From: a virus
Direction: 5' to 3' (one strand)
Virus record (IMG/VR): IMGVR_UViG_3300034009_000003
Coordinates: 1-34,605 of that record
DNA: 34,605 nt
Shown here one piece after another: positions 1-34,605 of this stretch; within the stretch, counting starts at the first letter, position 1, and each line of letters opens with the position of its first letter. Made by a program: the position numbers and the translations under genes. The notes beneath the pieces were generated by a model, which searched no databases, was not told where the DNA came from, and worked only from the letters and a program-made list of their open reading frames with translations.

Positions 1-2
1 GC

Positions 3-62
3 CTCTCTAGGTCAGAGGCGCAGGTTTACTTCGACTTCACCGACGAACGGAGGACTAAATAG
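3..62 (+). CDS. C-terminal end of an unknown gene (5' truncated by window)
   Basis: One frame is open from the window edge to TAG at 60-62 and reads as a plausible acidic/basic protein tail (…SEAQVYFDFTDERRTK). Only about 19 residues are visible, so no function can be given. The stop lies 45 nt before the DnaA-like gene and just upstream of that gene's putative -10, so it may be the last gene of a preceding phage operon. The other two frames also stay open for about 50-75 nt, so this is a weak call. Confidence 0.35.
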   Translation, partial: LSRSEAQVYFDFTDERRTK

Positions 63-69
63 CCTAGGT

Positions 70-107
70 TACAATTAGTCTCAGTACATACAGAGGAGTG
101 TACTGAG
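70..107 (+). promoter_or_regulatory. Promoter -10 and SD-presenting hairpin before the DnaA-like gene
   Basis: A TACAAT hexamer lies at 70-75, predicting a start of transcription near 82. Immediately after it is a perfect 9-bp inverted repeat: CTCAGTACA at 80-88 and TGTACTGAG at 99-107. The 10-nt loop (89-98) contains the Shine-Dalgarno sequence GAGGAG, and the right arm abuts the ATG at 108. As RNA this is a hairpin with the ribosome site in the loop. As DNA it could equally be an operator for a dimeric repressor overlapping the transcription start. Confidence 0.55.
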
Positions 108-542
108 ATGTCACCACAAGAAATCCTGCAACACTCGATCATGCGCGGGAAATGGGGGAGCGCCAATCTCGGCACGCCTTACGTTCCGCCCCCGGCTCCC
201 GTCGTGTTCATCCCGACGCCCGAGCTGCCACCGGCACCGCCTCGTCGCCACCAATGCAAGCGCACCATGCCCCCAAGGATCTTCCGCGTCCTCGAAGTCG
301 TCGGAGAGCACTTAAACGTGCTGCCTGACCAGATGGTGAGCGAGCGCCGAACGAACGAGCTCGCCCACGCCCGGCACGTCGTCATGTTCATCCTCAAGAA
401 GGATTACGACAAGACGCTGCCGCAGATCGGCCGCTGGCTTGGCGGGCGAGACCACACGACGGTGCTGCACGGCATCCGCGCGATCGAGGCTCGTGACGAC
501 ATGGCCGACACGCTCGATACGATCCGGGGGAGGCTCCATTGA
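108..542 (+). CDS. DnaA domain IV-only DNA-binding protein
   Basis: A 144-residue protein whose C-terminal half matches domain IV of the replication initiator DnaA, the part that reads DnaA boxes. The signature lies at residues 80-119: RTNELAHARHV, then a helix, then GGRDHTTV at 112-119, which in DnaA contacts the TTATNCACA box. The AAA+ ATPase domain is absent (full DnaA is about 450 residues). The N-terminal 50 residues are proline-rich and probably disordered. Such short proteins occur in alphaproteobacterial phages, as far as I recall. It could act as a replication helper, as a competitor for host DnaA at boxes, or as a transcription factor. Several DnaA boxes lie in the phage intergenic regions (23425, 24487, 26890, and 1578 reversed). 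The start has a good ribosome site (GAGGAG) held in a hairpin loop. The 3' end overlaps the next gene by 4 nt. Confidence 0.8.
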   Translation: MSPQEILQHSIMRGKWGSANLGTPYVPPPAPVVFIPTPELPPAPPRRHQCKRTMPPRIFRVLEVVGEHLNVLPDQMVSERRTNELAHARHVVMFILKKDYDKTLPQIGRWLGGRDHTTVLHGIRAIEARDDMADTLDTIRGRLH

Positions 543-748
543 TCCCGAACACTCGCCGCACCTACGCGCTCAACGCATGGACCGTCGAAAAGCGGGACAA
601 GGGCTGGTTCTACTGGAACACCTACGGCCAGGACCGGAAGGACGCCAAAGGCCCGTACAGCTCCGTGTTCTCGGTCTGCCTCATGGTCGCGCGCCAGCTC
701 GTCCGCGAGGTGAACAAGCGGGACGCTCCATTCGCTCTGCCGGAGTAG
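539..748 (+). CDS. Hypothetical small protein
   Basis: A 69-residue protein starting at TTG 539, inside the TTGA overlap with the stop codon of the DnaA-like gene, an arrangement typical of translational coupling. It is rich in aromatic and charged residues (WTVEKRDKGWFYWNTYGQDRKD) and ends with a likely helix (VARQLVREVNKR). I do not recognise a family. The tight overlap and same-strand order support a real gene in the operon with the DnaA-like protein and the next ORF. Confidence 0.55.
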   Translation: MIPNTRRTYALNAWTVEKRDKGWFYWNTYGQDRKDAKGPYSSVFSVCLMVARQLVREVNKRDAPFALPE

Positions 749-752
749 CGCC

Positions 753-938
753 ATGCGGTTCATCGTGATCGCAGGCGTCCGGTACGAGTGGAAGGAGATC
801 AGGCGACTCAGACGCGAACAGATAAACGCCGCTCGCAAACGCCAGCTTGCGCTCTTTGACGACCTACCGAATGACAGCCGACCGGCCAGCCAACACACGG
901 CGCGTGGCCGCTATGAGGAGCCAATGCTCTTCACGTAA
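753..938 (+). CDS. Hypothetical small basic protein
   Basis: A 61-residue protein with a hydrophobic start (MRFIVIAGVRYEW) and a basic helix (KEIRRLRREQINAARKRQ). GGAG at 742-745, inside the end of the previous gene, sits 7 nt before the ATG and can serve as ribosome site. It is the last gene before the intrinsic terminator at 950-981, so it closes the small left-hand operon. I recognise no family. Confidence 0.5.
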   Translation: MRFIVIAGVRYEWKEIRRLRREQINAARKRQLALFDDLPNDSRPASQHTARGRYEEPMLFT

Positions 939-949
939 AAGTCACACCC

Positions 950-981
950 GCAGCCCCGCCTCGCCGGGGCTGCACTTTCTT
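950..981 (+). terminator. Intrinsic terminator, possibly bidirectional
   Basis: A perfect 9-bp stem, GCAGCCCCG (950-958) with CGGGGCTGC (965-973) and a 6-nt loop, followed on the + strand by ACTTTCTT. It separates the rightward small-gene operon from the convergent minus-strand gene ending at 980. On the minus strand the stem is followed by a weaker T-rich stretch. Confidence 0.75.
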
Positions 982-1501
982 ACAGATCCATAGTCAATAT
1001 CCCCTTGCTATCTTGATCGCTGTCACCGCCAACACGATAAAAGTAGACCCGTACACTTCCTAGTCGATTGCGGTCGTGACTCCTGTTGTACATCCGAACC
1101 TTAACATACTGTCGTTTATCTTCGTCCGTTGGAGACGAGACTTCCGGCTGCCCTATGAAAAACCACGAGTCGACCTCGCCTGGAGCAACCTTTATCGGAT
1201 TGGGAAGGTCGCTTCCGTGTTCTGGTCCCGCATTGGTAAAAACCTCAATTTCATCCGGACCGTCGGCATCCTCTGGGAGCCCAACCACAATGTCTGCGCA
1301 GGTGGCGCACCCACCCTCGGTCTTGCACGTGTTCTCTTTGCACTGGACTGTGGTCTTATCAAGCCTCACCCTTCCAGTCTCTCGATACCACCGTACTACA
1401 TTGTCGGGCCGAAACGACGTCTTTTTTTCGAAAGGCTTCCATTCAAGGCTGTTCAAGTGATCCTTCATCGGACCCCCGGACCCGAATAGCCGATCGGTCA
1501 T
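980..1501 (-). CDS. Hypothetical protein, likely prophage accessory gene
   Basis: A 173-residue protein of unknown family. Notable features are a cysteine cluster at about residues 54-68 (CKENTCKTEGGCATC), which could bind metal or form disulfides, and a C-terminal half rich in alternating polar/aromatic residues (VKVRMYN…VRVYFYRVGG), suggesting a beta-rich fold. A strong ribosome site, GGGAGGG, lies 5 nt before the ATG, which favours this strand over the overlapping plus-strand open frames. It is oriented against its neighbours and ends at a shared terminator, as accessory (moron) genes often do. It could be a host-interaction or exclusion factor, but nothing in the sequence proves this. Confidence 0.6.
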   Translation of the reverse strand: MTDRLFGSGGPMKDHLNSLEWKPFEKKTSFRPDNVVRWYRETGRVRLDKTTVQCKENTCKTEGGCATCADIVVGLPEDADGPDEIEVFTNAGPEHGSDLPNPIKVAPGEVDSWFFIGQPEVSSPTDEDKRQYVKVRMYNRSHDRNRLGSVRVYFYRVGGDSDQDSKGILTMDL

Positions 1502-1577
1502 TCTACCCTCCCAAATCCATGTTCACTTAACGCGGTCGACTTTCGCGAGTTCCTCAAAGTGCAGCTGAGCAGTACTT

Positions 1578-1610
1578 GTGGATAGCGTCCGTGTGTGCAT
1601 CTGGTATGAT
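1578..1610 (+). promoter_or_regulatory. Extended -10 promoter with reversed DnaA box
   Basis: TGGTATGAT at 1602-1610 is an extended -10 element. TGTGGATAG at 1578-1586 is the reverse complement of CTATCCACA, a one-mismatch DnaA box, and lies where a -35 element would be. The predicted transcript starts near 1617 and reads into the RusA-like gene. Confidence 0.45.
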
Positions 1611-1683
1611 GAGCGCAGTTGCCGCCATCACGCCCAACGGAAGTTGGGGTTTCATAGTTGCGCCTGACCTTGTGTCGGGCGTG

Positions 1684-2049
1684 ATGCAGACAACCATCGC
1701 TCTAGCGGGCGAGCCGAAATCGACACAAACCATATACCGAGCGACTTGCCGAGGGCGCTTTCCAACCACGTACATGACCGAGGTGGGTAAGGCGATCAAA
1801 GAGGGGTATCAGTGGGAAGTAAGATCACAGTGGCGAGGTGCCCCGCTCAAAGGGAGCATTCGCGTATCAATCCGGTTCTTCTTTCAGACCAAGCGGCGGC
1901 GCGACCTCGATAACCAGAACAAGTTGGTGCTCGATGCGCTCACTGGCATCGCATACGAGGACGACTCGCAGATTGATGAGTTGCACCTCTGTCGTTCGTA
2001 CGACAAGGAACGCCCGCGCATCGAGATCAAGCTCGAATCGATCCGGTAG
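1684..2049 (+). CDS. rusA: RusA-family Holliday junction resolvase
   Basis: A 121-residue protein with the RusA core. The stretch RRRDLDNQNKLVLDALTGIAYEDDSQ (split: RRRDLDNQNK at 71-80, then ALTGIAYEDDSQ) carries the conserved acidic residues: D74 and D76 of the DLDN motif, D84, and the D93/D94 pair. These bind the metal for cleaving Holliday junctions. RusA enzymes are about 120 residues, and the ATG at 1684 gives that length. The frame stays open upstream to a TTG at 1576, but that extension is not RusA-like. A GTG at 1681 is an alternative. In phages RusA resolves branched replication or recombination intermediates before packaging, which fits its position just before the terminase genes. 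A hairpin at 2054-2079 follows the stop. Confidence 0.85.
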   Translation: MQTTIALAGEPKSTQTIYRATCRGRFPTTYMTEVGKAIKEGYQWEVRSQWRGAPLKGSIRVSIRFFFQTKRRRDLDNQNKLVLDALTGIAYEDDSQIDELHLCRSYDKERPRIEIKLESIR

Positions 2050-2065
2050 GAGAGAGCCAAGGCGT

Positions 2066-2302
2066 TTAGCCTTCGGCTCCCTCTGCATTGGGCGGCTTCG
2101 GATTTCCGCGCTGGAAGGTCGTGCCGGCGAGGTACGCCAGTAGCGTGGTCCCGGCCGTGCTGAGCAGGACCAACAGAGCCCCGAGCAGCTTCTCGTTCGC
2201 CGGCGGCATGGGCGCCGGGCTGAGGAGAACCAACCCAAGCGCAAACGCTCCGCACAATGCGAAGAAGCTCAGGATTACGATGGTGGTGGTCGTCCTGTTC
2301 AT
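2066..2302 (-). CDS. Small two-helix membrane protein
   Basis: A 78-residue protein with two hydrophobic segments: about residues 7-28 (TIVILSFFALCGAFALGLVLL) and about 40-61 (LGALLVLLSTAGTTLLAYLAG). They are joined by a short PAPMPPANEK loop and followed by a polar tail. Two helices and small size resemble holins and phage inner-membrane morons. However, it is encoded opposite to the virion genes and far from the M23 lysin, so a superinfection-exclusion or other membrane role is just as possible. The ribosome site GAGAGAGG lies 3 nt before the ATG but is locked in a 9-bp hairpin (2306-2330). The gene converges on the RusA gene. Confidence 0.65.
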   Translation of the reverse strand: MNRTTTTIVILSFFALCGAFALGLVLLSPAPMPPANEKLLGALLVLLSTAGTTLLAYLAGTTFQRGNPKPPNAEGAEG

Positions 2303-2305
2303 GTG

Positions 2306-2330
2306 CCTCTCTCGTTTCTTCCGAGAGAGG
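2306..2330 (-). promoter_or_regulatory. Hairpin sequestering the ribosome binding site
   Basis: Read on the minus strand, CCTCTCTCG, a 7-nt loop, then CGAGAGAGG form a perfect 9-bp stem. The right arm contains the Shine-Dalgarno sequence and ends 3 nt before the ATG at 2302. In mRNA the ribosome site would be fully paired, so translation should need melting of the hairpin or a protein/RNA factor. On the + strand it lacks a T-run, so a terminator role is unlikely. Confidence 0.55.
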
Positions 2331-2626
2331 GTCGTCTAAAAGAGGACACTCCCTCGGCTAAGCCAAGGAAAGATCCTCGATTGACGTGGTCGGGTCGCGT
2401 CCTAGGAGCCGACGAGACCCACTTAGAAATCGAGCTATTTGGTAGCGGTGCGCACCTTCCCGCGTAAAGCACCCATTTTGAGCTGACTCCGCCCTAGATC
2501 AGAGGCTCAGCTCCGGCACGACATCGTGCCGTATAGGATTTCAGACGAACTAACCGATGTGGCAAAATTGTGGCGGGAGAGTTGTGGTACAATTTGAATG
2601 TTTGATTATCCGCCGAAATCAAAGGC
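2331..2626 (+). other. Intergenic region upstream of terminase: candidate packaging site and promoter
   Basis: No convincing gene is present. It holds two adjacent inverted repeats: GAGCTGA (2480-2486) with TCAGCTC (2507-2513), and CGGCACG (2514-2520) with CGTGCCG (2525-2531). TGGTACAAT at 2585-2593 is an extended -10 that would drive the terminase operon from about 2600. A TTGACG hexamer at 2381 lacks a good partner. Phage pac or cos sites commonly lie next to the small terminase gene, so the structured stretch 2480-2531 is a candidate, by position only. Confidence 0.4.
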
Positions 2627-2920
2627 ATGGCACAACGAGGAGGCAAGCGACCCGGAGCGGGTCGGAAGAAGGCGAACCACACGATCGAGGCAGAGCAGTC
2701 TCGCGCCTACCTGATTAAGCGGCTGCACGAGGAGCTGGAGCCGATCGTAGACAAGGCGCTTGAGCAGGCAAAGTCCGGCGACAAGCACGCCCGTGATTGG
2801 CTGTCAGAGCGCGCCTGGGGCAAGCCAGCACAGGCTGTCGAGGTAAGCGGCAAGGGCGGCGACCCAATCGCTATCACCATCTCAGAGGCGGTCGCAAAGA
2901 AGAACAACATCGCGGTATGA
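2627..2920 (+). CDS. terS: Terminase small subunit (DNA-packaging)
   Basis: A 97-residue protein. It opens with a basic RPGAGRKK segment (residues 8-15). A helical stretch follows (SRAYLIKRLHEELEPIVDKALEQAKSG, split here for reading at RLHEELEPIV and DKALEQAKSG). It then has DWLSERAWGKPAQAVEVSG. The pattern of basic N-terminus, helix, and RA(W/Y)GKPxQ is one I know from small phage terminase-type proteins. These recognise the packaging site and load the large subunit. It is immediately followed by a small gene and the large terminase, supporting the call. The ATG at 2627 follows AAAGG closely. An extended -10 lies 35 nt upstream. Confidence 0.65.
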   Translation: MAQRGGKRPGAGRKKANHTIEAEQSRAYLIKRLHEELEPIVDKALEQAKSGDKHARDWLSERAWGKPAQAVEVSGKGGDPIAITISEAVAKKNNIAV

Positions 2921-3216
2921 GGAAAGTTTTCGTCAGGGTGGCCGACGCGTGGAGACGCTTTATCTGCAAGGTGATGGGCCACAAGCGGGTGCGCGGGTCC
3001 GTAGGTACAGTGGGCGTCCTAGCCTGCGTTCGCTGTCACCGCATAACGGATCAGCGTACCGCCATGCGAGCGGTCACGCGGGGCGAGCTTGAACGCAGGC
3101 TCGCGGCTCGTCTGCCGGATGGGTGGACACTTAATCGCATCAACTGGAAGAAGCGGGTTGTCCACCTCACGGACGCCCGCGGCAATCCGCATACGGAGCT
3201 ATTGGCTTTGTCCTAG
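2917..3216 (+). CDS. Hypothetical protein with Cys/His pairs
   Basis: A 99-residue basic protein starting at the ATG of an ATGA overlap with the small terminase stop. It contains C…H near residues 17-22 (CKVMGH) and CVRCHR at about residue 38, a possible small zinc site. It ends with an alpha/beta-looking segment (ELERRLAARLPDGWTLNRINWKKRVVHLTD). I know no family. Its place between the two terminase genes suggests a packaging or regulatory role. An earlier in-frame start at 2797 would overlap the terminase by over 120 nt and reads as low-complexity basic sequence, so it was not used. Confidence 0.6.
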   Translation: MRKVFVRVADAWRRFICKVMGHKRVRGSVGTVGVLACVRCHRITDQRTAMRAVTRGELERRLAARLPDGWTLNRINWKKRVVHLTDARGNPHTELLALS

Positions 3217-3219
3217 CGT

Positions 3220-4437
3220 GTGATCCTCACACCGGCTCAAAACCAAATAGCCAGCCACACTCACCGCTTCCGGGTTCTCAATTGTGGCCGACGCTTCGGG
3301 AAGACATCGCTCGCCATCGAGGAGATCAAGGGGAAGGCGCTCGGGACGCCCTCGCATGTCCTCTACATCGCTCCGACAATCCAGCAGGCCCGCGACATCG
3401 CCTGGGAGCAGATCAAGCGCGAGCTCCGGCCCATTGAGATCAGCAAGAAGGAGGCTCCCTCACTCGAAATCAGGGTCCGCACAGTTCAGGGCGGAGAGAG
3501 TGTCATCAAGCTCCGCGGCTGGGAGGCTGTAGAGACGCTTCGCGGCCAAAGCTTCGACTTCCTCGTCATCGATGAAGTGGCATCGATGCGCAATTTTTGG
3601 GTAGGCTGGAACGAGGTGCTTTCACCGACGCTCACCGACCGCAAAGGCGAGGCGCTATTCATATCTACACCGAAGGGCTTCAACCACTTCTACGACCTCT
3701 ACAACCTTCGTGAGCGTGACCAGGATTATGCGAGCTTCCACTACACGACCTACGACAACCCGCACATCCCGGTCGAGGAGATCGAGCGCGAGAAGCGCAG
3801 CAAGCCCGAGAACGCCTTCGCACAGGAGTACCTAGCGGACTTCCGAAAGGCTGAAGGGCTTGTCTACAAGGAGTTCGATCGCGCCAAGCACGTCTACACG
3901 GAGATCGCCGAGGGCACCGGCTTCATCGAGACTGTGGCGGGCGTGGACTTCGGATTCATCCACCCTGCGGCCGTCGAGGTAGCGAAGATCGACCGTGCGG
4001 GCGGGCTATGGATCACGGACGAGCTGTACCAGTCGCACCTCACAGACATCGAGATCGCGGAGTACGTCGCGGCGCTTCCTGGCGTCGCTCGGGTGTTCCC
4101 AGACCCAGAGAGCCCGAGCGCCATCGAGGAGCTGAAGCGTCACAGCGTCAACGTCCGCCCCGTCGTGAAGGGCAAGGACAGCGAGAAGCACGGCATCGAC
4201 AAGGTGCGCGAGCTGCTAAAGGCGAACAAGCTCCACGTTCACCGCGACTGCAAGGGCCTCATCACCGAGTTCGAAACCCACGCCTACAAGGAGGCTAAGG
4301 ACGAGCCGGAAGAGACGGGCGAAGACGCGTTAGACGCGCTTCGCTACATGGTGATGATGATTCAGCCCGAGGCCGCGAACGACAACGAGGCTGTAGATGA
4401 CGTTGACGAGCCAATTTATGGCCAGATCGGCGTATGA
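3220..4437 (+). CDS. terL: Terminase large subunit (packaging ATPase/nuclease)
   Basis: A 405-residue protein with all expected terminase parts. Walker A is GRRFGKT at 23-29, Walker B is FLVIDE at 114-119, and the coupling motif is STPKG at 149-153. The RNase H-like nuclease domain has acidic residues at D243 (GVDFG), D295 (FPDPE) and D372 (EDALDALRY). It powers DNA translocation into the prohead through the portal and cuts concatemers. Length is close to typical (about 400-500). The GTG start follows the previous stop by 3 nt (TAG-CGT-GTG) without a visible Shine-Dalgarno sequence. Confidence 0.95.
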   Translation: MILTPAQNQIASHTHRFRVLNCGRRFGKTSLAIEEIKGKALGTPSHVLYIAPTIQQARDIAWEQIKRELRPIEISKKEAPSLEIRVRTVQGGESVIKLRGWEAVETLRGQSFDFLVIDEVASMRNFWVGWNEVLSPTLTDRKGEALFISTPKGFNHFYDLYNLRERDQDYASFHYTTYDNPHIPVEEIEREKRSKPENAFAQEYLADFRKAEGLVYKEFDRAKHVYTEIAEGTGFIETVAGVDFGFIHPAAVEVAKIDRAGGLWITDELYQSHLTDIEIAEYVAALPGVARVFPDPESPSAIEELKRHSVNVRPVVKGKDSEKHGIDKVRELLKANKLHVHRDCKGLITEFETHAYKEAKDEPEETGEDALDALRYMVMMIQPEAANDNEAVDDVDEPIYGQIGV

Positions 4438-4532
4438 CAGACCCAAAACCGGCACGAACAACACCGCCGCGCGAGGAAAAGGACGACGAGCAGCCCCTAT
4501 CCACACCGCTCTACGCCGACATCAACATCTGA
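4434..4532 (+). CDS. 32-residue coupled small protein
   Basis: A 32-codon ORF whose ATG overlaps the terminase TGA as ATGA and whose own TGA (4530-4532) abuts the next promoter. It is proline- and charge-rich (PKPARTTPPREEKDDEQP) and looks disordered. Without it there would be an unexplained 114-nt gap in an otherwise gap-free operon. Overlap coupling of the same type is used elsewhere in the module (2917, 7179). No family is known. It could be a remnant or a small accessory packaging protein. Confidence 0.45.
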   Translation: MTDPKPARTTPPREEKDDEQPLSTPLYADINI

Positions 4533-4533
4533 G

Positions 4534-4542
4534 TGGTATAAT
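4534..4542 (+). promoter_or_regulatory. Extended -10 promoter, TGGTATAAT
   Basis: A perfect TATAAT with the upstream TG (TGG TATAAT). The expected start of transcription (about 4549) is only about 3 nt before the ATG at 4552, implying an almost leaderless message for the next gene. No -35 consensus is visible at 16-18 nt spacing. Confidence 0.6.
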
Positions 4543-4551
4543 TTCACCCAT

Positions 4552-4863
4552 ATGGCACCTGAAAAGCGCGTGAAGAAGTCATCGGCCAAGCGGAACTCCA
4601 CATTAACAGAGGTGAAAAGCGCAGTTCTAGCAGACATCGATAGCGTGACGGCCGGAGAGACGATCACACTCACCGAGCAAGACATCAAAGGGAACCCTGT
4701 GCTCGCTGAGGCTGGTTTGAAGCCGGGCGATGTTGGCGTTGTTGCGTCCGGGGAGAAGGCCGCGGAACTCGCGGCAGCAGCCCCTAAGGCACCGAAACCC
4801 AATTGCGTGTGCGCCTCCTGCAAACAAGCCGCAGCCGTGCGACCAGGCCAGGTTATCCGATAG
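4552..4863 (+). CDS. Hypothetical virion-module protein
   Basis: A 103-residue protein with a basic N-terminus (KRVKKSSAKR), a central small domain (TAGETITLTEQDIKGNPVL…LKPGDVGVVASG) and a C-terminal CVCASC cluster after an Ala/Pro linker, which may bind metal. I recognise no family. It sits between terminase and portal, has its own promoter, and its 3' end overlaps the annotated portal start by about 60 nt. Confidence 0.6.
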   Translation: MAPEKRVKKSSAKRNSTLTEVKSAVLADIDSVTAGETITLTEQDIKGNPVLAEAGLKPGDVGVVASGEKAAELAAAAPKAPKPNCVCASCKQAAAVRPGQVIR

Positions 4864-6830
4864 CTAAAAGACGGGGATCGCTTCTGCTCTCAAAAACCCT
4901 ACGCGACAAGCTGGTAGCGCAAGCTCTCACCGAGATACCCTTTGCCCGTGCCTACAAGCAGAAGAAGGTGGCCCGGTGGCAGGCGAATGAGAGCCTCCTA
5001 TACGGCGAGAAGCCGAAGAGCACCGACTCCCGAGCCAACATCGACCTACAGCGTGCCGAGGAGTTCGTAGACACCTACCTCTCCAAGATTGACAGCCCGC
5101 TCCGCTTCAAATTCGGCAAGCGGAAGGAGAGCCAGTTCAAGCGCGTCCGACGCCTCAACGCCCTTCGCGAGCGTGACGCGGACCTCGACTACTGGGACCT
5201 CAAGGACCTCGCGGGCAAGAAGCAGAACCTCATCTACGGCCGCGCGATCTACTGCTACTACGCCGATAGCGTGGAGGGGTACTATCGTTCTCACCTTGAG
5301 AACGTGGACGTCTATGACTTCCTCATCGATCCGTCCGCCGGCGGCCTCGACATGGAGCGCGGCAAGTACATGGGCCGCTACGGCGTCGTGAAGGACCGCT
5401 ACGACCTCAAAGGGAGCGACATCTACATCAAGGCCGAGGTGCGCCGTCTCGTCGAGGGCGAGAGCAGCAATTCCAATGAGCTGAGCCAGGAGGAAACCAA
5501 CAAGAAGAACCGCCGCCAAGCGGTGGAGACGCTTACCGAGCCGCAGATCCCGGACAAGGACAAATTCAAGTTCTGGGAGTGGTACACGACCTTCGAGGGC
5601 GAGCGCTATTACCTCCTTCTGCAGGAGCAGAGTGGCATCGCGATCCGCGCTGAGAAGCTGACCGACATCTTCCCCGAAACCAAGCAGTTCCCGCAGGGTG
5701 CGTGGCCGTTCTGGAGCTACGCCAAGTCGCCCGACCTCACCGAGTTCTGGACCAAAAGCCGGCTCGATCAGGTGCGCGAGATTTTCATGACGCAGAACGT
5801 CAACGTGAACCAGATGGTGGACAACGTTGAGGAGTACAACAAGCCGATGAAGGTGGTGAACGTGAGCAACATCAAGAACCTCGCGGAGCTCAAGTACCGC
5901 AAAGGCGGCCACATCAAATCCACCGGCTCTATGGACGTTGCCAAGGACCTTCAGGTGCTCCGTCCGTCCGCGATCGACACACCGATCCAGCTCTTCAATC
6001 TCCTCGAGACTATCCACGAGAAGGCGTCCGGCCTCACTGCTGGCTCGAAGGGCGCCGAGGACTCGGACGGCAAGGTAGGCATCTACGAGGGCAACCAGGA
6101 GAACGCGGCTGACCGCTTCGGCCTCACAAACAAGACCTACTCCTTCGGCACAAAGCGCTTCGCGCAGCTGTACGAGATGGGCGTGCGCCAGCACCTCACC
6201 AAGAAGGTTGGCGTGGACATCCTGGGACCGGAGGGCATTGAGACGGAGACCATCAGCAAGCGCGACATCTTCCGCAAGGACGACGAGTTCAGCGTCATCG
6301 TGGAAGCGTCAGACGCCGAGGAGCGCGCATCTGTGATCGAGCAGCGGAATAAGCTCACCTTCCTGTCGCAGAACGCAATGAACCCCGTGCAGAACCAGAA
6401 GAAGGCATACGAGCTGGGCGGGCGCGTCGTCGGCTTCAAGGACGAGGAGATCAAGGAGCTGCTGGACACATCCGAGTTCGGCAACGCGGAGATTTTGAGC
6501 GAGGCCGCGCGCGACATCGAGGACATTTTAGACGGCAAGCCGGTGAAGCCCAACCGCGCTGCGAACACCGCCTACAAACAGAAGTTCGTGGACTACATGG
6601 CGGATCACGAGGAGGACATGCAGCACGAGCAGTTCACCGCGCTCGCAAACTACATCGTTTCGTGTGAGCCGTTCATCATGGCGAATGCCGCACGTGCCCT
6701 TACCGCCGCCACGACCATGACACTCACATCACCACCAACCGGCACAACACCAGTGCCAACACGGGACGGGGCCGTGACATTACCAACCCCTGAATCAAAT
6801 GGAGCAGAAATTCCAGTACAAGGTCAGTAA
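4803..6830 (+). CDS. Portal protein
   Basis: A 675-residue protein, the size expected of podovirus portals (P22-like portals are about 700). It follows the large terminase and precedes the scaffold and coat genes. The body from KTLRDKLVAQALTEIPFARAYKQKK onwards is alpha-helical and charged, with the long helical C-terminal part seen in portals (ASDAEERASVIEQRNKLTFLSQ…KKAYELGGRVVGFKDEEIKELL). Portals form the dodecameric DNA channel to which the terminase docks. The start is uncertain. TTG 4803 and GTG 4809 are the only usual starts and overlap the upstream gene, while a CTG near 4885 behind an ACGGGGA stretch would fit the conserved body better. A long antisense open frame inside this gene is a shadow. 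Confidence 0.8.
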   Translation: MRVRLLQTSRSRATRPGYPIAKRRGSLLLSKTLRDKLVAQALTEIPFARAYKQKKVARWQANESLLYGEKPKSTDSRANIDLQRAEEFVDTYLSKIDSPLRFKFGKRKESQFKRVRRLNALRERDADLDYWDLKDLAGKKQNLIYGRAIYCYYADSVEGYYRSHLENVDVYDFLIDPSAGGLDMERGKYMGRYGVVKDRYDLKGSDIYIKAEVRRLVEGESSNSNELSQEETNKKNRRQAVETLTEPQIPDKDKFKFWEWYTTFEGERYYLLLQEQSGIAIRAEKLTDIFPETKQFPQGAWPFWSYAKSPDLTEFWTKSRLDQVREIFMTQNVNVNQMVDNVEEYNKPMKVVNVSNIKNLAELKYRKGGHIKSTGSMDVAKDLQVLRPSAIDTPIQLFNLLETIHEKASGLTAGSKGAEDSDGKVGIYEGNQENAADRFGLTNKTYSFGTKRFAQLYEMGVRQHLTKKVGVDILGPEGIETETISKRDIFRKDDEFSVIVEASDAEERASVIEQRNKLTFLSQNAMNPVQNQKKAYELGGRVVGFKDEEIKELLDTSEFGNAEILSEAARDIEDILDGKPVKPNRAANTAYKQKFVDYMADHEEDMQHEQFTALANYIVSCEPFIMANAARALTAATTMTLTSPPTGTTPVPTRDGAVTLPTPESNGAEIPVQGQ

Positions 6831-7182
6831 GCCCGCGGATGACTACCGCGACGCCGTGATCGAGAAGTCCGGCATGTCGTCGGTTGAGTTCACGATCGCG
6901 GAGCTTGCTGACAAACAGAACAAGTGGTCGCAGGAGAAACGCCAGCTCGAAGGCCAGATCACGATTGAGCAGGCGAAGGTGGACAACATCCTGCACCACC
7001 ATCCGTGGCTCAAGAAGATGCCGGAGAAGAAGCAGTTCACGGTCTGGATGTTCTACGAGGCCATGAAGGGCCTCACCGAGCTACAGAAGCAGCGTGACAT
7101 GCGAGTGTCCGCGCTCGGTGAGTACCAGGCCGAGAAGGAGCACGTCATGGAGGTACTAGGCTTTCAGAAATCGATCCTATGA
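6799..7182 (+). CDS. Coiled-coil hypothetical protein
   Basis: A 127-residue highly charged helical protein. Residues about 30-60 (AELADKQNKWSQEKRQLEGQITIEQAKVD) and 80-120 look like coiled coil. It overlaps the portal 3' end by 32 nt and is followed by an ATGA-coupled gene. Small helical proteins at this position in podovirus-like modules are often of unknown function or act in head assembly. No family is recognised. Confidence 0.6.
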   Translation: MEQKFQYKVSKPADDYRDAVIEKSGMSSVEFTIAELADKQNKWSQEKRQLEGQITIEQAKVDNILHHHPWLKKMPEKKQFTVWMFYEAMKGLTELQKQRDMRVSALGEYQAEKEHVMEVLGFQKSIL

Positions 7183-7493
7183 GCTTCAACGAGCGAGTAC
7201 CCGAGGAGAAGCGCACGGACGAGACCGAGCAGGTAGCCCGTGACGCCGATGCGTACGCCGCCGTATTCGCACTTTCCACGAGCGAAGGCGGCAGGATCCT
7301 CATCGAATCACTCAGGCGCGACATCACCGCGAGCATCGATAAGCTCGCAGCGGGCTACGCCAACCTCACAGAGCCCGTGCTCCGCGCCGAGTGCGCCAAC
7401 CTCAACGTCCAGCTCAACGTGCTTCGCACGCTGACCCGATCCAAGGACAACTTGGATGGTGCGCTCGCTGTGCTGGACGAGCTCATAGCCTAG
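7179..7493 (+). CDS. Hypothetical helical protein
   Basis: A 104-residue protein starting at the ATG of an ATGA overlap with the preceding stop. It is mostly helical (GGRILIESLRRDITASIDKLAAGYANLTEP…LRTLTRSKDNLDGALAVLDELIA). I recall similar small proteins between portal and scaffold in phage genomes but cannot name a family. It is the last gene before a 207-nt gap containing a hairpin and a promoter-like site. Confidence 0.6.
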   Translation: MSFNERVPEEKRTDETEQVARDADAYAAVFALSTSEGGRILIESLRRDITASIDKLAAGYANLTEPVLRAECANLNVQLNVLRTLTRSKDNLDGALAVLDELIA

Positions 7494-7700
7494 TGTTGTG
7501 GGGCGTGGACGCGTCGTGTTGGTTGCCCCCGTCTTCCAACCCGTCGTGTCCACACCCCGCCGCGCTCTGCATGATGCAGCGAGGTGATACACTTTTAGTA
7601 AGACGGGCGCTGACCACGTAATGGTTTTTCTGGCCCGGCACGGCCAGTCCGCAAGGAGATAAAGACCCGCAGTGCGACTGCGATACCAACGTGAACACTT
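7494..7700 (+). other. Intergenic region with long hairpin and promoter-like site
   Basis: The stretch 7500-7558 can fold into a long hairpin: GGGGCGTGGAC (7500-7510) pairs with GTCCACACCCC (7548-7558) with one mismatch, plus an inner TTGG/CCAA. TGATACACT at 7585-7593 is a weak extended -10. CTGGCC and GGCCAG pair near 7630-7650. AAGGAG lies at about 7654, too far (about 42 nt) from the ATG at 7701 to be its ribosome site. It probably separates the packaging operon from the scaffold/coat operon. Confidence 0.45.
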
Positions 7701-8426
7701 ATGGCCGACGAGGCACAAGTTGCTGCACCAGATGCAGTTGAGAAGGTGGAGAAGGTGGAGGAAACGAAGCCGGAAACCATCGGAGAGATTATCGGTACGA
7801 AGGAGGAGACCAAGCCCGAACCGAAGCTCGTACCAGAAGCCGCCTTTCTTGAACTCAAGAAGAGCAACAAGGCCCTGGAGCGGGAGGTGAAGGACCTTCG
7901 GACGCGGATTGAGGGCGGAGCCACTGAGGCTCAGCTCACACCATCGATCCAGGCGATTGCCGAGAAGTATGAGGTCAAGCCCGAATTTCTAAACGACCTG
8001 AGTGCAGCCATCCGCAAGGATGTCGAAGCCGAGGCCGAGCAGAAGATCGGCGCGAGACTCAAGCCCTTTGAAGACAAGGACCGAGCGCAGCAGGTTCGAA
8101 CCGTCTTTGACAAAGCGTTCGACAGGACGCTCACTGAGATGGACGAGTACAAAGGCGTCGTCAACAAAGACACGATCTTTGCGCTCTCACTCATCCCAAC
8201 GAATGCGTCTAAGACCCTGCCACAGCTCATTGAAGAAACCTATGGAAGCGCGATCACCGGCAAGCGCTCCATCGAAACGACAGTGCCGCGTGGGGGAGCT
8301 GCCCCCGGCGAACTCGACATGAACCGCGCCAACACTGACGCTGACTACCTTAGGGAGGTTCTATCGAATCCAACCCTGAAGAAGCAGTTTGATGAGAAGG
8401 TGATGGAGATTGCACGACGAGGCTAA
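7701..8426 (+). CDS. Scaffolding protein
   Basis: A 241-residue acidic, Glu/Lys-rich protein placed directly before the coat gene. The first 60 residues are disordered (VEKVEKVEETKPE repeats). Residues about 52-75 are a predicted coiled coil (AFLELKKSNKALEREVKDLRTRIEGG), and a helical body ends in LKKQFDEKVMEIARRG, a basic helix of the sort that binds coat protein. Phage scaffolds nucleate procapsid assembly and leave before DNA packaging. Position, size and composition all fit, although scaffold sequences are poorly conserved. Confidence 0.75.
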   Translation: MADEAQVAAPDAVEKVEKVEETKPETIGEIIGTKEETKPEPKLVPEAAFLELKKSNKALEREVKDLRTRIEGGATEAQLTPSIQAIAEKYEVKPEFLNDLSAAIRKDVEAEAEQKIGARLKPFEDKDRAQQVRTVFDKAFDRTLTEMDEYKGVVNKDTIFALSLIPTNASKTLPQLIEETYGSAITGKRSIETTVPRGGAAPGELDMNRANTDADYLREVLSNPTLKKQFDEKVMEIARRG

Positions 8427-8438
8427 CAGCGAAAACGG

Positions 8439-8460
8439 GGGGATAACAAAAATTATTCCC
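8439..8460 (+). promoter_or_regulatory. Stem-loop in the coat-gene leader
   Basis: GGGGATAA (8439-8446) pairs with TTATTCCC (8453-8460), 8 bp with one G-U pair and a CAAAAA loop. It ends 4 nt before the coat ATG and buries the only G-rich, Shine-Dalgarno-like sequence. It may protect the 5' end of a processed coat mRNA or modulate its translation. Confidence 0.5.
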
Positions 8461-8464
8461 AATT

Positions 8465-9667
8465 ATGGCTGCAAACTTAGATGTCTTTAAGACAGTTTTC
8501 AAAGAGACCTACCAAGACCTTTTCCAAAAGCGCTTGGTCGGCAAAGTGCTCGCAAACTTCCGCTTCCAAGAGGGGCTGAAGTCCGGCGTGTCCGTTGATC
8601 GTCCGATCATCGACACCTCCGGAATCCGCATTCGGGACATCGTTCCGCTGGCGGATCGTACGGTAGATGCGCTCGGTGACTCGAAAGAGACCCTTACGGT
8701 TGACCGTATTAAGGGCTTCACCTTCGCTATCTCCGAGTACGAGTTGAAGCAGGCCGGTCCGCTCAATCCGGCAGTCACCGCAGGTGGCCGCGTAGCGAAG
8801 GAGCTGGCTCTGTACGTTGATGGTGACATTCTCTTCGAGATCACCAACCTCACGTACGACTTCGACAACGGCGACCTCACAACGCTCGCATCGGACGGTA
8901 CACCGATCACCTTCACGTCCACCACGGTTCCTCAAATGGTTGCTCGCATGCCTGCGAAGAACAGCCAGAAGAACAACCAGGACAACGAAGGCACCACACT
9001 CGTCATCGACTCTTACGGCGCGTCTGACATCGCTCAGTACGTCATGGGTAAGAACATCGACCTCGCCGGCAGCACGTTCAAGAACGGCTACTCAGGTACG
9101 GTCGGTCAGTCGGAAGTCCGAGTGTCGGAAAAGCTCACTGCGGAAGCAGTTTTCACATTCACGGGACAACCGTCGAACGGTGAGACGTTGGTAATCAACG
9201 GCGTGACCTTCACGTTCGTTACAACCATCGGCGCAGCCGCGGGTAACGTGCTCGTGGGCGCTAACCAGGACGCGACCCTCGCGAACCTTGAAGCGATCAT
9301 GAACGATCCTACGACCACCAGCGCGAACCAGGTTGCGCTCACCGGCGCATCGCTTCGCACATGGCAGGAAATGCGTGTGACTGCAACGGACGACGCGACG
9401 GCGAATACGCTCACGATTGTCTGCAAGGGTTCAGGCCGCCTTACCATCACGGAAGGCGTATCAAACTTTGCAGTCACGAAGAACTTCATCCATGGCTACT
9501 ACGGCAAACCGGGCTTCACCGATGTCGTCATGCAGATCGAAGTCGATATGGACGAGCGCCAAGAGCCGAAACAGCGCACCACGAACTTCATGGGCGACCG
9601 TATGTACGGTGTCAAAACCTTTGCCGATGGCAAGGTGAAGGGGCTGGACCTGCTCATTGCAGCCTAG
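8465..9667 (+). CDS. Major capsid protein with inserted domain
   Basis: A 400-residue protein following the scaffold. The N-terminal part (FKTVFKETYQDLFQKRLVGKVLANFRFQEG…) and the far C-terminus (VMQIEVDMDERQEPKQRTTNFMGDRMYGVKTFADG…) have the character of phage coat proteins whose final strand describes a metadata-like MYGVK region. Residues about 226-338 form a distinct beta-rich insert (GETLVINGVTFTFVTTIGAAAGNVLVG…TLANLEAIMND). I know such sequences from repeated domains of phage fibres and baseplate-type proteins, so it is probably a surface-exposed decoration domain. The start lacks a free Shine-Dalgarno sequence. The gene is bracketed by stem-loops at 8439-8460 and 9676-9697. Confidence 0.85.
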   Translation: MAANLDVFKTVFKETYQDLFQKRLVGKVLANFRFQEGLKSGVSVDRPIIDTSGIRIRDIVPLADRTVDALGDSKETLTVDRIKGFTFAISEYELKQAGPLNPAVTAGGRVAKELALYVDGDILFEITNLTYDFDNGDLTTLASDGTPITFTSTTVPQMVARMPAKNSQKNNQDNEGTTLVIDSYGASDIAQYVMGKNIDLAGSTFKNGYSGTVGQSEVRVSEKLTAEAVFTFTGQPSNGETLVINGVTFTFVTTIGAAAGNVLVGANQDATLANLEAIMNDPTTTSANQVALTGASLRTWQEMRVTATDDATANTLTIVCKGSGRLTITEGVSNFAVTKNFIHGYYGKPGFTDVVMQIEVDMDERQEPKQRTTNFMGDRMYGVKTFADGKVKGLDLLIAA

Positions 9668-9675
9668 TGCTTCCA

Positions 9676-9697
9676 CTCAGTCCCTTCGGGGGCTGAG
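9676..9697 (+). terminator. UUCG stem-loop after the coat gene (no T-run)
   Basis: CTCAGTCCC (9676-9684) pairs with GGGGCTGAG (9689-9697) through 9 bp with one G-U, closed by a TTCG tetraloop. The following sequence (ATGGGCGCAG) lacks a T-tract. This suggests an mRNA-stabilising or attenuating hairpin rather than a full terminator between the very abundant coat message and the tail genes. Confidence 0.6.
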
Positions 9698-9717
9698 ATG
9701 GGCGCAGTAGCCCGCAT

Positions 9718-10353
9718 ATGCTCGTATCAGAAATCATCACAAAGTTTCAGCAGTACGTGGACGACACGTCGGAGCTTTCCTCGAGTGAGGAGCTGGCCCT
9801 GTGCCAGAAGGTCTACAACAAGGTCTGGAACGATCGCGTGTGGGAGTTCGCTAAGGCCGCAGCCACTGGCACGACCTCGACCGTCGTGCCGTACGTCACG
9901 CTACCCGCAAATTTCAGCCACCTCATCGAGAACAACCAATCCACCGACATGGCTGAGGGGATCGGCAACAACGCCGCCGCTCGCGTCATATTCGTGGGCT
10001 CAGGCTATCTCCCGTTTCAGGTGATCAATTGGAGCGACCGCCGGCAGTACCGAGACGTGGACGGCTACGCGTACATCGACCTGCCGAACAGGCGTCTCGT
10101 GTTCACCAAGCTGCCGACCACGGCCGAGAGCTACGAGTTCGATTACCACACGCAGCCCGACACGCTCACTACGGTCAGCACGCCGACTTTCCCCTCGCAG
10201 TTTCACGACATCCTCTACCACGGCATGGCCGTCGATAACGACATCATCCTGCGCTTCCCAAAGGCGGAGAGCTTCGCGGCGGAGAACCAGGCATTTTTCA
10301 AGAGCTACCTGGAGGACATGGCCCACTGGAACAGCCAGTTCTGGAACAACTAG
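9718..10353 (+). CDS. Head-tail adaptor (tail tubular A / gp4-like)
   Basis: A 211-residue protein directly after the coat gene. It starts with a helix (LVSEIITKFQQYVDD), as head-completion adaptors do. A beta-rich middle follows (VVPYVTLPANFSHLIE…VINWSDRRQYRDVDGYAYIDLPNRRLVFTKLP…YEFDYHTQP), then a helical C-terminus (FHDILYHGMAVDNDIILRFPKAESFAAENQAFFKSYLEDM). This helix/beta-sheet/helix layout and size match podovirus adaptors that bind below the portal and start the short tail. The name is inferred from layout and position, not from a search. Confidence 0.65.
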   Translation: MLVSEIITKFQQYVDDTSELSSSEELALCQKVYNKVWNDRVWEFAKAAATGTTSTVVPYVTLPANFSHLIENNQSTDMAEGIGNNAAARVIFVGSGYLPFQVINWSDRRQYRDVDGYAYIDLPNRRLVFTKLPTTAESYEFDYHTQPDTLTTVSTPTFPSQFHDILYHGMAVDNDIILRFPKAESFAAENQAFFKSYLEDMAHWNSQFWNN

Positions 10354-10356
10354 CGT

Positions 10357-12261
10357 ATGGAAGACCACGAGATACGTGCGTTCACAAAGGGGACGCATAA
10401 CCTTGTGAGCGACGAGCTGATCCCGGCGGACGCCGCATCGGACAGCTCGAATTGGTACACCCAGGACGGCCGGATCAAGCTCATCCCTGGACGGCTTCGC
10501 ATCGGGGCTGAGGGCGCTGTAGGCTCCGTCAAAGGGCAGATGTTCGGCTACAAGGCAGACGGTACGAAGGTCCACTGGCGCAAGGTGGACACCAAGATTC
10601 AATACTTCAACGGGATGACCTGGACTGACGTAGTGACGGGGCTTACGGCTTCGGCCGACTACACCTTTGCAAACTACTCATCGCTCGCAGGCACGTTTAC
10701 CTACGCATTCGGCGCAGATGGCATTTACAAGTTCCACAACGCGAGCCCCGGCTCGTACATCTCGCTCTACAACAGCGCCAAGAACTTCAAGGGCCACGCG
10801 ATCATCGACCGCGGACGTGCGATCCTGTGGAACCGAGCGGAGGATAGAACCGGCCTCTACGGGTCGAAGATCGACCGGCAGGACGCGACGGTTTACACGA
10901 CCGTCACGGCCGAGAACATCGGAAGCGGCGACGGCGCGACACTCGCATTCAGCGGCACGCTGGCATTCAAGGCAGGCGGGGCAACACGCAACTGCTTCGG
11001 TGTCTCGATCACCGTGACGAGCGGCGAGACGTTCACTGATAACTACCGGGGCACGCTCACGGGATCGGCAGGCGGCACGGGCACCATCAACTACATCACC
11101 GGAGCCTGGACGCTCACATGCGTCGTCGCTCCCGCAAACGCAGCGAACAACATCAAGGCGACGTACCAGTGGGAGGACAGCAACACGGGAGGGATCACGG
11201 ACTTCACCAAGAGCGCCACACGCGTTTCCGGCGAAGGCTTTGTGTTCCCCCAGGACGAGGGCGGCGATGCGATCCTTGACGTACTCATAGGCCAGGACGG
11301 GGCGTACTACTCACTCAAGAGCCAGTCGGCCTATCGCCTGGAACTCGAGCCCACGGATCTGTCGGCCGAGAACCTTGTCTACCGCCGCAACATGGGCGTG
11401 CCCGCTAGGGGCGCTGCCGTTTCGACCGGCAAGGGGGTCGTGTTTATGAACACAGCGAACCCCGAAAAGCCGGAGCTCACGATCTTGGTCAAAGACCCCG
11501 TAGGCGGGGACACCGAGCCTGCCGTGCTCTTCCCGCACTTCCGCTTTGCGGACTACGTCTACACCGATTGCAAGATGGCGACCTATGAGCGCTACGTGCT
11601 TGTCGCGTGCCGGACCTCGGACGCGAGCGCGAACGACACGATCCTCCTGTGCGACCTAGCGAACGGCACCGTGGACGTGACCCGCTACAACGCCCGTACG
11701 TTCGCCTCAGACGCCGGCTACCTCTACATCGGCTCATCCATCACGGACACCGTGTACCAGCTCTACAGCGGCTGCGACGACGACGGAGAGCCGATTCAAA
11801 ACCACTGGATCGGCAAGGGCGAGCTGTTCGGCACGAGCCGCCTCAAGAAGCGCCGCATCCTTCAGCTCAAAGGCCGCATCCAACCCGACCAATATTACGA
11901 GGTGTACTGCTCATACGACGACGCCGGATACCAGCTCGTCGGTACGGTGCGCGGGGACGGCCCGTACGTGGACAACGCCGAGCCGCAGGTGATCGGCAAC
12001 GATATTATCGGTAGCTCGCAGATCGGCGCAGACGTGGAGAGCACGGTTTTCCCGTACTTCACGGAGCTGAAGCTGAAGGCACCGAAGTTCCGCAAGCGGA
12101 AGCTCAAGTTTGTTGCCAAGGGGATCGGCTACCTCGACATCGAGACCCTGGCCGAGCGCCGCCTCGTCGCGTTTGAGAGCAAGCTGCCTCGCAGGTTTCG
12201 CGTGAAACAAAACGTGTCGTTGGACGGGGAATCCACAGATCAGTCTGACCCAGAGTATTAG
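10357..12261 (+). CDS. Tail hub/stabilisation protein (tail tubular B / gp10-like)
   Basis: A 634-residue beta-rich protein following the adaptor. It begins with a typical tail-hub opening (LIPADAASDSSNWYTQDGRIKLIPGRLRIG). It contains propeller-like repeats (FGYKADGT…FGADGIYKFHN…ILLCDLANGTVDVTRYN…GYLYIGSSITDTVYQLYSG). At about residues 185-275 is an Ig-like or jelly-roll insert (GSGDGATLAFSGTLAFKAGG…TYQWED). In P22 and T7 the matching protein forms the nozzle below the adaptor. The start follows the previous stop by exactly 3 nt (TAG-CGT-ATG) with no Shine-Dalgarno sequence. Confidence 0.65.
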   Translation: MEDHEIRAFTKGTHNLVSDELIPADAASDSSNWYTQDGRIKLIPGRLRIGAEGAVGSVKGQMFGYKADGTKVHWRKVDTKIQYFNGMTWTDVVTGLTASADYTFANYSSLAGTFTYAFGADGIYKFHNASPGSYISLYNSAKNFKGHAIIDRGRAILWNRAEDRTGLYGSKIDRQDATVYTTVTAENIGSGDGATLAFSGTLAFKAGGATRNCFGVSITVTSGETFTDNYRGTLTGSAGGTGTINYITGAWTLTCVVAPANAANNIKATYQWEDSNTGGITDFTKSATRVSGEGFVFPQDEGGDAILDVLIGQDGAYYSLKSQSAYRLELEPTDLSAENLVYRRNMGVPARGAAVSTGKGVVFMNTANPEKPELTILVKDPVGGDTEPAVLFPHFRFADYVYTDCKMATYERYVLVACRTSDASANDTILLCDLANGTVDVTRYNARTFASDAGYLYIGSSITDTVYQLYSGCDDDGEPIQNHWIGKGELFGTSRLKKRRILQLKGRIQPDQYYEVYCSYDDAGYQLVGTVRGDGPYVDNAEPQVIGNDIIGSSQIGADVESTVFPYFTELKLKAPKFRKRKLKFVAKGIGYLDIETLAERRLVAFESKLPRRFRVKQNVSLDGESTDQSDPEY

Positions 12262-12269
12262 TACGGGGA

Positions 12270-12278
12270 TGGTATAAT
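12270..12278 (+). promoter_or_regulatory. Extended -10 promoter, TGGTATAAT
   Basis: A perfect TGG-TATAAT, identical to the element at 4534-4542, in the 40-nt gap between the tail hub and the first fibre gene. Transcription would begin near 12285, giving a leader of about 17 nt before the GTG at 12302. This implies extra expression of the fibre/ejection genes. Confidence 0.6.
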
Positions 12279-12301
12279 CGCTCTACGGGGCCAAAGCCTT
12301 T

Positions 12302-13603
12302 GTGACTACAAAACTCGGAGTAATCGTTGCAGATTTCACAACCTCGCTCGCATCGGCAATGGCTGTCGGTGCGACTACTGCATCGCTCCAATCAGCTACA
12401 GACGACGACGGAAACGCGCTCCCAGCCGGGCGCTACTTCTTTGCAATAGACGGCGACAACTCCTCGAAAGAGCACATCTCATCTGACCTCTCGGGCACGT
12501 CGCTCACCAATATAAAGACGGTCTCACGACAGGGGGTTGAGGCGGCCGGATGCGTCCGTGCTCACCGCGTCGGCGCATCAGTCGCGCTCACGACCTTCGC
12601 GCATATCAAGTTCATCAATGACCTCGTGAAGGGCACCACGGACCTCGATGCGTCCGATCCGCTCAAGTACGACGCCACTGCCACAATCAACAACGACAAC
12701 CACCTCGCCACCAAAGCCTACGTGGACGGCGTGGCGATCGCGGGAGCGCCGGATAGCTCTTCCACCGTCAAAGGCATCACGAAGCTCTCTGTAGCAGCCG
12801 CGGATCCCGCTACGCCTATTGCAGTCGGCGATAACGACCCGCGCGTTCCAACGACCGACGAGAACAACGCGCTCGCTGCGACCACAACGCCATCAGCCAG
12901 CAACAAGTTTGTCACGCAGAAGGACTACCAACTCGCCGCCGTCGTGTACGCGGCCGACAGCGTAGGCACCGACGCGTACGCCGTCACGCTCTCACCAGCT
13001 CCGGGCGCCTGTGCGGCCGGTATGACCCTGCGCTTCAAGGCAGGCACGGCAAACACAGGAGCGGCAACCCTCAACGTCAACGCTCTCGGGGCAATCACGA
13101 TCAAGAAGAGATACAACCAGGACCTCGCAACGGGCGACATCCTCGCGAACCAGATTGTCGAGGTGGTCTACGACGGCACCAACTTCCAGCTCGTCTCACC
13201 GACGGCGAGCACACCGGACGCTTTCAAGGCGATTTCAGCGGTTCGAGCGCTGGATGCGGCAACCGGCAGCGTCACCTACGCACACGGCATGGGCGTCACC
13301 CCCCGCCGCATCAAGATCACTGCCTTCGGCACGAGCGGCAACGGCGCAATCTTCCACTCAATCGGCACCTATGACGGCTCGACCTACGCCGGAATCCGCG
13401 CCAACTACGACGAGGCATCCGAGGCGATAGACGAGAATTTCACCGATAAGATCGTCTACATCGGCAGCGGCTCAGACCCGTCAGTAACCGGGCAATCGGC
13501 AACCGTGTCCGCGCTCGACGCCACCAACATCACGCTCGCCTGGACCAAGCTCTCTTCCCCAGGAGCAGAAGCCGTCCGAATGCTCATCGAAGCCACTGCC
13601 TAG
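12302..13603 (+). CDS. Tail fibre-like protein
   Basis: A 433-residue protein starting at GTG. Its N-terminal part (ATTASLQSATDDDGNALPAGRYFFAIDGDNSSKEHI) reads like a virion-attachment domain. The middle has fibre phrases such as DNHLATKAYVDGVAI and STVKGITKLSVAAADPATPIAVGDNDPRVPT, which I know from phage tail fibres. A beta-rich C-terminal domain has AVTLSPAPGACAAGMTLRFKAGTANTGAATLNVNALGA. It probably binds the host surface. Its own promoter lies just upstream. Confidence 0.65.
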   Translation: MTTKLGVIVADFTTSLASAMAVGATTASLQSATDDDGNALPAGRYFFAIDGDNSSKEHISSDLSGTSLTNIKTVSRQGVEAAGCVRAHRVGASVALTTFAHIKFINDLVKGTTDLDASDPLKYDATATINNDNHLATKAYVDGVAIAGAPDSSSTVKGITKLSVAAADPATPIAVGDNDPRVPTTDENNALAATTTPSASNKFVTQKDYQLAAVVYAADSVGTDAYAVTLSPAPGACAAGMTLRFKAGTANTGAATLNVNALGAITIKKRYNQDLATGDILANQIVEVVYDGTNFQLVSPTASTPDAFKAISAVRALDAATGSVTYAHGMGVTPRRIKITAFGTSGNGAIFHSIGTYDGSTYAGIRANYDEASEAIDENFTDKIVYIGSGSDPSVTGQSATVSALDATNITLAWTKLSSPGAEAVRMLIEATA

Positions 13604-13606
13604 CCT

Positions 13607-15148
13607 ATGGTCGACACCCGATACCAGTTGCAGCCGAATGAGAGCACCGCCGCCTACAACGAGCGCGTAAAGCAGTACTACACACCAACATCACCCGCTA
13701 CACCGCAGGGCTGGGATCAACCAACATACAACAACTTCAAAGGCGCCAACCCGACGCTCGAGCCGGACAAAGAAGATACGGCGCGGATGCAAGGCGCCCC
13801 CTCTATCAAAGACCTGTACGGCTCCATCTCAGCGGATGACGCTCAGGTCGACAGTACCACCGACCAGTTCCGCGAGATCGCACAAACCCCGGTCGATGAG
13901 GGCGCGATCCGATCCGAAACACTCAAACGCCTTCAGACCGAGATCGACGCCACCAACCAGGTGTACGCGCAGAAGCTCGTTGAAGCGAAGAAGGTAGGCG
14001 AACAGAACCTTGGCTCAAATGCCGCCATCTCCGCACGCCGCGGGCTTCTCGGTTCCGACTTCGGGGCAGCAGCCAACTCCCGTGTGCTCGAAGAGAACCT
14101 GGGACGCGAAGGTGGTGTAGCCGCAGAGAAGAACTCGGCCATCCAAGCGCTTTTCGCCAAGGGCGAGGCGATGGCACAGGCGGAGATCGCGGCGAAGCGA
14201 GGCGCGAAGGCCGAAGGCGCGACCGCCTACCTCAACTTCCTTCAGCAGTCCGAGAAGCGCCGCGAGGAGCGGACCAAGGAAGCGGCGAAGCGCGCCCTCG
14301 CGTCCGGCATCGACCTCAACGGCATCGGACAGTCCGAGATCAAAGCGCTCGCTAAGAGCTACGGCATCTCACCGGAGGCGCTAATGGCTGCATACGTTGA
14401 CGAGGTTCGAGCCGACGAGGACCGCACCATAGATCAGAGCAAAAAGTTCGCGGAAATCCAGAAGCTTTTTTCACAGGAGCAGTCCGTTGCCGACCAGTAC
14501 GGTTCCGGGATCATCGGCGAATACAATTTCGCTGTTGCAAACGGCTATCAAGGCACTTTCACCGATTACCAAAATGAGGATGCGAACCGAAAGAAGAGCA
14601 TCGCAGCAGCAGGAAACTCCTTCGGCCTCACTCCGAATCAGGTGTTCCAGGCTACCCAGTCGCTGAAAAAGACGACCCAGACCAACACGGCGGCGGCGCG
14701 CGAGCTTCAGCGGCAGAACAGCATCCTGCAGCAAACTTGGAACCGCTTCCAGAGTGGCGAGGCGAAGGACCTCAACGGCACGACGCAGGCCATCATCACC
14801 ACCTTCAACAAAATCCTCGACCCTACGTCTGTCGTCCGCGAGACGGAGTACGATCGGTCGGCACAGGGACAGGCTCTGATCTCGTCCATCTTGGGGAAGA
14901 TGGCCGCTGTTCAACAGGGCGGTCCAGGCCTTACGCCGCAATCTCTGAAGGAGCTCGTGGACCTCGGAGCTACCTACACCAGTAACGCCCAGACGAGTAT
15001 CGACACGGCGAATCGATCCGCACAGGAGGAAGCGGAGTATTTTGGCCTCAATCCCGAGTTCGTGACGACGGCAGGATCCGCCACGGATGAAGGCGGAAGT
15101 GAAACAATCACCGCCCCCGATGGCACGGAGGTAATCATCATCGACTAA
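13607..15148 (+). CDS. Internal virion / ejection protein candidate
   Basis: A 513-residue, strongly helical, Ala/Gln/Glu-rich protein with no membrane segment. Long helices such as ALFAKGEAMAQAEIAAKRGAKAEG and SEKRREERTKEAAKRALASG suggest a rod-like or coiled-coil core, followed by an acidic tail (ATDEGGSETITAPDGTEVIIID). Its place between the tail hub/fibre and the murein-hydrolase-containing protein is where podoviruses encode internal core (ejection) proteins. It starts 3 nt after the fibre stop (TAG-CCT-ATG). Confidence 0.5.
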   Translation: MVDTRYQLQPNESTAAYNERVKQYYTPTSPATPQGWDQPTYNNFKGANPTLEPDKEDTARMQGAPSIKDLYGSISADDAQVDSTTDQFREIAQTPVDEGAIRSETLKRLQTEIDATNQVYAQKLVEAKKVGEQNLGSNAAISARRGLLGSDFGAAANSRVLEENLGREGGVAAEKNSAIQALFAKGEAMAQAEIAAKRGAKAEGATAYLNFLQQSEKRREERTKEAAKRALASGIDLNGIGQSEIKALAKSYGISPEALMAAYVDEVRADEDRTIDQSKKFAEIQKLFSQEQSVADQYGSGIIGEYNFAVANGYQGTFTDYQNEDANRKKSIAAAGNSFGLTPNQVFQATQSLKKTTQTNTAAARELQRQNSILQQTWNRFQSGEAKDLNGTTQAIITTFNKILDPTSVVRETEYDRSAQGQALISSILGKMAAVQQGGPGLTPQSLKELVDLGATYTSNAQTSIDTANRSAQEEAEYFGLNPEFVTTAGSATDEGGSETITAPDGTEVIIID

Positions 15149-15153
15149 CTCGT

Positions 15154-17277
15154 ATGGCTGTTCAAATGACCCGAGCAGAGTACGAGGCAAAGTACGGCAC
15201 ACCACCGCCTGATGCTACGTCGGGCCCGGTCCGCATGACCCGTGCTGAGTATGAGGCGAAGTACGGACCCCAGAAGCCCACGCTGCCGAAGCCGCAGATG
15301 GTAGATCGCGTCACGGTCAATCAGGACCGCGGTGTGCTCGGTGCCGTCAACAAGGTTGTTGGAACGCTCGGCAAGCCCTTCGTTGATATTGCCGCTACTC
15401 CTGTTCAGGGCCTTGCTAAAGCACTCGGCCAGCCCGATCCATACGCGCACGGTTCGTTCGCAGGCGTCGATGTAAGCCCCATCGACAAGCCGCTCAAAAA
15501 GGCAGGGTCCGCTGTCGAGGTCGGGAGCTACGTGCTCCCCGAGGCTCGCGTTGTTAGCGGCCTTTCAAAGGTGTTCCGAGGACTTGGCGCAGGGAGCAAA
15601 CTCGCAACGCGCGCAGGCGAAGCGAGTGCTACGGTCGCAGCCGGGTACGGCACCGACGTTGGGGCGAACCTCTCCGCAGGTAAGACCGGCACAGACGTAT
15701 TCACTCCCGGAGTTGGAACAGCAGTGGGCGGCGCAATCCCGGCCGCAGGCGCACTGAGCAACCTTGCACGACTCGGGGCGAAGAAAACCGCACCAGCAAT
15801 GGTCAACTCGCTCATTAAGCCGCTCAGCAAGCAGTTTTCATATGGAAAAGACCCCGGCCGCACTGTGTCGGAGTTGGGCATCACGGCCAACTCGCTAGAG
15901 GAGCTTACCGGGAAAATATCTGCCGCAAGGCAGCAAGTTGGTGCTGATCTGCAACGAGCAGCCATGTCGTTGCCACCAACAGCACGAACTTCACTATCTC
16001 AGGTACTTCAACCATTTAATGAGGCTATCAAAGCTGCGGTAGAACGCAACGATCAGGCTCTCTACAACCGGCTGACACAAGCCCGAGATGGCCTCACAAG
16101 CATATTCACTCTATGGGAAGGGCGAATCGTTCCGGTCGGCTCCCGCGTCCTCGATGACCTCACATACGCTGAGGCTCTTGAAGTGAAACGGAAGATCGGC
16201 GACCTCACCAAGTGGACCGGACAGCGCACCGAGGATGAGACTGTCAACGGGGCGCTCACGCGTGCATGGGGGCTAACCAAAGACGCGCTCGACCAGCTCG
16301 CAGACGAAGCGGAGCCTGGCACGGCTGCCAAGCTCCGCAAGCTCAATGAGCAGTACGGCGACCTCACCTCCGCCGAGATCGCATCAAAGTACCGCGACGT
16401 GATCGAGAAGCGGCACAACCTCATCAACCTTCCTGGCAAGATAGGGCTTACGGGATCTGTCATCGCCGGCGTGGCAACCGGCGGCTTGAGCGCGCCCGTG
16501 GCAGCGGCGGCCGTGGCCAGCATCCTTGCCGATAAGGCTCTCTCGTCGGCCGCTGTGAAGACTCGCCTTGCCGCGGTCTTGTCGAAGATGCGCCCGGCTG
16601 AGACTGACAGCCTCATCCGGCAACTGCCATTCCTGAAGTCGCTTGTCTCTGCCGCTACGCCGGTACGGCCGGCAACATCAAGACTGCCGAGCGGATCGCG
16701 CGGCATGTCGCGTCCGATCGTTATGGCCGGGGCGGCGGCAGTCGGCGCAGGCGCTCTTGCAGCTACACGAGGCAGCACCGTCAACTACGACCGAAGCGAT
16801 CCCCTTCAGTACGTCCGTAAACCCAGTGGGAAGGCAAGACCAGCGCCGTCCCCGAAGACATACGTGATCGGCGGCGTCGACATTGCGAAGTGGGCCACCG
16901 ATCCGAAGCACGAGCAGAAGGTGACAGCGATCTACAAGAGCATGCCGTCGTTTGACTCACCGAGAGCCGTAGACGCCTATATCAAAGACCGCGCACCGAA
17001 GAGCCGCATCACCGGCAACGACGTATGGCAAGCCGCTCGGAAGTACGGGGTCGATGCCAAGCTCCTCATTGCCATGATGCAGCAGGACAGCTCGCTCGGG
17101 ACTGCCGGCCTCGGCAAAAAGACGAACAATCCTGCGAACGTCGGCAACGACGATGATGGCAATATCCGTCGCTACCGGACCATGCGCGAGGGCGTGGAAG
17201 CCGCTGCAAAACTCCTAGCGAAATACAAGGTCAAGAACTCCAGCCAGCTCGCAGCGGCAGCAGCGGCGCCCCACTAG
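15154..17277 (+). CDS. Internal virion protein with C-terminal murein-hydrolase-like domain
   Basis: A 707-residue protein. The motif MTRAEYEAKYG occurs twice near the N-terminus (residues 5-15 and 28-38). The middle contains glycine/alanine-rich hydrophobic stretches (GLTGSVIAGVATGGLSAPVAAAAVA and PIVMAGAAAVGAGALAA) that could insert in membranes, as ejection proteins do. The last about 90 residues (from ITGNDVWQAARKYGVDAKLLIAMMQQDSSLGT, then KTNNPANVGNDDDG) match a lysozyme-fold glucosaminidase/transglycosylase-like domain that I recognise from phage structural lysins. The likely role is to puncture the cell wall and help form the DNA conduit during injection. The C-terminus ends in an alanine run. 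Confidence 0.65.
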   Translation: MAVQMTRAEYEAKYGTPPPDATSGPVRMTRAEYEAKYGPQKPTLPKPQMVDRVTVNQDRGVLGAVNKVVGTLGKPFVDIAATPVQGLAKALGQPDPYAHGSFAGVDVSPIDKPLKKAGSAVEVGSYVLPEARVVSGLSKVFRGLGAGSKLATRAGEASATVAAGYGTDVGANLSAGKTGTDVFTPGVGTAVGGAIPAAGALSNLARLGAKKTAPAMVNSLIKPLSKQFSYGKDPGRTVSELGITANSLEELTGKISAARQQVGADLQRAAMSLPPTARTSLSQVLQPFNEAIKAAVERNDQALYNRLTQARDGLTSIFTLWEGRIVPVGSRVLDDLTYAEALEVKRKIGDLTKWTGQRTEDETVNGALTRAWGLTKDALDQLADEAEPGTAAKLRKLNEQYGDLTSAEIASKYRDVIEKRHNLINLPGKIGLTGSVIAGVATGGLSAPVAAAAVASILADKALSSAAVKTRLAAVLSKMRPAETDSLIRQLPFLKSLVSAATPVRPATSRLPSGSRGMSRPIVMAGAAAVGAGALAATRGSTVNYDRSDPLQYVRKPSGKARPAPSPKTYVIGGVDIAKWATDPKHEQKVTAIYKSMPSFDSPRAVDAYIKDRAPKSRITGNDVWQAARKYGVDAKLLIAMMQQDSSLGTAGLGKKTNNPANVGNDDDGNIRRYRTMREGVEAAAKLLAKYKVKNSSQLAAAAAAPH

Positions 17278-17295
17278 CATGAGACAATTCAATGT

Positions 17296-18504
17296 ATGAA
17301 TCCCAACGAACAGCCACAGGAAAACCCCGAGATCGAAGCACTCATCGTTTCGAACAACGAGGGGCACCAAGGTACGCACCAGCTCCTCGAAGCTATGATC
17401 GAGCAGGGCGAGAACAACAACCCAGAACCGGCGCTCGAAGCCATCGCCCTTGAGACGTCCAGCACTCGAAAGGCGGTAGAGGAGAAGGGGGCTGACATCA
17501 GCGAGGCGATCCGCTCCCTCGCACCCGAGGTGCAGAAAATGCACTCGGCCATGGCGCTCGTGCAGAGCTTTATGGAGAGCGTCAAGGGCGACAAGGGGGA
17601 CCAGGGGGAGCGCGGCGAGAAGGGGGACAAAGGCGACACGGGCGAACCAGGTCCAGAAGGCCCCCAGGGGCAGCAGGGAGCCCCAGGAGAGGCTGGACCG
17701 CAGGGGCCGCAGGGTCATCGCGGCGAGCGAGGCGCAGAGGGTCCGCAGGGCGAGGCAGGGCCGCAAGGGGAACGCGGACCTCGAGGAGCCAAAGGCGAGA
17801 AGGGAGAAGCGGGATCTCCGGACACCGGCCTGGACATCGTTCGCAAGCACAAGGAGCTGCCCCGCGACGCGCGTATATCCTTTGACGACCTCAAGGACAC
17901 CCCGAACCTCAACGCCTTCCACGGCGGCGGGAACGAGCTCTCCGTCGAGCAGTCCGGCACGCTGAAAGTCGGACAGGTCCGCACCCTCAACTTCTCGGGC
18001 GCGACTGTGACGGATGCCGGCGGCGGCCGGGCCACTGTAACCGTGACCGGATCAGGAGAGACGAATACGGCCTCAAACGTCGGCACGGGCGAGGGGAACG
18101 TGTTCAAGGAAAAGTCGGGAGTGGACCTCCGCTTTAAGACGCTGAAAGCTGGATCGAACGTCACCATCACCGACAACGCGAGCGACATCACGATCGCAGC
18201 GAGCGCCGCCGGTAGCGCCTACGGAGTAACGTCCGTCACCGCGGCCAGCTCTAGCCCGGCCGACACGTCGGGAACGTGTGTCCTTCTCTGTGACGCCACG
18301 TCGAACGCGATCACGGTCGACCTCCCAACCGCTGCCGCCAACACCACCACCTTCCACATCAAGAAAACGGACAGCTCCGCAAATGCTGTTACAATAGACG
18401 GTAACGGGGCACAGACCATCGACGGGGGTACGACGGCTGTATTGAGCGTTCAGAATGAGAGCATCACTCTCGTATCGGACGGCTCAAACTGGTTCATCCT
18501 CTAA
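17296..18504 (+). CDS. Collagen-like tail fibre protein
   Basis: A 402-residue protein in three parts. A helical N-terminus (residues 1-96) is followed by about 25 uninterrupted Gly-X-Y triplets (98-172; GDK, GER, GEK, GEP, GPQ, GEA and similar), a collagen-like triple-helix rod. The C-terminal beta domains include the fibre phrase [14 protein letters not shown]…[18 protein letters not shown], and the end ([13 protein letters not shown]) is typical of phage fibre tips. Trimeric collagen-like rods are used by phages as fibre spacers. The spacing to the previous gene is 18 nt and no Shine-Dalgarno sequence is visible. Confidence 0.8.
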
Positions 18505-18507
18505 TGT

Positions 18508-20130
18508 ATGTCGTACAACCCCAACAACCCCAACGGACAGGCAGCGATGGACGACTCGCAGCCTGTTGTCATTGCGTCCAACCAATCCGCCGTCCCGGTT
18601 TCAGCATCTTCATTGCCGCTTCCTAGTGGAGCTGCTACGGGCGCGAAGCAGGATACCGGGAACACATCGCTCGCATCCATTGACGGCAAGATAACAGCGG
18701 TCAACACGGGAGCCGTCGTCGTTTCATCGTCGGCACTCCCGACCGGCGCAGCCACATCCGCTAAACAAGACACCGGCAACACGAGCCTCGCCACCATCGC
18801 GGGCGCTGTAGCAGGCACCGAAGTTCAGGTGGACGTGCTCACGTCCGCGCTGCCGACCGGCGCCGCAACTTCAGCCAAGCAAGACACAATGATCGGCCAC
18901 TTGGACGGCGTAGAGACTACGCTGACAGCCATCGATGGGCGCGTTGACGGCCTCGAAGCATCGAACTCCGCAATCCAAACTGCCGTAGAACTCATCGATG
19001 ATACAGTGACGACGCTCGGCACGAGCACCTACACCGAAGCGACCTCGAAAGGCATCACCATCGGCGCAGTTCGCCGTGACGCCGACACAACCCTCGTCAA
19101 CACGACAAACGAGTTCGGCCCGCTTCAAATGGACGCCAACGGCCGACTGAAGGTAGAGGCGTTCTCAGGCGAGACCCTGCCCGTTTCTCTCGTATCAACG
19201 ACCATCACCGGCACCGTTGCAGTCACGCAGTCCGGAACATGGGATGAAGTCGGGATCAACGACTCAGGCAACTCGATTACGGTAGACAACGGCGGCACGT
19301 TCGCAACGCAAGAGAACGGCGCAGCCCTCACCGCGTTGCAGCTCATTGACGACCCGGTAGCCGTCCTCGGCACCGCGACCTACACAGAGGCTTCTACGAA
19401 GGGGAACATCGTCGCCGCAGTCCGTAGGGATGCAGACACGACCCTTGTTGACACGACGAACGAGGTAGCCCCGCTCCAGGTGGACGCCCGCGGCGCTCTC
19501 AAAGTCGAAGCTTTCTCGGGAGAAACACTCCCGGTATCTCTCGCGACAGTGCCATCCCATGCCGTGACGAACGCGGGCACGTTCGCCGTCCAGGTGGACG
19601 GGAACGCGCTCACTGCCCTTCAGCTCATCGATGACACGGTGTTCGTGGACGACGCGGCGTTCACACCAGCAACCTCGAAGGTCAATAGCGTCGGGTTCCT
19701 CGCAGACAGCACCTCGACCGACAGCGTGGACGAAGGCGACATCGGCGCAGCCCGCATGACCCTGGACCGACGCCAGATCGTTGCTCCGTACGAAGATCCA
19801 TCGAACTCTGTGAGCGGCGCGATCACGAGCGCCATGACCGGCACGACCTCGACCTCGCTTGTAGCCGCACCAGGAGCAGGGCTCCGCAACTACATCACCA
19901 CGATCATTGTCTCGAACTCGCACGCCACTGTGGGGACCGACGTTATCATTCAGGACGGATCGGGCGGCACGACCCTTTTGACGATCCCAGCAGCAGCCGT
20001 TTACGGCGGCGGCGTCATCACGCTTCCCATGCCGCTCAGACAGCCGACCGCGAACACGGCGCTCTTTTGCGCGAACGTGACGACCGGCGCATCAACAAAG
20101 GTATCAGCAGTAGGGTTTAAAGCCGCCTAA
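18508..20130 (+). CDS. Repetitive tail fibre / surface protein
   Basis: A 540-residue protein built of internal repeats. LP(T/S)GAAT(S/G)AKQDT occurs three times between residues 35 and 130. A longer unit (LIDDxVxxLGTxTYTEAxxKG, AVRRDADTTLVxTTNE, LQxDAxGxLKVEAFSGETLPVSL) occurs twice and partly a third time. The C-terminus is a beta-rich domain (LRNYITTIIVSNSHATVGTDVIIQDGSGG). AKQD-type repeats are familiar from phage tail and virion-associated proteins. It starts 3 nt after the collagen-like gene stop (TAA-TGT-ATG). Confidence 0.65.
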   Translation: MSYNPNNPNGQAAMDDSQPVVIASNQSAVPVSASSLPLPSGAATGAKQDTGNTSLASIDGKITAVNTGAVVVSSSALPTGAATSAKQDTGNTSLATIAGAVAGTEVQVDVLTSALPTGAATSAKQDTMIGHLDGVETTLTAIDGRVDGLEASNSAIQTAVELIDDTVTTLGTSTYTEATSKGITIGAVRRDADTTLVNTTNEFGPLQMDANGRLKVEAFSGETLPVSLVSTTITGTVAVTQSGTWDEVGINDSGNSITVDNGGTFATQENGAALTALQLIDDPVAVLGTATYTEASTKGNIVAAVRRDADTTLVDTTNEVAPLQVDARGALKVEAFSGETLPVSLATVPSHAVTNAGTFAVQVDGNALTALQLIDDTVFVDDAAFTPATSKVNSVGFLADSTSTDSVDEGDIGAARMTLDRRQIVAPYEDPSNSVSGAITSAMTGTTSTSLVAAPGAGLRNYITTIIVSNSHATVGTDVIIQDGSGGTTLLTIPAAAVYGGGVITLPMPLRQPTANTALFCANVTTGASTKVSAVGFKAA

Positions 20131-20133
20131 TCT

Positions 20134-20538
20134 ATGTGGACCGCTAAGATAAAATCGGTGCTCAAATCAGCAGGACGGATCGCCGTCACTGTCACCTATA
20201 CCAGCGCGACCGAGAGCTTTGACGAGGAGTACAGTAGCGTTTCCAAGGTGGACATGACGTGGCTCCAGTCTCAGGTCCGCAACCGCATCGAGGCGATTAC
20301 CGCAGCCTACGCCTTTGCAGACTCGCTCACCTCGAACCAAGCTATCGACGTAACCCCTGCCGCAGCTCCCACCCAGGCGGAGCTCGAGCTTTCCGCATGG
20401 CAGAAGGACTACACGCGATGGCTCGCGGTTCAGCGCGCGATCGACACGGGCGTACTCACAGGAGCCGAGACAAAGGTTGTTGAACTCAAAGACAAGGTGA
20501 AGGCGGGATTCAAACCCGCCTATCTAGCAGTCATGTAG
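20134..20538 (+). CDS. Hypothetical tail-region protein
   Basis: A 134-residue protein with a beta-rich N-terminus (KIKSVLKSAGRIAVTVTYTSATESFDEEY) and a helical remainder (AELELSAWQKDYTRWLAVQRAIDTGVL). Similar short proteins follow fibre genes in other phages as far as I recall, but I cannot name the family. It may be a fibre chaperone or minor virion protein. It starts 3 nt after the upstream stop (TAA-TCT-ATG). Confidence 0.6.
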   Translation: MWTAKIKSVLKSAGRIAVTVTYTSATESFDEEYSSVSKVDMTWLQSQVRNRIEAITAAYAFADSLTSNQAIDVTPAAAPTQAELELSAWQKDYTRWLAVQRAIDTGVLTGAETKVVELKDKVKAGFKPAYLAVM

Positions 20539-20541
20539 CGT

Positions 20542-21102
20542 ATGGGGACCATCACCACGTACACAGGAACGCCCGCGAACTCGGAGCGTCTAGGTGATAC
20601 AGCGGCACGAACCTACCAAGCCCAGCAGTTTACCGCGTCCGCCAACGGCACCCTCACGAGCCTCAAATACTACGAACGCATCTTCGACGGTGCGCCGGCA
20701 GACGGCATCAAGTTCGAGATATGGACCGACAACGGCAGCGACAGCCCCAACGCCGTCATTCCGGGCGCCTCCCAAAACGTCGCGCACGCCAGCATCGTGA
20801 ACGGCGGCAACTCATGGGATGTGAGTGAGTTCACGACAGTTACATTCTCGTCCCCGCCGACAGTCGTGAACGGCACGAAATACTGGGTCGTAATGAAGCG
20901 CCAGGGCGCGGTAGACGGCACGAACTTCTACAATCCTTGGTTCCGCGCCACTGACACCTACGCGGGCGGCACCAACAAGACGGGCACAAACGTACCCGCG
21001 TGGTCAAACGTCACCGTGGGTGACTTCGCTATGGAAATCACGATCACTGAAGCAGCCTCGGCAGCAACACGACGCCTCTCTCAGCTCGGCGTCGGCCAAT
21101 GA
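20542..21102 (+). CDS. Beta-sandwich, putative carbohydrate-binding virion protein
   Basis: A 186-residue beta-rich protein. The pattern TYQAQQFTASANGTLTSLKYYER…IKFEIWTDNGSDSPNAVIPGA…TVTFSSPPTVVNGTKYWVVMKRQG resembles jelly-roll modules that surround or bind surface sugars (anchor-R-like). The position after fibre genes suggests a receptor-binding tip or decoration. It starts 3 nt after the upstream stop (TAG-CGT-ATG). Confidence 0.5.
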   Translation: MGTITTYTGTPANSERLGDTAARTYQAQQFTASANGTLTSLKYYERIFDGAPADGIKFEIWTDNGSDSPNAVIPGASQNVAHASIVNGGNSWDVSEFTTVTFSSPPTVVNGTKYWVVMKRQGAVDGTNFYNPWFRATDTYAGGTNKTGTNVPAWSNVTVGDFAMEITITEAASAATRRLSQLGVGQ

Positions 21103-21103
21103 T

Positions 21104-21337
21104 ATGAATGACTGGATCAAACAACACTCGTGGCCACTCATCATCGCAGGCGCGACGATGGTTTCCACGTACTCGCTCTACGGTTACCGCATCACGGCGC
21201 TTGAGGAGCAGGTAGACGCGAACAGCACATCAATCTCGCAGCTTCGCGAATCCGGCGCGGAGACCCAGGTGCTTCTCGCAGAGATCAAGAAGGACATCGA
21301 GTACATTAAATTACAAGTTAGCCGCTATCCGAACTGA
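21104..21337 (+). CDS. Membrane-anchored coiled-coil lysis protein candidate
   Basis: A 77-residue protein with one N-terminal membrane segment (about residues 8-26, HSWPLIIAGATMVSTYSLYGY). It is followed by a heptad-like helix (ITALEEQVDANSTSISQLRES…VLLAEIKKDIEYIKLQVSRY). This layout fits an inner-membrane spanin-like or holin-associated protein. It is directly followed by the M23 endopeptidase, one T after the stop, so it belongs to the lysis module. The ATG at 21104 comes one base after the previous TGA. An upstream in-frame start would overlap the previous gene. Confidence 0.6.
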   Translation: MNDWIKQHSWPLIIAGATMVSTYSLYGYRITALEEQVDANSTSISQLRESGAETQVLLAEIKKDIEYIKLQVSRYPN

Positions 21338-21338
21338 T

Positions 21339-21908
21339 ATGTCGAAATTGGAACTTTTTTACCCGGTGCGCCCCTACCGCATAAACCAGCGTTTCGGAGA
21401 GAACGCCACGCCGATCTACCAGCAGTTCGGCATGAAGGGTCACAACGGCATGGACCTGTGGGCACCGGACGGCTGGCCGGTACGAGCTGCACACGACGGC
21501 GTAGTGACGTTCGCAGGTGAGGACGGAGCATCGGGCTACAGCATCGTGATCCGCACCAAGGACAAGCGCGAGTACAAGGATGGCACGGCCTACTTCAAAA
21601 CCCTCTACTGCCACCTCCGCAAAGATGGGCTTCGCGTCACCGCAGGCCAGCACGTCAAGGTAGGCGACATCATCGCTCTTGCCGACAACACGGGCGTTTC
21701 GACCGGGTCGCACCTCCACTTCGGCCTCAAGCCCGTTCAGAAGGGCGAGGCAGACTGGCAGTTTTCCAACGTCGAACAGGACAACGGATACCGCGGTGCG
21801 ATCGACCCGGAGCCGTATTGGGGTGGCCTGTACGCGGACGACTTCGCAGGGATCCTCCAAAGCTGGGAGGAGATTAAGATCGCCTTCGCTGCTCTTTTCA
21901 GAAAATAG
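21339..21908 (+). CDS. M23-family peptidoglycan endopeptidase (endolysin)
   Basis: A 189-residue LytM-type metallopeptidase. The zinc-binding motif HxxxD is H35 and D39 in GHNGMDL. The HxH motif is H125 and H127 in SHLHFGL, and H92 lies in YCHL. The core VRAAHDGVVTFAGEDGASGYSIVI is typical. It cuts peptide cross-links in murein. There is no signal peptide, so release through the holin is expected. It starts one base after the TGA of the coiled-coil membrane gene (TGA-T-ATG). Confidence 0.9.
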   Translation: MSKLELFYPVRPYRINQRFGENATPIYQQFGMKGHNGMDLWAPDGWPVRAAHDGVVTFAGEDGASGYSIVIRTKDKREYKDGTAYFKTLYCHLRKDGLRVTAGQHVKVGDIIALADNTGVSTGSHLHFGLKPVQKGEADWQFSNVEQDNGYRGAIDPEPYWGGLYADDFAGILQSWEEIKIAFAALFRK

Positions 21909-22066
21909 GTGTTTCGGCACTCGCGCCCAAAATGGCGGGAGCTTCCCTGTTCGATCAGTCCGGCAGGGCAGTCCGCTATCACCCTCGCAACAGCGGTACT
22001 TTCATTGACCGAATTTGCTGACTTGGGCGCGACTGCGGGGACAACCCCGATTATTCGTTAGCATAG

Positions 22067-22363
22067 ATGGAAATGAATTACATTACCGCAGGTTGGAACT
22101 GGCTCGTTTTTTCGTCGGCGGACCCTAAGCGCGTCTCCCTCACCCTCAGGGGCTTCCTCGTTGCACTCGCTACCTACACGACCGTGCTCGCTGGTATCGC
22201 TCACGTGCAGCTGCCGTCCGATTTGATCACGCAGCTGATAGAGGGTGTCGTAAGCCTTGTGCAGCAGCTCCTCATGCTGGTCTCAACGGCGATCACCATC
22301 ATCGGCATTGTGCGTAAGATCGCGAAGACGTTTGCCGGCACGAACAAGGTGCTTGCAGACTAG
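22067..22363 (+). CDS. Holin-like small membrane protein
   Basis: A 98-residue protein with two hydrophobic segments: about residues 26-46 (LRGFLVALATYTTVLAGIAHV) and about 56-84 (LIEGVVSLVQQLLMLVSTAITIIGIVRKI). It ends with a basic, polar tail. The layout is that of a class II-like holin, which would make the membrane hole for the M23 enzyme encoded 158 nt upstream. The gap before it contains only short stems (for example CGGGG-ACAA-CCCCG near 22036-22048) and no clear promoter. A second ATG at 22073 is possible. Confidence 0.65.
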   Translation: MEMNYITAGWNWLVFSSADPKRVSLTLRGFLVALATYTTVLAGIAHVQLPSDLITQLIEGVVSLVQQLLMLVSTAITIIGIVRKIAKTFAGTNKVLAD

Positions 22364-22408
22364 CTCCTCTGTGGGCAGCGGTCTGGATCGCTAACTCGAC
22401 CCGATCCC

Positions 22409-23275
22409 CTAATGCACACTACGAGGATCAACCCCCTTGATGACTCGGTAGGTCCGATTGGGATCGGCAGGCTTCATATTGCCGTAGGCCTTGCTCATAT
22501 CGGGCGCAACCACGGGCTCCATATTCCCGTAGACCTGACTCATATCGGGCGTGGGCGCAGGATCGAGCAGCTGCCAGTCGAAGGTGCCGCTTGACGGAGT
22601 ACCGTAATAAAACTGCCCCATCGAGCTACTTTGAGCCTCAGGCGGGCGTTGGAGTTTTCGAGAAGCCTCGTCTTTTGATGTGCCTGCCGGAGCAGGCGGC
22701 CGGCTATCTGCCGTCGCTCGCGGAGGCGAAAGCGGCTGTGCAGCGCGACGTGTCTGCGCGGCCGCGTCCGCTTGCCTTTTCATTTCGAGCTCGTGGCTCC
22801 GAGCGCGCTGCCGCTCACGTTCGGCGAACTCCTGCTCGATCTTCTTCTGGCGCTCCGCGCTTTCTAGCTTTTCACGCTCTTCCTTTAGCGCCAACTCACG
22901 CTCCTGCCGCTTCAGCGCGATAAGCCGCGCATCTTCGATCTCCTTCATTCTCGCAGCATGCTTCAGCTCGAGCTCCTTCATTCGCAGTTCGTGGGCGCGT
23001 GCTTCCTCGCGCTCTGCCACGTCGTCGCCCGCACTGTCATGCTCGGGGGCCCTCCGCGAGGTAGCCGTTTCCGACATCGCCTTCATACCAAACTCAATTG
23101 CCTGTTTGGCGCCGGCCTCGACCATGGGATTTGCGATGTGGGCAATCGGATGTGGCTGCGGAAAAGCTCGCGTGAGCACAAACCCGACGATCAAAAGCAC
23201 CAGACTGAGGAGGAAATAGACGATCGGACCGTTCATTGACCCATGGTCGGCGTCCCGCTCGTGGATGTAGGGCAT
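22409..23275 (-). CDS. Membrane-anchored long coiled-coil protein (accessory)
   Basis: A 288-residue protein with one N-terminal membrane segment (about 17-36, IVYFLLSLVLLIVGFVL). A long, highly charged helix follows at about 75-180, alternating Glu/Arg/Lys with coiled-coil character. A Pro/Ala linker comes next, then a tail with a repeated unit PDMSxxYGNMxP (two copies) and TYRVIKGVDPRSVH. Start at ATG 23275 is chosen because GGAGAGG lies 5 nt before it. It is encoded against the lysis genes, like an accessory gene. It could be an envelope protein acting in exclusion or a structural link. No family is known. Confidence 0.65.
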   Translation of the reverse strand: MPYIHERDADHGSMNGPIVYFLLSLVLLIVGFVLTRAFPQPHPIAHIANPMVEAGAKQAIEFGMKAMSETATSRRAPEHDSAGDDVAEREEARAHELRMKELELKHAARMKEIEDARLIALKRQERELALKEEREKLESAERQKKIEQEFAERERQRARSHELEMKRQADAAAQTRRAAQPLSPPRATADSRPPAPAGTSKDEASRKLQRPPEAQSSSMGQFYYGTPSSGTFDWQLLDPAPTPDMSQVYGNMEPVVAPDMSKAYGNMKPADPNRTYRVIKGVDPRSVH

Positions 23276-23483
23276 GGCTGCCTCTCCGCGCACCTCCCCC
23301 AAGAGAAGGGGACGAAACGGTCAAGTTTCAAGACCAACCCAGCACGATTTTTCAACTTCGTTCCAAACGCCCGGTTATCCGGTGTTCGCATGCGTTGGCT
23401 GCAGGCGACTTGTAACCTCGCCAGTTATCCACACACGAGGCATTTCATTCGCGCTTCACGCCGGTGTACGCTACAATGGTATG
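23276..23483. promoter_or_regulatory. Intergenic region with DnaA box and promoter for small RNA
   Basis: No gene is seen. TTATCCACA, a perfect DnaA box, lies at 23425-23433. TACAAT at 23472-23477 is a -10 whose predicted start (about 23484) coincides with the first base of the structured RNA that follows. No good -35 is present. The minus-strand gene's ribosome site (GGAGAGG) lies at about 23281-23287. Confidence 0.5.
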
Positions 23484-23573
23484 CAGTCGATCAAGTATCA
23501 AGCGCAGAGCGTCTTCTCGAAGGGCTTTCCGCGCTTGATCGCTGTATAGAGCCGCTAGCAATAGCGGCTTTTT
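23484..23573 (+). ncRNA. Candidate phage small RNA with intrinsic terminator
   Basis: A predicted RNA of about 90 nt. The 5' arm 23484-23495 (CAGTCGATCAAG) pairs with 23534-23544 (CTTGATCGCTG), 11 bp with one bulge. An alternative pairing joins 23497-23505 (ATCAAGCGC) to 23531-23539 (GCGCTTGAT), 9 bp, using the same right-hand sequence, so the RNA could switch folds. The 3' end is a strong terminator hairpin with a GCAA loop and T-run (23550-23573). There is no convincing coding frame. Function is unknown: it could be a regulatory RNA, an antisense or sponge RNA. Confidence 0.55.
23550..23573 (+). terminator. Intrinsic terminator with GCAA tetraloop
   Basis: AGCCGCTA (23550-23557), GCAA loop, TAGCGGCT (23562-23569), followed by a T-run to 23573: a textbook 8-bp terminator on the plus strand. 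Confidence 0.85.
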
Positions 23574-23945
23574 GCATGTCCCGGGGGGTACAACGGGGGG
23601 ACGTTAATACGCCCGTTCCAGCGCAGGCTACATCATGCCGACACACAGATGGCGACTCAACGGAGCAGTCTGCGCCTTCCAAACTCGAAACGCCGCTTAA
23701 ATGCAGGGTTTTGGGGGAGGGGGGCGCATCTATCGATCTAACAAAGCAGTTATGGTTTCAGATCCACTCGGATTAGCAGGGCAAGTGCGAGAAGTTCCAC
23801 CTCAAAGAAGAAGCGCCTTCACAATCGGCTCTCAACGGAAGAGAAGCTGAGTATTGTATTTTCGGCGGCACGCGCTGAAAAGCGAATGAGTAGGTTCGAC
23901 CACCGCCACTAAGGCCGCATCACAGAGCATTCATGGATCGACCTC
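23574..23945. other. Region without recognisable genes
   Basis: About 370 nt in which I see no credible gene, RNA or promoter. Open frames here are low in coding character. It contains G-runs (CCGGGGGG near 23580 and a run near 23710). Confidence 0.4.
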
Positions 23946-24049
23946 TACAATGCCGAGCACGTAGGAGCGGCGCGTACAGATCGCTCACGTTCTTTCATTC
24001 ATAGAGTGCATCAGACATATCGCGGGAGCGTCCTAAACGGGCGCTCTTT
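23946..24049 (+). ncRNA. Second candidate small RNA (promoter to terminator)
   Basis: TACAAT at 23946-23951 predicts a start near 23958. A first hairpin joins GAGCG (about 23971-23975) to CGCTC (about 23988-23992). The 3' hairpin joins GAGCGTCC (24026-24033) to GGGCGCTC (24039-24046), followed by TTT. The predicted RNA is about 92 nt, close in length and layout to the RNA at 23484-23573, but with a weaker terminator and promoter. No coding frame fits. Confidence 0.4.
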
Positions 24050-24211
24050 GCGTTGTTTGGAACTGTTCTACAGCTTCCTCACCGTTCACCTCTCGCTGGT
24101 TCCGAGCCTAGCTCGGACTGTACTCCCCGTATCCATTCCCCGTATCCATAGCCACGGGTCGATTCCCCTTATATTCCCTACGCTTCCGCCACTGTGTGCG
24201 ACGGCTTATCA

Positions 24212-24426
24212 GCCGCGACTTCCCTATTTGCTTTTGATCTGGTTGTTCTGTTCCCTGAGGCGGGAGGCTATCGCCATCCCTTTTTCTACGGACAGCCCGC
24301 CGGAGTATCGAACACCGCCTGCTTCGCGGCGGCGTCACGATACCCGTCTGGCTGTCCGTTACCCTTGTCCGTGTGACACGGACATTCGGGCGGGCCAGTG
24401 CCAGACGCAAATAGGGAAGTCGCGGC
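24212..24426. repeat. Long inverted repeat enclosing nested palindromes
   Basis: A perfect 20-bp inverted repeat: GCCGCGACTTCCCTATTTGC at 24212-24231 and its reverse complement at 24407-24426, enclosing 175 bp. Inside are a 10-bp inverted repeat (ACGGACAGCC 24288-24297 with 24350-24359), a nested hairpin within it, and a near-palindrome at 24367-24383 (GTCCGTGTGACACGGAC). A small CGGCT-TATC-AGCCG hairpin precedes it. I see no target-site duplication, so a mobile element is not supported. It is a candidate replication origin or structured RNA. Confidence 0.6.
24288..24359. repeat. Nested hairpin, copy 1
   Basis: An outer 10-bp stem (24288-24297 with 24350-24359) encloses GTATCG (24305-24310) paired with CGATAC (24338-24343), then an internal loop AACA/CGTCA, then CCGCC (24315-24319) paired with GGCGG (24328-24332). 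It shares the opening GGACAGCCCG and the CGTCA internal loop with copy 2 at 24879-24938. Confidence 0.6.
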
Positions 24427-24486
24427 CTCTAAGGCACGCGCACACAGGGCGGACGGTTCACAATGCAAGCTACAGCTCACCGTCCA

Positions 24487-24541
24487 CTATCCACAGTCCT
24501 ACCGATTGCGCGATTGCGCAGCGCCACGCATGTGAGACGAT
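24487..24541 (+). promoter_or_regulatory. DnaA box, operator-like site and weak -10 before zinc-cluster gene
   Basis: CTATCCACA (24487-24495, one mismatch to the DnaA box) is followed after 12 nt by GCGCGATTGCGC (24508-24519), then by TGAGACGAT (24533-24541), a weak extended -10. The order box, operator, -10 is the same as at 26890-26935. The operator covers the expected -35 position, so a bound protein would block the promoter. Confidence 0.5.
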
Positions 24542-24794
24542 GGCCGTAATGCCACCTTGTAAGGACTGCCACCATGCGGGCTTGGATCACAACTGGACAA
24601 TCCCACCATGCCCGGTATGCCGCGAGGTGAAGGAGAAGAAGGCGACTTGCGCCAACTGCCTGAAGAATGGCGAATTAGGACGCATACGAGGCCGCTGTAC
24701 CGTTTGCAGATGCCGGAAGTACCGACCGGACGTCGACCTACCGAAACCTCTCAATCACATCATTGGAAGGATCAGGGGATACAAGCGGAAGTGA
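24540..24794 (+). CDS. Small multi-CxxC zinc-cluster protein
   Basis: An 84-residue basic protein with four CxxC knuckles: C7/C10, C24/C27, C37/C40 and C53/C56 (plus C58), with HH at 11-12. The spacing suggests two zinc sites. The tail is basic (RIRGYKRK). The open frame continues upstream to 24006, but that part lies over the inverted-repeat region and lacks coding character. ATG 24540 or ATG 24549 are the likely starts; the latter would be nearly leaderless from the promoter above. It may be a nucleic-acid-binding regulator or anti-host factor; no family is recognised. An intrinsic terminator follows at 24839. Confidence 0.6.
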   Translation: MAVMPPCKDCHHAGLDHNWTIPPCPVCREVKEKKATCANCLKNGELGRIRGRCTVCRCRKYRPDVDLPKPLNHIIGRIRGYKRK

Positions 24795-24838
24795 CCCAGT
24801 CGAGGTTCACCCACCCCCCGCTTCGGCAATGGGTCGCG

Positions 24839-24863
24839 AAGCCGTCCTTTACCGGCGGCTTTT
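24839..24863 (+). terminator. Intrinsic terminator after zinc-cluster gene
   Basis: AAGCCGTC (24839-24846) pairs with GGCGGCTT (24854-24861) with one T-G pair and a 7-nt loop, followed by TT within a TTTT run (24860-24863). Confidence 0.65.
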
Positions 24864-24878
24864 GCTATTGGACAGCCC

Positions 24879-24938
24879 GGCTATCGGAGCACCTATTGAA
24901 CACGCCTTCGGCGCGTCACAATAGGCGTCACGATAGCC
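24879..24938. repeat. Nested hairpin, copy 2
   Basis: A fully nested three-stem structure. GGCTATCG (24879-24886) pairs with CGATAGCC (24931-24938), CCTATTG (24892-24898) with CAATAGG (24919-24925), and CGCC (24903-24906) with GGCG (24910-24913). The two internal loops are GAGCA/CGTCA and AACA/CGTCA. All stems are perfect. It could be an REP-type palindrome or a structured RNA module. It lies just upstream of the promoter for the HerA-like gene. Confidence 0.65.
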
Positions 24939-24955
24939 GTTGCGTTCGGTTCCCG

Positions 24956-24999
24956 TGAGATAATTACACGAGCGTCACATCTTCATGTGATGGCTCTTT
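24956..24999 (+). promoter_or_regulatory. Extended -10 and leader hairpin before the HerA-like gene
   Basis: TGAGATAAT (24956-24964) is an extended -10. The predicted start (about 24971) is at the foot of a hairpin: GAGC (24970-24973) with GCTC, and TCACAT with ATGTGA around a CTTC loop, followed by TTTAAG. This could be a leader attenuator or a 5' protective hairpin for the gene at 25080. Confidence 0.4.
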
Positions 25000-25079
25000 A
25001 AGCGCCGTACGGCGTCGTTTCCGGCTGGCGGCGGCAATCCTGTCAACGATGCGGGCTCTACCGCTCCCAGCCTCATAGT

Positions 25080-25826
25080 ATGAACTTTCTCGTCATTGGT
25101 TTAGGTGAAAAGCCCGAGCTGCTGGACACCAAGCCAGGCTTCCTTTTGATAGATGATGGACCGCTTGCCGACCAGTTTCTGAAGGCGTTTCCGCGGGCGA
25201 AGGTGTTTGATCCGGCCGTTCACAGCTTCAATCCGCTCAAGGGCATCGAGTACAAGGGCGCTCGCCAGTTTGCCGAGACCGTCTACGGCTCGGAAGGCAA
25301 GGACACTCTCACCGTCAGGAACGGCAAGCGATCCCTCACACGCCTGGTTCTCCAGACCCCGCGCCTCGATCAGGTGAAGCGCTCTTTGGCCGACGAAGAA
25401 TCCTTGGCGATGATCGATGATCTGTTGCTCTCGCCCGTCCTCTCCCGCGTCCTGTGCCAGCCCACCAACTTCTCGTTCAAGGCGGGAAGATCCATCGTCG
25501 CGAAGATCGACAGGGCGGAGCTCGGGGAGTTTGACTCCTTCATCATCGCCTCGCTCCTGGTCCGCCAGTACGGCGGTCAGATCATCATTCCGGACTTTGG
25601 CTTCTATGCGCGCCCGTTCCATGCCTCTCTAATCCGGGAACGGCGCCTAATGGCCGGAGTGCACACCCTCTCAGAACTCGAGCCCCGCATCCGCGACATG
25701 TGCCTCCTCATGGACAAGGCCGGGCACCGTTGCACGTTCGAGGACGCCGATACCCTCGCGAAGTACGCCGGCATCATGCCCGGCACCAATGCCTACGGAG
25801 CGTTCACCCAGAGCGCGATGGAGTAG
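25080..25826 (+). CDS. HerA/VirD4-like protein lacking a P-loop
   Basis: A 248-residue protein. The segment FDPAVHSFNPLKGIEYKGARQFAETVYG (about residues 42-69) carries the SFNPL signature of the HerA/VirD4/TraG ATPase superfamily. The C-terminal part follows the usual order: a helix (SFIIASLLVRQYGG), a strand at the Walker B position reading IIIPDFGFY instead of hhhhDE, then LIRERRLMAGVHTLSELEPRIRDMCLLMDKAGHRCTFEDADTLAKYAG, which parallels the sensor/arginine region. No GxxGxGKT is present, and the N-terminus starts directly with LLIDDGPLADQF. It is about half family length. It may be a degenerate, non-hydrolysing relative acting as an assembly or inhibitory factor. Homology is judged by eye only. 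Confidence 0.45.
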   Translation: MNFLVIGLGEKPELLDTKPGFLLIDDGPLADQFLKAFPRAKVFDPAVHSFNPLKGIEYKGARQFAETVYGSEGKDTLTVRNGKRSLTRLVLQTPRLDQVKRSLADEESLAMIDDLLLSPVLSRVLCQPTNFSFKAGRSIVAKIDRAELGEFDSFIIASLLVRQYGGQIIIPDFGFYARPFHASLIRERRLMAGVHTLSELEPRIRDMCLLMDKAGHRCTFEDADTLAKYAGIMPGTNAYGAFTQSAME

Positions 25827-25938
25827 CCACCTCACCCTGGAGGCTGGGGGAACTGTGAAAGGAACGGTGTGTTTGCACCGAGTTGCGCTTCAGGCAATTA
25901 TAGATGCTGGCAGAGCGAACTGCTTGTGGGGGTGGTCA

Positions 25939-26739
25939 ATGGTTTCGCGGACCGACTTTGAGAGCGGCATGGAGCGTCAAATTCAGATGCTCTTCAATGA
26001 GGTGCGGACGCTCGAAAGGCGCCATGAGGAATTGCGGACGGAGCTTCTCCGCTATTCAGACCAGCTATTTACCGCCCAGTGGCAAGCGAAGATCGGAGTA
26101 GACCCCGAGCGGGTAAAGGCGAGACAAATTATCCCTGTGCGAGTATACGTCTCCGACGACGACACTTCGGAAAGTACTAGGGCACTTGCAAGTCGCGCGG
26201 GATTACTATTCGGTGGAATCGCTGACATGCTGTACGAATTGGATTTCGAAACATTTCTGGTCCATCCCGACGAAGACGGCTCATTGATTTCTCGTGCGTT
26301 TGCCTGGACCTCCAAACTCGTACGCTCGAAAGAGGCAAAGGATGTTGGTGGGCTGATAATGGACTCAGCCAAAGCTCGCTTTCACAGTCTGCCTGAAGCA
26401 GAAGCGGCGGACAAACTAGCCGATGCAGTTCAGAAAACGATGGCTGGGATGAAAGAGTATGACCACGTTCTAGCACAGGTGGGGCCCGTTCGAATCGCGG
26501 CCACGCGGCTTCCCGACGGGTCGAAGGCGGCTGTGATCCGGACCATGACGCCTGAAGCGCTCCAGAAGTTTGAGGAAGAACAGGCGGATTTCAAACCGGC
26601 AAAAGAGCTCATCGATGCCGAGTTTGGTCTGACCTACGCGGACCCGGCGCTCTTAACAGGCCCAAAGATCGAGGTGGACCTCGACGCTATAGAAGCGCCA
26701 CCTAAGAAGGACCCGTTCTCAGAAGACGAAAGTTTCTAG
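25939..26739 (+). CDS. Conserved hypothetical with N-terminal coiled coil
   Basis: A 266-residue protein. Residues about 8-45 form a coiled coil (ERQIQMLFNEVRTLERRHEELRTELLRYSD). A domain follows with IIPVRVYVSDDDTSESTRALASRAGLLFGGIADMLYELDFETFLVHPDEDGS, and the C-terminal part has VGPVRIAATRLPDGSKAAVIRTMTPEALQKFEEEQ. I recall bacterial proteins with the same succession (VRVYxxDD…GF…GS, then VRTLTPEELRxLE) of unknown function, some near defence or signalling genes. ATG 25939 is preferred over an in-frame start at 25789 that would overlap the previous gene. The 3' end overlaps the antisense RHH-like gene by 21 nt. Confidence 0.55.
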   Translation: MVSRTDFESGMERQIQMLFNEVRTLERRHEELRTELLRYSDQLFTAQWQAKIGVDPERVKARQIIPVRVYVSDDDTSESTRALASRAGLLFGGIADMLYELDFETFLVHPDEDGSLISRAFAWTSKLVRSKEAKDVGGLIMDSAKARFHSLPEAEAADKLADAVQKTMAGMKEYDHVLAQVGPVRIAATRLPDGSKAAVIRTMTPEALQKFEEEQADFKPAKELIDAEFGLTYADPALLTGPKIEVDLDAIEAPPKKDPFSEDESF

Positions 26740-26850
26740 GGCGCGGCGCACCACTTCGGCATCGCTCACTTTCAGCTTACGTCCAGCTCGCTTGATAATG
26801 AGCCTGTGGCGTTTGTAGACGCGCGGGCTTATGACGGCGGGTTTCTCCAT
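26719..26850 (-). CDS. 43-residue ribbon-helix-helix-like repressor candidate
   Basis: A 43-codon ORF reading as a short strand (KPAVI), helix A (SPRVYKRHRLIIKRAGRKL), turn (KVS) and helix B (DAEVVRRALETF), the layout of Arc/CopG-type ribbon-helix-helix repressors, including the typical SxxEVVRRALE second helix. It is as short as the smallest known members. An extended -10, TGTTATAGT (26859-26867, minus strand), lies just upstream and would give a nearly leaderless mRNA. The operator-like GCGCGATTGCGC copy at 26869-26880 sits directly behind the -10. It is convergent with and overlaps the end of the 25939 gene by 21 nt. The gene is inferred from fold pattern and context only. Confidence 0.55.
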   Translation of the reverse strand: MEKPAVISPRVYKRHRLIIKRAGRKLKVSDAEVVRRALETFVF

Positions 26851-26858
26851 ATGCGAGA

Positions 26859-26935
26859 ACTATAACATGCGCGATTGCGCTGCACGTAGTTATCCACATA
26901 CCACGGCTTGCGCGATTGCGCGGGCATGAGAGAAT
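26859..26935. promoter_or_regulatory. Divergent control region: two operator-like sites, DnaA box, two promoters
   Basis: In order: minus-strand extended -10 (TGTTATAGT, 26859-26867); site O1 GCGCGATTGCGC (26869-26880); perfect DnaA box TTATCCACA (26890-26898); site O2 GCGCGATTGCGC (26910-26921); plus-strand extended -10 TGAGAGAAT (26927-26935). O1 and O2 are identical, in the same orientation and 41 bp apart (about four helical turns). Each covers the spacer/-35 area of its promoter. The third copy is at 24508-24519. A separate TTGACA at 26950-26955 has only a poor -10 partner. Confidence 0.6.
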
Positions 26936-26974
26936 GACTGTGTAGCTCTTTGACAACTTCATAGGCACTAATTA

Positions 26975-27023
26975 GCACGCGCCTTTTAGCCGCCGCCGAA
27001 ACACCCGCGTGCGACGGCGGCTA
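26975..27023 (+). promoter_or_regulatory. Interleaved stems in the early-operon leader (pseudoknot or switch)
   Basis: GCACGCG (26975-26981) pairs with CGCGTGC (27006-27012). TAGCCGCCG (26987-26995) pairs with CGGCGGCTA (27015-27023). The order A, B, A', B' is that of an H-type pseudoknot, or of two competing hairpins. Both stems are perfect. The structure ends 24 nt before the first early gene's ATG, and a GAGGG stretch follows it. Confidence 0.6.
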
Positions 27024-27047
27024 GAGGGATCACTAACAACATCAACT

Positions 27048-27221
27048 ATGCCTTACACCAAACGAGACAGGCTCACGGGCGGCATGACGATCAGCGTCCG
27101 CGCCTATAAGATGTGGAAGAAGGGTCACGTACTCACTGACTGGTTCATCACGCATGTCACTCAATGGACCGCGCTCGCAGTCGTCGGTATGAGCACCGGA
27201 ATGACGAAGGTATATGCCTAG
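27048..27221 (+). CDS. Hypothetical small early protein
   Basis: A 57-residue basic protein, first of the early operon. YTKRDRLTGGMTISVRAYKMWKKGH could be a beta-hairpin with basic residues, followed by a hydrophobic stretch (WTALAVVGMSTGM). No family is recognised. The ATG is preceded by T and no Shine-Dalgarno sequence, as in most phage genes here. The last codons overlap the next small ORF. Confidence 0.5.
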   Translation: MPYTKRDRLTGGMTISVRAYKMWKKGHVLTDWFITHVTQWTALAVVGMSTGMTKVYA

Positions 27222-27354
27222 CGTCCTCTGCCCTTTCCACTCACCAAACACTCTATTCGCAAACTGCCCGCGTTGCATGGCATCGATCGGGCGCAAAGCA
27301 AAAACCTATGACCATCAACGATCGCATGGAAAAGATCACGCGGCTCGCTTCTGA
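27214..27354 (+). CDS. Small putative zinc-binding protein
   Basis: A 46-residue ORF starting at ATG 27214, inside the end of the previous gene. It contains CPFHSPNTLFANCPRC, a C-x2-H-x8-C-x2-C arrangement fitting one zinc site. It overlaps the following gene by 47 nt, which weakens the call. It fills what would otherwise be an 86-nt gap in a compact operon. Confidence 0.35.
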   Translation: MPSVLCPFHSPNTLFANCPRCMASIGRKAKTYDHQRSHGKDHAARF

Positions 27355-27460
27355 ACTCGAAGCGCTGCTCAATGACCTGCCTTCAATCATTGACCAAATC
27401 AAACAACTAGCTAACGTACAGACCGCATATGCTCAAAGCACAACCACCGAAACCGAGTAG
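27308..27460 (+). CDS. Small helical early protein
   Basis: A 50-residue acidic protein with one long helix (DRMEKITRLASELEALLNDLPSIIDQIKQLANVQ), probably a coiled coil. It has a T before the ATG (CCTATG) and its 3' end overlaps the next gene by 32 nt. No family is recognised. Confidence 0.5.
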   Translation: MTINDRMEKITRLASELEALLNDLPSIIDQIKQLANVQTAYAQSTTTETE

Positions 27461-27644
27461 ATGGGAAGCCAAGCTCAACGGCGGCGAAGATAAGATACAC
27501 GGCTACGACGACGGCGAGTTCATGGGTGAACCCCGTGAAGCCTACGTAGGCATGGCCGACCGTTACCTGAGTGGCGATCCCGAGATCGACAAGCTCAATG
27601 AACCTGAAATAGCAGAATTACTTGCAGAACATAACCTCTTCTAA
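27429..27644 (+). CDS. Hypothetical early protein
   Basis: A 71-residue acidic protein, N-terminal part polar and probably disordered (KPSRWEAKLNGGEDKIHGYDDGEF), C-terminus helical (DPEIDKLNEPEIAELLAEHNLF). It starts within the previous gene (CATATG) and ends 4 nt before the SSB-like gene. The function is unknown. Confidence 0.5.
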   Translation: MLKAQPPKPSRWEAKLNGGEDKIHGYDDGEFMGEPREAYVGMADRYLSGDPEIDKLNEPEIAELLAEHNLF

Positions 27645-27648
27645 CCAT

Positions 27649-28257
27649 ATGGCACTTACAGCACCCAAATCGAACAAGAACTACGAACCAGTACCCGCAG
27701 GGAACCACGTCGCTCGGCTCTACCAAATCGTCCACCTCGGCACGATCAAGGGCGAGTACAAGGGCAAGCCGACGGAGAGCGATAAAGTCCGGCTCACCTT
27801 CGAGCTGTGCAACGAGAAGAAGGCGTTCAATGAGGGCGAGGAGCCGCGGCCGTTCTCAATCTCGCGCGAGTTCTCGTTCTACATGTCGCCAAAGGCAAAT
27901 CTCCGCGCATTTGTCGAGGGGATGATCGGCACGAAGCTCCACGACGAGGAGGCGTACAACTTCGACCTTGAGCAGCTCCTCGGAGACGCCTGCCTGCTCA
28001 ACGTTGTGCATGTCGAGAAGGAGAGCGGCACGTACGCCAACATCCAGACGGCAACCCCGCTCCCGAAGGGCATGGACGCCCCGGCACTCGCGAACGAAAA
28101 GAAGCTCATCGACGTGAACACGGCGACGGACACCGAGATCGACGCCCTGCCGGACTTCATCAAGGACAAAATGAAGAGTTCGGTCGAGTGGGCGAACCGT
28201 ATCCCAAGCGTGAACGACAGCGGCATCCCGATGAATCCTAATGATCTGCCCTTCTAG
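27649..28257 (+). CDS. SSB-like phage replication protein
   Basis: A 202-residue protein with a beta-rich core (EPVPAGNHVARLYQIVHLGTIKGEYKGKPTESDKVRLTFELCNE, then REFSFYMSPKANLRAFVEGMIG and LLGDACLLNVVHVEKESGTYANIQTATPLPKG), a pattern I recall from phage proteins encoded with recombination genes. The last residues, NDLPF, mimic the DDIPF tip by which bacterial SSB recruits partner proteins, and the preceding tail is flexible and polar. It is therefore a likely single-strand DNA-binding protein. It starts 4 nt after the previous stop (TAA-CCAT-ATG). A close functional partner is the NinB-like gene downstream. Confidence 0.6.
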   Translation: MALTAPKSNKNYEPVPAGNHVARLYQIVHLGTIKGEYKGKPTESDKVRLTFELCNEKKAFNEGEEPRPFSISREFSFYMSPKANLRAFVEGMIGTKLHDEEAYNFDLEQLLGDACLLNVVHVEKESGTYANIQTATPLPKGMDAPALANEKKLIDVNTATDTEIDALPDFIKDKMKSSVEWANRIPSVNDSGIPMNPNDLPF

Positions 28258-28260
28258 CTT

Positions 28261-28671
28261 ATGACGTACTCATACACGTTGCTCGTCACCGACGATGACG
28301 GCAACTCGGTTGTCGACCACGAGCTCACACCGGATCAGGCTGTTACGATCCTTGTACGTGCACTCGCTGAAGCGCAGTTCGAGCGCGAAGCGCCGGAGAC
28401 CGTCAAGCCTGTAAACGAGAAGCCTAAGAAAAAGCGGAAGCAGCGCACATGCAGCGTTTGCGGCAAGCCGGGACACATCGCAAAGACGTGCCCTGGAGAT
28501 GAAACGAGCAAGAGCGATCCGCTCACCGAGGAGGGGTTCGCGACGCTGAAGGGCGTGCAGCTGGCGCCGGAGTTCCACTCCAAAGACTTTGCGCAGGCGC
28601 ACGGCGTGAGCGTGGCGGAGGTGAACCGAGCGGCGCTGTCGGGGTCGTACGACGAATACCGCAACTTCTGA
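28261..28671 (+). CDS. CCHC zinc-knuckle protein
   Basis: A 136-residue protein. The N-terminal 40 residues form a small domain (YSYTLLVTDDDGNSVVDHELTPDQAV). A basic linker (KPKKKRKQR) leads to a retroviral-type zinc knuckle C64-x2-C67-x4-H72-x4-C77 (CSVCGKPGHIAKTC). The C-terminal part (FHSKDFAQAHGVSVAEVNRAALSGSYDEYRNF) looks like a helix-turn-helix. Zinc knuckles bind single-stranded nucleic acid, consistent with a replication or recombination role beside the SSB-like and NinB-like genes. It starts 3 nt after the SSB-like stop (TAG-CTT-ATG). Confidence 0.7.
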   Translation: MTYSYTLLVTDDDGNSVVDHELTPDQAVTILVRALAEAQFEREAPETVKPVNEKPKKKRKQRTCSVCGKPGHIAKTCPGDETSKSDPLTEEGFATLKGVQLAPEFHSKDFAQAHGVSVAEVNRAALSGSYDEYRNF

Positions 28672-28676
28672 CGAGT

Positions 28677-29111
28677 ATGTTCCACGCCACGATCAAAGGG
28701 GGGAGCATCGAGTTCGGATCACCGCCGGCCGCGCTCGCCTTCCAGGAGTGGAAAAGAGCGCACGAGGGAGAGCGGGTAGTGGTCGAGCTGGACAAGCCGA
28801 CGCGCTCGACCTCGCAGAACGCGTACTATTGGGCGTACCTCGAAATCATCGCCCGCGAGACCGGCGACAACGCCGAGGACCTCCACGAGTTTCTGAAGCG
28901 AAAGCTGCTGCCGCCGCGCTTCACGAAGGTGCGGGGGGAAGAGATCAAGCTGCCCGCCTCGACCACGAAACTCGATAAGGCGGCAATGACGGACTACCTC
29001 GAAAAGATCGCCGCGCTCACGGGCGTGCCGCTCCCGGATCCCGAGGCGGCGGGGTACATCTCCAATTACCAGTCATCAGTCAAACAACATGGAACAGACA
29101 TATCCGCGTGA
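28677..29111 (+). CDS. NinB-like recombination protein
   Basis: A 144-residue protein with the NinB (lambda Orf) pattern: SQNAYYWAYLEIIARETGDNAEDLHEFLKRKLLPPRF, then LPASTTKLDKAAMTDYLEKIAALTGVPLPDP. Lambda Orf binds single-stranded DNA and SSB and can replace RecFOR functions in phage recombination. Its place next to an SSB-like gene supports this. It starts 5 nt after the zinc-knuckle stop and its end overlaps the next gene by 23 nt. Confidence 0.75.
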   Translation: MFHATIKGGSIEFGSPPAALAFQEWKRAHEGERVVVELDKPTRSTSQNAYYWAYLEIIARETGDNAEDLHEFLKRKLLPPRFTKVRGEEIKLPASTTKLDKAAMTDYLEKIAALTGVPLPDPEAAGYISNYQSSVKQHGTDISA

Positions 29112-29331
29112 GGGCACCCAGGAGCGCCGCGTCCTCGACCGCTTGCTGGAAGCGAACGGCGGCTGGATCAAGAAGCAGGTGTTCGTGCGCGAGATGTTTC
29201 TGACGAAGGCGGGGCGCGCGATCCACACGCTTGAGAACCGGTACGGCTGGCACATTGAGCACTCGCCCTTCACGGACGAGTTTGGCTTCAAGAGCTACCG
29301 AATTGTACCAGTGGCTAGTGAAGCCACTTAG
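29089..29331 (+). CDS. Winged-helix-like small protein
   Basis: An 80-residue protein: TQERRVLDRLLEANGGWIKKQVFVREMFLTKAGRAIHTLENRYGWHIEHSPFTDEFGFKSYRIV reads as helix, helix-turn-helix and wing, as in small phage winged-helix proteins that occur near replication genes. It may bind DNA as regulator. It overlaps the NinB-like gene by 23 nt and has no clear ribosome site. Confidence 0.6.
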   Translation: MEQTYPREGTQERRVLDRLLEANGGWIKKQVFVREMFLTKAGRAIHTLENRYGWHIEHSPFTDEFGFKSYRIVPVASEAT

Positions 29332-29348
29332 GATCAGGAGACTATCCG

Positions 29349-29570
29349 ATGAGCACAGGACACGCGGCGATGAAATGGTTCTTCTGCTATCGCCTGACCT
29401 CCGGGGCGCGGCCCGGTCGATGGGTCGTGCAGGGACCATACGCGACCTACGAACGAGCGAAGGATGCGCGTCAGAAAGCGAAAGCCTGGGATGCCGAGGT
29501 CAGCGTACCCTTCCCAGCCAGCACGAAGGAAGAAGCGCAGGGTAAGTGCGATACTGACCAGATTTTCTAA
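29349..29570 (+). CDS. Hypothetical early protein
   Basis: A 73-residue protein with an aromatic N-terminal beta part (WFFCYRLTSGARPGRWVVQGPYATYERAKDARQKAKAWD). It is unusual here in having a proper Shine-Dalgarno sequence, AGGAG, 8 nt before the ATG. It is the last gene of the early operon; the minus-strand cargo genes converge from 29595. No family is recognised. Confidence 0.5.
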   Translation: MSTGHAAMKWFFCYRLTSGARPGRWVVQGPYATYERAKDARQKAKAWDAEVSVPFPASTKEEAQGKCDTDQIF

Positions 29571-29594
29571 GCGGGCCAGTGTTCAACGGCATAC

Positions 29595-30041
29595 TCACCA
29601 TGATATTGAAATATACGGTTTGGAGAAATCTGAGTGCGGGTATGGGAGGTCAGAAGTTATTACGGTCAATGGTTTGCGAGGATACGCACGAACTTTGAAG
29701 GGTTCTCCCAATAGTCTGGCCAACTCTGCAGCGTATAGCTGTAAGATTTCTGGGTCATCTGACACAATACAAAGGCCGTTCGCCCATCTGCCGACCTTCC
29801 CAAGCTTACTCCCGAATACTCCCCTGTATAGAACGGATTGGTGATCGTCGTCGAGTGTAAGCTGCGGGTGACCGTTGTTCTTGATGCGATATTGTATCGC
29901 CTTTTTCCACATTGGCAGGTCGCGATGCGCGATATTTTTTATCTCGATCAATGCTCTTGCGCGCGATTCTTCTCTCTGACGATCCCTTTCAGTGCTTTGC
30001 CTTCGAGCACTTTCCCGCAGCCGCTCCATATCGCCTGACAT
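29595..30041 (-). CDS. Hypothetical cargo protein
   Basis: A 148-residue protein with a charged helical N-terminus (ERLRESARRQSTERDRQREESRARALIEIKNIAHRDLPMWKKAIQYRIKNN). A mixed C-terminal domain follows (VLYRGVFGSKLGKVGRWANGLCIVSDDPEILQLYAAELARLLGEPFKVRAYPRKPLTVI). The ATG at 30041 is preferred because GGGGGGTG lies 5 nt upstream. It is encoded with the other minus-strand cargo genes but 138 nt apart from them. The function is unknown. Confidence 0.55.
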   Translation of the reverse strand: MSGDMERLRESARRQSTERDRQREESRARALIEIKNIAHRDLPMWKKAIQYRIKNNGHPQLTLDDDHQSVLYRGVFGSKLGKVGRWANGLCIVSDDPEILQLYAAELARLLGEPFKVRAYPRKPLTVITSDLPYPHSDFSKPYISISW

Positions 30042-30197
30042 TGGCACCCCCCGCTCCATGCACCGAGACGCGCGTTATCAATGGGAGCCCGTGGCCTGGA
30101 CATTGTCAAGGGAGGAACAAGGAGGGTTTTACTTCGATTCGGCACGGCTGCCCGCCAAAGTGACACGTCGCATAATGTAGCTTGTGCGGCGCGCACC

Positions 30198-30677
30198 TCA
30201 TAGCTTTCGAACGTAATGTAGAGCTGGTAGGCCAGAGTCTTTGTCGGTAACGGCCGTTGCAGTCGGAGATATTGTTGCCTCCGCTACTCGTTTGGACGGC
30301 TCATTGTCAAGGTTCACAACTGCCTCTATGTAGAAGTGAGGGATGTTGTTTCGCTTTAGTCCGTTTTCCAATTCAGCGACTGCCGCTGTGACAACATCCT
30401 TCGCGAAGCCTTTGCCGCGATAGGCAGCAGGCACGGCAACACCCAACTGAAAACATGGAAGTCCGTGCATGGGCTCGGTCATGACAACCATCGCCAGTGC
30501 TTTGACGGTTTTACGATCCAGCCTCACATAGGTGAACCGGGATACACCGGGGGCCGGCTGATCGAGATGCACGAAGAGCTCGGGGTCGAGCTCTCCGGGC
30601 AGCAAGCTGATTTCCCGGTTGCGCAGCGCTTCTTGGAAAGACACAAGGCCGTCCGTCGGGTCGGTCATTCTCGCCAT
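30198..30677 (-). CDS. GNAT-family acetyltransferase
   Basis: A 159-residue protein with the acetyl-CoA-binding motif A: LGVAVPAAYRGKGFAKDVVTAAV, with the R/Q-x-x-G-x-G/A pattern as YRGKGFA at residues 86-92. A following FYIEAVVNLDNEPSKRVAEATI segment corresponds to the GNAT substrate-side strand and the N…PS helix. It probably acetylates a protein, tRNA or small molecule. It starts 17 nt downstream of the reconstructed stop of the HEAT-repeat gene, so the two probably share a message. It could be the modifying or toxin-like partner of the cassette. Confidence 0.7.
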   Translation of the reverse strand: MARMTDPTDGLVSFQEALRNREISLLPGELDPELFVHLDQPAPGVSRFTYVRLDRKTVKALAMVVMTEPMHGLPCFQLGVAVPAAYRGKGFAKDVVTAAVAELENGLKRNNIPHFYIEAVVNLDNEPSKRVAEATISPTATAVTDKDSGLPALHYVRKL

Positions 30678-30694
30678 GTGCTACCCTACTCTCG

Positions 30695-32163
30695 CTATCC
30701 GAGTCCCGCGACCTTACCGACCGTCGCGATGATCCCGCCGAGAGCCGTCGCCGCCCCCGCCGCCTTCGAGGCGATGGCTTCGACGCTCGTAAGGGCCTTG
30801 AGAGCCGCCGCGATCTTGTTCGGCTCTGGTTGGCCTTCGCTTCCGCAACGTGCTCCAGCGCCTCCTTCTTCACGTTCCCTTCGAGCTTCATGCCGTGAAG
30901 CTCACGCTCGGCCTTCGACAGCTCCGACTGAATCTGCTCGATGGTTTGAGGATTGTAGTGGACCTGCGCCTGGCCGAAGTTCGTGGCATCGCCGCCGATG
31001 GAGACCGCCCCGCCCTGCACGCCGCCCGCGATGTTGTAGTTTGTGGTCTTGTTCACGATCATCACTCCTTTGAAGAGGTCACCTGACCCTTCGGCTTCGA
31101 TCTGCTTAAACCGGCCGAAGATGGACGTTCCCGAGGCGCTCGCCACCATCCGACGACGAAGTGCCGACCCTTCCGGCTCCCCCTCGAAGATCTGCGCGGC
31201 CATCTCCTCGTAGTTCGGGCAGTGCTGCGCTTGCTTGACCATGTGGTCGAGGACGGCGTGTCGAACGTCGGTATCGTCCTCCTTCACGAACCAGTCGAGC
31301 ACCAACGCCTCTAGGCCGTCGAAATAGGTATTCTTCAGGCCCACTGCGAGTCCCAGCCGGGCTTCCGGATCAGGGTCTCGCATCCCGAGTTCCAGAAATT
31401 CCATGTGGCGCTCGGCCTCGCGTGTTGTCATCGCGAGCAGCCGGAAGAGCCACGCGCGCACGTTCGCCGGCTTCTGCTCGATCTCGCGGATGTCGATTCC
31501 GAGGTCGCTGACGCCAAGATCAGGGTTCTCGGTGATCGCCCAAACCGAGTACTGAGAGACCACGTCGTCATCATGCCCGCCGAGCGCCTTCACCATCTCG
31601 GCATTGCTGTGTCGAGGGTTCAGGAGGTTCGCCGGTGCGCGGTCCAGCCCGACGAGCACGAGCCCGAGCCGAAGCAGGTCGGGAGATGCCTGCTCCACAT
31701 CAATGGGCAGCGACGATAAGTCGAGCTTCCCGGCGTCCACGTGCTGCAAGGCGGCCAGCGTGACCATCTGCTCATCGAAGCTGAGGCCCCGAAGGATTTC
31801 CGCTGCTTTTTTGCTCAGCCGGTATATCGCTGCAATGGCGGCAGCCGTGGTCTGGGGCTCGTCGGTGTGCCTCGAAAGCACGTCCACGATGGCCGCGACG
31901 CAAGTCGATTCCCGTCCGAGCCTCGCGAGAGCATTCAACGCCCATCGGCGAACCTTCTCGTCCGTCGCTTGATAGAGTAGGCCAATGACGTTCTGTTCGA
32001 CCCCGACGAGCAGCGGGTGCTGAATGCGGAAGCCGCTCCGGTACGCCTTGCAGATGTCTTGAAGGGCCTTCTTCGCGCGAACGGGCTCACCGGTCTCGAG
32101 CTGAGACTTCAGATATTCGACGTTGGGGGTGTCGAGGAACCGAATGTTCCGGATGATCTTCAA
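30695..32163 (-). CDS. HEAT-repeat protein with hydrophobic C-terminus; one frameshift
   Basis: About 490 residues. Residues 1-340 are helical HEAT-like repeats (for example VRRWALNALARLGRE; EARLGLAVGLKN; DVRHAVLDHMVKQ). At about 376-394 is a Gly-rich motif (NIAGGVQGGAVSIGGDATN), followed by a helical segment. The continuous frame runs to 30511 as an Arg/Ser-rich, non-protein-like tail. A shift of one base near 30824-30832 instead restores a sensible C-terminus, PNKIAAALKALTSVEAIASK and then an Ala/Gly-rich hydrophobic helix (ATALGGIIATVGKVAGLG), with stop at 30695, 17 nt before the acetyltransferase. The shift may be a mutation, a sequencing error or programmed. The start is TTG, overlapping the upstream gene by 77 nt. 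It may be a sensor or membrane-acting effector. Confidence 0.6.
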
Positions 32164-33112
32164 GATCGTGGCTCGCGTTCGCGTAAAAAATCTCCAACAC
32201 GTGTTTCGACCACGGGTCGAAATCCTCTATGTTGTTAACTGGTTGCGTAACGTCAAGCCATGCCAAATCATTCAACGCCAGCCGTCGTTTAACCGGCTCA
32301 AACCACTCGGGACATTTAAAGGCGACCACCGCTAAAAGGTCGTTCAGCCCGGCCTCTTTGCGCACCCATGTGAAGTACCGCAGAGAAGCGTGAATGTGCT
32401 CGCTGGGAGGCACGGCGGGAATGTCCAGATCGACCGTGGTCGCCCTCACGCCAGAGTCCACGATGCCGAAGTCGGCCATATTGAACAGGGTGTGCTCGTC
32501 ACGGTGGACGAGTGTAGAGAAGCCAATCGAGCGCCGGGAGACGAAGGAGTCGCGGTCCTCTCGATAGCGACCGAGGCGGTACGTCAGCACGTTCCGCCGC
32601 CGGACTACGCACACGAACGACCGAACGAACACGTTTTTAGTGCTTTTTGAGCGTGGATCGTCATACCGGAAGCAATCACGCCCGAGGAGCCCGAAAATCC
32701 GGTGCGGAGCGATCGGTGTATTCTCGTGCGCAAGCGTCCCGAGAACGTCCGCGTCGAAGGCGAGCGCGGGTCCTCTCACAAGCTCTCGGAACCGCCGCCG
32801 CGTCGGAACCGGGCGCCGAAAGTCCTCTGGTAGACTCGTGTCAGTCAAGAACTCCCGGAGGAAGAACCTCCCTGGAGCAGTTCGGAAAAACGCGCTCTGC
32901 TCACGCCGAGCAATGATGTCCTCGCTGATCCGCGCCTGAAGGGTCTTGTGCTGCGTCTGCCCATGCAGATGTGGAGGCACCATCCCCCGCCGGTATGCTG
33001 CCGCAAGAATCGCCCGTGGACTGAGAGGTCGCCGTTCTGCCCGCAGAACGGTCGCCGCAATCTCAAGATATGCGTCCACCGCGGATCCTTCTCGCCAGCG
33101 GGTCACGGCCAT
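32087..33112 (-). CDS. HARE-HTH protein with Nudix-like C-terminal domain
   Basis: A 341-residue protein. Residues about 12-88 match the HARE-HTH (HB1/ASXL/restriction endonuclease) winged-helix domain: AYLEIAATVLRAERRPLSPRAILAAAYRRGM, then KTLQARISEDI, then FFRTAPGRFFLREF. The rest has an order reminiscent of Nudix-fold domains (NVFVRSFVCVVRRRNVLTYRLGRYRED…RSIGFSTLVHRDEHTLFN…), without a canonical Nudix box. HARE-HTH domains are known from restriction enzymes and other defence proteins and are predicted to sense modified DNA. ATG 33112 is used; an in-frame TTG at 33163 is less likely. It overlaps the HEAT gene by 77 nt, so they are probably co-translated. Confidence 0.65.
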   Translation of the reverse strand: MAVTRWREGSAVDAYLEIAATVLRAERRPLSPRAILAAAYRRGMVPPHLHGQTQHKTLQARISEDIIARREQSAFFRTAPGRFFLREFLTDTSLPEDFRRPVPTRRRFRELVRGPALAFDADVLGTLAHENTPIAPHRIFGLLGRDCFRYDDPRSKSTKNVFVRSFVCVVRRRNVLTYRLGRYREDRDSFVSRRSIGFSTLVHRDEHTLFNMADFGIVDSGVRATTVDLDIPAVPPSEHIHASLRYFTWVRKEAGLNDLLAVVAFKCPEWFEPVKRRLALNDLAWLDVTQPVNNIEDFDPWSKHVLEIFYANASHDLEDHPEHSVPRHPQRRISEVSARDR

Positions 33113-33137
33113 TCTCGGCCGAGAACGCTCACGAAAC

Positions 33138-33260
33138 CTAAACGAACGGAAACCCGACAACAATTACACCAAGGAGGAGAATGCGCCAGGGGAGGTTCCG
33201 CTTCGCAGCCAACTCGGCCCCTTGACTCCGTACCGATGGTGTTCGCATTTTGTTCGCCAT
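33138..33260 (-). CDS. Possible 40-residue membrane peptide
   Basis: A 40-codon ORF upstream of and in line with the HARE-HTH gene: a basic N-terminus (MRTPSVRSQGAELAAKRN) and a C-terminal hydrophobic segment (ILLLGVIVVGFPFV). It resembles toxic or effector-like small membrane peptides. It has no clear Shine-Dalgarno sequence and overlaps the start of the plus-strand gene by 2 nt, so it may be spurious. Confidence 0.3.
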   Translation of the reverse strand: MANKMRTPSVRSQGAELAAKRNLPWRILLLGVIVVGFPFV

Positions 33261-33540
33261 GTCGGTAGAGACGCTAGGTGAGGCATATCGACTCGGCTGG
33301 AAGCTCCAAGCCCGGTGCGCCTTTGGAAACCGGGACGGCATGAAGTCGATTCGCGAGTGCGGTTACCGGGCACCGCTGGACATGCAGACGCTCGTATGGA
33401 CCCGAGGGCCAAACTTCCCCATCTCTCGCCTAGAGAGCCGCCTTATGTGCCCGCAGTGCGGATCGCGCCGAGTGTCGCTTCTCTTTGACGTGCCGAAGCA
33501 GCCGACGACGGTACGTCAGAAGTACGCCACTGAGCGTTAG
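33259..33540 (+). CDS. Conserved small zinc-ribbon-like protein
   Basis: A 93-residue protein: SVETLGEAYRLGWKLQARCAFGNRDGMKSIRECGYRAPLDMQTLVWTRG, then SRLESRLMCPQCGSRRVSLLFDVP. The last part has a CxxC knuckle, and together with C21 and C35 could form a zinc site. I recall this type of sequence as a common small hypothetical of Rhizobiales genomes and prophages. It is the gene closest to the tRNA on the phage side. The ATG at 33259 is taken as start; an upstream GTG-type start would add three residues. Confidence 0.6.
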   Translation: MSVETLGEAYRLGWKLQARCAFGNRDGMKSIRECGYRAPLDMQTLVWTRGPNFPISRLESRLMCPQCGSRRVSLLFDVPKQPTTVRQKYATER

Positions 33541-33573
33541 GTCCCGGTCCGTTCCGGTGCATGAGAGTGCATA

Positions 33574-33591
33574 AGGCGGGACGCCCCGCCT
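33574..33591 (-). terminator. Hairpin downstream of the tRNA gene
   Basis: AGGCGGG (33574-33580) and CCCGCCT (33585-33591), a perfect 7-bp stem with a 4-nt loop, about 30 nt beyond the tRNA 3' end. On the minus strand it is followed by TTATGC, so it is a weak intrinsic terminator. It would also follow the plus-strand gene ending at 33540. Confidence 0.45.
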
Positions 33592-33620
33592 CGAAAACGC
33601 CGGTAAGTGGTTGAGAATGA

Positions 33621-33696
33621 TGGTGCCGCAAGAGAGGCTCGAACTCCCGACCCCCTCATTACGAATGAGGTGCTCTACCAACTGAGCTATTGCGGC
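33621..33696 (-). tRNA. tRNA-Thr (anticodon CGU)
   Basis: A complete 76-nt tRNA read on the minus strand. The acceptor stem GCCGCAA pairs with TTGCGGC, followed by discriminator A and an encoded CCA (complement of TGG at 33621-33623). The D arm is GCTC-AGTTGGTA-GAGC, the anticodon arm CCTCA-TTCGTAA-TGAGG with anticodon CGT, and the T arm GGGAG-TTCGAGC-CTCTC. The 3' end points to the phage-like DNA, so the 3' half is the likely attR core. Confidence 0.95.
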
Positions 33697-33871
33697 ACTG
33701 ACCGGGAAACGCCCTACAGACTTAACGCACGGTCCGTCAATCCCCGGTTAAAGGCCATGGCTTGCCAGCCGTGGGCTGCGGGCGCGAGCTTCGAGGACGG
33801 CACAAGCTCACATGAGCGCGCCGGCGCTCCGGCGCAAGCTCGGCGGCCGGGACGGACCGCTTTCAGGCAGC

Positions 33872-34605
33872 TTAGCCGAAGAGGCGGCGCCGGGGCTTCT
33901 CGGCCTCGCCTTCGAGCCCCGGGTCGTCGGGAGCGTGGGCGACGGGGAAGACGACCGGTTCCGGGATGTGCTCCTCGGCGTGGGTAGATGCGGGCGTCGC
34001 CCCGTTGCCGGCCGGTCTCCCGCCGCCGGCCGGTGGCGGGGACGGGATTGCAGCCGGCATCGACACCGGATCGGCGGCGGGGCCGCCGGCAGGGACATCG
34101 GCAGAGGCGTCGGCGGACATGGCGGCGGACGCCGGCGGCTCGGCTTGCGCCGGCGGCGCCGGGATCGCGGCCGGCTTGTCGTCGAGGTCGGCGACCACGT
34201 CGTCGATGGGCGCGCCCGGGCCGGTCAGCACGTCCGGCGGGGCCTCCCAGGTGAAGGCGTCGAGGCGGCCCGTCACCGGCGACACCGGCCCCCAGCGGTC
34301 GGACACGACGCCGTCGGCGATCCAGACGGGATCGCGCGGCGAGCGCGCCGCGCGGGCGAGCCATTCCCGCATGCGGCCGGTCGCGCCGTGCTCGGCCTCC
34401 TCGACGTCGGCCATGAGGAGGCAGGCCCTGACCGTCGGGCGGTCGTCGAGGAGCGGGCGCAGCACCTCGCGGGCGCGGGCGAACTCCCGCGCCTCCAGCG
34501 CCGCGCGGGCGAGCGCGAGCCGCGCCTCCGGCCCCCAGGAGGAGAGCTTCGCCAGCGTCTCGGCCCGGTGCAGGCGATCGAGGGCCGAATCGCCCGGCCT
34601 GAGAT
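33872..34605 (-). CDS. hemY: HemY-type heme biosynthesis/TPR protein, C-terminal part (5' end beyond window)
   Basis: About 244 C-terminal residues of a minus-strand gene running off the right edge. TPR-like helices are visible (EARLALARAALEAREFARAREVLRPLLDDRPTVRACLLMADVEEAEHG), followed by the diagnostic ARDPVWIADGVVSDRWGPVSPVTGRLDAFTWE region of alphaproteobacterial HemY. An Ala/Pro-rich low-complexity tail ends in RRRLFG. In Rhizobiales this membrane-associated protein is encoded near heme synthesis genes. The very high GC content marks this as host chromosome, in contrast to the phage DNA. The 175 nt between it and the tRNA hold no gene. Confidence 0.8.
   Translation of the reverse strand, partial: LRPGDSALDRLHRAETLAKLSSWGPEARLALARAALEAREFARAREVLRPLLDDRPTVRACLLMADVEEAEHGATGRMREWLARAARSPRDPVWIADGVVSDRWGPVSPVTGRLDAFTWEAPPDVLTGPGAPIDDVVADLDDKPAAIPAPPAQAEPPASAAMSADASADVPAGGPAADPVSMPAAIPSPPPAGGGRPAGNGATPASTHAEEHIPEPVVFPVAHAPDDPGLEGEAEKPRRRLFG

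Follow-up and report, generated by a model that had tools for sequence, protein, structure and literature searches.

CopG, a ribbon-helix-helix (RHH) protein of the pMV158 plasmid family, is quoted among the smallest repressors at 45 residues (PMC7286687), and it represses the copG-repB operon, that is, its own gene together with a replication gene (PMC6607859). The phage examples of RHH proteins are Arc and Mnt of P22 (PMC2629481, PMC10516654), and arc is autogenously regulated according to a reference cited in PMC2629481. We analysed a 34.6-kb linear IMG/VR record (34,605 nucleotides, hereafter the window) in which a minus-strand open reading frame (ORF) encodes a basic 43-residue protein, MEKPAVISPRVYKRHRLIIKRAGRKLKVSDAEVVRRALETFVF (26719–26850, ATG start), a candidate RHH-like repressor lying beside two of three identical 12-bp sites, GCGCGATTGCGC.

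The candidate resembles CopG in being very small and basic, in having its own promoter and a replication gene as putative targets, and in a putative operator that lies over promoter elements. It differs from CopG in its arrangement, copG being in the same operon as its target whereas the 43-residue gene is divergent from its candidate target; in addition, there is no sequence match, the canonical strand is not seen in the 43-residue protein, and its helix A is about one turn longer in our own alignment. Arc and Mnt are likewise small phage-encoded repressors that act on a local phage region, but their target is the antirepressor gene ant, in immunity region I, rather than a replication operon, and they too have no sequence match to the protein. 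In phage lambda, the cI mRNA from PRM is leaderless. The locus shares with lambda cI/cro the divergent promoters, the shared repeated operators and a probably leaderless repressor mRNA, but the 43-residue protein is not HTH, its two operators are identical rather than graded, and no opposing second regulator was seen.

Genomic setting and the 43-residue protein

The window encodes TerL, portal, tail genes and an endolysin, with a DnaA domain IV protein and RusA near its left end and NinB and an NGO0469-family replication initiation protein in its right part. At the right end lie a tRNA-Thr and a protein that we take to be the C-terminal part of host HemY, whose best matches (58–59% identical, in long open frames) come from genomes of the class to which a Sphingomonadaceae MAG belongs. 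Because of these HemY-like matches and the tRNA-Thr, the window probably represents an alphaproteobacterial prophage region. We found no integrase in the window; some relatives have one, and in G002 it adjoins a tRNA-Thr with the same anticodon as that of the window. Given this lack of an integrase, one arm of the prophage is probably missing, the left arm having probably been cut off. A search for att-like repeats between the window ends returned none. Between the phage operon and the tRNA-Thr is a minus-strand cluster (29595–33163) that encodes an unknown protein and GNAT-like, HEAT-repeat and HARE-HTH proteins, and that may represent cargo or defence genes, or host DNA.

The 43-codon minus-strand ORF is present as originally predicted. 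By count, its product has 12 Lys/Arg and 4 Asp/Glu residues, for a net charge near +8. The codon usage of the ORF is phage-like and coding-like, with a score of 0.054 compared with −0.36 ± 0.23 for non-genic short ORFs, 4% of which scored as high. Searches against Pfam, NCBIfam and PHROGs gave no match, RHH_1 gave none at E values up to 10, and we found no usable homologue in phages or plasmids and no confirmed one in viral contigs. Matches to the ORF among 385 genomes of one class were rejected as chance, for example one inside an ABC-ATPase ORF region.

In a single-sequence AlphaFold model (pLDDT 67), the protein has a coil at residues 1–8 followed by helices at 9–23 and 28–40; Foldseek and VIA returned no matches to this model. 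The RHH beta-strand is not seen in this model, which has coil at 1–8 and, as a monomer, cannot show an intermolecular ribbon, and Pro4 and Pro9 are unusual for an RHH N-terminal strand. Scored against a profile derived from 28 RHH domains of the same (alphaproteobacterial) class, the protein reached 7.3 bits, a value that 3 of 5,000 composition-matched shuffles equalled or exceeded, and the ORF ranked first among the 227 short ORFs in the window. The profile alignment spans residues 20–42, which take in the last residues of helix A together with helix B. The sole PDB sequence match, in this segment too, was a weak, non-significant one to the antitoxin VapB26 (5x3t; E = 0.91), which differs in having 71 residues and a toxin partner, no toxin gene being evident beside the 43-residue ORF.

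When membership of the RHH superfamily was judged by a significant match to a family model, the protein had none. The RHH layout originally described has weak support, from the predicted helix pair and a profile score above that of more than 99.9% of shuffles, with neither a family match nor a strand in the model. Because the profile and helix signals come without a significant match or strand, we call the protein RHH-like rather than proven RHH. Its RHH membership is suggestive, and the gene product, our candidate, is probably a small DNA-binding repressor.

The 12-bp sites and their promoters

GCGCGATTGCGC is near-palindromic (10/12) and occurs exactly three times in the window, each time upstream of a gene: at 26869–26880 (site 1), 26910–26921 (site 2) and 24508–24519 (site 3), the positions first reported. 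No further copies at 0 or 1 mismatch were found in the window. Sites 1 and 2 are spaced 41 bp, or about four helical turns, and so lie on the same face of the DNA.

A sigma-70 consensus scan passed no promoter at these three places, and we assigned the promoters by means of an extended −10 element and of sequence conserved among relatives. The right-arm operon (27048–29570, plus strand) includes the NGO0469-family replication initiation protein (27649–28257) and NinB (28677–29111). Its promoter (26908–26935, plus) consists of TTGCGC at 26908–26913, a 16-nt spacer and GAGAAT at 26930–26935, and aligns with TTGCAG/TTGCGG-16-GACAAT ahead of the same operon in two sister prophages, G001 (locus L109) and G016 (locus L136). 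The zinc-cluster gene (24549–24794, plus; 36% to L109, by comparison with which its start, MPPCKDC, was set) has a promoter at 24514–24541 (plus) with TTGCGC at 24514–24519, a 16-nt spacer and GACGAT at 24536–24541. In the window, TTGC[ACG]N-16-GAN[AG]AT is found solely at 24514 and 26908. A second element, CATGAGA[GC]AAT, stands upstream of the zinc-gene operon in both L109 and L136, where the −10 is related to that of the window's zinc-cluster promoter. On the minus strand, the 43-residue gene has an extended −10 (TG-T-TATAGT, 26859–26867) with the ATG 8 nt downstream, and for this reason its mRNA is probably leaderless. CATGTTATAGT is also found upstream of a 49-residue ORF in L109.

All three copies therefore touch promoter regions, though less uniformly than the original prediction, which had each copy between −10 and −35 and site 3 in the same position as the others. 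Site 1 lies directly upstream of the extended −10 of the 43-residue gene, solely between −35 and −10, and for this copy only does the description hold. In the right-arm promoter, site 2 takes in bases of both the −35 and the spacer. In the zinc-cluster promoter, the −35 falls within site 3, which is shifted 8 bp upstream when each site is measured against its own promoter.

The chance expectation for GCGCGATTGCGC is 0.013–0.03 copies per window (Markov order 1–4), and all three copies fall within the ~14% of the window left outside genes in our own gene list, which makes coincidence unlikely. We nevertheless considered that there may be no operator here, in which case the repeat would be mostly the −35 TTGCGC with a chance remainder, and the ORF would be spurious. 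In line with this, 12-mers with at least three copies are not rare when palindromy is ignored (0.98 per simulated window), TTGC is common to the −35 of the sisters' right-arm promoters, and ORFs of at least 40 residues are abundant. The idea is nonetheless improbable: identity extends across all 12 bp, site 1 does not coincide with a −35, and only 5 of 200 order-3 simulations produced a 12-mer of three or more copies and at least 10/12 palindromy, so that palindromy cuts chance to about 0.025 with promoter location not yet counted. Codon usage and the RHH profile likewise favour a real gene. The three sites are a real, well-placed operator-like set beside a probable minimal DNA-binding protein.

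GCGCGATTGCGC is known from one genome only. An exact paired-site scan of IMG/VR returned none. A degenerate paired-site scan gave 17 matches, which were rejected as mostly within ORFs or with another palindrome, and those inspected showed no recognisably similar module; an exact paired-site scan of GTDB genomes gave 13, each within an ORF of at least 70 residues and judged chance.

Other non-coding elements were seen around these promoters. Directly downstream of the right-arm promoter, within 26945–27028, is GCTCTTTGACA, which matches the boxA consensus GYTCTTTAANA, a gamma-proteobacterial one (PMC5725501), at 10 of 11 positions and is followed by a strong hairpin (z = −3.0). BoxA-like sequences also follow the homologous promoters in L109 (6467–6380, minus) and L136 (about 4836, minus), and on the basis of this recurrence in two relatives the right-arm operon may be read under Nus-factor antitermination. 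The zinc-cluster gene is flanked by two similar hairpin-forming non-coding segments (24283–24360 and 24873–24945) with the pattern GGACAGCCCG...GAACAC...CGTCACGATA, for which Rfam gave no match, and nothing credible overall. TGGTATAAT or TGGTACAAT elements stand ahead of several late genes in the window.

Related prophages and other regulators

Relatives were gathered by a TerL search (73% and 68% identity), and the sister G016 was added by a search with the protein encoded at 25080–25823. Co-conservation of the ORF and the 12-mer in related prophages had been proposed as a check on the original prediction. Both are absent from all 14 TerL relatives, the ORF is absent as well from G016 and G017, and no second carrier was found; with one positive case only, this joint absence is consistent with the two being partners. 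Both sisters share the plus-strand promoters with the window, yet have neither GCGCGATTGCGC nor the 43-residue ORF. In its place they carry small basic ORFs with GGRP segments, of 49 residues in G001 (L109, 6647–6796) and about 58 residues in G016 (L136, about 5011–5184), both on the minus strand, immediately ahead of the right-arm promoter and reading in its direction. The 49-residue ORF is weakly like a KGG motif (E = 0.066). As judged from these alignments, the combination of shared promoters and a differing small neighbour gene suggests that a regulatory module has been exchanged. The L109 sequence GCAGGTTTTCTGC, which occupies the operator position, was rejected as a counterpart operator, its symmetry not being kept in L136. 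A leader-motif scan of IMG/VR returned G001 alone.

In our reading, G016 apparently has host-like genes at both ends, and its leader operon, which has recombination-type genes, is located far from the integrase, at the other end. From this position and these genes, the regulated operon is better named a right-arm replication/recombination operon.

That the operon encodes a replication initiation family protein raises another explanation, in which the GCGCGATTGCGC copies would be part of a replication origin, serving with a DnaA box as sites for the NGO0469-family protein. Such a box does lie between the two copies 41 bp apart, and the sisters, which lack the sites, also lack the NGO0469-family protein by tblastn. 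Against an origin, the array has just two copies, the third is 2.4 kb off and exactly on another promoter, and every copy is tied to promoter elements, which leaves this explanation very unlikely. In the NGO0469 relatives (L004–L011), other genes stand in place of this module.

No other repressor was originally seen in the window, a view that overlooked a stand-alone DnaA domain IV protein (about 108–542, plus; PF08299, E = 4.6e-21), which none of eight relatives was found to encode. Perfect TTATCCACA DnaA boxes occur twice in the window, at 23425 and at 26890, the latter (26890–26898, plus) between sites 1 and 2. Near site 3, TATCCACA at 24488 is CTATCCACA-like, at a distance similar to that of the box from sites 1 and 2. 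The DnaA domain IV protein, the box and this sequence point to a possible second input at the candidate switch. In the sisters, the region upstream of the terminase genes contains a divergent gene pair, an XRE-type HTH_3 gene and a serine recombinase gene (G001, 33678–34820; G016, 31067–32194). In the window, the stretch ahead of the terminase genes is instead occupied by RusA and an unknown minus-strand ORF, with no XRE gene; a small gene common to the window (753–935) and G016 (44%) helps to place the comparison. The missing left arm of the window could hold a repressor.

These genes bear on whether GCGCGATTGCGC marks the operators of another regulator, either an XRE/HTH_3 protein from the missing left arm or the DnaA domain IV protein with its box, the 43-residue ORF then being merely regulated or unimportant. 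The XRE-type gene in both sisters, the probable loss of an arm from a window with no integrase, and the DnaA domain IV gene with its box and the similarly spaced CTATCCACA-like sequence would all fit such a regulator. We regard it as possible but on the unlikely side: the sisters have the XRE gene yet lack the 12-mer, the window has different genes where the sisters have theirs, and DnaA domain IV would be expected to recognise the box rather than the 12-mer.

Like an immunity repressor gene, the 43-residue gene is divergent from its candidate target operon, with repeated sites in both promoters. The description of its product as the phage repressor, and as a lysogeny regulator among the smallest known, is not supported, in view of the apparent left truncation of a record with no integrase, the sisters' XRE gene elsewhere and the DnaA domain IV protein. 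A reading in which the protein alone confers immunity on this prophage, being translated from a leaderless mRNA and keeping lysogeny through the three identical 12-bp operators, is doubtful.

A candidate autoregulated divergent switch

We favour, with a probability of about 0.5, a reading in which the 43-residue protein is a CopG/Arc-like autorepressor of three promoters acting via GCGCGATTGCGC. Following this logic, a dimer of the RHH-like protein would bind GCGCGATTGCGC; occupancy of site 1 would block the gene's own leaderless promoter, occupancy of site 2 the divergent right-arm promoter, with its operon for the NGO0469-family replication protein and NinB, and occupancy of site 3 the zinc-cluster gene promoter. 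The whole would be an autoregulated divergent switch acting like CopG or Arc. That the protein regulates the zinc gene and the right-arm operon as well as its own gene, as first proposed, agrees with the arrangement of the locus, with the site statistics and with the absence of both ORF and site from relatives, while RHH membership is suggestive only. What ties the protein to GCGCGATTGCGC is position alone. Folding, binding and repression are all predicted steps, and the putative outcome could be either the maintenance of lysogeny or a mere limiting of right-arm expression. The gene plausibly encodes a new small phage regulator, whose DNA binding, like any role in lysogeny, is putative.

The switch would open no new kind of mechanism, being ordinary in kind, and size is its main point of note. 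If the favoured reading is true, the protein, being shorter than the 45-residue CopG, would rank with the smallest transcriptional repressors in nature, and a minimal two-helix protein would be able to run a divergent phage switch. It would also mean that related prophages retain their promoters but swap the adjacent small regulator.
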